Below, piece after piece: positions 1 through 55,663 of a stretch of 55,663 bases of DNA. The DNA is from a virus. Under the pieces are notes generated by a model, which was not told the origin of the DNA, made no database searches, and saw nothing but the letters and a program-made list of their open reading frames with translations. Each line of letters opens with the position of its first letter. Position 1 is the stretch's first letter. The stretch spans positions 1 to 55,663 of IMG/VR virus record IMGVR_UViG_3300044984_002647. One strand, given 5' to 3'. The translations under genes were made by a program, and so were the position numbers.

Positions 1-2
1 AT

Positions 3-1355
3 TATATAACAAATATTGTTCTTGGAAGAGTAATCACAAACGGTGCTGGTATAGAGATAATTGCACAATCTCGGTATGATGGCGAACATACTGCAAACAA
101 GTTGTCGGAGTTCAATAAAGTTGCTCTTGGTTCTGTATATTCAAATGGATCTATTGTAACAGATAGCGGTTCTTATAAGTTGAATGTAACTGCTGGTACA
201 TATTACTTCTCAGAAAATCGCTTTGATCCGTCCGGTGGTAATGGTATAACATTTTCACAATACTTCAGAAGTGCGTCTGCTTGGGATAGAAGCACAACAT
301 CCACGGTAGTTGGTAATGTATATGATTCTGGTTCAAGTGTGTTGGTTCCGTTGTCATCATCTGCATACACAAAGCATACATTATATGCAATTGGACAAGG
401 CGTGGATGAAAAATATATGATGGTAATTGGACAAGATCAATACACATCACTGCTTTTGGCAGAAAATGCGGGATTGCCAATACCGCCCACTTATTTTAAA
501 TATGCAATTGTTCCTATTGCATCTGTATATGTACAATCCGGATCGGCGAATATTATTCAAGTGGAAGATATTCGCCCAGTAATTGGATTCAAAGCGGGTG
601 GTGTAAATGCTGCATCTGTTCATGGCAATTTGCTTGGACTGACTGCCGATAATCATAAGCAATATCTATTGGTCTCTGGTGTAAGAGCAATGGATGGAAA
701 CTTGAACATGGGTGGTTATAATATCACCAACGCAAGTACAATAACTTCAACATTTACAGGTTCGTTGCTTGGAACATCAAGTTGGGCAGAAAAAGCAATA
801 ACATCTTCTTATACAACAAATGCCGAATCTGCGCAGACATCAATTAGTGCATCTTATGCAACAACCGCATCATTTGTTGTAAGCGGTTCTTTTGCTACAA
901 CTGCATCATATGCATCAAGTACGGCAAACACCGGGCGTGAGATTGCAAGTTATATACCATTTATATCAACCGCTGGACAAACAGTGACATTGACAAGATT
1001 GGTCGCTGCCGTAACAGAAATTGGAACAGAACTTCGTATAAAAACAGATTTGACATATGTATCTTCATGCAGTCTAAGTCTGAGAGTTGAACGGGCATCT
1101 ATTTTGACCGGACCGCAAATAAGAGTGCAATATTCAACAGATGAAGTTACATGGAACTATTTGACTTCCAATGTTACAAATTATCCGACGGTTGCTCTGA
1201 ACGCAGCAGGTTCGGCATATACAGGCAAAGAAGCCATCGTGTCGGGTGCTAAAGGTATTGTAACACTGAGACTTATTACAGTTGGCGGAGATGCTACTAA
1301 TAATAGCACCGCGAGAGTAGGAAACGCAACTCTTGGCACTATATATACATTGTAA
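3..1355 (+). CDS. Tail fibre protein, 5'-truncated by window edge
   Basis: The frame is open from the first bases of the window, so the true start lies upstream. An internal TTG at 102 is unlikely to be the start because coding sequence continues before it. Around 620-720 is the segment GNLLGLTADNHKQYL followed by MDGNLNMGGYNITNA, a signature seen in many phage tail-fibre and baseplate-attached proteins. Nucleotides 760-930 encode Ser/Ala/Tyr-rich 'TASYA' repeats like those in the next gene and in the tailspike at 7669. The last ~140 residues form a separate domain I do not recognise. It begins the fibre cluster and ends 8 nt before the next gene. A structural role in the distal tail is inferred from these motifs and the neighbours. 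Confidence 0.75.
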   Translation, partial: YITNIVLGRVITNGAGIEIIAQSRYDGEHTANKLSEFNKVALGSVYSNGSIVTDSGSYKLNVTAGTYYFSENRFDPSGGNGITFSQYFRSASAWDRSTTSTVVGNVYDSGSSVLVPLSSSAYTKHTLYAIGQGVDEKYMMVIGQDQYTSLLLAENAGLPIPPTYFKYAIVPIASVYVQSGSANIIQVEDIRPVIGFKAGGVNAASVHGNLLGLTADNHKQYLLVSGVRAMDGNLNMGGYNITNASTITSTFTGSLLGTSSWAEKAITSSYTTNAESAQTSISASYATTASFVVSGSFATTASYASSTANTGREIASYIPFISTAGQTVTLTRLVAAVTEIGTELRIKTDLTYVSSCSLSLRVERASILTGPQIRVQYSTDEVTWNYLTSNVTNYPTVALNAAGSAYTGKEAIVSGAKGIVTLRLITVGGDATNNSTARVGNATLGTIYTL

Positions 1356-1363
1356 AATAACAC

Positions 1364-4300
1364 ATGTCTAATTACACAGTATTTACAAATATAATAAGTG
1401 GAAGCGAGGCAGAGATAGCTTCGATCACAGGTTCATTGAGTGGAACTGCGTCATATTCAATTACTGCAAGTTATGCGTTGAGTTATAGTGGCACAAGCGG
1501 AACTTCGGGTACCAATGGAACAAGCGGCACCAACGGGTCGTCCGGTACTTCCGGAACAAACGGGTCGAGTGGAACATCTGGTACGAATGGAACTTCGGGT
1601 ACCAATGGGACAAGTGGTACCAACGGTTCGAGTGGAACATCTGGTACGAATGGAACTTCCGGCACCAACGGAACGAGCGGCACCAATGGTTCAAGTGGCA
1701 CGTCCGGCACCAACGGTACGTCGGGTACAAACGGTTCGAGCGGCACAAGTGGCACAAACGGTACGTCGGGTACAAACGGTTCAAGTGGCACGTCCGGCAC
1801 CAACGGTACGTCGGGTACAAACGGTTCGAGCGGCACGTCCGGCACCAACGGTACGTCGGGTACAAACGGTTCGAGCGGCACGTCCGGCACCAACGGAACG
1901 AGCGGCACCAATGGTTCAAGTGGAACGTCGGGTACGAATGGAACAAGCGGAACCTCTGGCACAAACGGTTCAAGTGGCACGTCCGGCACAAACGGTTCAA
2001 GTGGCACGTCCGGCACAAACGGTTCAAGTGGCACGTCCGGCACAAACGGTTCAAGTGGCACGTCCGGCACAAACGGTTCAAGTGGCACGTCCGGCACCAA
2101 CGGAACGAGCGGCACCAATGGTTCAAGTGGAACGTCGGGTACGAATGGAACAAGTGGAACCTCTGGCACAAACGGTTCAAGTGGAACATCTGGCACAAAC
2201 GGTTCAAGTGGAACATCTGGTGCAGGATTTACAACAATCAATAGCCCAAGCATAGGACGAGTAATATTGTCTGACGGCTCGGTTAATGCTGCCACCGCAT
2301 CAGCAAATTTGATTTATTCAGATAATGTATTTACAATCACGGGAAGTATTTTGGCTAATGGTGGTGTCACAGCATCTTTGTTTGGTACGAGCAGTTATGC
2401 TATTCAAGCATTAAGTTCTTCATATGCTACAACAGCATCACTTGCATTTGATACAAATATAAGAATAACAGACACGCTATTTGTTGATCCAGTAAATGGT
2501 AATGACTCAACGGCCAAATCGGGAAGTTTACAGTATACATACAGATCTATTGCTGCCGCTGAAAGTGCTGGTGCAGTGAGTCAATCTATATATCTTTTAA
2601 ATGGTGTAGCAACAGCCTCGGGATTGATTAAGTCGTTGAACTATTATCTATCAGAAGGATCAACATTAAAACTAAATCCTTCTAGTGCAGTTCCATTGTT
2701 TTATCTTACTGGCTCAAGTGCCAGTACACTAATTCAAATAAAAGTATCTGGTCCCGGTACGATTGACGCAACAATTAACTACGCTCCGGCAAGTTCAAGA
2801 GCAACTTTGATAGGAATGTATTCCAACGGAGTCAACGGATCAACTATTTCTGGCGGATCTTATATCAATATTGATGTATATAAGATTATTGCCGGTATGG
2901 ACAGTACTAATTACAACAGTAGTGCATGTGCAATAGATATTGAAGGATCAAACTATAGCATAGGAGCAACAATCAATGCCCATACTTTTGTTTTGAATAA
3001 AGGCTTGACTGGAGTTTCATACCTAGGTGCTCCGCTCGTGAAAGGAATTGGTTTTGCAAATTATTGCAATGTCAATATAGAACAGGCGTTTTTCAGTTCA
3101 AATGGTATAGTTAAAAGTACTGTGTCAAGTGGTGGAAGAACGGTAATAAACATAAGCCAACTTGTAGATTCTGACATGTTTACTATGATTGTTGCTGATC
3201 CTGCTGGTGCCAATATATCGTTGTCCATAGAAAATGCAATAAATTCAAGCGTTGTTACACCAATTATTGCAAAAAATGGTGGTGGAAATATATACTTAAA
3301 ACTTCCTAGAGATTATAGCATCGTTCAGACAAATAACAATCAACCATATGGAATGTGGCTTGATATAAATGGAACAGTTGCGCTGGAAGGTATGTTTAAC
3401 TTCGATACAGTTTCTCAATACGATTCAAGTCCCGTGTTAATAACGGGAAGCAATGCGTCCAATGTCATTTTTAGAAATTCGTACATTGGGAGGCTTATTT
3501 CAACTGGATCAAGTCCTGTAATATATTTCGGTTCAGGAACAAGCAACAAAACTCTTACACTTCAAGATTGCCATATCTATTCCACAGGAAGTACATATTC
3601 AATCGACGCGGCCCAATCACAAAATGTAACATTGATGGGCGGCAGAACAACCAGCACATATCAATTTGGTCCAAATATAAACGTTGTTGATGCAGCATAT
3701 ACACATGGATCATCTTCATATGCACTAACTGCAAGTTATGCTTTGAATGGTGGTGGTGGTAGCGGTACCAATGGCACAAGCGGAACGTCGGGTACCAATG
3801 GCACAAGCGGAACGAATGGCACAAGCGGAACGAATGGCACCAACGGTTCGAGTGGAACGTCTGGTACGAATGGGTCGTCGGGAACGTCTGGCACAAATGG
3901 AACAAGCGGTACCAACGGTTCGAGTGGAACGTCTGGTACCAATGGCACGAGCGGCACCAATGGGTCGTCGGGAACGTCTGGCACAAATGGAACAAGCGGT
4001 ACCAACGGTTCGAGTGGAACGTCTGGTACGAATGGAACTTCTGGTACCAATGGGTCAAGTGGTACAAGCGGTACCAACGGTTCGAGTGGAACGTCTGGTA
4101 CCAATGGCACGAGCGGCACCAATGGGTCGTCGGGAACGTCTGGCACAAATGGAACAAGCGGTACCAACGGTTCGAGTGGAACGTCTGGGACAAACGGGTC
4201 GTCCGGAACCTCGGGTACCAACGGAACAAGCGGCACGAATGGTTCGTCCGGTACATCTGGAACAAACGGGTCAAGTGGAACATCTGGTACCAATGGGTCA

Positions 4301-4912
4301 AGTGGTACAAGCGGTACCAACGGTTCGAGTGGAACGTCCGGTACCAATGGCACGAGCGGCACCAATGGGTCGTCGGGAACGTCTGGCACAAACGGAACAA
4401 GCGGTACCAACGGTTCGAGTGGAACTTCTGGTTCAAGTGGCACAAACGGTTCATCCGGAACTTCCGGGACAAACGGTTCGAGTGGAACGTCTGGTACCAA
4501 TGGCACGAGCGGCACCAATGGGTCGTCGGGAACGTCCGGCACAAACGGAACAAGTGGAACGAATGGCACAAGCGGCACGAACGGCTCATCGGGAACTTCT
4601 GGTTCAAGTGGCACAAACGGTTCATCCGGAACTTCCGGGACAAACGGGTCAAGTGGAACATCCGGGACAATTCCTGCCGGAACAGTTTCAAGCAGTGCTC
4701 AATTAAGTAATGGTGGTGGCACAGCGTTCGACAGTTCAAACGATGTCACATTTGGAAGCGTAACTGCTTCTCTTGGTCTTCTTGGTACATCTTCATATTC
4801 TATTACTGCTTCATATGCTTTGAATGGTGGTGGAGGCGGTGGAGGAACTACTGGTATAACATCTCAACAAGTTTTAGCACTATTTATAGCATATCCAAAC
4901 AGAATGATTTGA
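1364..4912 (+). CDS. Collagen-like tail fibre with beta-helix domain
   Basis: This 1182-aa protein has two long blocks of Gly-X-Y triplets (GTS, GTN, GSS) at residues ~43-288 and ~797-1101. Between them lies a domain of about 430 residues starting near residue 365. It contains VDPVNGNDSTAKSG and regularly spaced short hydrophobic strands, which suggests a right-handed beta-helix of the pectin-lyase type. 'TASYA' segments flank the triplet blocks at residues ~28-40, ~345-362 and ~1140-1155. Collagen-like triplets in phage fibres are known to trimerise as rods; here X and Y are almost only Ser, Thr and Asn, with no Pro. There is no SD site before the ATG. Stop is TGA, so TGA is a normal stop here. 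Role: long fibre or spike shaft with a central, possibly glycan-binding module. Fibre role is likely; enzymatic activity is unproven. Confidence 0.8.
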   Translation: MSNYTVFTNIISGSEAEIASITGSLSGTASYSITASYALSYSGTSGTSGTNGTSGTNGSSGTSGTNGSSGTSGTNGTSGTNGTSGTNGSSGTSGTNGTSGTNGTSGTNGSSGTSGTNGTSGTNGSSGTSGTNGTSGTNGSSGTSGTNGTSGTNGSSGTSGTNGTSGTNGSSGTSGTNGTSGTNGSSGTSGTNGTSGTSGTNGSSGTSGTNGSSGTSGTNGSSGTSGTNGSSGTSGTNGSSGTSGTNGTSGTNGSSGTSGTNGTSGTSGTNGSSGTSGTNGSSGTSGAGFTTINSPSIGRVILSDGSVNAATASANLIYSDNVFTITGSILANGGVTASLFGTSSYAIQALSSSYATTASLAFDTNIRITDTLFVDPVNGNDSTAKSGSLQYTYRSIAAAESAGAVSQSIYLLNGVATASGLIKSLNYYLSEGSTLKLNPSSAVPLFYLTGSSASTLIQIKVSGPGTIDATINYAPASSRATLIGMYSNGVNGSTISGGSYINIDVYKIIAGMDSTNYNSSACAIDIEGSNYSIGATINAHTFVLNKGLTGVSYLGAPLVKGIGFANYCNVNIEQAFFSSNGIVKSTVSSGGRTVINISQLVDSDMFTMIVADPAGANISLSIENAINSSVVTPIIAKNGGGNIYLKLPRDYSIVQTNNNQPYGMWLDINGTVALEGMFNFDTVSQYDSSPVLITGSNASNVIFRNSYIGRLISTGSSPVIYFGSGTSNKTLTLQDCHIYSTGSTYSIDAAQSQNVTLMGGRTTSTYQFGPNINVVDAAYTHGSSSYALTASYALNGGGGSGTNGTSGTSGTNGTSGTNGTSGTNGTNGSSGTSGTNGSSGTSGTNGTSGTNGSSGTSGTNGTSGTNGSSGTSGTNGTSGTNGSSGTSGTNGTSGTNGSSGTSGTNGSSGTSGTNGTSGTNGSSGTSGTNGTSGTNGSSGTSGTNGSSGTSGTNGTSGTNGSSGTSGTNGSSGTSGTNGSSGTSGTNGSSGTSGTNGTSGTNGSSGTSGTNGTSGTNGSSGTSGSSGTNGSSGTSGTNGSSGTSGTNGTSGTNGSSGTSGTNGTSGTNGTSGTNGSSGTSGSSGTNGSSGTSGTNGSSGTSGTIPAGTVSSSAQLSNGGGTAFDSSNDVTFGSVTASLGLLGTSSYSITASYALNGGGGGGGTTGITSQQVLALFIAYPNRMI
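1490..2226 (+). repeat. Collagen-like coding tandem repeat, block 1
   Basis: Tandem 9-nt units encode Gly-Thr/Ser-Ser/Asn triplets. Larger near-identical units, such as the one encoding GTNGSSGTSG, recur many times around 1970-2090. The DNA copies are close enough to recombine or slip in frame. Confidence 0.9.
3752..4669 (+). repeat. Collagen-like coding tandem repeat, block 2
   Basis: This second array of Gly-X-Y codons is longer than block 1 and is likewise built of repeated multi-triplet cassettes; for example, the segment near 3903-3960 recurs near 4060-4110 and 4150-4190. It is preceded by a GGGGSG linker and followed by a 'SSSAQLSNGGGTAF' tail. Its similarity to block 1 offers a substrate for recombination that could remove the central domain. 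Confidence 0.9.
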
Positions 4913-4948
4913 TATATATATAAACAACGACACAACTTATAAAATATT

Positions 4949-5398
4949 ATGGCACAAAATACATCACCAATATTCGGACTGACGCCAAGAATAGGCACAG
5001 GAAATATAACACAAACTGCCACTTCCCCAAGAAGTGATGGCGTTGGTACAGTTGGAACAAATTTATTTCTTAGTTTCACTGCTGGTCCTTCTGGCAGCTT
5101 TGTTCAAAAAGTAAGATTCTTTTCTGTTGCCACTGCACCAACAACAGGCATTGCAACAGTGTTGAGAACATTTTATAGCACAGTTGGAACTGGCACTCTA
5201 GTTGCCGCAGATGCCGCACTTCTTGGAGAAATTTCCGTGGGTGCGCTCGCAGCTGCCAATGCTACAAACGCCACAAACTTTTATGAACTTCCGCTAAATT
5301 TTGCAATGCCAGCAAACACATACATTCTTGTGTCTCAACATGCTGCGCAAACAGCCAATCAAAATTGGAAAGCATTTGTGATAGCCAGCGATTACTAA
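4949..5398 (+). CDS. Small fibre-cluster structural protein (149 aa)
   Basis: I do not recognise the family. The protein is rich in Ala, Thr and Gly with few charges. It starts MAQNTSPIFGLTPRIG and has alternating hydrophobic segments (LFLSFTAGPSGSFVQKVRFFSV) suggestive of a small all-beta domain. It lies between the collagen-like fibre and the first glycine-rich adhesin, on the same strand. The leader contains a TA-rich stretch (4913-4926) and no SD site. A small virion protein that decorates or connects fibres is inferred from position only. Confidence 0.65.
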   Translation: MAQNTSPIFGLTPRIGTGNITQTATSPRSDGVGTVGTNLFLSFTAGPSGSFVQKVRFFSVATAPTTGIATVLRTFYSTVGTGTLVAADAALLGEISVGALAAANATNATNFYELPLNFAMPANTYILVSQHAAQTANQNWKAFVIASDY

Positions 5399-5416
5399 AA
5401 AAATATATAAATAGTT

Positions 5417-6379
5417 ATGAATTTTCCTGCTACACAACTAGATGTATTTGGCATTCCCTCAAATTTCAAAGGGGATGTTCAGATATTTCATGCCAACAAT
5501 CAATCCACCATAAATCATCAACCGTGGATAAAACCGCGTGGTACAACCATGTCATATATGATTGCTATTTCCGGTGGTGGCGGAGGTGGCGGCGGGCATA
5601 CCAAAGCATCTGGTACGAACGGAGGTGGAGGAGGCGGTGGTGCATGTTCTGGGATAGCAAGATTGATGGTTCCGAGTTTTTTATTACCAGATACATTATA
5701 TGTACAAGTTGGGCAAGGTGGGTTGGGCGGTGCCGCCGGTGCCGCCGGTTCTGCGGGCACCAATTCTTATATATTGTTTTCTCCTCTTGCGTTTCTTGCT
5801 CAAAATAGTTTACTGTCTTCCAACACCAATGCGCCCGGTGGCGGTGGTGCTGGTACACTAACGCTGGTTGGTACTGTTGGCAGTATTCCAACGATTGCAG
5901 GAACTTCAGTTGAAGGTTCAATTGGAATTTTTGCGTCTACGGTTGGATTGATTGGAGTTACTGGAGGCGCGGTTGCCGGTGGAAACGGAACTTCGGTTAC
6001 TGCTTGGGCCGCTCTGCCCATGAGTCCCGGTGCAGGTGGTGGTGGTGGACCGAATGATTCTGGTACTAGTAACGGTGGAAATATCACCGCGACATCTGCA
6101 ATAAATTTTACAAATTTGAATTTCCCGATTACGGCTGGAGCACTTGCACTTGGTGGTACTGCCGGATCAACGTCGGCAAATATAGGAAGTGCCGGTGTTT
6201 CTTTGTTGAATCCATTTTATCAAACTGGAGGTGCCGGTGGAGGAACTGGTACAACATCCACAGGAGGTGACGGTGGTAGAGGAGGTATAGGATGTGGAGG
6301 CGGTGGTGGTGGAGCAGGACTCGTTGGAGGACGTGGCGGAAATGGTGGCAATGGACTTGTTGCTATATTCTCATGGTAA
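5417..6379 (+). CDS. Glycine-rich adhesin-like protein 1
   Basis: A non-Gly N-terminal region of about 50 residues (MNFPATQLDVFGIPSNFKGD...) leads into 'SYMIAISGGGGGGGG' and then many glycine-rich runs separated by short hydrophobic strands, ending GRGGNGGNGLVAIFSW. This layout matches glycine-rich phage proteins such as the distal gp38 adhesins of T2/S16-type phages, where polyglycine sandwiches present variable receptor-binding loops. The next gene is a clear paralogue, sharing the region before the first Gly run, a 'LARL-IPSF-LPD-LY' segment and the C-terminus. The start ATG follows TATATAAATA by only a few bases with no SD. Receptor binding is inferred from architecture; alternatively it may be a baseplate decoration protein. 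Confidence 0.7.
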   Translation: MNFPATQLDVFGIPSNFKGDVQIFHANNQSTINHQPWIKPRGTTMSYMIAISGGGGGGGGHTKASGTNGGGGGGGACSGIARLMVPSFLLPDTLYVQVGQGGLGGAAGAAGSAGTNSYILFSPLAFLAQNSLLSSNTNAPGGGGAGTLTLVGTVGSIPTIAGTSVEGSIGIFASTVGLIGVTGGAVAGGNGTSVTAWAALPMSPGAGGGGGPNDSGTSNGGNITATSAINFTNLNFPITAGALALGGTAGSTSANIGSAGVSLLNPFYQTGGAGGGTGTTSTGGDGGRGGIGCGGGGGGAGLVGGRGGNGGNGLVAIFSW

Positions 6380-6382
6380 AAT

Positions 6383-7342
6383 ATGATACATTATCCATCA
6401 ACTCCCAGTGATCTCAATGATCTACCGTATCCAAGTAATTGCGATGTTCAATTATTTGTTGGTGGAATAGGAACTGGTGGCAGTAATGACAATTGGAAAA
6501 TTTGGAACAAGCCAAAATATTCTAGTATGGTCAGCATACTTGCTATAGGTGGTGGCAGTGGTGGCGGTGGTGGATTTCAGCGGACAGCTGGCGGAGACGG
6601 AGGCGGCGGAGGCAGCGGTGGCAGCGGTGGCTTGGCCAGATTGACAATACCATCATTTTTTCTGCCAGATATTTTGTATATATTGGCCGGTGATGGAGGT
6701 CAAGGCGGTGCCGCGAGCACCGCTGGTATAGCTGGTGGTATATCATATGTTTCATTTTCTTCAATATTGGAAACTCAAAATGTATTGATTCGATCAAATG
6801 CTGTCGCTGCCGGTGGTGGCGGCGGTGCTGCTGCAACAGGAACGGCAGCGTTTGGTGTAGCTGGTACCATATCCACTATTACCGTTGGCGCTGCTTTTGG
6901 CATTTTCTCTGGAAGTGCAGGTCAAAATGGTCAACTTGGAACAAATGGCACCGGCAATACTACCGGTAACTCATTGAGTGTTTGGGGATCTGTGCCAATA
7001 TCCGGCGGTGCGGGCGGCGCATCTTCGACCGGAGGTACGGCAGCGGGCGGAGCATTAACCGCAGCCGGTATAGCAACGAGTTTTACATATTTGAACTGGC
7101 CAACAACAGCAGGTGCGGTTGCTGCGGGTGGAGCGGCCACAGGCGGTCGCGGAAGTGCCGGTGTGAATGTATGGAAGCCGTTTCGCAGTTCTGGTGGGGC
7201 TGGGGGCGGTACAAACGACACTACAGGCGGAGATGGTAATAGTGGAGGCATAGGTTCTGGCGGTGGTGGCGGCGGCGCTGGTGTAACTGCTGGCAGAGGA
7301 GGCAACGGTGGGCCGGGAATGGTAATGATCATGTCATGGTAA
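6383..7342 (+). CDS. Glycine-rich adhesin-like protein 2
   Basis: This 319-aa paralogue of the preceding gene has the same order of elements: an N-terminal head with 'DVQLFVGG', a first polyglycine run near residue 55, GLARLTIPSFFLPDILYIL, internal Gly-rich stretches and a terminal GRGGNGGPGMVMIMSW. Divergence is greatest in the middle, as expected if loops there contact receptors. It starts 3 nt after the previous stop, so the two are probably translated together. A tandem duplication followed by diversification is the simplest reading. Function by analogy: receptor-binding tip or fibre-bound structural protein. Confidence 0.7.
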   Translation: MIHYPSTPSDLNDLPYPSNCDVQLFVGGIGTGGSNDNWKIWNKPKYSSMVSILAIGGGSGGGGGFQRTAGGDGGGGGSGGSGGLARLTIPSFFLPDILYILAGDGGQGGAASTAGIAGGISYVSFSSILETQNVLIRSNAVAAGGGGGAAATGTAAFGVAGTISTITVGAAFGIFSGSAGQNGQLGTNGTGNTTGNSLSVWGSVPISGGAGGASSTGGTAAGGALTAAGIATSFTYLNWPTTAGAVAAGGAATGGRGSAGVNVWKPFRSSGGAGGGTNDTTGGDGNSGGIGSGGGGGGAGVTAGRGGNGGPGMVMIMSW

Positions 7343-7369
7343 TGCATTCATCTAAAATATAAAAAGAAT

Positions 7370-7612
7370 ATGAAAATACAAATACAATCTTTAACATACA
7401 GAGCGGGAATTGGAAATTATCTTGAAGTAATTTCTGTTTATGGAAATCCGGCGATAAATATAAAATGGCAAATTTTGACAGATATTGGACACGTTCTTGA
7501 ATCGGGGGACATTCAAATGTCATTAGATCAATGGGAAAATTGGCCAAGCGGACCAGACAATAATTATATAGAAAATATTGCTGCTGGATATTTGGGCGTG
7601 GCTCTATTATAA
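7370..7612 (+). CDS. Small fibre-associated protein (80 aa)
   Basis: This is a compact protein with MKIQIQSLTYRAG at the N-terminus and 'SLDQWENWPSGPDNNYIENIAAGYLGV' features near the end. Small proteins with a similar 'W-x(4)-DN-Y' ending occur in the tail-fibre regions of aquatic phages, which I recall but cannot verify here. It contains no membrane segment or cysteines. It sits between the second glycine-rich protein and the tailspike. The leader is A-rich without a clear SD. Function unknown; a small virion subunit or fibre-assembly factor is possible. Confidence 0.6.
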   Translation: MKIQIQSLTYRAGIGNYLEVISVYGNPAINIKWQILTDIGHVLESGDIQMSLDQWENWPSGPDNNYIENIAAGYLGVALL

Positions 7613-7668
7613 TAAACAATATGCGCGTTCTTTGTCGATAGTTATAATAATTATATACATATAAATTT

Positions 7669-9645
7669 ATGTCAAATACACTTCCAACAAAAATGTCGCA
7701 GTTCGAAAATACAAATTCTCTAGGTTTGGGGAGTTTTCTCGTTGGGTTGGGATTAAATGGAAGCGGACAGACAATCAATGTAAAAATATCCGAGACTTCT
7801 GCTTCATATCATCTAGGAAAAAATAGATGGATTTTTCCGGCAGTAACAAGTTCATCTGATCCTCGTGGGGACAATGGAGCAGAATCGTTTGACTCGGTTG
7901 GAAATTATTGGATAAAATCCGGAAGCACGTGGATTGTAAATTCAACAACATCAACCAGTGCTAGTTACTCGGAAACTGCATCGGTGTCGAGCTATTCAAT
8001 TTCTTCGAGTTATGCATCTTCCACAAAAAGTGCGAGCTATTCAACGACGGCGGCGAGTGCAAGCTACGCAATATCAGCCAGTTACACATCGACTACAACA
8101 AGTGCAAGTTATTCTATATCATCAAGTTTTGCATTAACTACATCTAACGCAACAAGTGCAAGTTATTCTAGCACATCGAGTTATTCGTTAACTACAACAA
8201 GTGCAAGTTATTCTGATGCATCAAAATCTTCTAGCTTTTCTGCAACTTCTACTTCCGCCAGTTATTCGATATCGGCAAGTTTTTCTACTACGAGCATATC
8301 ATCTAGCAACAGTGTAACTTCGAGTTTTTCATTGACGGTTACGTCGGCAAGTTTTTCTGGGCAAGCAAACACTTCAAGCTATGCACTAACATCTATAGCA
8401 AAAACTGGTTCTTTATATTCCAGATTAGTAAAGAACACCGCGTCAAGTTTAACCAATCCAGTTACTCAAACATCTTGGGTAAAAGCAGACACTTTTAATG
8501 TAAGAGATTATGGTGCAATCGGAAATGGAACAACCGACGATACTTCTGCAATATTAGCGGCTGTCAGCGCGTCCGTAATGTCCGGCGGAGGAACAGTATA
8601 TTTTCCAGACGGAATATATTCTATTTCATCATCCGTCATTGTTCCTAGCAATCCACAATGCGACATCGCATTGGTTGGAAATGGCTCAAACGTCTCAATA
8701 ATAAAACAAAATGGTTCGGCCAACGGAATATATTTCAACATGGATAACGGCGGAACCGGCGACCAAATTTATCAAGTGTTAATAGATAAAATTGGATTGT
8801 GGGCAAATACTACAACACAAACTGCCATCACAGTAACATATGGAACAACGAGTGTGTCAGCACATCAAAATACATCCGTTATTATCAATGATGTTCATAT
8901 TCTTTCGGACGGTTCAAATTATTGGTCAAATGGAATTGTATTAGAATCGGCATGGAATTTCCAAATTAATAAGGCAATGGTGGTAGGAAACGCCGCAGCT
9001 TATACAGGCAGCGCATTAGAAATTAAAAGAATGTGCGTCAATGGCACTATTCATCAATCTCAATTTAATTTCTGGGACACGGGCATTTATGTAAATACCG
9101 CAGATTATTCTTCTGCTGGGCAGAATACCGAAGGATTATTAATGAACCAATTATTCATGGTTCCAGTAAGACGAGGAATTTATGCAGCCGGTAATGGAGG
9201 ATTTACTGCAATTGCTGGATTGGATTGGGCAAATCGCCCGGTCGCAGGAAGAATTGCACTATTAACTTTAACCAATAGCCACATCGACTCAAGAAATTCC
9301 GGAACTCCAATATCTTTAAACAATGTTGAAGGACATTATATCACAAATAATTTCTTAATTTGTGATGGGTCCGGAAGCTTGATTAGTTATAATAACGCAT
9401 ATGAAGGAAATCTGATTGGTAATACTTTATACAATGCTGGGTCCGGCCCCTCTGTTTATGTTGGTGGGTTCACTGGGTCGGCCAACGTCATGACTGCCAA
9501 TATTTTGCGCGGCGGTTCCACCCATTTTTATTTGGAATCCAGTTCTATGTATAATAAGGTTTATGGTAACACAGGAGCAAACTTTTTGACTCCAACGGTC
9601 GTAGATTTAGGCACGAGCAATTTGGTCGGAAGTTCTGGAACTTAA
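7669..9645 (+). CDS. Tailspike with pectate-lyase-like beta-helix
   Basis: This 658-aa protein has three parts. The N-terminal ~95 residues form a head domain. Residues ~97-243 are Ser/Ala/Tyr repeats (SASYS, SSYAS). From about residue 265 a depolymerase-like domain begins with FNVRDYGAIGNGTTDDTSAI and 'GGGTVYFPDGIYSI', the classic start of pectate-lyase-3/glycosyl-hydrolase-28-like right-handed beta-helices in phage tailspikes. Later Asn-rich rungs fit a solenoid. Family knowledge suggests binding or cleavage of host polysaccharide. I cannot assign catalytic residues by eye, so enzymatic action is unproven. A TA-rich leader (TATACATATAAATTT) lies directly before the ATG, with no SD. Confidence 0.8.
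   Translation: MSNTLPTKMSQFENTNSLGLGSFLVGLGLNGSGQTINVKISETSASYHLGKNRWIFPAVTSSSDPRGDNGAESFDSVGNYWIKSGSTWIVNSTTSTSASYSETASVSSYSISSSYASSTKSASYSTTAASASYAISASYTSTTTSASYSISSSFALTTSNATSASYSSTSSYSLTTTSASYSDASKSSSFSATSTSASYSISASFSTTSISSSNSVTSSFSLTVTSASFSGQANTSSYALTSIAKTGSLYSRLVKNTASSLTNPVTQTSWVKADTFNVRDYGAIGNGTTDDTSAILAAVSASVMSGGGTVYFPDGIYSISSSVIVPSNPQCDIALVGNGSNVSIIKQNGSANGIYFNMDNGGTGDQIYQVLIDKIGLWANTTTQTAITVTYGTTSVSAHQNTSVIINDVHILSDGSNYWSNGIVLESAWNFQINKAMVVGNAAAYTGSALEIKRMCVNGTIHQSQFNFWDTGIYVNTADYSSAGQNTEGLLMNQLFMVPVRRGIYAAGNGGFTAIAGLDWANRPVAGRIALLTLTNSHIDSRNSGTPISLNNVEGHYITNNFLICDGSGSLISYNNAYEGNLIGNTLYNAGSGPSVYVGGFTGSANVMTANILRGGSTHFYLESSSMYNKVYGNTGANFLTPTVVDLGTSNLVGSSGT
7957..8397 (+). repeat. Ser/Ala/Tyr coding repeats in tailspike
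   Basis: Imperfect repeats encode (T/S)(T/S)SASYS-type units, e.g. repeated acaagtgcaagttattct. They form a flexible or fibrous stalk between the head and the beta-helix. Similar repeats occur in the fibres ending at 1355 and 4912, pointing to shared module ancestry. Confidence 0.75.
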
Positions 9646-9691
9646 TCCGAAAAATACAATCTTTGGGTTATATATATAGACATAGAAATCT

Positions 9692-10021
9692 ATGCCAACA
9701 ACATATAAAATTTTAGGAAGCGCAGCACCTAGTACAGCCGGTGCAACATTATATACAGTACCGACTACTGGAAACGCTGTGATATCTACAGTGTCGGTGG
9801 CAAATATAACAACTGGTTCTAGAACTTTTAAGTTAATATTGAAACCTACCGCGGCAACAACTCTTGCTAATAATCATTATCTAGCAAATGATTCAATTGT
9901 TCCCGCAAATGACACTATTGTACTCACTCTTGGAATAACAATGTCGGGAAGCAATGTGCTGATTGGGTCGGGTAGTACATCAGACATAGCATTTAATGTT
10001 TTTGGTTCGGAAATAACATAA
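9692..10021 (+). CDS. Small virion protein (109 aa), unknown
   Basis: The N-terminus MPTTYKILGSAAPSTAG and 'TLYTVPTTGNAVISTVSVANITTGSRTFKL' pattern predict a small beta-sandwich, rich in Thr/Ala and low in charge. Proteins of this size and composition occur next to fibre genes in many aquatic myophages and are taken as head or tail decoration proteins; that is recollection, not a search result. It is preceded by ggttatatatatag and no SD. The next gene follows after 7 nt. Function unknown. Confidence 0.6.
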   Translation: MPTTYKILGSAAPSTAGATLYTVPTTGNAVISTVSVANITTGSRTFKLILKPTAATTLANNHYLANDSIVPANDTIVLTLGITMSGSNVLIGSGSTSDIAFNVFGSEIT

Positions 10022-10028
10022 TTTTATT

Positions 10029-10397
10029 ATGTCACACTTTGCAGAAGTAATAAATGGTAGAGTGGAACGAGTAATTGTTGCCGAACAAGATTTCATAGAT
10101 AGTGGTGCAGTGGGCGACCCAGCAAATTGGATACAGACCTCGTATAATAGCAGAATAAGAAATATGTTTGCTCAACCCGGCTTTGTGTACGACAAAGAAA
10201 GAGACGTTTTTTATCCATCGCAACCATATCCATCTTGGTTATTACAACCTTCGTATCAAGAATATCTTGATGAAAATAACAATATAGTATTAGGACCAAA
10301 AAAACTTAATTGGATAGCCCCAGTAAAATATCCGCCGGATTTTTATAAAAAAGTATATAATTGGAACGAAGATTTATTGAAATGGGAAGAATCTTAA
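10029..10397 (+). CDS. Conserved T4-like marine phage protein (122 aa)
   Basis: The N-terminus MSHFAEVINGRVERVIVAEQ followed by DFIDSGAVGDPANWIQTSYN is a highly recognisable segment of a protein found in the tail-fibre regions of cyanophages and other aquatic T4-like phages. Its function is not established. The C-terminal part is Trp/Tyr/Pro-rich (PYPSWLL, VYNWNEDLLKWEES), as in that family. It lies between the 109-aa protein and a glycine-rich adhesin, 3 nt before the latter. A structural or fibre-attachment role is inferred. The family match is the strongest single pointer to an aquatic host. Confidence 0.7.
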   Translation: MSHFAEVINGRVERVIVAEQDFIDSGAVGDPANWIQTSYNSRIRNMFAQPGFVYDKERDVFYPSQPYPSWLLQPSYQEYLDENNNIVLGPKKLNWIAPVKYPPDFYKKVYNWNEDLLKWEES

Positions 10398-10400
10398 AAA

Positions 10401-11237
10401 ATGTCATCTGGTTTATATTCAAACAGATTAATTTCCAGACGCTTGGTCGTTGGGTTGATTACACCAACTTTGGTGATGATAACAGGTTCCATGACATGGA
10501 CAGCTCCAAGAGCAATATCCGGTTCAACATTTTTAGTGTTAGTGGTTGGCGGAGGCGGAAATGCGGGTAACAACAATATTTGGGCGAGTGGCGGTGGGGG
10601 AGGCGGTGCAGCACACACCGCATCGGTTCAATTTACTTCAAGCGCGCAATATCCAATAGTCATCGGCTCCGGTGGAAGTAGAACTGAAGCATTTTCTATG
10701 ACTGCATCGGCGGGAGGAGCCGGTGGCGCATATGGAATAAATACCGGAAACGGGAATGCAAGTTCCGCTACTCCGGTGGGAGTATTGCAAGGCTCGGGTG
10801 GCGGCGGCGCGGGAAGTTTTCTGGCAAACGGAACTCGTCCCGGAGGAACCGGTGGAGGATATGGATTTACAGGTGGGTCGGGCACAGACTATGGCACAGG
10901 CACTACGGGCGGCGGCGGCGGCGGGCGAGGGGCGAGCGGTGGAAGTGAAGGGGGGGCCGGTGGCGCTGGTCTCGGGTATGCGCTTGGACCATTTTCGGTC
11001 ACGGTAGGCGGCGGCGGAGGAGGTGGGCAGGCATATTTATCCAACACTGCCGGTGGCGTGGGGGGAGTTGGAGGTGGGGGAAACGCAACTGGTACTGGTA
11101 TATATGCGGGCAAACCGCAATCGGGAAATCCGAACACCGGCGGTGGTGGTGGTGGAAAAGGATATACCTTCGAATCTGCTGGTAATGGTGGGTCGGGAGT
11201 AGTTTATATTTTTTATTATACATATGGAGGATATTAA
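10401..11237 (+). CDS. Glycine-rich adhesin-like protein 3
   Basis: The N-terminal region reads MITGSMTWTAPRAISGSTFL then 'VLVVGGGGN', the typical opening of glycine-rich domains in phage and bacterial surface proteins. Nearly the whole remainder alternates poly-Gly runs with short hydrophobic strands and ends in 'SGVVYIFYYTYGGY'. It resembles the gene that follows more than the pair at 5417-7342, so there are two subfamilies. Pure GGC codon runs (10908-10922) make it locally very G+C-rich. The start is 3 nt after the previous stop and lacks an SD. Receptor-binding or fibre-tip function is inferred. Confidence 0.7.
   Translation: MSSGLYSNRLISRRLVVGLITPTLVMITGSMTWTAPRAISGSTFLVLVVGGGGNAGNNNIWASGGGGGGAAHTASVQFTSSAQYPIVIGSGGSRTEAFSMTASAGGAGGAYGINTGNGNASSATPVGVLQGSGGGGAGSFLANGTRPGGTGGGYGFTGGSGTDYGTGTTGGGGGGRGASGGSEGGAGGAGLGYALGPFSVTVGGGGGGGQAYLSNTAGGVGGVGGGGNATGTGIYAGKPQSGNPNTGGGGGGKGYTFESAGNGGSGVVYIFYYTYGGY
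10908..10922 (+). repeat. GGC trinucleotide run
   Basis: Five consecutive GGC codons lie in the glycine-rich adhesin-like gene. Similar short GGC/GGA/GGT arrays recur near 11009-11030 and 11808-11826. Slippage by whole codons would change loop length without a frameshift. Confidence 0.7.
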
Positions 11238-11239
11238 TC

Positions 11240-12058
11240 ATGTCAGTATCATTAATAACAAATAAAACAATATCAAAGCGGTTTGTATTTCCGTATATAT
11301 CTAGTTACCAACGAATAGAAATAAACTCTTCTGCCACATGGACTTCTCCTTCAACGTGTAATGGATTTTTTGTGCTGGTCGGGGGTGGTGGTGGTGGTGG
11401 CAATGGCGGAGGCGGCGCTGGTGGAGTAGTGATAAAAAATTTTTCATTTTTGAGCGGAAGCTCTTACCTAATAACTATCGGCGCTGGTTCCGGTGGCTCG
11501 GGAACTGCGACGGTGGGGTTTTTTGTAACGGCGTCCGGAGGAGGTTCTGGTGGCGCGAGAAATTCTGTTGGGTCAAGCGGTGGCTCTGGTGGCGGTGGTG
11601 GTAGTGGAGCATCCTACGCGGGCGGTTCTGGAACTCAACCCGGCAGCACTTTCGGCGGATATGGAAGTCCGGGAGGAACGGGAAGCACGGACAGTGCGGG
11701 CGGCGGAGGCGGCGCACTTGCAACTGGTTCATTCGGTTCACCGTATCCTTCCGGCGGAATTGGAATAAACTATAAGGCTACTAACGGATACGAAGTTGGT
11801 TACCTTGGCGGAGGCGGCGGGGGCGGAACGTGGTGGGAAGTTGATTCGTCGGTATCTTATCCCGGCGGATTGGGAGGCGGAGGAAGTGGTTCATACACAT
11901 ATTACGTGGGAACTATCGCCAACACAGTATCTGCGCAAAACGGACAAACAAATACGGGAGGTGGTTCGGGTGGAAATAGTTTACCCGATGACGTTCCCCT
12001 CGGAGGCAGTGGAGTTGCACTTATATTTTTAGAAAAATATATAAATCCGTTTTATTAA
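11240..12058 (+). CDS. Glycine-rich adhesin-like protein 4
   Basis: This is the last of the four glycine-rich proteins (272 aa). It opens with SLITNKTISKRFVFPYISSY and 'SSATWTSPSTCNGFFVLVGGGGGGGN', parallel to the previous gene's N-terminus, and ends 'GGSGVALIFLEKYINPFY'. It is one of very few genes here with a good SD (ggagg at 11225-11229, inside the 3' end of the previous gene), suggesting coupled translation. Its stop overlaps by 4 nt the stop of the minus-strand sulfotransferase. Role by analogy: receptor-binding tip or fibre-bound protein. Confidence 0.7.
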   Translation: MSVSLITNKTISKRFVFPYISSYQRIEINSSATWTSPSTCNGFFVLVGGGGGGGNGGGGAGGVVIKNFSFLSGSSYLITIGAGSGGSGTATVGFFVTASGGGSGGARNSVGSSGGSGGGGGSGASYAGGSGTQPGSTFGGYGSPGGTGSTDSAGGGGGALATGSFGSPYPSGGIGINYKATNGYEVGYLGGGGGGGTWWEVDSSVSYPGGLGGGGSGSYTYYVGTIANTVSAQNGQTNTGGGSGGNSLPDDVPLGGSGVALIFLEKYINPFY

Positions 12059-12714
12059 TAGTTATAACCGAAAGAATCAAAATCTATTTTATAAAAATTA
12101 TAGACATTTTTTTTTATTTCTGGAGTATAATATGATAAAAAATCCATTTTGTCTGTCGATTTTAAAATGTGCGGAAATTTATTTTTTCCCGTGAGTATTA
12201 GTAAATCGGAAATACATTCGTCCATATTTTCAAACTTGTAGATTTTATCAATATCCAATAAATTTCCGCGCTCGTTTGCCAAATAAGAAAATTGGGTTTC
12301 TAGGTGGCCGTCATATAGCCAATTTCTCGTGGCTGGATTCATTGACAGAGAATTAAAAACAAATTCAGAGAATGGGACATTATGTTTGTATCCAAACACA
12401 GAAAAGTGATATGCAGACACCAGTCTATCATATGGATTTCTAACGACTGTTATTTTTCTGTATTTACTAAACTCTTCCGCACCTAAAATTTTTTTTAATT
12501 CCAATAGACTATAGTGTTGCATACTTTTTGACATGCACATTCTATATTCTATGTCACTAAACGCATCAATACCAGTTATTTGTAAAAACGAATTATTTTT
12601 TTCGGTTGTATAAAAATGCTCCGCCGTACTGATATCTAGTATATTTTCAATCGACGTTCCGGCGCATTTTGGTATATGAACGTGGAGTATGTTGTAGATT
12701 TTATTTAATGGCAT
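12055..12714 (-). CDS. Sulfotransferase family protein
   Basis: This 219-aa protein carries both PAPS-binding signatures of sulfotransferases: the 5'-phosphosulfate loop HIPKCAGTS at residues 13-21 and the 3'-phosphate motif VRNPYDRLVSAYH at residues 91-103 (R92, S100). The family transfers sulfate from PAPS to hydroxyls of carbohydrates or proteins. The size suits the small Sulfotransfer_2-like group. It overlaps the upstream glycosyltransferase by 10 nt on the same strand, indicating one transcript. The pair points against the surrounding tail-fibre genes. The substrate is unknown: virion glycans, host surface polysaccharide or host metabolites are all possible. Confidence 0.82.
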   Translation of the reverse strand: MPLNKIYNILHVHIPKCAGTSIENILDISTAEHFYTTEKNNSFLQITGIDAFSDIEYRMCMSKSMQHYSLLELKKILGAEEFSKYRKITVVRNPYDRLVSAYHFSVFGYKHNVPFSEFVFNSLSMNPATRNWLYDGHLETQFSYLANERGNLLDIDKIYKFENMDECISDLLILTGKNKFPHILKSTDKMDFLSYYTPEIKKNVYNFYKIDFDSFGYNY

Positions 12715-13700
12715 ACTATATTGTGTTTTTTGCAGTAATTTAAAATAAAAATATATTTATTTTTTCCGTCCGTGGGCGTCCCCGCAAAATGAATCAATGC
12801 AGTGTCGTCAATGTGCTGTTTTTCATACAAGTCTTTGGCACACGATACGGCGGGTTTTACGGTTGTTATAGCAACAATATCGTCGAGTAGGTCGTATTTA
12901 ACCAATTCCCCATATACAAAATAATGATTCATAAAAGATTGCTCAAAAAAATATATAGATGGCCAAACGTTCGCCAGCCATCGTATATTTTCAAAATGAT
13001 TTTGCATAGATAGAGTATTGTAGAAAAAAAACTGACCAGCGTTAAATATTTCTAGGTCATTAGTTTTTAACAATTTTAAATCTGTGGCGCTAAAAAATGC
13101 TAAACTGTGTGTTATTGTGCAAGACTTATACACATCAATCAGCTGGGGGGAGTTTGCATTTAATATGGGGGACCGCTTTGCGTGAAAAAAGTTATCCGGT
13201 TCTTCTAAGAACAATTTTGAGATTTCTCCCACGCAAATTATATCGGCGTCTAAAAATAATATTCTCTTGTACTCATTTATATTTTTAAAATCAAATATCT
13301 CCAATTTTTTCATACTCGCTTCCACTCCGTCAATCGGGGATTCCACTTCATGAAATAAAATATTACGCTGTGAGATACACTCCAACGAACATATCATTTT
13401 CTTCGTCGGTGAATCTGTTATAATTAATACGTCAAATGGTGTGGCCGAAGAAATCGACTTTAAAGACATTTCTAGCAAAGAAATATAGTCCGCACCAAAT
13501 GCACAGTAATATATTAAATTTTTTTCTCCTATAAATCCACTCGAAAGAACATTTGCTTGCTTTCGGCGTTTTTCTAGTTCATACAATATTTGGGCTTTAT
13601 CGGGCGGAATTCCTTTGTATGGAGAATTTTTATTCTGTCGCATTACATTTTTGCTACCTTTAAATGCAGATAAATTATAATTTCTTGTTGCTTGGTTCAT
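12705..13700 (-). CDS. Glycosyltransferase, GT8-like
   Basis: The 331-aa protein has a GT-A-type core: 'LIYYCAFGADYISLLEMSLKS' near residues 62-82, then KRILFLDADIICVGEI with the metal-binding DxD (DAD, residues 151-153). A late 'IHFAGT' near residue 304 resembles the His-Gly motif of family GT8. The first ~55 residues (KGSKNVMRQNKNSPYKGIPP) are basic and unrelated to the core. It is probably transcribed from the A/T-rich divergent region at 13701-13760. Acting with the sulfotransferase, it could decorate fibre proteins or alter the host surface; this is inference. Sugar donor and acceptor cannot be read from the sequence. Confidence 0.75.
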   Translation of the reverse strand: MNQATRNYNLSAFKGSKNVMRQNKNSPYKGIPPDKAQILYELEKRRKQANVLSSGFIGEKNLIYYCAFGADYISLLEMSLKSISSATPFDVLIITDSPTKKMICSLECISQRNILFHEVESPIDGVEASMKKLEIFDFKNINEYKRILFLDADIICVGEISKLFLEEPDNFFHAKRSPILNANSPQLIDVYKSCTITHSLAFFSATDLKLLKTNDLEIFNAGQFFFYNTLSMQNHFENIRWLANVWPSIYFFEQSFMNHYFVYGELVKYDLLDDIVAITTVKPAVSCAKDLYEKQHIDDTALIHFAGTPTDGKNKYIFILNYCKKHNIVCH

Positions 13701-13760
13701 AATTTATGCGTTTTGATTTTCATATGTATATATATACAAGAACAATAAATTTACATATAT

Positions 13761-14036
13761 ATGGAATTAAAATCAACACAACCAAATCAAATCAAGTTTA
13801 CCGACGAAGAAGTAAAAGAACTAGTCGCCTTGCGGAACACATATGACCAAATCACGGTCGAATTGGGAAGAATAGAGTTACAAAAGCGAGATATCAAAAA
13901 GTCCGAAACTATGATATTGGACAGATTGTCTTTTACCGAAACATCCGAAAAAACATTTCTTGACAGGATAGTGGCCAAGTACGGAGAAGGAAATTACGAC
14001 AATGAAACCGGGATTTTTACCCCGAAAAAAGTCTAA
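13761..14036 (+). CDS. Small coiled-coil protein before sheath (91 aa)
   Basis: A heptad-like helix spans 'TDEEVKELVALRNTYDQITVELGRIELQKRDIKK', followed by 'KTFLDRIVAKYGEGNYDNETGIFTPKK'. The ending 'YGEG-x-(N/D)-x-x-TG-x-F-TP' is familiar from short conserved proteins of aquatic T4-like phages whose role is unknown. It is highly charged, with no cysteines or membrane segment. It begins 60 nt after the divergent glycosyltransferase start and precedes the tail sheath. A structural or chaperone role is possible but unsupported. Confidence 0.65.
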   Translation: MELKSTQPNQIKFTDEEVKELVALRNTYDQITVELGRIELQKRDIKKSETMILDRLSFTETSEKTFLDRIVAKYGEGNYDNETGIFTPKKV

Positions 14037-14041
14037 TAATT

Positions 14042-14078
14042 AAAATATAACAAGAAAGTACTTTTTCTTATATTTTTT
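14042..14078 (+). terminator. Possible weak terminator before sheath gene
   Basis: An imperfect hairpin (aatata.aca.agaaa pairing with tttcttatatt, three-base bulge) is followed by TTTTTTA. It would separate the 91-aa gene from the sheath transcript. Stability is low, so this is tentative. Confidence 0.35.
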
Positions 14079-14146
14079 ATGTTTTGAGTTTTTCTAACAT
14101 ACTTATATATAGACTTTTTATCTAACTTTAATAGGAGAAAAAACAT

Positions 14147-17137
14147 ATGGCAATTGAACAAAATGGAAATTACAGCCCTTCGGAACGTATCGTCTCACCG
14201 GGAGTATTTACCCGAGAAATAGACCAAACGTTTCTTGCACAAGGCGTCGCCGCAATTGGCGGAGTAATCGTGGCACCCTTCAATAAGGGTCCGGGATTTT
14301 CTCCTACGATAGTAACGAGCGAAGCCGATTTAGTAAGCATCTTCGGAGACCCGGATGGTACATTGTATGGACCAATCACGGCGCAGCAATATTTTCGCCA
14401 GCAAAACCAAGTGACAATCTGTCGCGTTGGTGGTCTTGGCGGATATGAACAAAAAAATGCATTGGTCATCAGCGCAGTTCCGGGACAATATGCAAGATTC
14501 ACCGAATCTGGTTCTTTTACCGGCACTGTTCTTGGAGCTACCACAACATACACAAGCACTCCGGGTGAATTTATCATCTCCGGTTCTCTGTCGTTGAAAT
14601 TCTCAAGTGGTATATATTCCGGCTCTACCGTTCTCGTAGGCGACGTGGAATTCATCACAACTGCTGGATTAACAGATTCAAACGGCAGTACATTTATTTC
14701 TTCGTCGGTCAACTCATTGGCGATTGTAAATACAAATCTCGCCGCACCTTCTGCGCTGATCAGTTCTTCGTTCGTACTGAATCTCGTGGATGGTTGTAAC
14801 ACGCAACTTGAAGTTGTTGGTAATCTAAGCGGATCATATGGTGCATTAAATACAGCAGTATTTACTCCGTGGGACGTATCGACGGAAGACGCATGTGGTA
14901 GCGCATCGTACGCCACATCCGGCAGCGACGAAGTTGTTCTGGCGGTTTTAGCAAATACTTCTTATGACCGCGGCCAAAATCTATACGGATTCAGTGGCTC
15001 GGTATTGACACCGAAAGATTCATCGGTCGTTGGTGCTGATTATCGGCTACAATTGAACGAGTCGCATTTCGACACGGGATTGAATGTTTATACTAGCGCA
15101 TCCTACGGAACCTATGAATTCTCATTGGACCAAGGCGCAAGTTCGTATATCACTTCGGTATTTGGCACCGACGCGAAAGCTGGTTATTACCCAGTAGCAT
15201 CAGGACAAAAATTAGAAGTTGCATACACATACGCAAACTTCAAGAACAAGACAAAACAAGTCATCGACGAAATGTTGGCTTCTGGTAGCTGGCAGATTAA
15301 AGTTACCGCTGTTGATAATATGGCATTCACAGATGGCGTGACTCCAGATGTTGGAACCTCACAATTCGATTTGACTAATGCTTATACTCCATTCATCCGT
15401 TCGCAATTGGTATCATCCTTTAGCGCCTCGTTTGGGTCTTCTCCGGCGGCATACGATTTGTTCAAAGTACAGACTTTGAGCGACGGTACAAATGCTAACA
15501 CGCTATATAAGGTTGAAATCTCCAATGTTCGCTCCGCTGGTTCGATTCCCGGAACGAAATATGGTTCTTTCAGCTTGGCGTTGAGAGAATACACCGACAC
15601 GGACGCTCGTCCAATAGTGCTGGAACGTTACGACAACCTAAACTTGGATGTTAATAGCTCCAATTATGTTTCTCGTCGGATTGGTGATGTTTGGAAGTAT
15701 ATCGACTTCAACGGAAAGATTGTTGAATTTGGCGACTATTCGAACAAGAGCAAACGCATTCGCGTAGAAATGGCAACATCCCCATGGCCAATTGACGCAA
15801 TTCCATTCGGGTTCGGTCCATACGCTTCGCCGATTGGTGGAGAATATGCTCGCTTAGGTAAACTTGCAGCAATGCAATATACCAGCGCATCTGTGTACTC
15901 CGCTCAACCGGGTCGTTATGCTTCCGGTATTGTATTCAATCCAGCACCGGCCAATGGCGATTCAGAACTTGTCGCCTTGTATCCAAATGGTTCTTCAATC
16001 GGACCTGAGTTGGATAACAAACAATATTTCTGCCCGCTTCCATTGGGAGCGACAGCAAATGCGAACGTTGGCTTCGACCTAGAAACAAATTGCGGATTGT
16101 CTCCACTATATATTGCTTCCAACGAAAACACCAACGTCAAAAAGCGCCGCTTCATTCTTGGATTCCAAGGTGGATTCGATGGCCAAAGTCCATCAGTTCC
16201 AGTACTGGTTGGAAATGAAATCTTGCCAACCAACCAACAAGGATTGGATTGCTCGACAAACAAGACCAACGGTTCTTACGCATACAAACAATGTTTGGCT
16301 GCTCTATCGAACTCAGATGAATGGGATTTTAATCTAATCACAACTCCGGGTATTAACTATGACGATCACTCTTACGTCGCATCGTTGGTTGTTGATGCAT
16401 GTGAAAGACGCGGTGACGCATTCTATATCATGGATATCACACACAATCAAATGGCCGGAGAAACATCAATCCAAACCGTGATTGACTTGGCGTCTGAGTT
16501 TGATACCAGCTATGCTGCTACATATTACCCATGGGTTAAAATTATAGAAACCAACACGAACAAAATCATTCCAGTGCCGCCGTCCGTTGTAATGATGAGC
16601 GTGTTCGCTGCAAGCGATAAAGTCTCCGCCGAATGGTTTGCACCAGCCGGTCTGGGGCGTGGTGGAATCCCAACCGCAGTACAAGTTGTGGACCGTCTAA
16701 CGCACACAGAACGCGATTCTCTCTACGAGGGCCGTGTAAATCCAATCGCGGCATTTCCGGGACAAGGTGTAGTAGCATGGGGACAAAAGACCCTACAACG
16801 CCTACCTTCCGCACTAGACCGCATCAATGTTCGCCGTTTGTTGATTGCATTGAAGAAATTCATCGCATCTTCTTCTCGGTTCTTGGTATTCGAGCAAAAC
16901 GTGTCTACGACACGCCAACGTTTCTTGAATATCGTGAATCCATATTTGGAGAGCGTGCAACAACGCAGTGGCATTTACACCTTCAAGGTGGTAATGGATG
17001 ACACCAACAACACTCCGGACATGATTGATCGTGGTATCATGTATGGTCAGATTTATATCCAACCAACTCGCACCGCAGAGTTCATCGTACTTGATTTTAA
17101 TGTACTCCCGAGCGGTGCTGTTTTTCCGGGCGCATAA
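14147..17137 (+). CDS. Tail sheath protein (gp18-like)
   Basis: This 996-aa protein starts with 'IVSPGVFTREIDQTFLAQGVA', then 'GGVIVAPFNKGPGFSPTIVTSEADLVSIFG', the hallmark N-terminus of contractile tail sheaths. It ends with 'QQRSGIYTFKVVMDDTNNTPDMIDRG' and 'YIQPTRTAEFIVLDFNV', the conserved C-terminal sheath domain. It is longer than T4 gp18 (about 660 aa), with the extra length in the middle, probably as surface-exposed insertions. The gene has a strong SD (aggag at 14132-14136) and A-rich spacer, unusual here and fitting a highly expressed structural protein. Codon use is visibly less A/T-rich than the neighbours. A rho-independent terminator follows. Confidence 0.95.
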   Translation: MAIEQNGNYSPSERIVSPGVFTREIDQTFLAQGVAAIGGVIVAPFNKGPGFSPTIVTSEADLVSIFGDPDGTLYGPITAQQYFRQQNQVTICRVGGLGGYEQKNALVISAVPGQYARFTESGSFTGTVLGATTTYTSTPGEFIISGSLSLKFSSGIYSGSTVLVGDVEFITTAGLTDSNGSTFISSSVNSLAIVNTNLAAPSALISSSFVLNLVDGCNTQLEVVGNLSGSYGALNTAVFTPWDVSTEDACGSASYATSGSDEVVLAVLANTSYDRGQNLYGFSGSVLTPKDSSVVGADYRLQLNESHFDTGLNVYTSASYGTYEFSLDQGASSYITSVFGTDAKAGYYPVASGQKLEVAYTYANFKNKTKQVIDEMLASGSWQIKVTAVDNMAFTDGVTPDVGTSQFDLTNAYTPFIRSQLVSSFSASFGSSPAAYDLFKVQTLSDGTNANTLYKVEISNVRSAGSIPGTKYGSFSLALREYTDTDARPIVLERYDNLNLDVNSSNYVSRRIGDVWKYIDFNGKIVEFGDYSNKSKRIRVEMATSPWPIDAIPFGFGPYASPIGGEYARLGKLAAMQYTSASVYSAQPGRYASGIVFNPAPANGDSELVALYPNGSSIGPELDNKQYFCPLPLGATANANVGFDLETNCGLSPLYIASNENTNVKKRRFILGFQGGFDGQSPSVPVLVGNEILPTNQQGLDCSTNKTNGSYAYKQCLAALSNSDEWDFNLITTPGINYDDHSYVASLVVDACERRGDAFYIMDITHNQMAGETSIQTVIDLASEFDTSYAATYYPWVKIIETNTNKIIPVPPSVVMMSVFAASDKVSAEWFAPAGLGRGGIPTAVQVVDRLTHTERDSLYEGRVNPIAAFPGQGVVAWGQKTLQRLPSALDRINVRRLLIALKKFIASSSRFLVFEQNVSTTRQRFLNIVNPYLESVQQRSGIYTFKVVMDDTNNTPDMIDRGIMYGQIYIQPTRTAEFIVLDFNVLPSGAVFPGA

Positions 17138-17156
17138 ATCATAAAAAATTGATTAC

Positions 17157-17188
17157 AAGAAACCCACTAAAAAGTGGGTTTCTTTTTT
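17157..17188 (+). terminator. Rho-independent terminator after sheath
   Basis: A perfect 12-bp stem (aagaaacccact / agtgggtttctt) with an AAAA loop is followed by a T-run. It closes the sheath transcript just before the homing endonuclease gene. Confidence 0.9.
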
Positions 17189-17239
17189 ATATAGCAGGAT
17201 TTCATCATTTTGCCTACAGGGTCGTATATTTATGTTTAT

Positions 17240-18037
17240 ATGAAAACAAATTATGGAAACCCGAAGTCAATAAATAAAATTTGCGAATGGACTGGTAAAT
17301 ATTTCACGGTTGATTGGAAGCACAGAAATAAAAGATTCATAGACACAAAAGCCATGTATGCTTGGAGAAAATCGCAAAATCACGAAATTGTAAATTGCCT
17401 AAATTGCAATAAACCGTTTGATAGATATAAAAGAATACTACACCCAAGGTCTGGAAAATTGCAGCAATATTGTTCAAATGAATGTAATGTGAAATCCAAT
17501 GAGCACAAAGAGATGTGCAGAAACATATTTTTAACAAACAATCCAATGAATTCAAAAAAGTCTCGATTGAAAATATCAAAAACCAAGCTAGAAAAATACG
17601 GAAATTATAAATACAACAACCCGGAAAAAGCTGCAAATACTTGTATGAGAAAATACGGAACAGCGTGCTATTTTGATAGCCCATCTGCTATATTATCAAA
17701 CGGAAAACGCATATCTAAGTTTCAAAAACAAACTTATGATCTTGTTTTATTAGAATATCCAGACGCGCGGTTGGAAGAATATCTAAAAGATGCAAGATGT
17801 TCGGTGGATATATACATACCATCGTTAAAAAAAGCAATAGAATGTTACGGTGATTATTGGCATTGCAATCCATCAAAATGTCAACCGGATTATTATAATA
17901 AGTCTTTGCGCATGACAGCAAAAGAAAAATGGGACAAGGATGCCATTAAAACAGATAAGTTGATGTTGGCCGGTTATGGTGTTGAAATAGTTTGGGAAAA
18001 CTCAAAGAAAAAACTTGTGCATTCAACAAAATCATGA
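17240..18037 (+). CDS. EDxHD/Vsr-like homing endonuclease, free-standing
   Basis: From the ATG at 17240 the protein has 265 residues; a TTG at 17210 in the same frame would add ten. The N-terminal half holds a Cys pair set (CLNCNKPF and YCSNEC) resembling a zinc ribbon, then 'KTKLEKYGNYKYNNPEKAA' and 'MRKYGTACYFDSP', short DNA-binding repeats found in phage homing enzymes. The C-terminal part, VDIYIPSLKKAIECYGDYWH then W-x-D-x(2)-K...L...GY.V...WE, has the Vsr-like nuclease fold (EDxHD group). It lies right behind the sheath terminator, a typical intergenic insertion next to a conserved gene. A larger relative is at 21760-23316. Confidence 0.75.
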   Translation: MKTNYGNPKSINKICEWTGKYFTVDWKHRNKRFIDTKAMYAWRKSQNHEIVNCLNCNKPFDRYKRILHPRSGKLQQYCSNECNVKSNEHKEMCRNIFLTNNPMNSKKSRLKISKTKLEKYGNYKYNNPEKAANTCMRKYGTACYFDSPSAILSNGKRISKFQKQTYDLVLLEYPDARLEEYLKDARCSVDIYIPSLKKAIECYGDYWHCNPSKCQPDYYNKSLRMTAKEKWDKDAIKTDKLMLAGYGVEIVWENSKKKLVHSTKS

Positions 18038-18049
18038 TATTTATAAGAT

Positions 18050-18613
18050 ATGCATATATTGTTAAAGCACTTATTAAAAGAAGAAATGGAAGGAAATGAA
18101 AATCCGCTTCAAGTTCAATGCTACGTGGATATGGATGGAGTGCTTGCAGATATGGAAAAAGGATTCAAGGAACTTTCGGGTGGATTGAGTCCAAAAGAAT
18201 ATGAAGCAAAAAATGGAAAGGGCTCCTTTTGGAAACTAATTGCAAGTAAACCAACATTTTGGATAGAGTTGGAACCAATGCCAGATGCAAAAATATTGTG
18301 GGATTACATCAAGCAAAATTTCAAAAATCCACAGCCAGTTTTGTTGAGCGCGGGTCAAGGTGCAAAAATTATACAGCAAAAAACGGAATGGGCGCACAAA
18401 CACATCGACCCAAATGTAAAAGTGATTATTGCTTCGGCGGGAATAAAGAAGCCCGAATATATCATACCACATACTGGAAAACGTGTGACCCACTTGCTCG
18501 TAGATGATACTCAAAAGAATATAGATGCGTGGGACAATCCATCCATACATCGCGTAGCTATAAAACATAAAGATGCGGCAAGTAGTATAGTCAAATTAAA
18601 GACATTTATCTAA
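18050..18613 (+). CDS. HAD-family phosphatase (nucleotidase-like)
   Basis: HAD motif I is CYVDMDGVLADME with the catalytic pair D27 and D29. Motif IV is LLVDDTQKN (D152, D153). 'PVLLSAG' supplies the motif II Ser, and a Lys in the helix after it could serve motif III. The short cap and the DGVLADM context resemble 5'(3')-deoxyribonucleotidases and related phage HAD enzymes. The first 20 residues (MHILLKHLLKEEMEGNENPL) form an extra amphipathic lead-in. It is 11 nt upstream of the nucleotidyltransferase gene, so the two likely share a transcript. Substrate unknown: dNMP, or a 3'-/5'-phosphate on RNA given the nearby RNA ligase. Confidence 0.75.
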   Translation: MHILLKHLLKEEMEGNENPLQVQCYVDMDGVLADMEKGFKELSGGLSPKEYEAKNGKGSFWKLIASKPTFWIELEPMPDAKILWDYIKQNFKNPQPVLLSAGQGAKIIQQKTEWAHKHIDPNVKVIIASAGIKKPEYIIPHTGKRVTHLLVDDTQKNIDAWDNPSIHRVAIKHKDAASSIVKLKTFI

Positions 18614-18624
18614 GATTCCAACTA

Positions 18625-19362
18625 ATGAATTACCCACTATATCGAGATACCTTGTGCCCAAAACTTTGGGTGGCCGAAAGCGGACAAATAAAATTGAACC
18701 GAGAAGTAAGAAAATCCTTGTTAAAAATTGCACAGGATTTCATCAAAGAGTTAAAACTAAACAACGAAATAGAAATCAAAGCGACAGATGTTGTTATTAT
18801 AGGTTCAATAACAAATTATAACTGGACGCAGTATTCCGACATAGATTTACATATTGTCGCAGACTATTCTACGTTGAATATGTCAAAAGAGGACGCTCAA
18901 ACATTATTTGACGCCATCAAACGTCCGTGGAATGAAACTCACAACATAACAATGAAGGGGCATGACGTTGAACTTTATGTGCAAGATGTGGAATATACAC
19001 CAACGTCTGCGTCGGAATATTCTGTGCTATCTGATAAATGGTTGATTCCACCAGTTAAAGAAAAACCGAATTTTAATGTGGGGTTAATCAAAAAGAAGTA
19101 TAAAGAATACAAAAACAAAATCAACTCGTTGATCAGTTCTAACGATGAAGCCGGTCTTAAGTCTCTACTAGATAAACTTTATAAATTCAGACAAGCTGGG
19201 TTGGATTCTTCCGGAGAACTATCCGAAGAGAACATCGTGTTTAAAATGTTAAGAGCCAAGGGGTTTTTGGATAAAATTAAAGATAGCGCAATTCGACTAT
19301 ACGACAAAAGCGCATCTGTAAAAGAAATCACTGGGAAAAAGTGTGCTTATAAATCTCCGTAA
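18625..19362 (+). CDS. Pol-beta-fold nucleotidyltransferase
   Basis: The signature GSITNYNWTQYSDIDLHIV (residues 60-78) matches the G-S-x(9-10)-D-x-D motif of the DNA polymerase beta superfamily, with D72 and D74 as metal ligands; a third acid is likely at D114/E116 (GHDVELYV). The C-terminal ~100 residues are helical and Lys-rich (KKKYKEYKNKINSL). Similar 'NTxxWSDxD' proteins occur in T4-like phages as predicted nucleotidyltransferases. The substrate could be RNA ends, tRNA or a protein; nothing here decides. Its 3' end overlaps the convergent SLOG-like gene by 35 nt. Confidence 0.75.
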   Translation: MNYPLYRDTLCPKLWVAESGQIKLNREVRKSLLKIAQDFIKELKLNNEIEIKATDVVIIGSITNYNWTQYSDIDLHIVADYSTLNMSKEDAQTLFDAIKRPWNETHNITMKGHDVELYVQDVEYTPTSASEYSVLSDKWLIPPVKEKPNFNVGLIKKKYKEYKNKINSLISSNDEAGLKSLLDKLYKFRQAGLDSSGELSEENIVFKMLRAKGFLDKIKDSAIRLYDKSASVKEITGKKCAYKSP

Positions 19363-19912
19363 TTGCACGCTTTCCGTTTTCGTTAATTTCTCGCGTTCCA
19401 ATCCCAGCAAAATTTTTCGTTAGTGTGGGAGGATACAAGCATGGAATAAACTGTCTTTCGCGTTGTGCTCCATCTATATCTGTACAATAGTCAAAGCCAA
19501 ACCAGCTATTGACATTTTGCTCAAATAAGTATATTGGAACGTAATTATCGACTGCCATTTGCACTGCCCAGCCAGTTCCACCATCTACAAGTGCGGTTGA
19601 ATTTTTTACAAACTTGCCAACCGCAAATACACAATCTGCACCCTTGACCTGAAACCAATTTCTTGCCATCAAGTTTTTTACATATGGTTTATTTTCGATA
19701 TATTTCCAAGGTCGTTTCAATGTTTCAGCCGCAATTTTACATTTTTCGTATCCCTCATTCAACTGTTCCTGCGTCAATTTACATTGATTTTTACCGTACT
19801 GTACATGATTGCCAAAAGAATATGCAATAGTTTTTACGCCATATGGTATTCCTTGGTTTTCCCATTCCATGTCAGAACCTGCACATCCACCGCTATGATT
19901 TGTATAGCTCAT
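19328..19912 (-). CDS. SLOG-superfamily-like nucleotide-binding protein
   Basis: The protein begins MSYTNHSGGCAGSDMEWENQ (ATG at 19912; a GTG at 19927 would overlap the upstream gene). Segments 'SGGCAGSD', 'VKGADCVFAVGKF', 'GGTGWAVQMAVDNYVPIYLF' and 'NFAGIGTREINENGKRAI' have the Gly-rich loops and order expected of the SLOG (SMF/DprA-LOG, YpsA-like) Rossmannoid fold, which binds nucleotides or nucleotide-derived ligands. Phages often carry such proteins, usually uncharacterised. It is the last gene of a minus-strand set including the HAD-variant and RNA ligase. A role in NAD/ADP-ribose or nucleotide sensing is possible but speculative. Confidence 0.6.
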   Translation of the reverse strand: MSYTNHSGGCAGSDMEWENQGIPYGVKTIAYSFGNHVQYGKNQCKLTQEQLNEGYEKCKIAAETLKRPWKYIENKPYVKNLMARNWFQVKGADCVFAVGKFVKNSTALVDGGTGWAVQMAVDNYVPIYLFEQNVNSWFGFDYCTDIDGAQRERQFIPCLYPPTLTKNFAGIGTREINENGKRAITEIYKHTFSQ

Positions 19913-19914
19913 AT

Positions 19915-20349
19915 TTATTCTTTCCACTCGCCAATTCGCTTCAATTCTTTCTCAATAAGAAACCAATCTCCGTTCGGTCCATCAAATCCGGCCTTATCAT
20001 CCAAAATTACGTTGGCATAAAACTTTTTACTAAAGTCGCACAACGCATCATTTGCACATTCTGGATTGCAATTTACATGTTTAAAATTTATATTATGTTT
20101 TTCAAGATTATCCAACACTTTACTGGCAGGACCAACATGACTACTTGTCCATAGAATCAGTGATATATCTTCACGCTTGCTCCACTGTTGTAAAACCTTG
20201 ATACAGTTGGGCATATAACCAGCACCATCGTTATTCAAATTATATTTACCCTCTAAAATAACATCATGTACATCAACAGCTATGAAGATTTTCTGCCAAC
20301 GTCTTTTTGCTTTTTCTGTGAAAGTTCTTTCTATGTTAAATATGTTCAT
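19915..20349 (-). CDS. HAD-like protein with DxH motif I
   Basis: The start at 20349 (MNIFNIERTFTEKAKRRW) avoids overlap with the RNA ligase gene; the open frame extends to 20412. HAD-like features are IFIAVDVHDVILEGKYN as motif I, 'ISLILWTSS' as motif II and 'NVILDDKAGFDGPNGDW' as motif IV. In motif I the usual DxD reads D-V-H, so the general acid/base Asp is His, while the nucleophile Asp is kept. It may be a phosphatase with altered chemistry or a binding-only member. It ends 3 nt before the SLOG-like gene and follows the RNA ligase on the same strand. Confidence 0.65.
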   Translation of the reverse strand: MNIFNIERTFTEKAKRRWQKIFIAVDVHDVILEGKYNLNNDGAGYMPNCIKVLQQWSKREDISLILWTSSHVGPASKVLDNLEKHNINFKHVNCNPECANDALCDFSKKFYANVILDDKAGFDGPNGDWFLIEKELKRIGEWKE

Positions 20350-20371
20350 ATTAGACAGCGTATGAAACTGA

Positions 20372-21382
20372 TTACTGGACCTTTTCTCTCTCAAAGAAGT
20401 AGTTGCGAGCAATCTTTGCGATATGTCCGCTTATATCTTTCGCGTCAACCCCGGCTTCCTTGATAGTGTGGGTTTCCTCTTTGGTTACATCGTCGGTGAC
20501 AAGTTTGATGAAGTCCCCAACTTTGCTTCGGTCGATTTTTCCTCCGTTCATTAGATCACACGCCTTGTCTAACATTTGCGCTAGCCGCCACTCGGGAGTA
20601 ACCTTGACTGCCAAAGTGGTGGCTTTATCAAGTTTCTCCAAATCAATCGGCTTTAGAGTAATAACCTTCGATTTCGAGTGGAGTTCGCCTTTCACTTTGA
20701 AGTAAAATTCTGGCGATTCCCAGCCTTCGGAGACACACTTCCATACAATGCCTTCGCCGATACCGTCAACTCCCATAGCTTTTGCCACAGGGCAGGACTC
20801 CTCAACCTTAATGGTCAATTCGGAAAGTTTGTTCTGAGAAATTTCTGGCTTGTTGAAGTCGATTTCAATGGTTTCACACGGATAATCGTAAATGTTGTAA
20901 ACACCAATGGTTTCGTCTTTTACCTTACTGATGGCTTCTTTTCCAAGCCACTTATCGTCAGCCAACACTCCAAAAACAACAAATCGTTTGGATAGCTTTG
21001 CAATCCCAACGTTGGGTTGAATGTTTCCTCCGCACCACTCACCAAATACGGCATAGTCTTCGCTCGCGGGTTCGATTAAAGAAAACAACTTTCTGACAAA
21101 TTTTCCCTCAAAGTGGCGAACAAACCCTGCATTATCTTTTTCAAGGGCAATGACATTTTCCCGGCTTTGGAACCAAACTTCTCCGGATAAAACATTTGTA
21201 CAGATGGCTGCGTTAGTACCATGCAACTTAACCGTGCCTTCATAAGTCAGTACTGGTAAGACTTTAGTGTGATCGTACACGGGGTCACCATTAACATCAA
21301 TACCGGCATGTCTGGCTTTGCAACCGACCTTGTGAATCGCGTTTCTAAACTGTTCGATAGAGGGATATGGAATATGTTTCAT
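20372..21382 (-). CDS. RNA ligase, Rnl2-like nucleotidyltransferase family
   Basis: Motif I is TYEGTVKLHGTNAAI, with the ligase Lys in K-L-H-G-T-N (residue 52 counting from the ATG at 21382; a GTG at 21391 is an alternative start). Later motifs: 'VWFQSRENVIALEKDNAGF', FGEWCGGNIQPNVG and 'FVVFGVL' (motifs III/IIIa), 'GIGEGIVWKC' (motif IV) and 'FYFKVKGELHS' (motif V, K-x-K). This is the full set for T4 Rnl2-like RNA ligases, which seal nicks in duplex RNA through an enzyme-AMP intermediate. The C-terminal ~100 residues are helical (LDKATTLAVKVTPEWRLAQM). With the HAD and nucleotidyltransferase genes it suggests RNA repair, for example after host anticodon-nuclease attack; that link is inference. 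Confidence 0.85.
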   Translation of the reverse strand: MKHIPYPSIEQFRNAIHKVGCKARHAGIDVNGDPVYDHTKVLPVLTYEGTVKLHGTNAAICTNVLSGEVWFQSRENVIALEKDNAGFVRHFEGKFVRKLFSLIEPASEDYAVFGEWCGGNIQPNVGIAKLSKRFVVFGVLADDKWLGKEAISKVKDETIGVYNIYDYPCETIEIDFNKPEISQNKLSELTIKVEESCPVAKAMGVDGIGEGIVWKCVSEGWESPEFYFKVKGELHSKSKVITLKPIDLEKLDKATTLAVKVTPEWRLAQMLDKACDLMNGGKIDRSKVGDFIKLVTDDVTKEETHTIKEAGVDAKDISGHIAKIARNYFFEREKVQ

Positions 21383-21423
21383 ATTAGGCACAACTATACA
21401 GACTTTTTATCTCGTGTCAATAG

Positions 21424-21729
21424 TTATCGCGAATTAACTGGTATAATTTCCATCGGAAGCACAGATTCAACTCGCGTTGGGTTATGTTTTTCGTCGATGT
21501 GGTTGACCACGATTTTCACTACAATTTTCACATTATCTACTTCCACCGTCGAGGTGAAGTTTTTGAATGGTACGGCTTTGATAAACTCGCCCATGAACAA
21601 CTTTATACCAGCATCAATCTTTTCCGGTAACTCTAAATCCGGCACGGTGAACACACACTTGAACGCAATAGATAAAACGTTTTGTTTAATTGCGTCTGAT
21701 AATTGCTGTTCGGTGATTTGATTGCTCAT
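21424..21729 (-). CDS. Unknown small protein (101 aa)
   Basis: I do not recognise this protein. It has a helical N-terminal half (TEQQLSDAIKQNVLSIAFKC) and a beta-rich second half (FTSTVEVDNVKIVVKIVVNH). There are no cysteine clusters or membrane segments. It lies between the homing endonuclease and the RNA ligase on the minus strand, 42 nt upstream of the RNA ligase ATG, and probably belongs to that transcript. Confidence 0.5.
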   Translation of the reverse strand: MSNQITEQQLSDAIKQNVLSIAFKCVFTVPDLELPEKIDAGIKLFMGEFIKAVPFKNFTSTVEVDNVKIVVKIVVNHIDEKHNPTRVESVLPMEIIPVNSR

Positions 21730-21759
21730 GGTATGGTTGTAATAGGTTTCTTGTCCGCG

Positions 21760-23316
21760 TCAACACTTTTTCCACACCCACTTCGAATGCCCACAATCCC
21801 AAATCCGGTCGAACCCGTTCATTTTCATATTTTCCCATTCCGACAAGGCGGGGTCAAACGAAAGGAGTTTGTTGGCAAGTTTGTGTTTCTGCCACCCCTG
21901 TCTCCCGGACAGGGTAGAATATCCATCCACTGTGTAATAATATCCGGGGGGAGTCGTAGAAACGAAATTGAATCCCAACTTTAAATACACTTCACCCGAG
22001 AAGTATCGCCGGTCTCCGTATGTAACAATCGAATTAGGGTTGTGTTTTTTTACAAAATGAGAAAACAGGCGAGAGCTTCCACCTATGACGGTGTGACCCA
22101 ACTTAGAACAAAATCTGCTCATTTCCCACTCAACTGCCGTATCGAATCTGGATTTTACAAATGTCATGACCGACATCAACTCTTTATTGAAATACATTCC
22201 AAGTTTTATTGTGGCATGGTCGTTTCCTTGGATGTGATTTCTTGCCAGAAATTCCTTTTTTTCTTGAGATGATATATCTCGTATTTCACATTTTCGTGCG
22301 TGAATTTTTATATTACCCTTTATCAATATATTTCTGAGCACGGACTTGACCACTTCCTGTGAATGATTCCATTCGTTTTCAAATATATGTATTAAGCGTA
22401 TTCCTTTGAATGCTGCCCCGTTGGTCTTGTTGAGATGGTAATTTCTATTTTTTCCACCGGATATTTCAGTATGCCAGTAAAGTCCATTACATTCTATACC
22501 AATCTTTTGATTTGGTAAATATATATCTATTTCTCTGGGAAATAATGTGGTTCTATCGTTGGGTATCACGGGGTCATCCGGGACCAGTGTCTTGATAAAT
22601 TCAAATATACTCGACTGAAAGTCCGACATAGTTTTGTCGCACTTAGAACATTTTATAGTTGCTCCATTATTAAGACTGTGTGCTTCTTCTCTATTGCATC
22701 TATTACATTTAAATGAATATGTCATTGTGGAGGAAACAGTCTTTACTCCAAAATAATCTTCTATGTTAAATAACGGAACAAAATGTTTGAACCGCTCGGA
22801 CGACACAAACTTTTTGAACATCGTTATTTTATGTGCATCTTTAAATTCACTCGATTTTGACGCATGTGCAACTCCATATTTTATAGCACATGTCTTTTTG
22901 TATTTTTCTTCGTACTCTTTGGATTTTCTGTAATTATCAACCCCATATTTTTCTATCATGGTGGATTTCATTTGTGTCGGGTTATTGTAATTTTCGTCAC
23001 CATAACGAGCGGCAAGGGTTTTTTTAACTTTTTCTACGTGGTCTGGCATCCCACCGGCCCATTCCACGCCGTGTGTTGCCATCATCGCGGCTTTGTAATT
23101 CTCCTTGACCGCGTCGGTTTTCATAGCATGTCCACCATATCTAGCGTCGAAAGTTTTAGCAACTCCGAGTTTATTTTTCTCTTTTACCTCCGGAGAGTTA
23201 CATGCGCAGACGCGAGAACAATACATTTTCTCTTTCCGTTTTTCGCACGTAAATTCCGATTTGCAGGTCGGGCAAATCTTGTGCAATGTATTATTTGGGT
23301 TCTTTGGTCTGGCCAT
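21760..23316 (-). CDS. Large EDxHD-type homing endonuclease
   Basis: The ATG at 23316 (MARPKNPNNTLHKICPTCKS) is preferred over a TTG five codons upstream. The N-terminus has a zinc-finger-like Cys set (CPTC...FTC...YCSRVCAC), followed by at least four spaced 'KYGV/RYG' repeats (TLAARYGDENYNNPTQ, MIEKYGVDNYRKS, AIKYGVAHASKS) that are probably DNA-recognition units. A second Cys4 cluster (CNRC...CSKC) precedes the nuclease core EIDIYLPNQKIGIECNGLYW and RLIHIFENEW, as in the Vsr-like EDxHD enzymes. The C-terminal 200 residues include another domain ending 'HSKWVWKKC'. It lies beside the tail tube gene on the opposite strand. It is a larger relative of the protein at 17240. Confidence 0.8.
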   Translation of the reverse strand: MARPKNPNNTLHKICPTCKSEFTCEKRKEKMYCSRVCACNSPEVKEKNKLGVAKTFDARYGGHAMKTDAVKENYKAAMMATHGVEWAGGMPDHVEKVKKTLAARYGDENYNNPTQMKSTMIEKYGVDNYRKSKEYEEKYKKTCAIKYGVAHASKSSEFKDAHKITMFKKFVSSERFKHFVPLFNIEDYFGVKTVSSTMTYSFKCNRCNREEAHSLNNGATIKCSKCDKTMSDFQSSIFEFIKTLVPDDPVIPNDRTTLFPREIDIYLPNQKIGIECNGLYWHTEISGGKNRNYHLNKTNGAAFKGIRLIHIFENEWNHSQEVVKSVLRNILIKGNIKIHARKCEIRDISSQEKKEFLARNHIQGNDHATIKLGMYFNKELMSVMTFVKSRFDTAVEWEMSRFCSKLGHTVIGGSSRLFSHFVKKHNPNSIVTYGDRRYFSGEVYLKLGFNFVSTTPPGYYYTVDGYSTLSGRQGWQKHKLANKLLSFDPALSEWENMKMNGFDRIWDCGHSKWVWKKC

Positions 23317-23387
23317 AAGGTTCGTAAGCAATAAAACAGTATATGTTTTTTTGATAATGTCAACATATTTTTTGTTTAATTATTATT

Positions 23388-23393
23388 TATAAT
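23388..23393 (+). promoter_or_regulatory. Possible -10-like element before tail tube
   Basis: TATAAT occurs in an A/T-rich divergent intergenic region (23332-23450) about 58 nt before the tube ATG, without a recognisable -35. It could be a late-type promoter in which only a -10-like box is needed. Weak evidence. Confidence 0.3.
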
Positions 23394-23450
23394 ACGATGC
23401 GATTACGCAGGCAGAAATGAATAACCAAACAATTAACCCTATATAACACC

Positions 23451-23945
23451 ATGGCAGAACTACTAGATGCAAATTCTATATTTTTTACAGCGTATGAACC
23501 AAAAGTTCAAAACCGCTTTATTATCGAGATAGACGGAATTCCCGCATATCTTATCAAAGCGGCGGCGCGTCCAACTATTGTAAACAACTCAATTACCCTA
23601 GACCACATCAACTTGAAGCGCAAGCTCAAGGGAAAAAGTGAATGGTCCGACGTTGAAGTGACACTGTATGACGCTATTGTTCCGTCCGGCGCTCAAGCCT
23701 GTATGGAATGGGTGCGTCTTGCTCACGAATCCGTGACCGGTCGTAACGGCTATGCGGCATTCTATAAAAAGGATGTCAATATCGTTGTATTGGGTCCGGT
23801 CGGCGATAAAATCGAAAATTGGCAATTGAAGGGCGCATTCCCATCAACAGTCAATTTCAATGGCACGGGACTTGATTGGAGCGCACAAGAAGCTCTGACC
23901 ATCAACATGACGCTCACTTACGACTACGCGATACTTCAATATTGA
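23451..23945 (+). CDS. Tail tube protein (gp19-like)
   Basis: The 164 residues match T4 gp19 in length. The pattern 'AYEPKVQNRFIIEIDGIPAYLIKAAARP' at the start, 'KLKGKSEWSDVEVTLYDAIVPSG' in the middle and 'LKGAFPSTVNFNGTGLDWSAQEALTINMTLTYDYA' at the end is typical of contractile-tail tube subunits. Hexameric rings of this protein form the inner tube through which DNA passes. In T4-like phages the tube gene directly follows the sheath gene; here about 6.3 kb of unrelated genes intervene. A strong terminator follows the gene. Confidence 0.93.
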   Translation: MAELLDANSIFFTAYEPKVQNRFIIEIDGIPAYLIKAAARPTIVNNSITLDHINLKRKLKGKSEWSDVEVTLYDAIVPSGAQACMEWVRLAHESVTGRNGYAAFYKKDVNIVVLGPVGDKIENWQLKGAFPSTVNFNGTGLDWSAQEALTINMTLTYDYAILQY

Positions 23946-23970
23946 TATAATAAGAAGAATAAGTTTCAAG

Positions 23971-23996
23971 TCCCCTATGAAAATAGGGGATTTTTT
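23971..23996 (+). terminator. Rho-independent terminator after tail tube
   Basis: An 8-bp stem (tcccctat / atagggga) is capped by a GAAA tetraloop and followed by TTTTTT. It isolates the tube gene from the release-factor gene. Confidence 0.9.
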
Positions 23997-23997
23997 A

Positions 23998-24027
23998 TTG
24001 ACATATACAAAATTATCCGCATACTTA
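23998..24027 (+). promoter_or_regulatory. Candidate promoter of release-factor gene
   Basis: TTGACA at 23998-24003 is followed after 18 nt by TACTTA (24022-24027), a poor -10. It lies immediately after the tube terminator and just before the ATG at 24036, so a transcript from it would have almost no leader. The perfect -35 makes it worth listing; confidence is low because the -10 is weak. Confidence 0.35.
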
Positions 24028-24035
24028 TATTCGCT

Positions 24036-24777
24036 ATGAAGACACAAACAACATATTACTCGAATAACTCGGGCAACCCATCGGGAGGCTCTGCTAGCTC
24101 TTGGGGGTCACTTTGACGCGAGAGGTGTGTTGGTTGAAGTAATTTCTGGCGAGGGCGGGGATGATTCAAAATTATTCACCGAGCAACTGTTCATAGCTTA
24201 TCTGGCGTTCATGGAAAAAAATGGACTGGAAGCTGAGTTGGAAGAAACCGGACCCAGCAAATTCAGTTTTGTGTGTTCGGATATGAAAGCTGAATCTTTG
24301 TTTGATTCCGAGACTGGGACGCATTGTGTACAACGCATTCCAAAGAACGACCGAGGTGGTAGGAAACATACATCTTACGTTGCCGTGACCGTAACGAGGT
24401 TACTGCAACAGAACAATGAAATGAAGGAATCTGATTTGGAAGAATCATTCCAACGAGGACATGGAAACGGTGGACAACACCAGAACAAAACGTCAAGTGC
24501 AGTGCGACTGAAACACATCCCAACTGGGTTGGAAGTTTTCATTAACGGACGAAGTCAGCAAGCCAATCGAAGAACTGCCAGACTGTGTTTGGCGGGTAAA
24601 ATAAAGCAGTTTTCGTCCAAGTCGGGTAATTCTACTAATTATAGCGGCGCTGGTCGCGGAGATAAGGTCCGCACATACAACTATGCTGATAACCGAATTA
24701 CTGACCACAGAAATGGAGCTAAGTGTCACATGATAGACAGTGTTATGAAAGAAGGAAGATTTGAACTTTTACGCTAA
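24036..24777 (+). CDS. Class-I release factor homologue with RF2-type +1 frameshift
   Basis: Read as join(24036-24113, 24115-24777), 246 aa. An ATG at 24036 opens a 26-codon frame ending ...W-G-S-L at CTT TGA; the +1 frame continues as D-A-R-G-V-L-V-E-V-ISGEGGDDSK without stop to 24777. GVLVEVISGEGGDD matches the start of release-factor domain 2, HCVQRIPKNDRGGRKHTS the codon-recognition region, GHGNGGQHQNK the GGQ peptidyl-hydrolysis loop (residues 145-147), and 'TYNYADNRITDHR' the RF1-type C-terminus. Domain 1 is essentially absent, as in short PrfH-like homologues. The tripeptide position reads PKN rather than PxT or SPF. The body frame alone has only a GTG at 24127 with no SD, which would truncate domain 2. 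Role: peptide release or ribosome rescue during infection, probably autoregulated. Confidence 0.85.
24103..24117 (+). promoter_or_regulatory. RF2-type programmed +1 frameshift signal
   Basis: The sequence GGGGG-TCA-CTT-TGA-C places an internal SD-like G-run exactly three bases before the slippery CTT codon and the in-frame TGA followed by C. E. coli prfB has GGGGG-TAT-CTT-TGA-C with identical spacing. Established mechanism: slow UGA decoding when release factor is scarce lets tRNA-Leu slip from CUU to UUU. Here slippage joins the 26-codon leader to the GGQ-containing frame. Confidence 0.88.
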
Positions 24778-24801
24778 TTCTTTCTTATATTCATTTTGGA
24801 C

Positions 24802-24831
24802 TTGACGGAAGTATATAACACTGTGTACAAT
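24802..24831 (+). promoter_or_regulatory. Candidate sigma70-type promoter
   Basis: TTGACG (24802-24807), 18-nt spacer, TACAAT (24826-24831). It lies in the 153-nt gap after the release-factor gene and could drive the gene cluster that begins at 24931. The rest of the gap is A/T-rich leader without another gene. Confidence 0.5.
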
Positions 24832-24930
24832 ACTTGAGTTATAACGACAGCAACTAAATAAATTCAGTTAACTAGCATTAAAAATAAAATAAGTTATATT
24901 TATATATACTAAAAATAATAACAACTTAAA

Positions 24931-25179
24931 ATGAATAAATTTGAATTAAAATCTTTAATAAAAGAGGTTATAAAAGAAGTGAGGAATAAGTCAGAAACAA
25001 AACAAAAATTGAATAGAGTTGTTAGTTCATATATTACTTCTCCCGGAGAAAAAAATCCTTGCTTATATATTAACATTCAGATTGAAGCAAAAGATATGGA
25101 TTGTGCAGAAAAATGTAGAAAAGATATATTATCAGATTTAGAAAAAAATCACGACATAAAAATCCAAAAGGAAACTTAA
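24931..25179 (+). CDS. Small protein with shared N-terminal peptide (82 aa)
   Basis: The first 17 residues, MNKFELKSLIKEVIKEV, form an amphipathic helix that recurs at the start of five other proteins in this window (25181, 25768, 26429, 50110, 50821). The rest ('NPCLYINIQIEAKDMDCAEKCRKDILSDLEK') predicts a small alpha/beta fold with three Cys and no recognised family. It ends one base before the next ATG, so translation is probably coupled. The shared leader contains I/V-x-E steps like those cut by T4-type prohead protease, suggesting packaging into the head; that is inference. Confidence 0.65.
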   Translation: MNKFELKSLIKEVIKEVRNKSETKQKLNRVVSSYITSPGEKNPCLYINIQIEAKDMDCAEKCRKDILSDLEKNHDIKIQKET

Positions 25180-25180
25180 T

Positions 25181-25444
25181 ATGAAACACGATGAATTAAA
25201 GAAATTTATACGGGAAACTATTAAAGACGCAATTGATGAATTTGCACCCCTCGGTGTTGCAGAAGAAGATATGTTACAGGAAAAATCTCCTCCGGGGTTT
25301 CCAGAGAAACTGCATGATAAATTACTGAGTCAATACGATGGAGATGAGGATAAAGCGTATGCCACAATGTGGAAAATTTTTTATGCTAAGAAACGGGGTC
25401 ATAAAAAGATGAATGAAATGTGGATGGCTTGGGAAAATAAATAA
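25181..25444 (+). CDS. Small protein with shared N-terminal peptide (87 aa)
   Basis: It starts MKHDELKKFIRETIKDAIDE, the shared leader. The C-terminal half, 'SPPGFPEKLHDKLLSQYDG' and 'DKAYATMWKIFYAKKRG' ending in 'MNEMWMAWENK', is a compact helical module that I recall as a short conserved domain in phage and metagenomic virion-related proteins, without known function. The stop is followed after 3 nt by the next gene. A head-packaged or scaffold-associated role is a hypothesis from the leader peptide. Confidence 0.65.
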   Translation: MKHDELKKFIRETIKDAIDEFAPLGVAEEDMLQEKSPPGFPEKLHDKLLSQYDGDEDKAYATMWKIFYAKKRGHKKMNEMWMAWENK

Positions 25445-25447
25445 AAA

Positions 25448-25771
25448 ATGTCATTCACAGATTACAATATTGACGTTGTTCCAATCAGAATCGGCGGATT
25501 TATGATGGATAATTTAGGACCGGAAAAAATAAATTCAAGTGTTCCTACTTTTAATATCGGAGACACAGTTACATTCGTAGCCGAAGAAAAGAGGTATTGT
25601 TTAGATTATTTTGCAGTGTTTCCACCAAATAAAATTGTAAATCAATCAGATTGGTTTTTAACTATGTTTGGATTTTATGCGTCATTTAACCCAAGAATTC
25701 AAGTCGAAATGAACACCGCTGCTGACCACACCGGTCAAAACTCGGGAGTAAGAGTAGTATACAGACCATGA
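25448..25771 (+). CDS. Unknown 107-aa protein
   Basis: I do not recognise this protein. It lacks the shared leader of its neighbours. The sequence MSFTDYNIDVVPIRIGGFMM, then 'NIGDTVTFVAEEKRYCLDYFAVFPPNKI' and 'NPRIQVEMNTAADHTGQNSGVRVVYRP', predicts mostly beta strands with many aromatics. It overlaps the following gene by ATGA, indicating translational coupling. It is probably a small virion protein, given the neighbours. Confidence 0.6.
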   Translation: MSFTDYNIDVVPIRIGGFMMDNLGPEKINSSVPTFNIGDTVTFVAEEKRYCLDYFAVFPPNKIVNQSDWFLTMFGFYASFNPRIQVEMNTAADHTGQNSGVRVVYRP

Positions 25772-26409
25772 ATAAATCACAACTATCAGAAATTATAACC
25801 AATATTGTAAAACGTAAATTGGCGGAACACAAAATCGGGCTAAATGAGTTGGAGAACATGCTCACACAGATGGGAGCGCCAACACAGGCACCGTCCCCGG
25901 AGGACAAAAAACTGCAAAAATCCCAGAGTGAATTGGTGAAAGCTCAAAAGGATAAAGAAAAAAATTTAGCAAAGATTGCAAAGTTGGATGCCAGCACTTT
26001 AAGTGCAAAAACCCGGGCTCAACTTCACGTCAATAAGGCCGAGGAACGTATCGGAACCTCTCAAGATAAAGTCGCCAGAGACGCAGAGACCGCAGCGAGG
26101 AAAGCAAAAGCAACTGGGCAGATATCCGCCGCGCAATTACCATTACAAGAAACTGAGACACCGAGCAAAACTCATAAGTGGAAAGATGGAACCTCCATCC
26201 CAGTTAATTCCCAAGGCGCACCAATTGAACAAGGATGGCAATCTTTGGGATATGCCAACGGTTGGTCAAGTAGCCCGGAAGACAAACAAAAGTACGACCA
26301 AAATAAAAATAAAATGTGGTATACCGCAAGACTGAATACAGATGGAACTCAGGAGGCTATATATTGCCCAGAAGCCAAATTATGGTATTTGGTTGACTCT
26401 GGCGGGTAA
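25768..26409 (+). CDS. Shared-leader protein with coiled coil (213 aa)
   Basis: The leader MNKSQLSEIITNIVKRKLAE opens the protein. Residues ~45-120 are a charged Lys/Ala/Gln-rich coiled coil ('QSELVKAQKDKEKNLAKIAKLD'). The C-terminal ~75 residues contain many Trp/Tyr (KWKDG, GWQSLGYANGWSS, KMWYTARL, KLWYLVDSGG), like a small binding domain. No enzyme motifs are visible. Start ATG overlaps the previous stop. An internal head protein or adaptor is possible. Function unknown. Confidence 0.6.
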   Translation: MNKSQLSEIITNIVKRKLAEHKIGLNELENMLTQMGAPTQAPSPEDKKLQKSQSELVKAQKDKEKNLAKIAKLDASTLSAKTRAQLHVNKAEERIGTSQDKVARDAETAARKAKATGQISAAQLPLQETETPSKTHKWKDGTSIPVNSQGAPIEQGWQSLGYANGWSSSPEDKQKYDQNKNKMWYTARLNTDGTQEAIYCPEAKLWYLVDSGG

Positions 26410-26428
26410 TTTAATAACATAGAAACAT

Positions 26429-27355
26429 ATGAAAAAATCAGATCTTAAATTGTTGATTAAGAGTATAGTGACAGAAATATATTCTTCTAAACGCGAAAGT
26501 TTAGAAGAGTCGGAAGCTCTATCTGGGTTTGAAGAAACTTCCGATAAGGCCGAAAATACGGAGATGGTGGTTGATGATAAAAAATTGACTATTGTCACAG
26601 AACCAAAAGAAAAAGAAGAAGGTAAAAAACTCCCGGTAGTTAAGAAACCGGCGACTCCCAAGATTGTAAAAGAAGATATTCTAGGCATGATTCGCGAAGC
26701 ACTCGAACAACGACGAGTTGAAGAAATGGCAAAGCGTCCATCCAAATTTGATGCCGCAACTGGAATCCTCGACGCTTCCGTAAGTCCGGACCGTCGTAAG
26801 TCCGACCCAACATCTCCCACAGGATATCGGCTAGTGGGAGCATTCGAATTAAAAGACCCAGTAACAAAGAAAGTTACTCAGGTTGTACCGGATGGAACGC
26901 CAATCATGGCACCCTCTGCACAGACTCAAAAGAAATTGGGGACAGTCGCCCCAAAAACTCCGCCATCAACTGTAGCGGGAAGCGGGTCGTCGATATTATC
27001 TCCACAGACCGTTGCCGCTCAGTCCTCGGCCGATTCGTCGGACGACGGCGAGGAGGAAGACCTAAATATGGGAGTTCCACCGGAAGGAAAACCAAACTCA
27101 AAGGTCAAAGTTACATTGGACGGAAAGTCTATCGGACAATTTAATTTTCGTTTGCCTTCTGGTAAGATTAGTAGTGATAATATGGAAACGAATCTTTACC
27201 GCACCGAACTTCCGGATTTGCCGCTCGATAAGTCTGTGGGTTCAATGTACGAGAATATGGAAAATATGTTCTTCGATGACAAACTGCCAGCTAACGCTAC
27301 ATTGAATCTTTTCACCGCAAAGAATGCGACTGGTAAGACCATTATGGCTAAATAA
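26429..27355 (+). CDS. Shared-leader acidic protein (308 aa)
   Basis: The leader MKKSDLKLLIKSIVTEIYSS is followed by a long low-complexity acidic/Lys-rich region (SLEESEALSGFEETSDKAEN) and a Pro/Ser/Ala-rich linker around residues 160-215 ('PPSTVAGSGSSILSPQTVAAQSSADSSDD'). A compact C-terminal domain has 'VKVTLDGKSIGQFNFRLPSGKI' and 'TLNLFTAKNATGKTIMAK'. No homologue is recognised. The domain layout (leader, linker, small domain) resembles a cargo or scaffold-type head protein, which is inference. A rho-independent terminator follows and ends this transcript. Confidence 0.6.
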   Translation: MKKSDLKLLIKSIVTEIYSSKRESLEESEALSGFEETSDKAENTEMVVDDKKLTIVTEPKEKEEGKKLPVVKKPATPKIVKEDILGMIREALEQRRVEEMAKRPSKFDAATGILDASVSPDRRKSDPTSPTGYRLVGAFELKDPVTKKVTQVVPDGTPIMAPSAQTQKKLGTVAPKTPPSTVAGSGSSILSPQTVAAQSSADSSDDGEEEDLNMGVPPEGKPNSKVKVTLDGKSIGQFNFRLPSGKISSDNMETNLYRTELPDLPLDKSVGSMYENMENMFFDDKLPANATLNLFTAKNATGKTIMAK

Positions 27356-27375
27356 TTTAGTTTTTATAACAAACG

Positions 27376-27408
27376 AAAAAGAGATTGCCAACAACAATCT
27401 CTTTTTTT
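27376..27408 (+). terminator. Rho-independent terminator
   Basis: Stem gagattg / caatctc, extended by flanking A/T pairs, with loop ccaacaa and seven Ts. It separates the shared-leader cluster from the baseplate/tape-measure cluster. Confidence 0.85.
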
Positions 27409-27448
27409 ATGCTCAAATATATACGAAAACTTTTTGTAATCCATATAT

Positions 27449-28282
27449 ATGGATAACAAACATATTATGGCAGACACAATTATTCCAATCTCGAAATCAA
27501 CTCCGGTAGCACAAAAGTCTAATCAGCCAATTGAAACGGTAACTCTACCGTCAAAAGGATATTTCTATCCGGAGAGTCATCCACTGTCCAAGGGTACGGT
27601 TGATATTTATCAAGTTACCGCTCGACATGAAGATATTTTGAGCAACACCACCTTATTAAAGAAAGGCACTGTTCTTGACGAATTCTTGAAAGCTTTGATT
27701 GCTACCCCGAATGTATCCGTGGGCGATTTGTTAATAGGCGACCAAAATGCGCTGTATATTGCGGCGAGAAAAAGTGCATATGGAGAAATTTATAGCCCAA
27801 AGATTAAATGTCCCGCGTGCGAAGTAGAATCCACGGTGCGGTTCGATTTGAATACAATAGGAGTAAAGGAATTCAAGCTTGACGGAATAACCAAGGGAGA
27901 AAATCGTCTGACATTTACTCTACCAAAATCCGGACGAGTGATTGGATTTAGTTTAACTACCGTAAAGGACGATGCTGATATTTCAGCGGAAATTAAAGCT
28001 ATTGTAAAATTTGGAAACGCCGCAACCATACCGGAAGTTACCACGAAATTAAAATACACCATCAAGACCATTGATGGCGAATCTAACAGAGTAAAAGTTA
28101 AAAACTTTGTTGATGACCAATTGACAGCGATTGACAGTCTGGCCTTGCGCAGATTTATCCGCGAAAGCACGCCGGATATAGACATGTCGTTTAATTTCGT
28201 TTGCCCCGAATGTGAACATTCGGAAAAACTATATATTCCATTGGGACCAAGTTTCTTCTGGCCGAGCACAGCAGAAAACTAA
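27449..28282 (+). CDS. Baseplate hub subunit, T4 gp26-like
   Basis: The pattern 'VTLPSKGYFYPESHPLSKGTVDIYQVTARHEDIL', then 'LLKKGTVLDEFLKALI' and 'DLLIGDQNALYIAARKSAYGEIY', is that of T4-like gp26/T4_baseplate family proteins. It has two Cys pairs (KCPACE and CPECEHSEK) that probably form a zinc ribbon. It is directly followed by a second, shorter-featured relative, giving two adjacent paralogues. The first ATG is at 27449; a second at 27467 (MADTIIPISK) is equally plausible, as neither has an SD. Role: baseplate hub assembly at the tail tip. Confidence 0.75.
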   Translation: MDNKHIMADTIIPISKSTPVAQKSNQPIETVTLPSKGYFYPESHPLSKGTVDIYQVTARHEDILSNTTLLKKGTVLDEFLKALIATPNVSVGDLLIGDQNALYIAARKSAYGEIYSPKIKCPACEVESTVRFDLNTIGVKEFKLDGITKGENRLTFTLPKSGRVIGFSLTTVKDDADISAEIKAIVKFGNAATIPEVTTKLKYTIKTIDGESNRVKVKNFVDDQLTAIDSLALRRFIRESTPDIDMSFNFVCPECEHSEKLYIPLGPSFFWPSTAEN

Positions 28283-28293
28283 TAGAATGAGGC

Positions 28294-29208
28294 GTGAACC
28301 TACATTCTGAAATCATAGATTTGGCATCAGAGGGATATTTTTATCCAAGTGGGTCGGCATTATCTAGCGGAAAAGTCAATATTCTTCCAATCACGGCGGA
28401 GTATGAGGAATTGCTTGGAAATGCCAATTTAATAAAGCGGGGACTTCTAGACCGAGAGTTTTTGAATAAAATCGTGGCCGGTGGGATCGACTACGACAGT
28501 CTATTGGAATGTGATAAGCATTCTATTCTATTGAACGTTCGAATCGCGAATTACGGAATGCATACGAGTGTAAAAACCGGATGTGAAAAGTGCGATGCTG
28601 AATTTGACCATGACATATCATTCGGATTCAGGTCTATTCCTTTCAACTTTTCCAACTATACTAGAGGAGTGAACGAAATTGAATATCTATTTGAAAGATG
28701 TGAAAAGAAAATAAAGTTTAGGTTGGGAACGTGTCTTGATAATGATATATACGAAAAGTTAGGTTGGTTGGCGTTTGCGAAGCATATTACACTGGAAATT
28801 GATGGTGTAGATAACATATCGGATTTCTATGACTATGAGTTGTCTGTGTCAGATAGTATATCATTTCGAAATTATTATAAAAACAACACTCCGGGATATG
28901 TGAATGACATCACAATCACTTGCCCGACATGTCGCATACCAAGAATATCCAAGATGGATATAAATGCAAATATATTTGGAATCAGACCAGAGTCCAAGAT
29001 GACGATGCATTCTGAAATATTTGATTTGTGTTATTATAGTAACGGGGCATTTACTCAGGATGGAGTATATAAAATGCCAACCAGTTTGCGAAGTTTTTAT
29101 ATGAAAAAATTGGTGGATGCCAAAAAAGCAGAATCGGATGCGCAAAAATCCACAAACGACGGAGACACAAGCAACAAGATTGCTCGACCTCCCACCATCA
29201 AAAGTTAA
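28294..29208 (+). CDS. Baseplate hub paralogue, gp26-like with extended C-terminus
   Basis: It starts with GTG after a weak SD (tgagg). 'IIDLASEGYFYPSGSALSSGKVNILPITAEYEELL', then 'RGLLDREFLNKIV' and 'LLECDKHSILLNVRIANYG', parallel the preceding gene line by line. Cys pairs are present (GCEKCDAEF and CPTCRIP). An added C-terminal region, MHSEIFDLCYYSNGAF followed by 'YKMPTSLRSFYMKKLVDAKK', is typical of T4-like baseplate hub proteins that end in a helical 'Y-x-MP-x-x-LR-x-FY' segment. Probably forms a complex with its neighbour. Confidence 0.7.
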   Translation: MNLHSEIIDLASEGYFYPSGSALSSGKVNILPITAEYEELLGNANLIKRGLLDREFLNKIVAGGIDYDSLLECDKHSILLNVRIANYGMHTSVKTGCEKCDAEFDHDISFGFRSIPFNFSNYTRGVNEIEYLFERCEKKIKFRLGTCLDNDIYEKLGWLAFAKHITLEIDGVDNISDFYDYELSVSDSISFRNYYKNNTPGYVNDITITCPTCRIPRISKMDINANIFGIRPESKMTMHSEIFDLCYYSNGAFTQDGVYKMPTSLRSFYMKKLVDAKKAESDAQKSTNDGDTSNKIARPPTIKS

Positions 29209-29242
29209 TGTGCTATAATATTTATAATATAACACATAGACA

Positions 29243-32200
29243 ATGGCAAAAGACCTAATAGACCCAAAAGATTTAGAATCAGCAATCGCCAAGCTTTCTT
29301 TGCGTGGAAACAAGGAAATGTTGGAGATGGAGAGCATTGCCAAGAACATTGCCAAACAATTTGAAAGAATAAACAAAAATTTAAATTCTGGTATCGGTAG
29401 TATGAAAGAAATGAGGAATTTCTCCAAGGAAATACTCAAAGATACAAAAGCGAGGACTTTGCTTTTGAATGAGATGGAGCAAAGAACGGACTCCGCCGAG
29501 TCTAACTTAATAGCGGCAAAATTGAAAAGAATTCAATTACAAAGTAACGAGATTGGTGGTGAGAAAATTTTAAGTCAGCTAGAACAAGATATTTATACAC
29601 ATAAGCTGAATCAGTTGGCGGTAGAAAACAAGATGTCGGAAATAACGAAAAACCAACAAGATAGAGTTGCATTGTCAGAAGATTCTTATTTCGCGGAAAA
29701 GAAAAAACTTGCATTAGCTGAAAAACTTAAAGACGTTCAAGAAAAAATAACTCGGGCAAGTAGTGCCGGTGAAGATTATTGGGGACAAACTGGTAGACTG
29801 ATGGTACAACAAGTATCCATGTTACGAGAAATAGCACAGACTGATAGTGAAATAGCCGAAATAAATGAGGGGATATCGCGGAATTCGAGAGAGAGTAATA
29901 GCTTAACTGCGGGGCTACTGCAATTGAACGAAGATAATATAAAACTCGCCATCGAGGGAGAAAATATCGCCAGAAGGCAACTGGAATATCAGAAAGATAT
30001 GTCCAAGCAAATTAAATTATCTTCCGGATATATCGCACACTTAAAAGATTCATCAAAGGACATTCTTGCGATTTTCGGTGGAATATCTGGTAAGATGCAA
30101 ACTTTTGTATCCTCTCTGAAAACTGTACCAAAAAGGTTCTTGCTGATAAATTTGCTAATAGAAGAAGGATTGCGTCGATTTGTGTTGTTGGACCAGACAG
30201 CAGAAAGTTTCAGACGTGAGACTGGGTACACGGCAGACCAGATGGCAAACGTTAGAAAAAATGTAGAGAGCTTGAACGTGGAATTCGCTGATATGGGAGT
30301 CACCATAGAGGCAGCATACAAGTCGGCCAAGGCGTTAACGGATGTTTTTGGTAGAACCTCGCTCGTGACAAAGGAAGCAATGCAAAATATCGCATTGATG
30401 AAAGCCAACCTAAACGTTTCTGAGGAAGATTCAGCCAGTGTGTTGGCAACATTTCAGGGATTGGGTGGAGTAAGCCAGACAGTGGCAATGAACATAATGA
30501 AGGTTGGGGCAAGCTTCTCTGGCAAAATCGGGGTTCCTTTTCAATTGGTGATGCACGATATAGCAAATGTGTCGGAAGAAACTCTGGCATTGCTGGGAGC
30601 AAATCCAAATGTATTGATGAAGTCGGCTATATCAGCAAGAATGTTTGGTACCGATTTGAACAAGCTGGCGGCAACTCAAAAAAGGCTACTCGACTACAGT
30701 TCTAGTATAACTGACGAAATGGAAGCGGGTGCATTGTTGGGAAGAGATATAAGTTTCCAAAAAGCAAGACAGTATGCATATGAAGGAAATATAGCAAAAT
30801 CCACAGAAGCCATTTTGGAGACCGTAAAATCCATCGGAGATTTTAATGCGCTCGATGTTTATCAAAGACAATCTCTAGCTAAAGCATCCGGAATGGAATT
30901 GAAAGACTTGAGTAAGATGATGGCAATCGAGTCTCAGCGCGAAAAAATTAGATTTAGTGGCACAAAAGAAGAGCGAGAAAAATTGGCAGACCAAGAAAAG
31001 GCACTAAAAACATTGGAAGCCCAGAACGATTTGTCCAATGCTGGATTATTGATAGAAGGCGAGCGAGCAATACGCCAACAACAGATGCAAGGGTTGTTAA
31101 CCCGGATGACTGATATGCTTCAAGCCGTTTTGGTGTCTATTGGAGACATATTAGAGCCTATTATAACTCCAATAGTTAGTATTTTATTGCCTGTGTTGCG
31201 TGGAGTTGCGTGGATTATTAAAGGAATTGCGTTCGCATTTAAAGTGTTGGTATTTCCGATTAATTTGGCAGTCGATGCAATTAAATCGTTTGGTGAATAT
31301 TTCCAATGGGTTGGTGAGGGTATTGAGTCGGTTAGTAAAATATTTAAAGATACATTTGGCGGTGCTGAAAATTGGATTAAAGGCATAGCCGGAAGCGCCG
31401 GATTGATTGCATTATTATTCTTTGGAAGCAGTGGTATATCCGGAATGTTGGGAAAATTGAAGGGTGGAATTGGATCGGCATTTAAATTTATGTCGTCGCC
31501 AATCAAATCTATAAAATCCATGTTCGAAAAGAGAGATTTTATCGAACCGATGCAACCAAAAGCGGCGGGCGTTATACCTGACGTGAAACCAGACGCCAAA
31601 GTCGGAAAGGCTGCACAGAGCGGAGCGCGGGCGATGCAATTTTTGACCAACATCGGAAAGGGCATAGCAAATCTTGGTAAAGGAATTGGCAATGCTATAT
31701 CTGGGCTAGTCGGCGGAATATCAAAAAGTATTACATTGATATTTAAAGGTATCGCGCAAGGTGTTGAGAGACTTGCTACACGTAAAGTATTCATGGGCGC
31801 ATTGGCGATTGCCGCGCTCGGAGTTTCTATCCTGCCGTTGGTGTACGCGCTAAAACAATTTACTGACATTGATTGGGCTTCCGTAGCAAAGGGCGGAGCA
31901 GCACTTGGTGCGCTAGCTATATCAGCCGGTATAATGGGAGTGTTCGTTAAGCCGATATTGTTGGGAGCCCTCGCAATTGCGGCATTGGGAGTTGCGTTGA
32001 TTCCATTCGGAGTTGCGGCGATGTCTGCGGGAAAGGGCGTTCAATATTTTGCACGGGGAATTAAGTCCGCCATCGGACCAATAGAAAAATTGAAAAATGT
32101 AAATTTGATTAGCACCGCGGTTGGGATTGGTGCACTCGGTGTCGCATTTACCGCGTTCGGTTACGGTAGCGCGGCAGCGGGGCTTGGGTCTTTCGTTGGC

Positions 32201-32605
32201 ACTTTTCTTGGCGGAGATCCAATTTCAAAGATGGAACGCCTAGCATCAATCGGAGATAAACTGCAACCGGTTGCAAATTCTATTAAAGATATAGGAATCG
32301 CCGTCGGTTCGTTCTCGTCCGTGAATTCTTTCTCGGATGCAATTGTAAAACTGGCAGATTCTATTGGAAAATTGAATGACCAACTGAAATCCGTAAATAC
32401 CGAAAATTTAAATAAACTTTCTGCGATATCGAGCGCGACTGGTGCAACAACAACAAAGGAAACAAAACAGACTGGTGCAGTTACATTTGACACATCCGCA
32501 CTTGAGGCCAAATTTGATACATTAATTGGCATGATGGTGGATGGTAAAATTGTGGCATCGGTAGACCTAGACAAGCTATCGAGTAGAAGTGCAAGAAGGT
32601 CGTAA
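29243..32605 (+). CDS. Tail tape measure protein
   Basis: At 1120 aa this is the longest gene of the tail cluster after the collagen fibre. Residues 1-270 are charged coiled coil (MESIAKNIAKQFERINKN; 'EQDIYTHKLNQLAVENKM'). A helical middle follows. Hydrophobic stretches lie near residues 622-682 ('PIITPIVSILLPVLRGVAWI') and 850-930 ('GALAIAALGVSILPLVYAL' and a second similar copy). This coiled-coil plus membrane-active layout, next to the tube and hub genes, is characteristic of tape measures, which set tail length and enter the host membrane. Two copies of 'LGALAIAALGV' mark an internal duplication. Confidence 0.85.
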   Translation: MAKDLIDPKDLESAIAKLSLRGNKEMLEMESIAKNIAKQFERINKNLNSGIGSMKEMRNFSKEILKDTKARTLLLNEMEQRTDSAESNLIAAKLKRIQLQSNEIGGEKILSQLEQDIYTHKLNQLAVENKMSEITKNQQDRVALSEDSYFAEKKKLALAEKLKDVQEKITRASSAGEDYWGQTGRLMVQQVSMLREIAQTDSEIAEINEGISRNSRESNSLTAGLLQLNEDNIKLAIEGENIARRQLEYQKDMSKQIKLSSGYIAHLKDSSKDILAIFGGISGKMQTFVSSLKTVPKRFLLINLLIEEGLRRFVLLDQTAESFRRETGYTADQMANVRKNVESLNVEFADMGVTIEAAYKSAKALTDVFGRTSLVTKEAMQNIALMKANLNVSEEDSASVLATFQGLGGVSQTVAMNIMKVGASFSGKIGVPFQLVMHDIANVSEETLALLGANPNVLMKSAISARMFGTDLNKLAATQKRLLDYSSSITDEMEAGALLGRDISFQKARQYAYEGNIAKSTEAILETVKSIGDFNALDVYQRQSLAKASGMELKDLSKMMAIESQREKIRFSGTKEEREKLADQEKALKTLEAQNDLSNAGLLIEGERAIRQQQMQGLLTRMTDMLQAVLVSIGDILEPIITPIVSILLPVLRGVAWIIKGIAFAFKVLVFPINLAVDAIKSFGEYFQWVGEGIESVSKIFKDTFGGAENWIKGIAGSAGLIALLFFGSSGISGMLGKLKGGIGSAFKFMSSPIKSIKSMFEKRDFIEPMQPKAAGVIPDVKPDAKVGKAAQSGARAMQFLTNIGKGIANLGKGIGNAISGLVGGISKSITLIFKGIAQGVERLATRKVFMGALAIAALGVSILPLVYALKQFTDIDWASVAKGGAALGALAISAGIMGVFVKPILLGALAIAALGVALIPFGVAAMSAGKGVQYFARGIKSAIGPIEKLKNVNLISTAVGIGALGVAFTAFGYGSAAAGLGSFVGTFLGGDPISKMERLASIGDKLQPVANSIKDIGIAVGSFSSVNSFSDAIVKLADSIGKLNDQLKSVNTENLNKLSAISSATGATTTKETKQTGAVTFDTSALEAKFDTLIGMMVDGKIVASVDLDKLSSRSARRS

Positions 32606-32623
32606 CGGTAATATTTATAGTAT

Positions 32624-34717
32624 ATGTTAACAGATTTTACGCCACCAAACAATTTGAGCCCGATTGTCAGAAGTACTTCTGATAAACGACTTGCTGCGTT
32701 TTCGGCAAAATCCAACGAAATATATAATAAGTACTCTCCGTATGATGGGTCCAGCAACGGAATAGGATTCAGTCAGCCGTTTGTATATACAAAACTTACC
32801 GATTCAAATACAATAAAGAATCTTACAAAGTATGACAGTCAAGCATTTCCAATTGGTTCTACCGTTCGAGATTTGCAACGAGTTGGAAAGTTTGCGGCGA
32901 GTGGAAATGGAATTTTATATATTGGCACTCAGTATTTGTTGCAAAATACAAATGCATTCAATGAAACTCGGATATATAATCCAATCAGCCTAATTAAAGC
33001 AACAGCCAAACCGGGCTCGTTGGGGTTGATAGATTATCCAATACGCCATCTTGAGACGAGCGGTGGAATATTGAATTTTTTCTTAGACTCATTGAAGAGT
33101 ACAATTGGTATGGAGACCAGCGGAGGAAAACAGGCGACGATTGACGGAACTGCAACTGGAAAGAATGGCGTGCTTCCTTATTCCAAATACGCAGGAGAAT
33201 TGGGAGGCGCGAAATATGGAATGATAAGATTTGATACTGGGGCCAATGCCAGCAGTAAATTTTCTAGTTTGTGGGTGTCCGGTGCATCCAAGGGTGGCGG
33301 CGGGGGATTCTTGGAAAATATGGGCAAAGCACTTATTGGTAGATTGACCCGATTGATTCCAAGTACAAATCCATACCGATTTGGAAGTGATACATTAAAA
33401 TGGGAGTATAGACCAGAATATCCAACTGGTCAGGCCGGCGCATACTACGCATTTCTTGACGACAAGTCGGGATTCTTGACCACTCCCCATCGTGCCAGTG
33501 CTATATTCTACAATGATAAAATTTCGGGGGCTGGTACCGCAAAAACCACCGGAGTCGACACCGTAAAAAATTTCCATCGTTATTATCCCGGAAGGAAAGA
33601 CCCGGAAGATACATCGATGATATATGCATCGACTCCAAAAATAACAAACGACGCAGTTGGAGATACAACGTCGGAGATAACTGGCAACGTTGTTACTATA
33701 CAAATAAATAATTTAAAAAAGTTGCACGAGAATATGGAGAAGACCATAGATTCGTATAAAAATGAAGCCCCGCAATTTAGGAAATCGGCGGAAAGATATA
33801 CCGAAGTGAAAGATGCCAACGGTGTATCATATCCAACTTATATGCAAATTCCGGGCAAAGGAAGTTCCCGAGGTACATACACGGATATGTTCGGGGCGAG
33901 TGCTACAATTGAAGAGGCAAACTGGTTTGCAAAATCCAGAGGATTAAAAAAAGAACCGGGCGGTTATACTCCAGAATTTTCCATATACAATACTTATGAG
34001 GATAGTGAAGATAGGTATAATGCGCTAGGAGTATTGAGCGGTTCTCGGGAAGAAGAACCACGAGAACTAACACAGGGCAGGTTTGGAACCAATAAAGCCA
34101 AGTCTAGGGATATTATATTCTTCTATTTTTATGATTTAATAAATCAAATTTATATTCCATTCAGAGCAACTGTGTCGAGTGTAAACGAACAAAATTCTGC
34201 GGAATGGGAAGACATTAATTACATGGGTCGCGCTGACAAATTGTACCTATATAAAGGGTTCTCTCGCGAAACGGCGTTTTCTTTTACGGTATACGCCAAC
34301 AGCTTACAAGAACTTGTTCCTATGTGGAAAAGAATTAATTACTTGGTCGGACTGACTAGGCCGAGCAAATATACCGAACCTGCAATAAACACGGGAGATT
34401 TGAGTGAAAATACAACTGGCAATGAAGGTAGATTCATTTATCCTCCGATGGTAACATTGCGGCTTGGTGATATGTATTACGACCAACCGTGTGTGATATT
34501 TTCGGTTAGCATAAACATACCCGACGACGCAAATTGGGAAACATATCGCGGGGAAGATTATTCATACAGTGCAAGCCCAACCAAAAGAATAACTATAAAA
34601 GGCGAAGCATCGAGACAACTTCCAATGAAAGTCGACATCTCAGTTTCCATGAAACTTCTAGAAAAGCAAAAATCGTTGGTCACCAACGAACATTTCGGGT
34701 TTAATTCTCCACTATAA
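32624..34717 (+). CDS. Baseplate/tail-tube-associated structural protein
   Basis: This 697-aa protein has no recognised catalytic motif. Its C-terminal third, 'DIIFFYFYDLINQIYIPFRATVSSVNE', W-x-D-x-N-Y-M-G-R-A-D and 'YKGFSRETAFSFTVYANSLQELVPMWKRINYL', has the form of phage proteins related to tube-initiator/baseplate subunits such as T4 gp48/gp54. The Gly-rich region near residues 220-235 (SKGGGGGFLENMGKALIGRL) looks like a hinge. It lies between the tape measure and the gp53-like wedge gene, with 2 nt before the latter. The exact T4 counterpart is uncertain. Confidence 0.65.
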   Translation: MLTDFTPPNNLSPIVRSTSDKRLAAFSAKSNEIYNKYSPYDGSSNGIGFSQPFVYTKLTDSNTIKNLTKYDSQAFPIGSTVRDLQRVGKFAASGNGILYIGTQYLLQNTNAFNETRIYNPISLIKATAKPGSLGLIDYPIRHLETSGGILNFFLDSLKSTIGMETSGGKQATIDGTATGKNGVLPYSKYAGELGGAKYGMIRFDTGANASSKFSSLWVSGASKGGGGGFLENMGKALIGRLTRLIPSTNPYRFGSDTLKWEYRPEYPTGQAGAYYAFLDDKSGFLTTPHRASAIFYNDKISGAGTAKTTGVDTVKNFHRYYPGRKDPEDTSMIYASTPKITNDAVGDTTSEITGNVVTIQINNLKKLHENMEKTIDSYKNEAPQFRKSAERYTEVKDANGVSYPTYMQIPGKGSSRGTYTDMFGASATIEEANWFAKSRGLKKEPGGYTPEFSIYNTYEDSEDRYNALGVLSGSREEEPRELTQGRFGTNKAKSRDIIFFYFYDLINQIYIPFRATVSSVNEQNSAEWEDINYMGRADKLYLYKGFSRETAFSFTVYANSLQELVPMWKRINYLVGLTRPSKYTEPAINTGDLSENTTGNEGRFIYPPMVTLRLGDMYYDQPCVIFSVSINIPDDANWETYRGEDYSYSASPTKRITIKGEASRQLPMKVDISVSMKLLEKQKSLVTNEHFGFNSPL

Positions 34718-34719
34718 AA

Positions 34720-35022
34720 ATGAATAGATATAATCCAAATGGTAGAAATGTATTTGCTCGCTATGATGGTAAGAGGGTATATAGTACAACGAGATATCCA
34801 AAAATTCCAATTGGAGCCAATGACATATACATTTACGCAACCGACACAGATTTCTTGGACAGCCTCGCGTTTAAATTTTACAACGATGTTACACTTTGGT
34901 GGGTAATTGCACAGGCCAATGGTATAAAAGCTACACTAAAGGCTCCAACCGGAGAGCAAATAAGAATACCAAAAAATATAGACTTAATTGTTAGCAATTT
35001 CAAGCGCGAAAATGGAATATAA
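34720..35022 (+). CDS. Baseplate wedge protein, gp53/LysM-like
   Basis: The 100-aa sequence has 'YATDTDFLDSLAFKFYNDVTLWWVIAQANGIK' followed by 'PTGEQIRIPKNIDLIVSNF'. The D-x-L-x-x-LA-x-x-F-Y-x-D-x-x-LWWVIAxAN signature is that of T4 gp53-type wedge proteins, built around a LysM-like fold. T4 gp53 is nearly twice as long, so this is a minimal version. It starts 2 nt after the previous gene with an A-rich leader. Role: linking wedges in the baseplate. Confidence 0.75.
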   Translation: MNRYNPNGRNVFARYDGKRVYSTTRYPKIPIGANDIYIYATDTDFLDSLAFKFYNDVTLWWVIAQANGIKATLKAPTGEQIRIPKNIDLIVSNFKRENGI

Positions 35023-35036
35023 TTGTTATAAAAATT

Positions 35037-37463
35037 ATGGCCGACACTAAAATATTTCCATGGGGGCTGCACCCATTAGACGAATGGATTAAAACTGAAC
35101 TGAATAACAGAGCGGGTGAATATGATTTCAATCCAAACTTAACCGACGGTAAGCCATACAGTGGACCAAGAACTGCGTGGACTAGAGTATTTTCCAATGG
35201 AATAAGTGGCGCGGCACCGAATCTAGAGGGATTTGTAATGGGCGGAACAAATGGATTCGACGCTAGCTATGGATTTAAAAACCGCCGCATAACTATAGGC
35301 GTGGACGCGGTTGGCAATCCACACGAAATTTTGGCGGTCGGCGGGGTAGGAGAATATACTGGCAATGATTTTCCGCATAGACCACCCCCAAGTATAGTTT
35401 CGGTAGAGACCGAGTTTTCCGGCGGAACAAACAGTAGTTTCAATGCGCTGTGTAGAACAACTAAAATAACATGGAAATGTTACTCGTTAGAGCAATTGGA
35501 GTATTTGACTCCGTACTTTCTGACCCCGAACATAACTTTATTGGTCGAATGGGGATGGAATAATTATAGTAATGAATCTTTGGTAGATTTGCAAGATATT
35601 GATTGGTTGTATAAAATATATAGTGGAGACCCTGACTACACTTATAAATGGATTAAACAATCCAAGGGAAATTACGATTTGGCTATGGGGCTTATAAATG
35701 ACTATGGATATACTCTTGACGCAGCCGGTGGATATAATTGTTTCACCAGCATAACAAATGCAAACCGATTCATCAGTGGACAATCATACCACGGAAAAAA
35801 TTCGGCGGCGACCAACCCTACCAATAGCAGCGGCTCCATAAAGTTGAAAGACTTTGTGGAATTTGTGTATGAAGACATAGATAATTTGGGCATAAAGAAT
35901 AAGAAGACCGCCGTGCCCGAATTTTCTGTTGTTAATATGGGCGGGATTGGTGGAGTAACCACGGCCAGACAAATTCGCGACGTTTCCAATGATATCAAAG
36001 TATCTACCCGTGGAAGAATATTTAAAAGCGGAGACGCCGGATGGTTTGATTCCGCCAACGCCGATTCTAAAGTGTGGTTTAGAATGGATTTAATCGTTGA
36101 TATAATAAATCGGTTTTTTGAAATACAATTTCTTGACCCAGACGATAAGGATACCAATGTCAAGGGAAACTCTCTCGATATTTCCGGAGTGGTAATGTGT
36201 GCACACCCGGCATTAAAATCCACCAGTAAAAACATATTGATACCAAACCAAATTGCGCCAAGATTTGTTACCGAGGAATCCGCCAGAAAGATCGCGATTT
36301 CCCCGATTAATATGGGAGGAATTGGTGGCGTGGGGACAATTCGAGAAGTACAGGGACCGAGAGACGCGGCAACACTGAGGAGTATACAGTCTATCGGGGG
36401 AACTGGCACACAAGGAGGGAAGCCAGAAGGCGCTTACTATACGCTGTTTCCAACAATAAAGGCTTTCATAGAGGAGAATAAATTCGATGACACTTATGAT
36501 AATTTACATGAGATAATTAATCCGGAGGGTAGGTCATTTCCGGTATATTCCGATTATGTCCCAAATATCGGACCGGGCAAAGTTGACGCTGGATATTGGG
36601 GGTATTTGGAAGATATTTATGTATCCGTCGAATTATTTAAATCGCTCGTCTCGAAGAATGACAATGTTCGAACTCTCATAGAAGATTTGTTGCAGCACAT
36701 TTCAAATTCGGTGTGCGATATATCACAATTGAAATTAATCCCACATACCGTAGATAATACTAAGTACTCCGTAATCGATGTAAATTTTACTTCTATAACT
36801 ACGAAAGAATTGGCGGAGACTTTACAAAGAATTTCAGTTGGCGCAGTAAGTTCAGCATATATGAAATCCGCAAATTTGGAAATAAAAATGGCTCCTGAAA
36901 TGTCAAATCAAATGATAATGCAGAGCAGCAGCGGCAAAAAAACTCTACCCACCGGATATGGTACTGCCAACTATGACCCAAAGAATATAGTGTATAGTAA
37001 ATTATCACGCGGCGATAGAATGTTCGACCGAGCAGTATACACCAAAATCACTCCGGCAAACAGCGAACAAAATAACCCAAATTCAACACAATCAAAATAT
37101 AAGAGACTATTGGCAGATAATAGCAATTTTTATACTTACACGACGGGCAAGGGAGATGCTGTTAAGCAATATATACTGTGCGAATTAGATTCAACATTCA
37201 TGAAATCCATACTGTTGGATATTAAAAACAAAAAATCCATATATACCAACAACAGTCCTATGCCGGGGACTACGTTTAAAATGGAACTACTGGGAATTGG
37301 TGGAGTGCGGTATCTGGCCCAATTCACGTTGGACCACGTGCCAAGTTCATATGGATATGACCGGGCAGTATGGCAAGTTTCCAATGTATCCCAAAGAATA
37401 GAAAACAAGATATGGATTACGGAAATTTCGGCACAAGCCAGACCGTTGACAATTTTTAAATAA
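35037..37463 (+). CDS. Putative baseplate hub/structural protein (808 aa)
   Basis: The N-terminal region starts MADTKIFPWGLHPLDEWIKT. Near residues 140-185 is 'TTKITWKCYSLEQLEYLTPYFL' then 'LLVEWGWNNYSN', a segment seen in large tail proteins of aquatic myophages. C-terminal parts contain 'YLAQFTLDHVPSSYGYDRAVWQVSNVSQRIE', typical of hub proteins that close on the tube. A short motif, NMGGIGGV plus a following R-rich stretch, occurs twice (35934-35975 and 36309-36350). No lysozyme domain is visible. The stop overlaps the next ATG (TAATG). Hub identity is inferred from position and size; T4 gp27 equivalence is not established. Confidence 0.55.
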   Translation: MADTKIFPWGLHPLDEWIKTELNNRAGEYDFNPNLTDGKPYSGPRTAWTRVFSNGISGAAPNLEGFVMGGTNGFDASYGFKNRRITIGVDAVGNPHEILAVGGVGEYTGNDFPHRPPPSIVSVETEFSGGTNSSFNALCRTTKITWKCYSLEQLEYLTPYFLTPNITLLVEWGWNNYSNESLVDLQDIDWLYKIYSGDPDYTYKWIKQSKGNYDLAMGLINDYGYTLDAAGGYNCFTSITNANRFISGQSYHGKNSAATNPTNSSGSIKLKDFVEFVYEDIDNLGIKNKKTAVPEFSVVNMGGIGGVTTARQIRDVSNDIKVSTRGRIFKSGDAGWFDSANADSKVWFRMDLIVDIINRFFEIQFLDPDDKDTNVKGNSLDISGVVMCAHPALKSTSKNILIPNQIAPRFVTEESARKIAISPINMGGIGGVGTIREVQGPRDAATLRSIQSIGGTGTQGGKPEGAYYTLFPTIKAFIEENKFDDTYDNLHEIINPEGRSFPVYSDYVPNIGPGKVDAGYWGYLEDIYVSVELFKSLVSKNDNVRTLIEDLLQHISNSVCDISQLKLIPHTVDNTKYSVIDVNFTSITTKELAETLQRISVGAVSSAYMKSANLEIKMAPEMSNQMIMQSSSGKKTLPTGYGTANYDPKNIVYSKLSRGDRMFDRAVYTKITPANSEQNNPNSTQSKYKRLLADNSNFYTYTTGKGDAVKQYILCELDSTFMKSILLDIKNKKSIYTNNSPMPGTTFKMELLGIGGVRYLAQFTLDHVPSSYGYDRAVWQVSNVSQRIENKIWITEISAQARPLTIFK

Positions 37464-37852
37464 TGAAATACAATGATGCTATAGCTGCGGAATATGGAGG
37501 AAGCTCCGGGAAATTGACTGGCATATCCCCCTCGACAAATAAACCACATCCAAAGGATAGTGATTATAATAATGGATATTTCACGCGGGTTTTTATAAAA
37601 AAAGTTAACGAGAATATATTGATGGAAATTCGCCCCGAAGACGCAAAAAGCATCAATACAATATTGTACAAAATTGTGTATTTGAATTGGAGAATTACGG
37701 GAATTAAAGATACGATCAGGTCTAGCTCCATGGTTAATATTATAGGAGTATCGCAACAAAATTTATTCGAGATTGACCGAATAAAAAAAGAACAAGAACT
37801 TGACTTGTCTAGGTTATTGCAGAATCCGTTGGAATATTGGCGCGGATACTAA
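37463..37852 (+). CDS. Unknown baseplate-cluster protein (129 aa)
   Basis: Coupled to the previous gene by a TAATG overlap. It begins MKYNDAIAAEYGGSSGKLTG, with a Pro/Lys-rich stretch, then a helical C-terminal half ('INTILYKIVYLNWRITGIKDTIRS' and 'NLFEIDRIKKEQELDLSRLL'). No known family is recognised. Position suggests a small baseplate component or assembly factor. It is the last gene of the tail cluster before the polymerase-like gene. Confidence 0.6.
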   Translation: MKYNDAIAAEYGGSSGKLTGISPSTNKPHPKDSDYNNGYFTRVFIKKVNENILMEIRPEDAKSINTILYKIVYLNWRITGIKDTIRSSSMVNIIGVSQQNLFEIDRIKKEQELDLSRLLQNPLEYWRGY

Positions 37853-37892
37853 TTTGGTTGACAGATCGAGTCTATTGGTTAGTGTTGGTTAA

Positions 37893-39260
37893 GTGACTAT
37901 TGTAGAAAGTACATTTGATTTATCCTTGCTAACAGCCAACATAAGTACCGACCAATTGGTATTGGACGTAGTGTGTGTAGATGGGCAGAAGCATTATCTG
38001 AATAATCGTGCAAGTTTGTTGTTTTTCTATTTTCTGTCATCGGACACGGAGTGGTGTGTTCCAATAGAGCACAACGAGTCTTCTCCTTTGCCGGGGATAT
38101 TCGATATCATTCGCCGAGCACTTTCCACATCAATCCAAAGGAAATATACGTTCGACAAAAAAAGCGTAACGCAACTGTTTGGAGAAGATTGCGGTCTACT
38201 AGATATACGACTATTGAGATATCTTAGCACCGGGACCGAAGATGATGACGATGCTACGACTAATTCTCACCGTTTCATAAATTCAATATTTCGGAATTTA
38301 CCTGATACAAATAAGTGTATTCCGTTATTCAAACACGCACGTCTTTTTTCTGACAAAGTTAAACGAGCCCTTCCATTGAATATTTCTATGGTAGACGAAC
38401 CGGGACTCATGTTCGTCAATAATAAAATGACCAACTGTTTTGCTAGGTTGGAGTCCAATGGATTGTATGTTACCGACGATTTCGTGGACGAATTTGGAAA
38501 CGAGCAAGAAAAACATATAAAAAATGGAATAATATATTCTCAATATAATTTGTTGACATCGACCGGAAGACCAAGCAACCGGTTTGGTGGAATCAATTAT
38601 GCGGCACTAAATAAATCCGATAACAGCCGAGAATGTTTCGTATCCAGATATGGAAATGAGGGCACATTAATAATGATGGATTATAGCGCATTCCATCCAA
38701 GATTGATTGCGCACCTTGTCAATTTCCCGATGGATGTTTCGGTGAATCCCTACGAATACTTGGCGAGGTATTATTTCAACAAAGAGGAAATCAACGAAGA
38801 AGATATTGCAGTAGCCAAAGGATTTACATTCACCCAGATATATGGTGGACTAAGTGAAAAATTTCTGCACATCCCGCTATTTGCAAAAATTCAAGAATAT
38901 ATAAACCACCGCTGGAAATTTTTCGAGGAGAATGGGTATATAGAAACCCCAAAGTACCGACGCGAGATTAGGGCGTGCCATATTGAAGACGCAACTCCCA
39001 ATAAGTTATTCAACTATATATTACAAGCATTCGAGACGGAAATGGCAGTAGATGTTCTGGGAGAATTATTGGATAATTTAGAATCAAAAAAGACCAAGGC
39101 GATATTATATACATACGACAGCATTTTGTTCGATGTCCACAAGGAAGATAAAATAGACACAATACGTAAAATTAAGAATATTATGGAACAAGAAAAATTT
39201 CCGGTTAAGGTCTATGTTGGAAAATCTTACAAGGATATGCAGCATATCAAAATTTCTTGA
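37893..39260 (+). CDS. Divergent family-A DNA polymerase-like protein
   Basis: A 455-aa protein from a GTG start. Recognisable elements: 'EPGLMFVNNKMTNCFARLESNGLYV' (thumb-entry segment), LTSTGRPSNRFGGINYAAL (the T-GR-S...N motif), motif A LIMMDYSAFHPRLIAHL (D263), motif B AKGFTFTQIYGG (K309, F313, Y317, G318, same spacing as Klenow K758/F762/Y766/G767), and motif C ILYTYDSILFDV (D409). Departures: the Klenow Glu710 position is His268, the R754 position is Ile, and HDE reads YDS. The N-terminal 140 residues replace the exonuclease and lack obvious DEDD acids. It may synthesise DNA, be a specialised (repair or priming) polymerase, or be inactive. T4 itself uses a family-B polymerase. Confidence 0.75.
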   Translation: MTIVESTFDLSLLTANISTDQLVLDVVCVDGQKHYLNNRASLLFFYFLSSDTEWCVPIEHNESSPLPGIFDIIRRALSTSIQRKYTFDKKSVTQLFGEDCGLLDIRLLRYLSTGTEDDDDATTNSHRFINSIFRNLPDTNKCIPLFKHARLFSDKVKRALPLNISMVDEPGLMFVNNKMTNCFARLESNGLYVTDDFVDEFGNEQEKHIKNGIIYSQYNLLTSTGRPSNRFGGINYAALNKSDNSRECFVSRYGNEGTLIMMDYSAFHPRLIAHLVNFPMDVSVNPYEYLARYYFNKEEINEEDIAVAKGFTFTQIYGGLSEKFLHIPLFAKIQEYINHRWKFFEENGYIETPKYRREIRACHIEDATPNKLFNYILQAFETEMAVDVLGELLDNLESKKTKAILYTYDSILFDVHKEDKIDTIRKIKNIMEQEKFPVKVYVGKSYKDMQHIKIS

Positions 39261-39271
39261 TATTTAATAAT

Positions 39272-40255
39272 ATGGTAAATGACATAATCTCGGAGGTCGG
39301 AAACAACTTTAAGAAAATTGACATTGAAGTTATACCGAGGTTAATTGAAATATTGAAGAAAAATCCAAGCTTTGCTGAATTGTATAATAGTTGCGAATCG
39401 GTGGAAGCGGCGGTCGCGGAATACAACAACGCAAAATATTCCGAGATTATTGATTATATAAATTCACTTTCGAGGAAAAAGAATTTGCATTTCGGTGAAA
39501 TACCGTTTGTATTTTTGCTCCGAGGTTGCATTTCCGGGGGAAGTAATATAGGAGATTTAATTTTACCCGGAAACAAAACTGTCGATGTAAAGGCTCTGGA
39601 TGATGGGTCAAATATAAAATTAGAGAACGCGTCAATCCACGGATACAAAAATTTGATGTTCACAAAGGCGCTGCGTGCTCTCACTCACATTTTAGAGAAA
39701 AACGAAAATGCCAGAAATTACCTAAAGAGTGTTATAACGGACGACCACAAATTTGAGGGAAGACCCGCAAGTCAGGATGAAAAAGATTATGTTTGTGATT
39801 TTATAGATAATTTAAACGAGGAAGAAATGGGAACAACCGTATTCTCTGGGCTAGAACTTGTAGGAAAACGACTAAATCAAGTCGAGGTTGATGCTCCAAT
39901 AAATTACGCAAAACTGCACATAGATGGTAAGGTTATCATAGCTAAGATAGAAAACGGTCCGGAAGTTCTACGAGAAATGGAAAGCAATAAACCGAGGAAA
40001 GTGACTTTAAGTCGAGTGACGGACACACTTGAACATATAACTATTCCAACCCTGAAACAGATTTCATATTTCACCAAGGCGATATCTTGTACAACGATTA
40101 CTGCCGAGTTATTGCCCATGATTCATTATACCGAAGGTATTGTGGTAGTAAACAAGCTCGGAAAAGACGCTTTTTATGTAAAAAAAGAGGAGTTTTTTAA
40201 TTATTTTGTGTTCAATCGTCTGTCAAAAGGTATAAAACTCAAAGTGTTTATATAA
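39272..40255 (+). CDS. PD-(D/E)XK nuclease-like protein (327 aa)
   Basis: The ATG at 39272 (MVNDIISEVGNNF) is preferred over a TTG at 39257 overlapping the polymerase stop. The core 'NLHFGEIPFVFLLRGC', then 'IGDLILPGNKTVDVKAL' has the E...GD-L-(x)n-DVK arrangement of PD-(D/E)XK nucleases. The rest is not recognised: helical before, mixed alpha/beta after, with a C-terminal 'EGIVVVNKLGKDAFYVKKEEFFNYFVF'. It follows the polymerase-like gene closely. A DNA-processing role is plausible; activity is not shown. Confidence 0.55.
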   Translation: MVNDIISEVGNNFKKIDIEVIPRLIEILKKNPSFAELYNSCESVEAAVAEYNNAKYSEIIDYINSLSRKKNLHFGEIPFVFLLRGCISGGSNIGDLILPGNKTVDVKALDDGSNIKLENASIHGYKNLMFTKALRALTHILEKNENARNYLKSVITDDHKFEGRPASQDEKDYVCDFIDNLNEEEMGTTVFSGLELVGKRLNQVEVDAPINYAKLHIDGKVIIAKIENGPEVLREMESNKPRKVTLSRVTDTLEHITIPTLKQISYFTKAISCTTITAELLPMIHYTEGIVVVNKLGKDAFYVKKEEFFNYFVFNRLSKGIKLKVFI

Positions 40256-40269
40256 TTATAGAGAAACCC

Positions 40270-41127
40270 GTGAATACTTTTATAGACAATATTATAACCG
40301 AGGCAGGAATAGACGATAGAATTAACTCCGGCATATTAGACATATACGACCCAGTCCACATTGTGGTATTGATGGAATGTATGATTGACAGAGGAATGGA
40401 TGAATTAACTGTCATGGAGGGCGTTGAAGCGATGATGCTAAAAAACGAGGGAAAGTTTCCGGAACGCCAAGCATTTAACAAAGAAGGCTGGTTGGTAACA
40501 TTTCCGTCGATTGAATATAAAAAGGCAGCAATTCAGAAAGGAACTCATTTTGAGTCGGACCCAACTCACGGACAGGGCGGAATGAATCTTTATTATAAGA
40601 AACGAGGCAAACAAAAGCGCACCAACCAACAAGGACCAAGCGCAACAGAGCCAACCGCCCCGCAAGGCGGAGCCACCCCACCAACAACCCCAGTAAAAGA
40701 ACCGGCAGCAGAAAAACAACCGGCAAATATAGGGTCCGCTCCATCTGATAAACCAGCGGTCGTGAAACCGGAACAAAAACCAGCGAGTTCTGGGGCAAAT
40801 TCGGGAGTTTCTGATACAATCCCACCGGATGTAACCAAAAACGCTCCCACAGGCAACGGCGGGGCATCTGGTGGGGCATCTGGCGCGACTCCGGGCGCAA
40901 CTTCCGCCGTTGGTGCCGGGACAATCCCAACACCTTCCGCCCCAGATTATGTTGCACTGTCGGCCAAATTCGCCCAACAAAAAGGTTGGACCTCTGTTCC
41001 GTACGGAGAATGGAGAAATCCTATGGGAGAAGCTTCGGCGGTCGTCGGAATGACCGGTGAAATTGTTCCAATAAAGAACGTGGACCGGGAAGAATTTAAA
41101 ATATTTGCTCAAAAGAATGGTGCATAA
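40270..41127 (+). CDS. Unknown protein with Pro/Ala-rich linker (285 aa)
   Basis: It starts at a GTG (no SD) with a helical N-terminus, MNTFIDNIITEAGIDDRI, similar to the start of the preceding protein (NDIISEVGNNF). An ordered domain of ~110 residues follows (HIVVLMECMIDRGMDELTVM; 'KEGWLVTFPSIEYKKAAIQKG'). Residues ~115-225 are a Pro/Ala/Gly/Thr linker. A short C-terminal domain ends 'WRNPMGEASAVVGMTGEIVPI'. No family recognised. The stop overlaps the next gene's ATG (TAATG). The linker suggests two functional ends, e.g. an adaptor or head-delivered protein. Confidence 0.6.
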   Translation: MNTFIDNIITEAGIDDRINSGILDIYDPVHIVVLMECMIDRGMDELTVMEGVEAMMLKNEGKFPERQAFNKEGWLVTFPSIEYKKAAIQKGTHFESDPTHGQGGMNLYYKKRGKQKRTNQQGPSATEPTAPQGGATPPTTPVKEPAAEKQPANIGSAPSDKPAVVKPEQKPASSGANSGVSDTIPPDVTKNAPTGNGGASGGASGATPGATSAVGAGTIPTPSAPDYVALSAKFAQQKGWTSVPYGEWRNPMGEASAVVGMTGEIVPIKNVDREEFKIFAQKNGA

Positions 41128-41522
41128 TGCGTGAATATGACACACAGTTGTTGTGTACGTTTGCTACATATCAAACATATTTGCAGGAGGTTCGTGCGTT
41201 AGTTCAATATTACGATATACCCGAAAATGCCGTGTATGTATTACAGAGCACATTAGATTTTAATGACATATTTTTAACGTTCAATGCAAAACGTGGAAAA
41301 ATTGAGTTTTATCCAAGGACGATGTCAGTGCACCGTAAAAAAGAATATAACGTAATATATTCTATCAATGCACTCAACGAATTGATTAGATCAGAGACCG
41401 GCGGAATGTCTGGTCGAGAATATCAAGTAGACTGGGAACAATACAGAAACTCTTTCATATCCACAAGCGGAGGAAAATTCCGCGTCACCCCCACAAAATT
41501 GTTAACAATATCTCGACTATAA
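41127..41522 (+). CDS. Unknown 131-aa protein
   Basis: It starts by TAATG overlap with the previous gene. The sequence has an aromatic-rich N-terminus (MREYDTQLLCTFATYQTYLQ) and mixed alpha/beta composition ('NAVYVLQSTLDFNDIFLTFNAKRGKIEFYPR'), ending 'FRVTPTKLLTISRL'. I do not recognise the family. It is the last gene of this transcript; a 200-nt non-coding leader of the ssDNA-binding protein follows. Confidence 0.55.
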   Translation: MREYDTQLLCTFATYQTYLQEVRALVQYYDIPENAVYVLQSTLDFNDIFLTFNAKRGKIEFYPRTMSVHRKKEYNVIYSINALNELIRSETGGMSGREYQVDWEQYRNSFISTSGGKFRVTPTKLLTISRL

Positions 41523-41722
41523 ACGAGATTTTTTGTTCGATTTTTTGGCGTCTAGATACTTATTAATAACCGAGAAATGCAGTACGGTTGATTAATAAAA
41601 AGATTAATCTTATTATAGATTGACGAATTGCAATTCTTGGTTCATATTACCGGATATTAACTATTTGGTAACTGAAACTAACTAGCTAAATTAAACATTA
41701 AACATTAATAAATAAAAATACT
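41523..41722 (+). promoter_or_regulatory. A/T-rich leader of the ssDNA-binding protein gene
   Basis: This 200-nt gap has no gene. It holds a 7-bp hairpin (gattaat / attaatc, 41590-41609), a candidate promoter (41620-41648) and, just before the ATG, tandem ATTAAAC ATTAAAC ATTAAT followed by A-rich sequence without SD. T4 gp32 represses its own mRNA by binding an unstructured A/U-rich leader; this leader could serve the same purpose. That is inference. Confidence 0.45.
41620..41648 (+). promoter_or_regulatory. Candidate sigma70-type promoter for ssDNA-binding protein
   Basis: TTGACG (41620-41625), 17-nt spacer, CATATT (41643-41648). It would give a leader of about 70 nt for the gene at 41723. 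The -10 matches at four of six bases. Confidence 0.4.
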
Positions 41723-42538
41723 ATGGCATTAGACATATCAAAAATTAAAGCTCGCTTGGAGAGCATGAAAGCAAATTCGAACAAATCGACAAGCATCTGG
41801 AAGCCAACTCCGGGAAAAACCACGGTGAGATTTCTTCCTTATACGCACAGTCCGGAATTTCCATTCGTTGAATTATTGTTTCACTACAACTTAAACGGTA
41901 AGACATATTTGAGCCCTACGTCGTTTGGTCGACCGGACCCGATTGTGGAGTTTGCAACTAAACTTAAGAAGAATAGTTCAAGCAAAGAAGAGTGGACCAA
42001 AGCTAGGGCGCTGGACCCAAAACCAAGAACATACGCGCCGATTCTAGTGCGCGGACAAGAAAATGAAGGTGTAAAATTCTGGGGAATGGGCAAGACTGTA
42101 TATCAATCCGTACTTGATATCATGAATGACTCCGACTTCGGAGATATTACCGATTTGAATACTGGTCGCGATATTCTTGTAGAATTTAAGACTGCTGCCG
42201 AGACTGGTAAGAGCTTCCCGGAAACAACTGTTCGTCCGAGGGGAAATACAACTCCGGCATTTGCATCGACGGATAAGGTTCTGTTTGAGAAGGTTAAGCA
42301 TCAACGAAACATTGTGGAACTATTTCCAGAACTGTCGTATGATGAATTGACCGCAGTCATGGATACGTGGGTGAATTCCGTCGAAGGAAATCCGGACGGA
42401 GAAGAAGCTCCCATTCCAACAATCGTTGACGATAGTGAAGCACCAGTGATTGTGAGTTCCACAACAAAGGCATCGGTGAAATCGCCGATATCGCCAACTG
42501 CGGCAAAGCAAGAGTTCGATGACATGTTCAACTCTTAA
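41723..42538 (+). CDS. Single-stranded DNA-binding protein (gp32-like)
   Basis: Of 271 residues, the N-terminal segment ALDISKIKARLESMKANSNK is basic, then 'SIWKPTPGKTTVRFLPYTHSPEFPFVELLFHYNL', 'SPTSFGRPDPIVEFA' and 'RTYAPILVRGQENEGVKFWGMGKTVYQSVL' follow the pattern of T4-like gp32 cores. A low-complexity acidic linker leads to a C-terminal 'EFDDMFNS' tail, the protein-interaction end of gp32-type SSBs. No Cys is present, so the T4 zinc site is absent. It coats ssDNA in replication and recombination and is expected to work with UvsX and the helicase encoded next. Confidence 0.88.
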   Translation: MALDISKIKARLESMKANSNKSTSIWKPTPGKTTVRFLPYTHSPEFPFVELLFHYNLNGKTYLSPTSFGRPDPIVEFATKLKKNSSSKEEWTKARALDPKPRTYAPILVRGQENEGVKFWGMGKTVYQSVLDIMNDSDFGDITDLNTGRDILVEFKTAAETGKSFPETTVRPRGNTTPAFASTDKVLFEKVKHQRNIVELFPELSYDELTAVMDTWVNSVEGNPDGEEAPIPTIVDDSEAPVIVSSTTKASVKSPISPTAAKQEFDDMFNS

Positions 42539-42582
42539 AGTTGAATTAGTCTAACTGATAGATAATAAATGATATAATGATG

Positions 42583-42600
42583 CGCCAGCCAATGCTGGCG
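42583..42600 (+). other. GC-rich hairpin between gp32-like gene and uvsX
   Basis: A perfect 7-bp stem cgccagc / gctggcg with loop caat, flanked by possible extra pairs, is not followed by a T-run. It may be an RNA-processing site, a stability element or a weak terminator. Confidence 0.55.
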
Positions 42601-42626
42601 TATCTTATATTGACCCTTTTACATAT

Positions 42627-43868
42627 ATGGAAAAATTAGAAAAACTTGAAAAGAAGAAACGCGTCGAGGTGGAAATGGATTCACAAGATAATCTTGGTGA
42701 AGTCTTAGCCGAGGCAATTAACAAAGCCCAAGGAGAAAAGGTAGCATTTTTCTTGGACGAGGATGAAGACGCCTCGCAAGTGACGGATTGGATTACAACC
42801 GGAAACGATTTAGTGGATTTGTCCATCGCAAATCGACCAAATGCGGGAATCCCAGTCGGCAGAATAACCGAATTGACTGGCCTCGAAGGCTCTGGAAAGA
42901 GTTTGATGGCCGCTCATATAATAAAAGCTACCCAACAAAAAGGCGGAATGGCTGTTTTATTTGACACCGAATGCGCAATTGAAAGAAATTGGTTGGCCGG
43001 AATTGGTGTAGACGTCAGCAAGGGAAACTTGATGATTGTAAACATGAATATTCTAGAACACATATTCGACTCAATTGAGCAAATTATTGTGGGAGTCCGC
43101 AAGGCGAATAAAAACAGATTAGTGACGATTATTGTGGATAGCATCGCGGCCACGTCTACGTTGAAAGAAATGGCGGCGGACCACGGTGTAGATGGATACG
43201 CCACAGGTAAAGCTATCATCACCAGCAAGGCAATGCGAAAAATTACACAATTGATTGCAAAGCAACGAGTATGTCTAATATTTGCAAATCAACTTCGCCA
43301 AAAAATTGGGTTTGTTGGCCTCGGAGATCCGTGGACAACCAGCGGAGGAAAAGCACTCGCATACCACGCATCGCTTAGATTGCGGCTCAAGCCGGTGGGA
43401 CAAATCAAGACTGCTGACAAAAATGTCGTTGGCGTGAAGACAAAATGTACGGTGATAAAAAACCGCATGGGACCGCCACTGAAAAGCGTCGAGTTCAACA
43501 TTTTCTTCGACCGTGGTATCGACAATTATGGAAATTGGCTTGAAAAATTGCTCGAATGGGATGTAATCACGAACGCGAAGAAGGAAAAGAGCGACGTGAA
43601 AAAGTCCAAGAAGGAAAAAGACGCAGAGAAAGAGGAAGATAAGAAAGCGAAAAGTCTTCAATTCATCATGACAGTCGAGGGCAAAGAGCCCGAGACTGTG
43701 GTGTTTGAAAAGAAAGAATTCACTAAATTGATAGCCGACAGACAGGAATGTAGAGATTATCTATATACCAAGCTGTGCGATGAGTTTATTATGAAATATA
43801 GAACTCCGTCTGGCGACGCTGGCGATGACATCGAAATTGATGCTGTTGGCGAGGGTATGGACGAATAA
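42627..43868 (+). CDS. uvsX: UvsX, RecA-like recombinase
   Basis: Walker A is GLEGSGKS (residues 85-92). 'GGMAVLFDTECAIERNWLAG' and the Walker B strand VTIIVDSIAAT (D171) follow the T4 UvsX/RecA order, with 'LIFANQLRQKIGF' and 'TTSGGKALAYHASLRLRL' as the later DNA-binding and subunit-contact segments. It is 413 aa against about 390 for T4 UvsX; the excess is a Lys/Glu-rich insert near residues 318-345. UvsX forms ATP-dependent filaments on ssDNA and drives recombination-dependent replication. It lies between the SSB and the FEN nuclease. Confidence 0.92.
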   Translation: MEKLEKLEKKKRVEVEMDSQDNLGEVLAEAINKAQGEKVAFFLDEDEDASQVTDWITTGNDLVDLSIANRPNAGIPVGRITELTGLEGSGKSLMAAHIIKATQQKGGMAVLFDTECAIERNWLAGIGVDVSKGNLMIVNMNILEHIFDSIEQIIVGVRKANKNRLVTIIVDSIAATSTLKEMAADHGVDGYATGKAIITSKAMRKITQLIAKQRVCLIFANQLRQKIGFVGLGDPWTTSGGKALAYHASLRLRLKPVGQIKTADKNVVGVKTKCTVIKNRMGPPLKSVEFNIFFDRGIDNYGNWLEKLLEWDVITNAKKEKSDVKKSKKEKDAEKEEDKKAKSLQFIMTVEGKEPETVVFEKKEFTKLIADRQECRDYLYTKLCDEFIMKYRTPSGDAGDDIEIDAVGEGMDE

Positions 43869-43876
43869 AAATTAAT

Positions 43877-43902
43877 CGCGTGGAGTGAAATACCTCCACG
43901 CG
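43877..43902 (+). other. GC-rich hairpin before the 5'-3' exonuclease gene
   Basis: A perfect 9-bp stem cgcgtggag / ctccacgcg with an 8-nt loop lies 12-37 nt before the ATG at 43914. No T-run follows. It may act as an mRNA processing or attenuation element, like the hairpin at 42583. Confidence 0.55.
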
Positions 43903-43913
43903 GTTCTCATTAC

Positions 43914-44978
43914 ATGGAAAACGATACTAAGAAAAAATTTACGTCTCTATTTGCTCAAATAAAAGAGGAGCACGCCACGGCTGTAATCACACCGAGGACT
44001 AAAAATAGTGACATACTGGTTATTGATGGTACCAATAATTTTATACGCACTTGGTCGGTAGTCCCAACTCTTAACGATAACGGAGAACACGTCGGCGGAG
44101 TGAGTGGGTTTTTAACTACAATCGGACATGCGATTAAATTACTAACTCCCACGAAGGTCATTATTGTTTTTGATGGAAAGGGCGGGTCGCAGAGAAGAAA
44201 GAAACTATATCCGGACTACAAGAATAAACGGGCAATGAAAGTCCGAGTGAATCGAGCATACGAGGAAATGAGCGACCCACAGACCGAACAGGATTCTATG
44301 ATAAATCAACTCATGATGCTCATTGACTATTTAAAGTCTTTGCCGGTGAGTGTGGTAGCTATAGATTATATAGAAGCCGACGACACGATTGGATTTATCG
44401 CGACTCAAATGTATCCTACGTCACGAATCACAATCATGAGCGCAGACAAGGATTTCTTACAACTGGTAAATGACCGAGTGTCCATTTGGAGCCCCACAAA
44501 AAAGAAATTGTACGGAGTTCAAGACGTAATAAATGAATACGGAATACACCCAATAAACTTCATATACTACAGAATCCTCGAAGGAGATACATCGGATAAT
44601 ATAGGAGGTGTTAAAGGTATCGGACTAATAACAGCAAAAAAGAGATTTCCTGTCCTACTGGACAGCAAAGAAACTTCCGTTGATGCCATCCTGACTATCG
44701 CCAAGGAACGGGTGAATGAGAGTAAAGTATTCTCAACCGTAGCAGACAGTGCCGATATCTTGGACAGAAATTACAACCTGATGCAATTAAAGACACCGAG
44801 TTTTTCTCCGACGTTACAACTGAAAATTTTCGACACCGTAGACAACGTTAACAAATATAATAAGCTAGAATTTATGCAGAAGATAGCAATGCGTAAAATG
44901 CAAGCGAGCATCCCAAATTATCTAGCGTGGGTAAATGAAGTATTCAACCCACTATCAGTATTTTCAACGTCAGAATAA
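43914..44978 (+). CDS. 5'-3' exonuclease/flap endonuclease (RNase H-like)
   Basis: FEN-family features: ILVIDGTNNFIRTW (first metal Asp), 'VIIVFDGKGGSQRRKKLYPDYK', 'IEADDTIGFIA' with the E-A-D-D cluster, 'ITIMSADKDFLQLV' (S-x-D-K-D), and 'GDTSDNIGGVKGIGLITAKK', the helix-hairpin-helix region. At 354 aa it is near T4 RNase H (305 aa) with extra C-terminal sequence. It removes RNA primers and trims flaps in lagging-strand synthesis. It is coupled to the next gene (stop at 44978, ATG at 44980). Confidence 0.88.
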   Translation: MENDTKKKFTSLFAQIKEEHATAVITPRTKNSDILVIDGTNNFIRTWSVVPTLNDNGEHVGGVSGFLTTIGHAIKLLTPTKVIIVFDGKGGSQRRKKLYPDYKNKRAMKVRVNRAYEEMSDPQTEQDSMINQLMMLIDYLKSLPVSVVAIDYIEADDTIGFIATQMYPTSRITIMSADKDFLQLVNDRVSIWSPTKKKLYGVQDVINEYGIHPINFIYYRILEGDTSDNIGGVKGIGLITAKKRFPVLLDSKETSVDAILTIAKERVNESKVFSTVADSADILDRNYNLMQLKTPSFSPTLQLKIFDTVDNVNKYNKLEFMQKIAMRKMQASIPNYLAWVNEVFNPLSVFSTSE

Positions 44979-44979
44979 T

Positions 44980-45774
44980 ATGAAAGCATTCGTAAAAACA
45001 AACAACGGCACATTTCCAAACATCAATTTTTATTGTGCGTGGGAAGCATTTAACACACTGGGATATGACGTTGTTTGTTTTGAAGAAAAGGATTTGGATA
45101 AACTTGATATAACTATACACACACCCCTGTTCGCCGGAGTGACAGTATTTCGCAAGGCGATTGACAAACTTGGTGTGAATTATCCACCGTTTGATTGCTA
45201 TCCAGAGGTGTTAAATCCGCACTACGCCAGAAAAATTGAAAAAAGTACACTCGGAGAAGTGCGGGCAAAGTTTAATGATGACGAGATCCCGGTATTTGTA
45301 AAACCAATCAAGCCGAAAGAATTCAATGGTGTGGTATTAAAGTCGATGTTAGATTTACTTCCAATTTACACCAAGAAGGACGATGTGCCTGTTTATGTTT
45401 CTGACCCAATTGACATTGTGTCCGAATTTCGTGTTTATGTCATGGAAGGCGAGATTCTAGCGGTTAAGCATTATTATGGCGAGTGGCAAATAGTACCAGA
45501 CATAAATTTTGTGGAAGAAGTCGTAAGAAATTACAAGCCAAGTCCCGTAGCATACGGGGTAGACGTTGGTGTAACCAACAATGGCCAAAATTTTGTTATA
45601 GAGGCTAATGATGGATGCAACTTGGGCAATTACGGCTTAGATTCTATACATTATGGTGAGATGATTATTGCCAGATGGGTAGAAATAGTCGGCGGAGGAA
45701 ATAATAAGTCCGACGGCTTGAAGAATTTAATGCAAGCCAGAGCGGAAGAGATTAGAAAAAGTCTCCACCGATAA
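44980..45774 (+). CDS. ATP-grasp protein (R2K/DUF4343-like)
   Basis: The start at 44980 (MKAFVKTNNGTFPN) follows the previous stop directly; the open frame reaches back to 44935. Nucleotide-binding elements: 'IPVFVKPIKPKEFNGVV' (Lys on the small lobe), 'DIVSEFRVYVMEGEILAVKHYYG' and FVIEANDGCNLGNYGL, with the acidic metal ligands in E-x-N. The sequence 'PSPVAYGVDVGVTNNG' is typical of the R2K clade of phage ATP-grasp enzymes. The superfamily makes amide or peptide bonds through acyl-phosphates; phage members are predicted to modify a protein or a nucleotide base, with substrate unknown. It is embedded in the replication cluster. Confidence 0.75.
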   Translation: MKAFVKTNNGTFPNINFYCAWEAFNTLGYDVVCFEEKDLDKLDITIHTPLFAGVTVFRKAIDKLGVNYPPFDCYPEVLNPHYARKIEKSTLGEVRAKFNDDEIPVFVKPIKPKEFNGVVLKSMLDLLPIYTKKDDVPVYVSDPIDIVSEFRVYVMEGEILAVKHYYGEWQIVPDINFVEEVVRNYKPSPVAYGVDVGVTNNGQNFVIEANDGCNLGNYGLDSIHYGEMIIARWVEIVGGGNNKSDGLKNLMQARAEEIRKSLHR

Positions 45775-45836
45775 CGTTTAGTATTTATCATTTGACTATG
45801 CCCAGATATCGGGTAAGATAGAGCCATCAACTTATT

Positions 45837-47234
45837 ATGGCACCAGTAATCATCGACAATCTGCACAAGTTTGGCTTGGAATTCCAAGTAAAAATCATAG
45901 CAGGAATATTAACCGACAAAGTTTTTTTGGAGCGCGTCGTTGACATCATAGATGTCGAAGCGTTCGAAAACGAATCCCATCGCTGGATTCTAAAAGAAAT
46001 TATTCAATATCATATACAATACAAGGATTTGCCGACATTCCAAGTTTTCAAGGTTCGCATTGTAACCATAGAGAACGAGGAATTCAAGGCCGCTATCACG
46101 GAACAACTTAGGTCCGTGCACGCGAAGATTTCTGAAAAAGATTTGCAATTCGTGAGAGAACAATTTTTGGAATTTTGCAAAAATCAAAAATTGAAGAGTG
46201 CCATCATGGACTCCGTTGACCACTTGAAGAGTGGTGAATACGAAAAGATTAAGTCCCTAGTTGACGGCGCAATGAAAGCGGGCATGGAACGAAACCTTGG
46301 CCATAATTATCACGTCGATATAGCAACGCGCATGAGTGAAATGTGCCGAAAAACTATTTCTACGGGATGGGCACCGGTTGATAAATTGTTGGATGGTGGA
46401 CTCGGGCCGGGAGAACTTGGCATTGTAGTTGCCCCTGCTGGTATTGGCAAATCTTGGCTGTTGTGCTCACTCGGAGCCCGCGCCATGAAACAAGGCAAAA
46501 ATATTGCACATTTCACCTTAGAGTTAAATGAAAATTATGTTGGCCTTCGGTATGACTGCTGCTTCACGGGAATCAACTTCCAAGAGATTAAATATAAACA
46601 GGACGAGGTTGCCGAAAAAATCAAGGGAATCAAAGGTAAACTATTTGTCAAATATTTCCCTCTTAAAACGGTAAGTGCACAATCACTCAAATTCCATGTA
46701 GAAAGAATACAGGTATTAGAGGGAATCCGCATTGATGAAATGATCGTGGATTACGCCGACATTCTTCGACCAATTGAGAAAGAAAAGAACAGCAACAGTT
46801 ATTCTGAGGCCGGTGGTATATACGAAGAATTGCGCCAAGCGGCTGGAGAATTACAGATTCCGGTTTGGACAGCATCTCAGACCAATCGTGGCGGTGGCCA
46901 AGAGGACGTCGTTCAAGCTCACAACATCGCGGACAGTTATAGAAAGATTATGACTGCGGACTTTGTCATCAGCGTTTCGAGAAATGTGCAGGATAAAGCA
47001 AATAATACCGCCCGGTGCCATATTATAAAAAACCGATTTGGTCCGGATGGAATTACACTTTATGCCAAAATGGACACTGGAAACGGCCAGATTGATTTAT
47101 TTGACGCGGATTCAAAAGAATCCACGGGAATTAAATCTATTATGGAAGGCGATGAAAATACCGTGAAAAGTTCATTGAAGGCGAAGTGGAATGCATCGCG
47201 CCAAAAGCAAAATGGAGAAAACGCAGATTTATAA
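45837..47234 (+). CDS. Replicative DNA helicase (gp41/DnaB-like)
   Basis: Walker A is APAGIGKS (residues 199-206) after 'STGWAPVDKLLDGGLGPGELGIVV', the DnaB-type lead-in. 'NIAHFTLELNENYVGLRYD' and the Walker B region MIVDYADILRPIEKE follow, then 'PVWTASQTNRGGGQ' (sensor) and 'NTARCHIIKNRFGPDG' (arginine finger region). The N-terminal 150 residues are the helical interaction domain. At 465 aa it matches T4 gp41 (475 aa). It unwinds DNA at the fork as a hexamer, normally with a primase that is not in this window. Confidence 0.9.
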   Translation: MAPVIIDNLHKFGLEFQVKIIAGILTDKVFLERVVDIIDVEAFENESHRWILKEIIQYHIQYKDLPTFQVFKVRIVTIENEEFKAAITEQLRSVHAKISEKDLQFVREQFLEFCKNQKLKSAIMDSVDHLKSGEYEKIKSLVDGAMKAGMERNLGHNYHVDIATRMSEMCRKTISTGWAPVDKLLDGGLGPGELGIVVAPAGIGKSWLLCSLGARAMKQGKNIAHFTLELNENYVGLRYDCCFTGINFQEIKYKQDEVAEKIKGIKGKLFVKYFPLKTVSAQSLKFHVERIQVLEGIRIDEMIVDYADILRPIEKEKNSNSYSEAGGIYEELRQAAGELQIPVWTASQTNRGGGQEDVVQAHNIADSYRKIMTADFVISVSRNVQDKANNTARCHIIKNRFGPDGITLYAKMDTGNGQIDLFDADSKESTGIKSIMEGDENTVKSSLKAKWNASRQKQNGENADL

Positions 47235-47315
47235 GAAAAAATTAAAAAATATATTTTCCAATTTTATTTTTTTAATAACTACTTATTTTCACCTTTAAAT
47301 ACAAAAAACTTTAAC

Positions 47316-48290
47316 ATGACAATTTTTGACGAACAAATCGCACGCAAACCGAACCGCTATCCTTGGGCACAAGAATACATAGACGCCATGTGGGCTGGAC
47401 ATTGGACTCCAAACGAGTTCACTTTTACGTCCGACTTGCAACAATATAAAACAGAAATGACCGCACAAGAGCAGTTGATTATTAAAAATGCTCTGAGCGC
47501 AATTGGACAAATTGAGATATCAGTAAAGAAGTTTTGGGCCAAATTGGGCGATGTATTACCACATCCAGCCATGAGCGATTTGGGAATAACGATGGCAAAC
47601 ATCGAAGTTATTCACAATAATGCGTACGAAAAACTACTCGAAGTGCTGCAAATGCAAGACGTATTTGAAGAAAACTTAAAACTTGATATTATTCAAGGGC
47701 GTGTCAAATATTTGCGCAAATATTTAGACAAGAATTACACAGATTCTCGTAAACAGTATATATATTCGCTGACTCTTTTTACGCTATATGTAGAAAACGT
47801 ATCTCTATTTAGTCAATTTTATATTATTAATTGGTTTAATCGTTATAAAGGTCTACTAAAAGATACAGCACAACAAGTTGCATATACAGCAAAAGAAGAA
47901 ACACTTCATGGTCTTGCTGGTGTAAAAATTATAAATACAATTCGACAAGAATTGCCGGAGTTATTTGACGCGGAACTTGAAGCTCGTATTTTACACGAAG
48001 CAGAAGAATCATACAATGCCGAATCAAAATTGATAGATTGGATGATTGGAGATTATAAAGACGACAAAATTAGTGCCGATATTCTTAAAGGATACGTACA
48101 AAGAAGATTGAACGACTCGCTAGAAATGATTGGCTTCAAGAAAATTTTTGATGTACCGCAAGAAATTATTGAGTTGACTATGTGGATGGATGAGGATGTA
48201 ATGGGAAACACTATGACGGATTTCTTTCACAAGCGTCCCGTAGAGTATTCCAAAAAAACGCAATCAATACAAGCAACCGATTTATTTTAA
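47316..48290 (+). CDS. nrdB: Ribonucleotide reductase, class I small subunit
   Basis: The diiron and radical signatures are visible: IEVIHNNAYEKLL carries E-x-x-H-x-x-x-Y in the spacing of E. coli E115/H118/Y122, 'AKEETLHGLAGV' a second E-x-x-H, and 'EAEESYNAESKL' the last Glu region. The 324 aa is shorter than E. coli NrdB (376) but normal for phage versions. Preceded by an A/T-rich gap with no SD. Together with NrdA, 5 nt downstream, it reduces ribonucleotides to deoxyribonucleotides for phage DNA synthesis. The NrdB-NrdA order is opposite to E. coli. Confidence 0.93.
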   Translation: MTIFDEQIARKPNRYPWAQEYIDAMWAGHWTPNEFTFTSDLQQYKTEMTAQEQLIIKNALSAIGQIEISVKKFWAKLGDVLPHPAMSDLGITMANIEVIHNNAYEKLLEVLQMQDVFEENLKLDIIQGRVKYLRKYLDKNYTDSRKQYIYSLTLFTLYVENVSLFSQFYIINWFNRYKGLLKDTAQQVAYTAKEETLHGLAGVKIINTIRQELPELFDAELEARILHEAEESYNAESKLIDWMIGDYKDDKISADILKGYVQRRLNDSLEMIGFKKIFDVPQEIIELTMWMDEDVMGNTMTDFFHKRPVEYSKKTQSIQATDLF

Positions 48291-48295
48291 TATAT

Positions 48296-49945
48296 ATGAG
48301 CAAGGATATTTACTGGTTAAACAAAGATTCTGTCACATTTCTTGAACGAGGATATCTTCCCAAAGGCCAAACCGCCGAGGAAAGAATTCACGAAATCGCA
48401 AAAGCGGCAGAAAAAATTCTAAAGAAAAAAGGATTTTCCGACAAGTTCGAGGCATATATGCATAAGGGATGGTATAGTTTATCATCTCCGATATGGGCAA
48501 ATTTTGGAAATGGTCGCGGATTGTCTATTTCGTGTAACGGTTCATATGTGTCTGACACAATGACTTCTATTCTGGAAAAAACTGCCGAGGTTGGTATGCT
48601 CACAAAGTACGGTGCCGGTACCTCTGGATACTTTGGAGAACTGCGTGCAAGAGGCACTCCAATTAGCGTTGGAGGAACCAGTTCCGGTCCTGTTCATTTC
48701 ATGGAAATGTTTGATAGCGTGACGAGAGTGGTTTCACAATCAAACGTTCGTCGCGGTTCATTTGCAGCATATATGCCGATTGACCACCCGGATATTATGG
48801 AATTCCTTGGTATTCGCGAAGAAGGTCATGCTATTCAAGATTTGAGCATTGGCGTTTGCGTAAGCAATAAGTTCATGCGCAAGATGATTGATGGGGACAA
48901 GGATGCTCGGGGTGTTTGGGCCAAGGTTCTTAAGAAACGGTTCGAGTCTGGATATCCTTACATTTTCTTTAGTGACAACGTAAATGATAATGCTCCTCAA
49001 GTATACAAGGACAAGAAGATGAAGATATATGCTTCCAATCTTTGTTCCGAAATCTGCTTGAGTTCTTCACCAGATGAAACATTTGTTTGTAATCTATCGT
49101 CTATGAACCTGCTTCATTATGACGATTGGAAGACAACGGATGCAGTCGAAACACTGACATACTTCCTCGATGCTGTGATGGAAGATTATATTCATGCAAC
49201 TGAAAATATTCCATTCCTCAAGGCCGCTCATAATTTTGCTAAAAATCAACGTGCTCTTGGTATTGGCGTATTGGGTTGGCATTCTTATCTACAAAGCAAG
49301 ATGATTGCTTTTGAGAGTATGGAATCCAAAATGCTCAACACCCAAATACATCGCGTTATTCGAGACAAGAGTATTGCTGCAAGTAAAGAAATGGCAAAGG
49401 AATATGGAGAACCGACATTGTTGAAGGGCTACGGATTGAGAAATGTCACTACGATGGCGATTGCTCCAACTACGAGCAGCTCATTTATATTGGGTCAAGT
49501 ATCTCCTTCGGTCGAACCGCTTAACAGCAATTATTATACAAAAGATTTGGCTAAAGGCAAGTTCACTTATCGTAATCCATATCTTGAAAATGTATTGGAA
49601 AAGCATAATAAGAACACTCAAGAAGTGTGGAAGACTATTTTGCATAAGGGAGGAAGCGTCCAACATCTTGAGTTCTTGAGCGACCACGAAAAAGAAGTAT
49701 TTAAGACTTTCGGTGAAATTTCACAAAAAGAAATTATAATTCAAGCGGCATCACGACAAAAGTATATCGACCAAGGGCAAAGCATAAATTTGCAAATTCA
49801 TCCAAAAACATCTGTGAAGGATGTAAATCAACTAATGATTTTTGCTTGGGAACAGGGCGTAAAGTGCCTTTATTATCAACGAGGAACCAATCCTGCCCAA
49901 GAATTGGGGAGAAGTATCTTAGACTGTAAGAGTTGTGAAGCTTAA
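48296..49945 (+). CDS. nrdA: Ribonucleotide reductase, class I large subunit
   Basis: All three active-site Cys contexts are visible: 'GLSISCNGSYVSD', 'ASNLCSEICLS' and 'FVCNLSSMNL'. The C-terminus ends CKSCEA, the redox pair that passes electrons from thioredoxin or glutaredoxin. 'MAIAPTTSSSFILGQVSPSVEP' is a conserved NrdA block. At 549 aa it lacks the N-terminal ATP-cone of E. coli NrdA (761 aa), so allosteric activity control by dATP is probably missing. It is terminated by a strong hairpin. Confidence 0.95.
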   Translation: MSKDIYWLNKDSVTFLERGYLPKGQTAEERIHEIAKAAEKILKKKGFSDKFEAYMHKGWYSLSSPIWANFGNGRGLSISCNGSYVSDTMTSILEKTAEVGMLTKYGAGTSGYFGELRARGTPISVGGTSSGPVHFMEMFDSVTRVVSQSNVRRGSFAAYMPIDHPDIMEFLGIREEGHAIQDLSIGVCVSNKFMRKMIDGDKDARGVWAKVLKKRFESGYPYIFFSDNVNDNAPQVYKDKKMKIYASNLCSEICLSSSPDETFVCNLSSMNLLHYDDWKTTDAVETLTYFLDAVMEDYIHATENIPFLKAAHNFAKNQRALGIGVLGWHSYLQSKMIAFESMESKMLNTQIHRVIRDKSIAASKEMAKEYGEPTLLKGYGLRNVTTMAIAPTTSSSFILGQVSPSVEPLNSNYYTKDLAKGKFTYRNPYLENVLEKHNKNTQEVWKTILHKGGSVQHLEFLSDHEKEVFKTFGEISQKEIIIQAASRQKYIDQGQSINLQIHPKTSVKDVNQLMIFAWEQGVKCLYYQRGTNPAQELGRSILDCKSCEA

Positions 49946-49963
49946 ATACTATAAAAACATCAC

Positions 49964-49990
49964 AAACCGCCGATAACTCGGCGGTTTTTT
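49964..49990 (+). terminator. Rho-independent terminator after nrdA
   Basis: A perfect 10-bp stem (aaaccgccga / tcggcggttt) with a TAAC loop runs into a T-run. The following 120 nt to 50109 hold no gene, only A/T-rich sequence. Confidence 0.92.
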
Positions 49991-50109
49991 GTTTCTCATT
50001 ATTTTAAGGAAACTCCCCGGTATTATATGATTTTTAATAGTATTTAGTATAAATTTATAAGCGAAATTGAGAGTTAGGAACTATTTATATACTAAACGTA
50101 TATACACTT

Positions 50110-50817
50110 ATGAATAGAGACGAATTAAAACAAGCCATCAAAAAGATTATATTACAAGAAATCACCAATAATCAGTTTGGTACTCCAAACCACGCCGACG
50201 ATGTAGAAGGCGCGAAAGCGGTCGATAAGCTAATAGGCAAAGATGGTAAGACCATAAGTTCTCCGGGGACCGGTAAGGTTGTTGGCGATAAGAAGAATCA
50301 TAATGTAGCATTTTCTCGTCAGAGCGATGATAACTACGACGTAGTGTCAATCACAAATGGGTCGGATAGAAAAACCGCTAAAGGATTGACGTTGGACAAT
50401 GCGGTCAAGTTTGCTAAAGACCACGCGGATACATCCGACACCTCATACGTTGAAAAAGCCCGCGCCAAGTCTATAAACTCCGGCAAAGAAATAAAACCGG
50501 AAAACCGCGATTCCAAGGTCGAAGACACGATGGAAGAGACTGATGAAGATACACAGAAAGATATTGCGGACGACAATGACAAGAAAGCGGAGGAGAAAGT
50601 TGATAAAGATTTGGCTCCGGTAAATTCAGATGTAGCTAGCCAGATGGGTGGAGCATTGGTGGATAAGATTGAAAAAATTATTGACCGAGTCCTTAAAGGA
50701 AAAGACAAAGTGGAGCCAAAGACGGCGTATTTAAAAACCGACTCTAAAATGGAAAGTCCTGACAAATTAACTGTCAAAGACAAGGGAACCCCTGCATTTA
50801 AAGAAAAAAAGAAATAA
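50110..50817 (+). CDS. Shared-leader acidic protein (235 aa)
   Basis: The N-terminus MNRDELKQAIKKIILQEITN is the leader found in the 24.9-27.4 kb cluster. A small domain follows (residues ~50-125, 'KNHNVAFSRQSDDNYDVVSITNG' and 'KGLTLDNAVKFAKDHAD'), then a very acidic/Lys low-complexity region ('TMEETDEDTQKDIADDNDKKAEEKVDK') and a basic tail ending KEKKK. No enzyme motif. Located 22-25 kb from its leader relatives, so the leader is not just a feature of one operon. Packaging into the head is the working hypothesis. Confidence 0.6.
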   Translation: MNRDELKQAIKKIILQEITNNQFGTPNHADDVEGAKAVDKLIGKDGKTISSPGTGKVVGDKKNHNVAFSRQSDDNYDVVSITNGSDRKTAKGLTLDNAVKFAKDHADTSDTSYVEKARAKSINSGKEIKPENRDSKVEDTMEETDEDTQKDIADDNDKKAEEKVDKDLAPVNSDVASQMGGALVDKIEKIIDRVLKGKDKVEPKTAYLKTDSKMESPDKLTVKDKGTPAFKEKKK

Positions 50818-50820
50818 CAT

Positions 50821-51315
50821 ATGAAAAAATCTGAACTAGCGGAGTTGATTGCCGAAGTTATCTCAGAAATTAAATTGGACGAAAAAAACAGGTGTTGGAC
50901 TGGTTATAAACCCACACCCGGCGTAGCGCCATATGAAAAAGGTAGTTGTGAAAAAGTTGAGGAGAACGATAATACCGAATCGGAAGATTTACGCGGCAGA
51001 GTAAAAGAAGTTGTCAAGGGAATGGTAAGAGAAATATTTCAAGGCGAACTTGATGAGGGTGGCACTGCTGACAAAAAAGGACACAAAAGTAAAAAAGGTG
51101 GACTTACTCAAAAAGGAAGAGATTCGTATAACAAAAAAACTGGAAGCAATCTTAAAGCTCCCGTCACAAAATCACATCCAAAGGGCAAAGATAAATCACG
51201 TAAGGCATCATTCTGTGCAAGAATGTCTGGGGTAGAGGGTCCAATGAAAAAACCAAACGGCGAACCAACCCGCAAGGCTTTGGCCCTGCGCAGATGGAAA
51301 TGCCAAGAAGAATAA
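50821..51315 (+). CDS. Shared-leader protein with DUF6321-like C-terminus
   Basis: The leader MKKSELAELIAEVISEIKLD is followed by 'CWTGYKPTPGVAPYEKGSC', a short Cys-bounded motif recurrent in phage virion-associated proteins. The C-terminal 70 residues, 'KKGGLTQKGRDSYNKKTGSN', 'KSRKASFCARMSGVEGPMKK' and 'GEPTRKALALRRWKC', match a small basic domain I recall as DUF6321, widespread in phages and of unknown function. It starts 3 nt after the previous gene. Strongly basic, possibly DNA- or RNA-binding. Confidence 0.7.
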   Translation: MKKSELAELIAEVISEIKLDEKNRCWTGYKPTPGVAPYEKGSCEKVEENDNTESEDLRGRVKEVVKGMVREIFQGELDEGGTADKKGHKSKKGGLTQKGRDSYNKKTGSNLKAPVTKSHPKGKDKSRKASFCARMSGVEGPMKKPNGEPTRKALALRRWKCQEE

Positions 51316-51340
51316 TAATCTTAATCCTATCACTCAATCA

Positions 51341-51369
51341 AAAAACCCACCAAATCAGGTGGGTTTTTA
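51341..51369 (+). terminator. Rho-independent terminator
   Basis: A 10-bp stem (aaaacccacc / ggtgggtttt) with loop aaatca and T-rich tail closes the two shared-leader genes ahead of rIIA. Confidence 0.9.
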
Positions 51370-51399
51370 TTTTTAGTACTAAAAAATGATAAAAACTGC

Positions 51400-51427
51400 T
51401 TGACTTTCTATATCCGCCGTGTAGGAT
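51400..51427 (+). promoter_or_regulatory. Candidate sigma70-type promoter of rIIA
   Basis: TTGACT (51400-51405), 16-nt spacer, TAGGAT (51422-51427), between the terminator and the rIIA ATG at 51450. Early-type host-dependent transcription of rII genes would fit T4 biology. Confidence 0.5.
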
Positions 51428-51449
51428 GTGCGACGTAATAACTTAACAC

Positions 51450-53639
51450 ATGATTATCGCCCAAACACAATCGTCTCCTGTTCTGACCAGTGCAACCGCC
51501 ACACCGTCCCGCTTCAAGATTAAAGCGAGTGCGAAGGCATTCAAAATCCTCTCTGGATTTTATTCCGAGCCGGTGCTTGCTATTCCCCGTGAGTTGGGCG
51601 CAAACGCGTGGGATAGCCACGTTAAGGCCAAAAACACGGCAACCCCGTTTCAAGTCCATGCTCCAAATACTCTTGAGCCGTGGTTCTCTGTTCGCGATTT
51701 TGGTACCGGACTTAGTCCCGAACACATCGAGACTATTTATACCACGTATTTTGAGTCCACCAAAACTGCGGACAACGACTCCGATGGATGTATGGGACTT
51801 GGCAGCAAGACTCCGTTCAATTACACCGACAATTTTAACGTAACTTCTTGGGTCGACGGGGTCAAGCATGTCTATAACTGCTACATTGACGAGACTGGTA
51901 GTCCGAATATCCTGCACATCATCACCGAACAATCTTCCGAGCCCAATGGGCTGGAAGTTAAGTTTGGTGTTAAGATTGCCGAAATTTCGATGTGGATTGA
52001 CAAAATTACCCGAGCTTACGAACCGTTTCGCCACCGTCCAAAAATTGTCGGCGCAAATATCGAATTTGCTCCGCGAGTTTATCTTTATGAAGGCAAGAAT
52101 TGGGGGTATCGCAATACACAAGGTTATTATACTAATCGCTCGTGTAATGCATTCATGGGAAATTATTGCTATCCGGTTTCTCATCAAGCGATGCGGTCTG
52201 CCATCTATGCTGCGTCTGCCAAGGGCTACATTCCCGGCGTAGAAAACGCATTTAGTTACGGCGGGTTCGATTTCTTTTTTGACATCGGTGATATTGAAGT
52301 CGCACCAAATAAGGAACAACTTCAATATGAGGATGGTAATAGCACGGCAGAAAAGTTGCTGGAAGCAGCAACACGTGCCATCGAAGAGTTGAAGGCGCAA
52401 GTTAAACAATCCGTGGAAGTTCCGACCAGTCGATGGAATGCAATGGAATTGCACAATAAATATAATGGGTACAACAACAAGTATACAAACATCAAGAATT
52501 TTATTGGCGACATTTCAATCTCTTACAATGGCGTTACGATTGATTCACCCAACGATAATGTATCGCGGGTGCATAGCGCACTCGGCCTACTGACTGCGTC
52601 AAGTGTCCTTGCGCCTTTTCAACTTCACCTGTTGGAGAGAATCAATGGAAAATTCAAGCGGACTGGTACCTACTGTCCACACGCTGATGGGAAGGAGATT
52701 GTGATTTTTTATACGAATTCTGATTCCATTAAAAAGGCGCGAGTTCGCCACTATCTCAACACCAAGTATCCGACGGGTGCGATTCCACTCTGCTACACAG
52801 TTACTGATTTGTCTAACAATGCTGCTACATTTTTTGCACACCAGAAATATTTCGGTTGGAATGATGCATCCATAGTCAACATCGAAACTCTTCCAAAGCC
52901 ACCCGCCACCCCTCGCCAAGCTCGTACGGCGACTACTGATGAAATCTTTTATTATTCCTTGGCCGAATTCATCAAACCGATTAAGAATCGTACTCCGCAT
53001 GCATACAGGGCATCTCGCGCCGAAGCGATTGATTCGAAAAATACTTATTATTACGTCGATTTTTTGTACTCTGACGCTATGTGGAATGGTAAAAATATTA
53101 GTGATGTTATGACACCACTTCTTTCTGCGTTCGTGGATAATAAATTGAATGGCAAGGAAATCGCGGTTTTTGGCATCAATCGAAAGAATCTTCATCTGAT
53201 GAAGGTTGGTACGTGGATTAATGTTGCCGACGAAGTTGCTAAGGTCTTGAAAAATGATAAGGCAAAATACGAAGACGAATATTATCGCGCAACGAACACA
53301 AGCGATGCCCATAATTATTCTAGTTTGTATAACAAACTTATTCGGAGTAAGTCCGAACTCGCAAATATCGCTCGCGTTTCCACCCGGAAAATGTTAGAGG
53401 ATTTTATGAGAGCATATTTGGATTCAACAAAGCTGAATCTAGTTTCGCACGAAACTATCATGTTTTATAAAATATTTGGGGTCGAGTCCAAGTCTCACGC
53501 AAAATGTGGATTTGATTACGTAAAGTTTCAGGCCGACATTGAACAAAAATACATGGGCGTTTTTGACATTGTTTCCGACTATTCCAATGTCACACATGGG
53601 ATTGTGAAAATCATCAACTTTATCGACAAAAATTCCTAA
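51450..53639 (+). CDS. rIIA: rIIA-like protein, GHKL ATPase
   Basis: This 729-aa protein has the GHKL ATP-binding motifs near its start: N-box IPRELGANAWDSH (E48, N52, D55), G1 VRDFGTGLS (D83, G85, G87) and 'CMGLGSKTPFNY' as the second Gly motif. The order and the match in length to T4 rIIA (725 aa), plus a following rIIB gene, support the call. In T4, rII proteins are membrane-associated and prevent abortive lysis in lambda lysogens; the biochemical role is still unclear. No transmembrane segment is visible. Codon use is more G/C-rich than in the structural genes. Confidence 0.88.
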   Translation: MIIAQTQSSPVLTSATATPSRFKIKASAKAFKILSGFYSEPVLAIPRELGANAWDSHVKAKNTATPFQVHAPNTLEPWFSVRDFGTGLSPEHIETIYTTYFESTKTADNDSDGCMGLGSKTPFNYTDNFNVTSWVDGVKHVYNCYIDETGSPNILHIITEQSSEPNGLEVKFGVKIAEISMWIDKITRAYEPFRHRPKIVGANIEFAPRVYLYEGKNWGYRNTQGYYTNRSCNAFMGNYCYPVSHQAMRSAIYAASAKGYIPGVENAFSYGGFDFFFDIGDIEVAPNKEQLQYEDGNSTAEKLLEAATRAIEELKAQVKQSVEVPTSRWNAMELHNKYNGYNNKYTNIKNFIGDISISYNGVTIDSPNDNVSRVHSALGLLTASSVLAPFQLHLLERINGKFKRTGTYCPHADGKEIVIFYTNSDSIKKARVRHYLNTKYPTGAIPLCYTVTDLSNNAATFFAHQKYFGWNDASIVNIETLPKPPATPRQARTATTDEIFYYSLAEFIKPIKNRTPHAYRASRAEAIDSKNTYYYVDFLYSDAMWNGKNISDVMTPLLSAFVDNKLNGKEIAVFGINRKNLHLMKVGTWINVADEVAKVLKNDKAKYEDEYYRATNTSDAHNYSSLYNKLIRSKSELANIARVSTRKMLEDFMRAYLDSTKLNLVSHETIMFYKIFGVESKSHAKCGFDYVKFQADIEQKYMGVFDIVSDYSNVTHGIVKIINFIDKNS

Positions 53640-53646
53640 AATAAGA

Positions 53647-53675
53647 TTGACAAATAACAAAGCGACACATAATAT
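53647..53675 (+). promoter_or_regulatory. Strong sigma70-type promoter of rIIB
   Basis: TTGACA (53647-53652), exactly 17 nt, TAATAT (53670-53675). This is the best match to the bacterial consensus I found in the window, and it gives rIIB its own transcript start about 22 nt before its ATG. Confidence 0.7.
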
Positions 53676-53703
53676 ATTCAACGTTAAGCAATAAAAACTA
53701 AAA

Positions 53704-54750
53704 ATGAGCAACACTAAAACTAATATCCCGTACGTCATCAAGACGAATGGTTCCGTAACACTCTATCTTAAGAGCGAGTGTCTTACTGTGGCAACAGACC
53801 ACCCTAATTATAGCAAGATTATCGCCGCAATCAAGGCGGGGGAGTTCGACGAGATCGAGAATCTGGTGAATGTTGCAAAGGCAGTCACCCAGTATTCTGG
53901 CAATCGCATTGCCGTCATCAACGGACAAATTTTTGTGAATGGATTTGTTGTACATAATACTCTCACCGACCGCATTTTGAAGATGATGACGGAAGGATTT
54001 AAGTTCGACCATATGATGAAGTTTCTCGAAAACTTGATGGAAAACCCATCGGCGCGTTCGGTTAACGAAACTTATTGGTTTTTGGAGAACTATGGATTGC
54101 CAATCACCGAGGACGGCTGTTTTCTCGCGTACAAGGCCGTGAAAAATAACTATACCGATATCTACAGCGGTAAGTTTGACAATTCTATCGGCAAGGTCGT
54201 TGCAATGCCACGAAATATGGTTGATGATAATTATGGCGTCGATTGTTCTCAAGGACTGCACGTCGGGGCGCTGGATTATGTGGTCGGATATGGTCACTTT
54301 ACCAAGGGTGAAGTGCGTGCCGCCGATGGCAATCGACTTCTGATTGTCAAGGTTAATCCTAAGAATGTTGTTTCTGTGCCGAAGTACGAAGGGCACACGA
54401 AGATGCGGGTATGCGAATACACCGTTGTTTCTCAAATTACCGACATTGTGAAGGAATTGGACAAGGTGGTTTACACCGCCGACGCCGTCGAGATTTCTCC
54501 CGATTACGATAATTCTGATTGTGGATGCTCGGACAACTGCGGACTTGACAATGCAGACGATTACACCGACGATTACACCGACGAGACCGAGGGCGATGAC
54601 TCCAACAGTGAATATAGTATTGGTTACAAGTTGGGGTCCGACGACATTCTGTCTGGAAAAGAATACCAGTTTTCACTTGACGGAAATGAAACGGACGAAT
54701 TCCACGACGGATATTCCGACGGATATTGCGATAACGAAGTCACCCAGTAA
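53704..54750 (+). CDS. rIIB: rIIB-like protein
   Basis: The core segments 'ENYGLPITEDGCFLAYKAVK', 'DIYSGKFDNSIGKVVAMPRN' and 'CSQGLHVGALDYVVGYGHF' are the recognisable rIIB block. The N-terminal ~90 residues (KTNGSVTLYLKSECLTVATD, 'YSKIIAAIKAGEFDEIENLVN') match its usual lead. The C-terminus adds a Cys/Asp/Tyr-rich tail (CGCSDNCGLDNADDYTDDYT) and a 'IGYKLGSDDILSG...FHDGYSDGYCD' repeat-like segment. T4 rIIB works with rIIA in lysis inhibition and exclusion resistance. Served by its own promoter at 53647. Confidence 0.85.
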   Translation: MSNTKTNIPYVIKTNGSVTLYLKSECLTVATDHPNYSKIIAAIKAGEFDEIENLVNVAKAVTQYSGNRIAVINGQIFVNGFVVHNTLTDRILKMMTEGFKFDHMMKFLENLMENPSARSVNETYWFLENYGLPITEDGCFLAYKAVKNNYTDIYSGKFDNSIGKVVAMPRNMVDDNYGVDCSQGLHVGALDYVVGYGHFTKGEVRAADGNRLLIVKVNPKNVVSVPKYEGHTKMRVCEYTVVSQITDIVKELDKVVYTADAVEISPDYDNSDCGCSDNCGLDNADDYTDDYTDETEGDDSNSEYSIGYKLGSDDILSGKEYQFSLDGNETDEFHDGYSDGYCDNEVTQ

Positions 54751-54781
54751 GCAATTATAAACAATCATAAACAATAAAATT

Positions 54782-55186
54782 ATGCCAAATACAACAAATA
54801 AAACTAAGAAAACTCCCATTAACATCGAATGGCCCGAAGGACATTTCACCATTGATGAAATGTGGCAAAAAGTCGGAGGAGTTGCGGTAATCCCAGCAAT
54901 TACTCTCCGGTTCCGGCTCAAGAAGGCCGAGGCCGATAACAAGTTGGTGGCCATCGGCAAGATTAAGCCGGTCATTGGCCGTCCAAAGCTGGTGTACACC
55001 AAGGCGAACCCGTCCAAGGCAGTTCTCGATGCGGCAAAGGCCGCAGGAGTCCTCGAACTGGTCGATAAGAAGTCCACCGTCTCGGTGGGGGATGTCACAT
55101 CCGACAAGAAGAAGGCGGTGGTGCCAGCAACTGCAACGGTCGCCGCCACAGCATCGACAGTGTCCGAACATACGCCAACTGTTTAA
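54782..55186 (+). CDS. Unknown small protein after rIIB (134 aa)
   Basis: The first ~85 residues form an ordered region: 'NIEWPEGHFTIDEMWQKVGGVAVIPAITLRFRLKKA', then GRPKLVYTKANPSK. The helix-turn look of 'FTIDEMWQ...PAITLRFRLKKA' suggests a winged-helix-like DNA-binding domain; this is weak. The C-terminal 45 residues are Ala/Thr/Val low complexity. The next feature is a strong terminator. Possible early regulatory protein, unproven. Confidence 0.6.
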   Translation: MPNTTNKTKKTPINIEWPEGHFTIDEMWQKVGGVAVIPAITLRFRLKKAEADNKLVAIGKIKPVIGRPKLVYTKANPSKAVLDAAKAAGVLELVDKKSTVSVGDVTSDKKKAVVPATATVAATASTVSEHTPTV

Positions 55187-55205
55187 AAATAACGTTATTA
55201 CAACC

Positions 55206-55240
55206 GAAAACCGCCGACAAGAAATTTGTCGGCGGTTTTC
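55206..55240 (+). terminator. Rho-independent terminator after rII cluster
   Basis: A 15-bp perfect stem (gaaaaccgccgacaa / ttgtcggcggttttc) with a 5-nt loop; the T-run is short (tttc tattt). It ends the rII transcript. Confidence 0.85.
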
Positions 55241-55251
55241 TATTTATACGC

Positions 55252-55663
55252 ATGGACAAAATACCAGTGCAGTACAAGAAGATACCATTGAACGAGGATT
55301 TATTTTACAAATTCAATATGGGAAAAGGTCATTATGTATTATATGACTCTGGAATGGGAGACCCTGTATCTTATGGACAAATAAATAAAGTAGATGCGCC
55401 ACTCGTTGCAGAGGCCGAAAAAATTAAAGTTGGAAAGCGCCGTGCGTTTTATGTTTTGGATTATGTCATGAACAACAACGATGGATGGAAACTTGACCCA
55501 GCAAAACCAAATGAAATGCAAAAAAATCCACCACCCAATTTCATGATGGGAAAAGGCAATTTTAAAATACCAAAATTGAAAAACGATTGGAGTCTCAATG
55601 AAAAACAATTTTATTGGTTTGATATGAAAGACCGACAAGTATTATATGACTCAGATATGGGAA
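55252..55663 (+). CDS. Unknown protein, 3'-truncated by window edge
   Basis: An ATG at 55252 opens a frame that remains open to the end of the window (137 codons seen). It begins MDKIPVQYKKIPLNEDLFYK and contains two similar segments, 'MGKGHYVLYDSGMGDP' and, about 95 residues later, 'DMKDRQVLYDSDMG', with 'FMMGKGNFKIPKL' between. This suggests a duplicated unit of about 100 residues. Composition is Lys/Tyr/Pro-rich. The ATG lies 11 nt after the terminator stem, so its transcription must start within or before that hairpin. No family recognised. Confidence 0.6.
   Translation, partial: MDKIPVQYKKIPLNEDLFYKFNMGKGHYVLYDSGMGDPVSYGQINKVDAPLVAEAEKIKVGKRRAFYVLDYVMNNNDGWKLDPAKPNEMQKNPPPNFMMGKGNFKIPKLKNDWSLNEKQFYWFDMKDRQVLYDSDMG

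Follow-up and report, generated by a model that had tools for sequence, protein, structure and literature searches.

A release-factor gene interrupted by a stop codon

The window, by which we mean the whole 55.7-kb stretch of DNA analysed (IMG/VR virus record IMGVR_UViG_3300044984_002647), carries tail sheath, ribonucleotide reductase, RecA-like and DnaB-like genes. At 24036-24777 it also encodes a short release factor whose reading frame is divided by a TGA, here called the gate. The features of the locus are listed below, where L006 is a diverged relative of the gene.

23968..23993, + strand: terminator-like hairpin with an 11-pair stem and a T tail, between the gene and the upstream tail-tube gene (consensus match only)
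23998..24025, + strand: sigma-70-like promoter, TTGACA, 16 nt, CATACT, directly before the leader ATG (consensus match only)
24036..24116, + strand: leader ORF of 26 codons, closed by the gate stop, a TGA at 24114-24116; read from the sequence, with a related leader in L006
24070..24092, + strand: 23-nt leader block identical in L006, containing GGGAGG
24103..24107, + strand: GGGGG, a putative internal Shine-Dalgarno-like stimulator 3 nt before CTT; read from the sequence, kept in L006 and backed by family statistics
24111..24117, + strand: slip site CTT-TGA-C (the gate), with the C at 24117; read from the sequence, CTT-TGA kept in L006
24115..24777, + strand: release-factor body of 220 aa, read in +1 and limited to domains 2-4 (PCRF and RF-1)
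24340..24348, + strand: tripeptide PKN, aligned with PxT of RF1 and SPF of RF2 and following an RF1-type Q
24469..24477, + strand: GGQ catalytic motif, present in 136 of 136 clusters of the clade described below

From the ATG at 24036 the leader reads MKTQTTYYSNNSGNPSGGSASSWGSL up to its stop, the DNA at the gate running TGG GGG TCA CTT TGA C, and in the +1 frame 220 open codons extend from 24115 to a TAA at 24775-24777. An initial annotation had proposed just this arrangement, an ATG at 24036 with 26 codons, GGGGG-TCA-CTT-TGA-C and a GGQ release-factor body in the +1 frame, and we confirmed it position by position. The likeness to prfB that it drew also holds: a Shine-Dalgarno-like run 3 nt before CTT is followed by TGA and C, with the body in +1. 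The prfB site turns low RF2 into more RF2, and its arrangement of Shine-Dalgarno run and CTT responds to release-factor level. In bacterial prfB, as described in the excerpts of PMC12421855 used here, the G-rich run, the 3-nt spacer, CTT, the premature TGA and the C are the same, and the rest of a class-I release factor likewise follows in +1. The gate stop is codon 27 of the window gene, and the premature stop is codon 26 in E. coli prfB (PMC5009743, in part).

The pattern GGGGGNNNCTTTGAC was found once in the whole window, at the gate, against an expectation of 0.01 from shuffled sequence (1 of 100 shuffles matched); CTTTGA alone is frequent, occurring at 31 places on both strands. Folding of the leader RNA revealed nothing beyond chance, with z-scores of -1.43 for the window and -0.29 for L006 and values near 0 for 75-76-nt pieces around the site. 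This is the only gate in the gene, which has no pairing of a readthrough stop with a frameshift stop.

The gene stands alone: before it come the hairpin and the promoter-like site, after it small ORFs. The preceding gene matches a tail tube family. The promoter-like site agrees with the consensus at 10 of 12 positions and would give a very short 5' UTR, and TTGACA likewise lies 35 nt before the ATG in L006, again as a consensus match only. Among 49 likely genes of the window, 43 end in TAA, 6 in TGA and none in TAG (automatic gene call: TAA 0.84, TGA 0.16, TAG 0). Shine-Dalgarno sequences are missing from most window genes, which counts against a gate that depends on one.

The encoded protein is closest to RF1

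Pfam matched the body to PCRF (2.5e-17) and RF-1 (4.6e-21). The protein proved RF1-like rather than RF2-like: NCBIfam scores were 161.8 bits for prfA, 119.6 for prfB and 62.5 for prfH, and sequence matches in the PDB ranked likewise (RF1 3.4e-33, RF2 7e-22, RF-H 9e-11). All three NCBIfam scores fall under the family cut-offs (prfA 161.8 against 400; prfH 62.5 against 166.65). Domain 1 is absent, PCRF being matched only from profile position 98 on. An AlphaFold2 model of the 220-aa body (pLDDT 85.2, pTM 0.78) tied between domains 2-4 of RF2 (Z 23.9) and RF1 (Z 23.5).

Roles are known for the specificity tripeptide, PxT in RF1 and SPF in RF2, and for Q181. The PKN of the window factor is neither. 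By sequence, the window factor is RF1-type, not RF2. It shares with bacterial RF1 (prfA) the best-scoring family, the RF1-type Q, the GGQ and the fold of domains 2-4, but differs in lacking domain 1, in having PKN instead of PxT and in its stop gate. PrfH is a class-I release-factor relative without domain 1, and the RF-H chains in the PDB, at 203-231 aa, resemble the window factor in this; the match to PrfH is, however, much weaker (62.5 bits), and the body model reaches only Z 10.6-12.2 at 14% identity, far behind RF1 and RF2. The factor has the bacterial RF1/RF2 fold and sequence and no homology to eRF1.

Conservation of the gate in relatives

The segment 24036-24777 is identical in 5 further IMG/VR contigs. 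L006, at 77% amino acid identity, has the site GGGGG AGT CTT TGA G behind a related leader that ends in GNPSGGS.S.WGSL and a stop. The G-run, its spacing and CTT-TGA are thus all kept, while the serine codon of the spacer has changed from TCA to AGT; the C that the initial annotation included in the site is present in the window, but the base after TGA is G in L006. L006 is the only diverged relative with the window's own leader gate, and most of the clade is gated elsewhere. The window's gate belongs to those located in a leader, and the domain-2 position gated in relatives consists of sense codons (NGLE) in the window factor. A search of viral contigs with the DNA pattern GGGGGTCACTTTGACGC returned 15 stretches, 5 of which are the contigs of L002-L005 and L007; the other 10 were rejected as release-factor gates, there being no release factor behind the site.

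Gates across a clade of phage release factors

We assembled release-factor loci from searches of viral contigs with the body and from three alignment scans, each taken as its best 80 loci, added 5 huge-phage genes, and classed the loci by reading frame. The scans used patterns downstream of the gates, so that gates were not selected for, although the seed alignments came from gated genes. A tblastn search of a phage collection matched 72 records, of which 9 were taken: L025-L029, the huge-phage genes of the clade, entered the census, and L030-L033, which have domain 1, were used for comparison. Three of the latter (L031, L032 and L033, from the unverified 'phage' records MT835701, MT835815 and OR844990) look cellular and are probably bacterial contamination. 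Left out were 20 phage fragments, 13 phage-side genes with domain 1, and L112, L122 and L131, whose N terminus is not resolvable. Among slips the census looked for CTTT only, and the rows of L039, L050, L060, L163, L167 and L178 and the first site of L040 were set by hand from printed frames.

The census held 141 short phage factors in 136 clusters (90% amino acid identity), and internal stops interrupt 131 of the 136; in the loci of one scan (A1) taken alone, 46 of 48 clusters are gated. Slip sites of the +1 type occur in 98 clusters (102 sites: TGA 70, TAG 29, TAA 3) and in-frame stops in 35, instead of or besides slip sites (49 stops: TGA 44, TAG 5). By class, 92 clusters have one slip site, 4 have two, 19 have one in-frame stop, 14 have two, and 2 have an in-frame stop followed by a slip site, which makes 20 clusters with tandem gates. 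TAA is rare as a gate (3 of 151 gate stops), and the base after the stop is C in 72 of the 102 slip sites. Like the window factor, other members of the clade score closest to RF1; the tripeptide is PPT in 105 of 136 clusters and the RF1-type Q is present in 126. A search of 51 phage records, in many cases fragments, gave exactly one RF-1-domain match per record.

With CTTT as the slip criterion, neither slip site nor in-frame stop was found in 5 of the 136 clusters (L042, L044, L210, L215 and L224). In L042, counted as ungated, the leader ends GTG TTA GTT TGA A at about 2480-2500 before a +1 body, and GTT-TGA-A could be a poor slip site of a non-CTT kind.

All frame changes inside the HMM, in 84 of 84 unique genes, are +1. 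In junctions located automatically, separately from the census, the P codon is CTT in 79 of 80; the exception, L252, also has CTTTAG downstream. Most slip sites lie inside domain 2, behind a Shine-Dalgarno-like run, typically as CGG AGG GGT CTT TGA G or CGG AGG TGT CTT TAG C. The 71 gates at HMM position ~38, after the first domain-2 helix, share a single alignment column, and within 8 columns of it no gap interrupts the alignment of the +1 product to the 4 ungated relatives used as reference. Predicted pairing with the 16S tail averaged -7.41 kcal/mol at the 102 slip sites compared to -2.55 at 1566 other leucine codons of the same genes, and 75% of slip sites but 11% of the other codons reached -6 or lower. 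The 10 slip sites at HMM position 44 or beyond differ, with a mean of -0.19 and only one at -4 or lower. Six loci (L086, L092, L095, L098, L099 and L253) have Cys-CTT-TAG-C gates at HMM ~54 with little or no Shine-Dalgarno-like run, near the places where relatives have in-frame TGA or TAG.

Tandem gates take several forms. Two consecutive +1 slip sites stand in one leader in L025 (~2880-3010; TAA and TGA), L040 (TAG and TGA), L045 (TGA and TGA) and L055 (TAG and TAG), and the last two have the full AGGGGG at both sites. Gates that mix the two stops occur as UAG then UGA in L040 and as UGA then UAG in L063, L064, L242 and L252.

The identity of the gate stop follows neither protein motif nor, more than weakly, genome. 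Factors that share a tripeptide have UGA gates in some cases and UAG gates in others, and we found no association between gate stop (TGA or TAG) and tripeptide (PxT or PxN; Fisher p 0.38). The median share of TGA among a phage's own gene stops was 0.73 (13 records) against 0.61 (12 records), a comparison whose p of 0.036 ignores common descent.

Bacterial controls and tree

As controls we took the best 80 unique release-factor loci of bacteria from the A1 query and scored them in the body region. None of these 80 had a frame change there, and a single one had an in-frame stop, a TGA in a Mycoplasmataceae genome; in mycoplasmas TGA is read as tryptophan. When the upstream place was checked after body scoring, the classic prfB site, CTTTRAC, was present in 25 of the 80 (TGA 21, TAA 4, TAG 0), at a distance of about 300-330 nt from the body, and these loci were taken as RF2-type. 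The test therefore detects known sites, and the use of TAG by the phages stands out. L315 and L329 have an isolated CTTT-stop, and L350 and L377 a second one, which lies off the classic place or is without its context. Five RF1 genes (L306, L330, L335 and L336 of Patescibacteria MAGs, L307 of the MAG of an unnamed bacterium) seemingly lack domain 1, and no gate was seen in them.

In a quick tree of 179 rows (LG+G4; the label 'bacterial RF1' also covers RF2-like rows), the phage factors form one side of a branch with SH-aLRT 98. Mapped on this tree, the state of the gate (slip, readthrough or none) changes at least 16 times and the identity of the slip stop at least 19 times, as if the gate were kept while its form drifts.

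Explanations of the interrupted frame

The in-frame stops lie at HMM positions 37-39, 44, 46-48 and 51-52 (47 stops), with two more in leaders. Passage by readthrough is apparently their simplest reading from the sequences. Recoding as their cause was rejected, the sampled phages reading as standard code. That TGA (or TAG) is a sense codon in these phages is extremely improbable, although in-frame TGA or TAG in the release-factor gene of 35 of 136 clusters would fit it, as would G008, which has two in-frame TGA in that gene and used only TAA in its 28 called genes. Against such reassignment, genes called with the standard code cover 67-94% of the sequence in 41 of 41 records sampled, the window among them; standard-code ORFs in these records reach 3182 aa; terminase or helicase matches, available for 9 of the 23 records of the in-frame-stop class, have no internal stop; and TGA and TAG share the same position in the release-factor gene. 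Most of the 41 records end genes with TGA as well as with TAG; TAG was not seen in this role in G010, W03 and the window, nor TGA in G045. An ARAGORN scan of about 40 kb of each record (20 kb for G039, 55.7 kb for the window) found a suppressor-type anticodon in 1 of 41, and suppressor tRNAs may lie in other parts of these genomes. That record, G025 (L396-L397), is a phage with a TGA gate, and its CTA-anticodon tRNA is a possible amber suppressor.

An assembly error or a pseudogene is hardly credible for the window gene. All sequences come from metagenomic contigs, which would favour it, but a sequencing indel at 24114 is contradicted by the 5 identical contigs and by the conservation of the site at 77% amino acid identity, and the direction of the shift and the slip codon are uniform across the clade. 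Initiation downstream of the gate, for example at GTG 24127, would leave the leader as a separate short ORF; this GTG is in frame in the window as body codon 5. In L006, however, the first ATG, GTG or TTG of the body frame is codon 20, beyond the first domain-2 strand and the conserved GEGG, so a downstream start could not yield a whole domain 2. In 71 clusters, moreover, the gate is inside domain 2, and the conserved protein thus needs both frames. We regard a working factor made by downstream initiation as very unlikely.

A gate that would respond to failing termination

With moderate confidence, we favour a termination-failure gate on a phage RF1-type factor. Ribosomes would start at 24036 and translate 26 codons, which would place CTT in the P site and UGA in the A site with GGGGG held by the 16S anti-Shine-Dalgarno. 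They would then either terminate or, if no release factor arrived in time, slip +1 from CUU to UUU, and the slipped ribosomes would make the factor. Slow termination at UGA would in this way be converted into phage release factor. In favour of this reading are the gate kept in L006, the uniform +1 direction and CTT codon, the Shine-Dalgarno pairing, the 131 gated clusters, the bacterial controls, the tree, the standard code of the sampled phages and the release-factor fold. Weighing against it are the PKN that matches neither tripeptide, the missing association of gate stop with tripeptide, the 5 clusters lacking a gate, the poor pairing of the sites at position 44 or beyond, the presence of the window's leader gate in a single diverged relative and the unremarkable fold of the leader RNA. 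Slippage in the host, its response to release-factor level, the sensing of the host and the codon range of the factor are inferred.

The initial annotation read the site as the same feedback put to use by the phage for its own release factor. One part of this stands: a prfB-type slip site lies on a phage release factor, in L006 as well and, placed elsewhere, in most of the clade. The other does not fit, since the factor is closest to RF1, which according to the excerpts of PMC12421855 reads UAA and UAG but not UGA. A UGA gate on an RF1-like factor closes no obvious loop, which counts against the reading favoured here as well. Because the factor is RF1-like, its UGA gate would report host RF2 and not its own product, unless PKN has changed its specificity; what a UAG gate would sense is RF1 or the product of the gene. 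The feedback reading is also too narrow for a clade that has UAG gates, tandem gates and in-frame stops. The window would be one case of a clade-wide design with one or two gates, UGA or UAG and rarely UAA, and the data suggest that gated phage release factors are made only when normal termination falters. The factor probably serves as a backup for times, such as the late phase of infection, when the host's capacity to terminate is insufficient.

That UGA and UAG replace each other on factors sharing a tripeptide, that TAA is hardly used and that some tandem gates mix their stops fits a general sensor of failing termination better than strict product feedback. Tentatively, and short of calling it probable, we propose that the stops are exchangeable sensors that make the RF1-type factors of the clade conditional on termination failure, with UGA reading host RF2, UAG reading RF1 and mixed tandems acting as coincidence detectors. 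Mixed tandem gates would then open only when both host factors are short, UAG gates would do for RF1 what autoregulation does for prfB, a counterpart unreported from bacteria, and the phage design would be convergent with that of Mimivirus eRF1.

Two other readings of the gate deserve weighing. If the phage factor itself read UGA, with its PKN and without domain 1, its own level would set slippage in a closed loop like that of prfB. The anatomy of the site is the same as in prfB, PKN is not the RF1 consensus and most slip sites of the clade are UGA gates (70 of 102), yet the sequence is RF1-type overall, the RF1-type Q is kept in 126 of 136 clusters, and factors with UAG gates can have the same motif, the gate stop tracking no obvious change in specificity; we consider such closed autoregulation unlikely. 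Leaky stops could alternatively hold a potentially toxic factor at a low dose, insensitive to the state of termination. The weakness of the stops (TAA in 3 of 151; C after the stop in 72 of 102 slip sites) and the sites at position 44 and beyond, mostly without a Shine-Dalgarno run, would suit this, and RF2 overexpression is toxic according to the excerpts of PMC12421855. A weak promoter or start would suffice for such an end, though, and lineages changed the form of the gate instead of losing it; the Shine-Dalgarno-CTT arrangement, besides, is the one that responds to release-factor level in prfB. A static limiter of dosage is in our judgement doubtful.

Relation to known systems

The closest precedents for the phage gate are bacterial prfB and Mimivirus eRF1. 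Among 8,164 bacterial prfB sites summarized in PMC12421855, the stop is TGA in 98.6%, TAA in 1.4% and TAG in none, compared to 29 TAG among the 102 slip stops of the phage clade; the excerpted text also describes prfA as having no conserved frameshift site. The phage system further differs from prfB in that the window protein is RF1-like and lacks domain 1, most gates of the clade are inside domain 2 and some are tandem.

In Mimivirus R726 and Megavirus mg280 (Jeudy et al. 2012, PMC3521657, in part), a class-I release-factor gene of a virus likewise carries two stops, a UGA-C that is read through and a +1 shift at CUU-UAG-C or CUU-UAA-C; readthrough and the CUU-UAG-C frameshift were shown there for Mimivirus eRF1 expressed in E. 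coli. L242 and L252 match the stop order of Mimivirus eRF1, an in-frame TGA and then CTT-TAG-C. That protein, however, is of eukaryotic/archaeal type, belongs to amoeba viruses and is unrelated in sequence to RF1, and the window has a single UGA slip gate.

In the portions of PMC5009743 available, in-frame UGA readthrough in RF2 genes, or a UAG/RF1 counterpart, is described as not known in bacteria, an amoeba giant virus being the exception named; the excerpt of PMC8073009 states that there are no known reports of RF1 autoregulation. The portion of PMC7162821 drawn on reports that huge phages encode RF1 and RF2 and has no occurrence of 'frameshift'. Our search of one open-access library found no phage release factor (or RF1) with such a gate. 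The initial annotation knew of no phage gene under this control, with which the search agrees, but the Mimivirus and Megavirus eRF1 genes are a close viral precedent. The interpretation accordingly moves from RF2 feedback to a stop gate on an RF1-type factor, and widens to a design common to a large phage clade.

If correct, the gate would be a direct feedback from host termination capacity to a phage translation gene, would supply the RF1/UAG counterpart of prfB control that the excerpts of PMC5009743 and PMC8073009 call unknown or unreported, and would mean that two-stop designs of a similar kind arose independently in the giant viruses of bacteria and of amoebae. A gene caller with no model of slippage or readthrough would be expected to split or truncate gated release-factor genes, and phage release-factor repertoires may therefore be under-counted. 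The natural gates, which vary in position, stop, +4 base, Shine-Dalgarno strength and mode, are a test set for stop leakiness.

Two further observations were made. Directly upstream of the release-factor gene in L039, L048, L061 and L062 we noted sequence resembling a tRNA 3' end. In the window itself, 1364-4912 encodes a probable fibre or tail protein of 1182 aa, with seven matches to the collagen triple-helix repeat.
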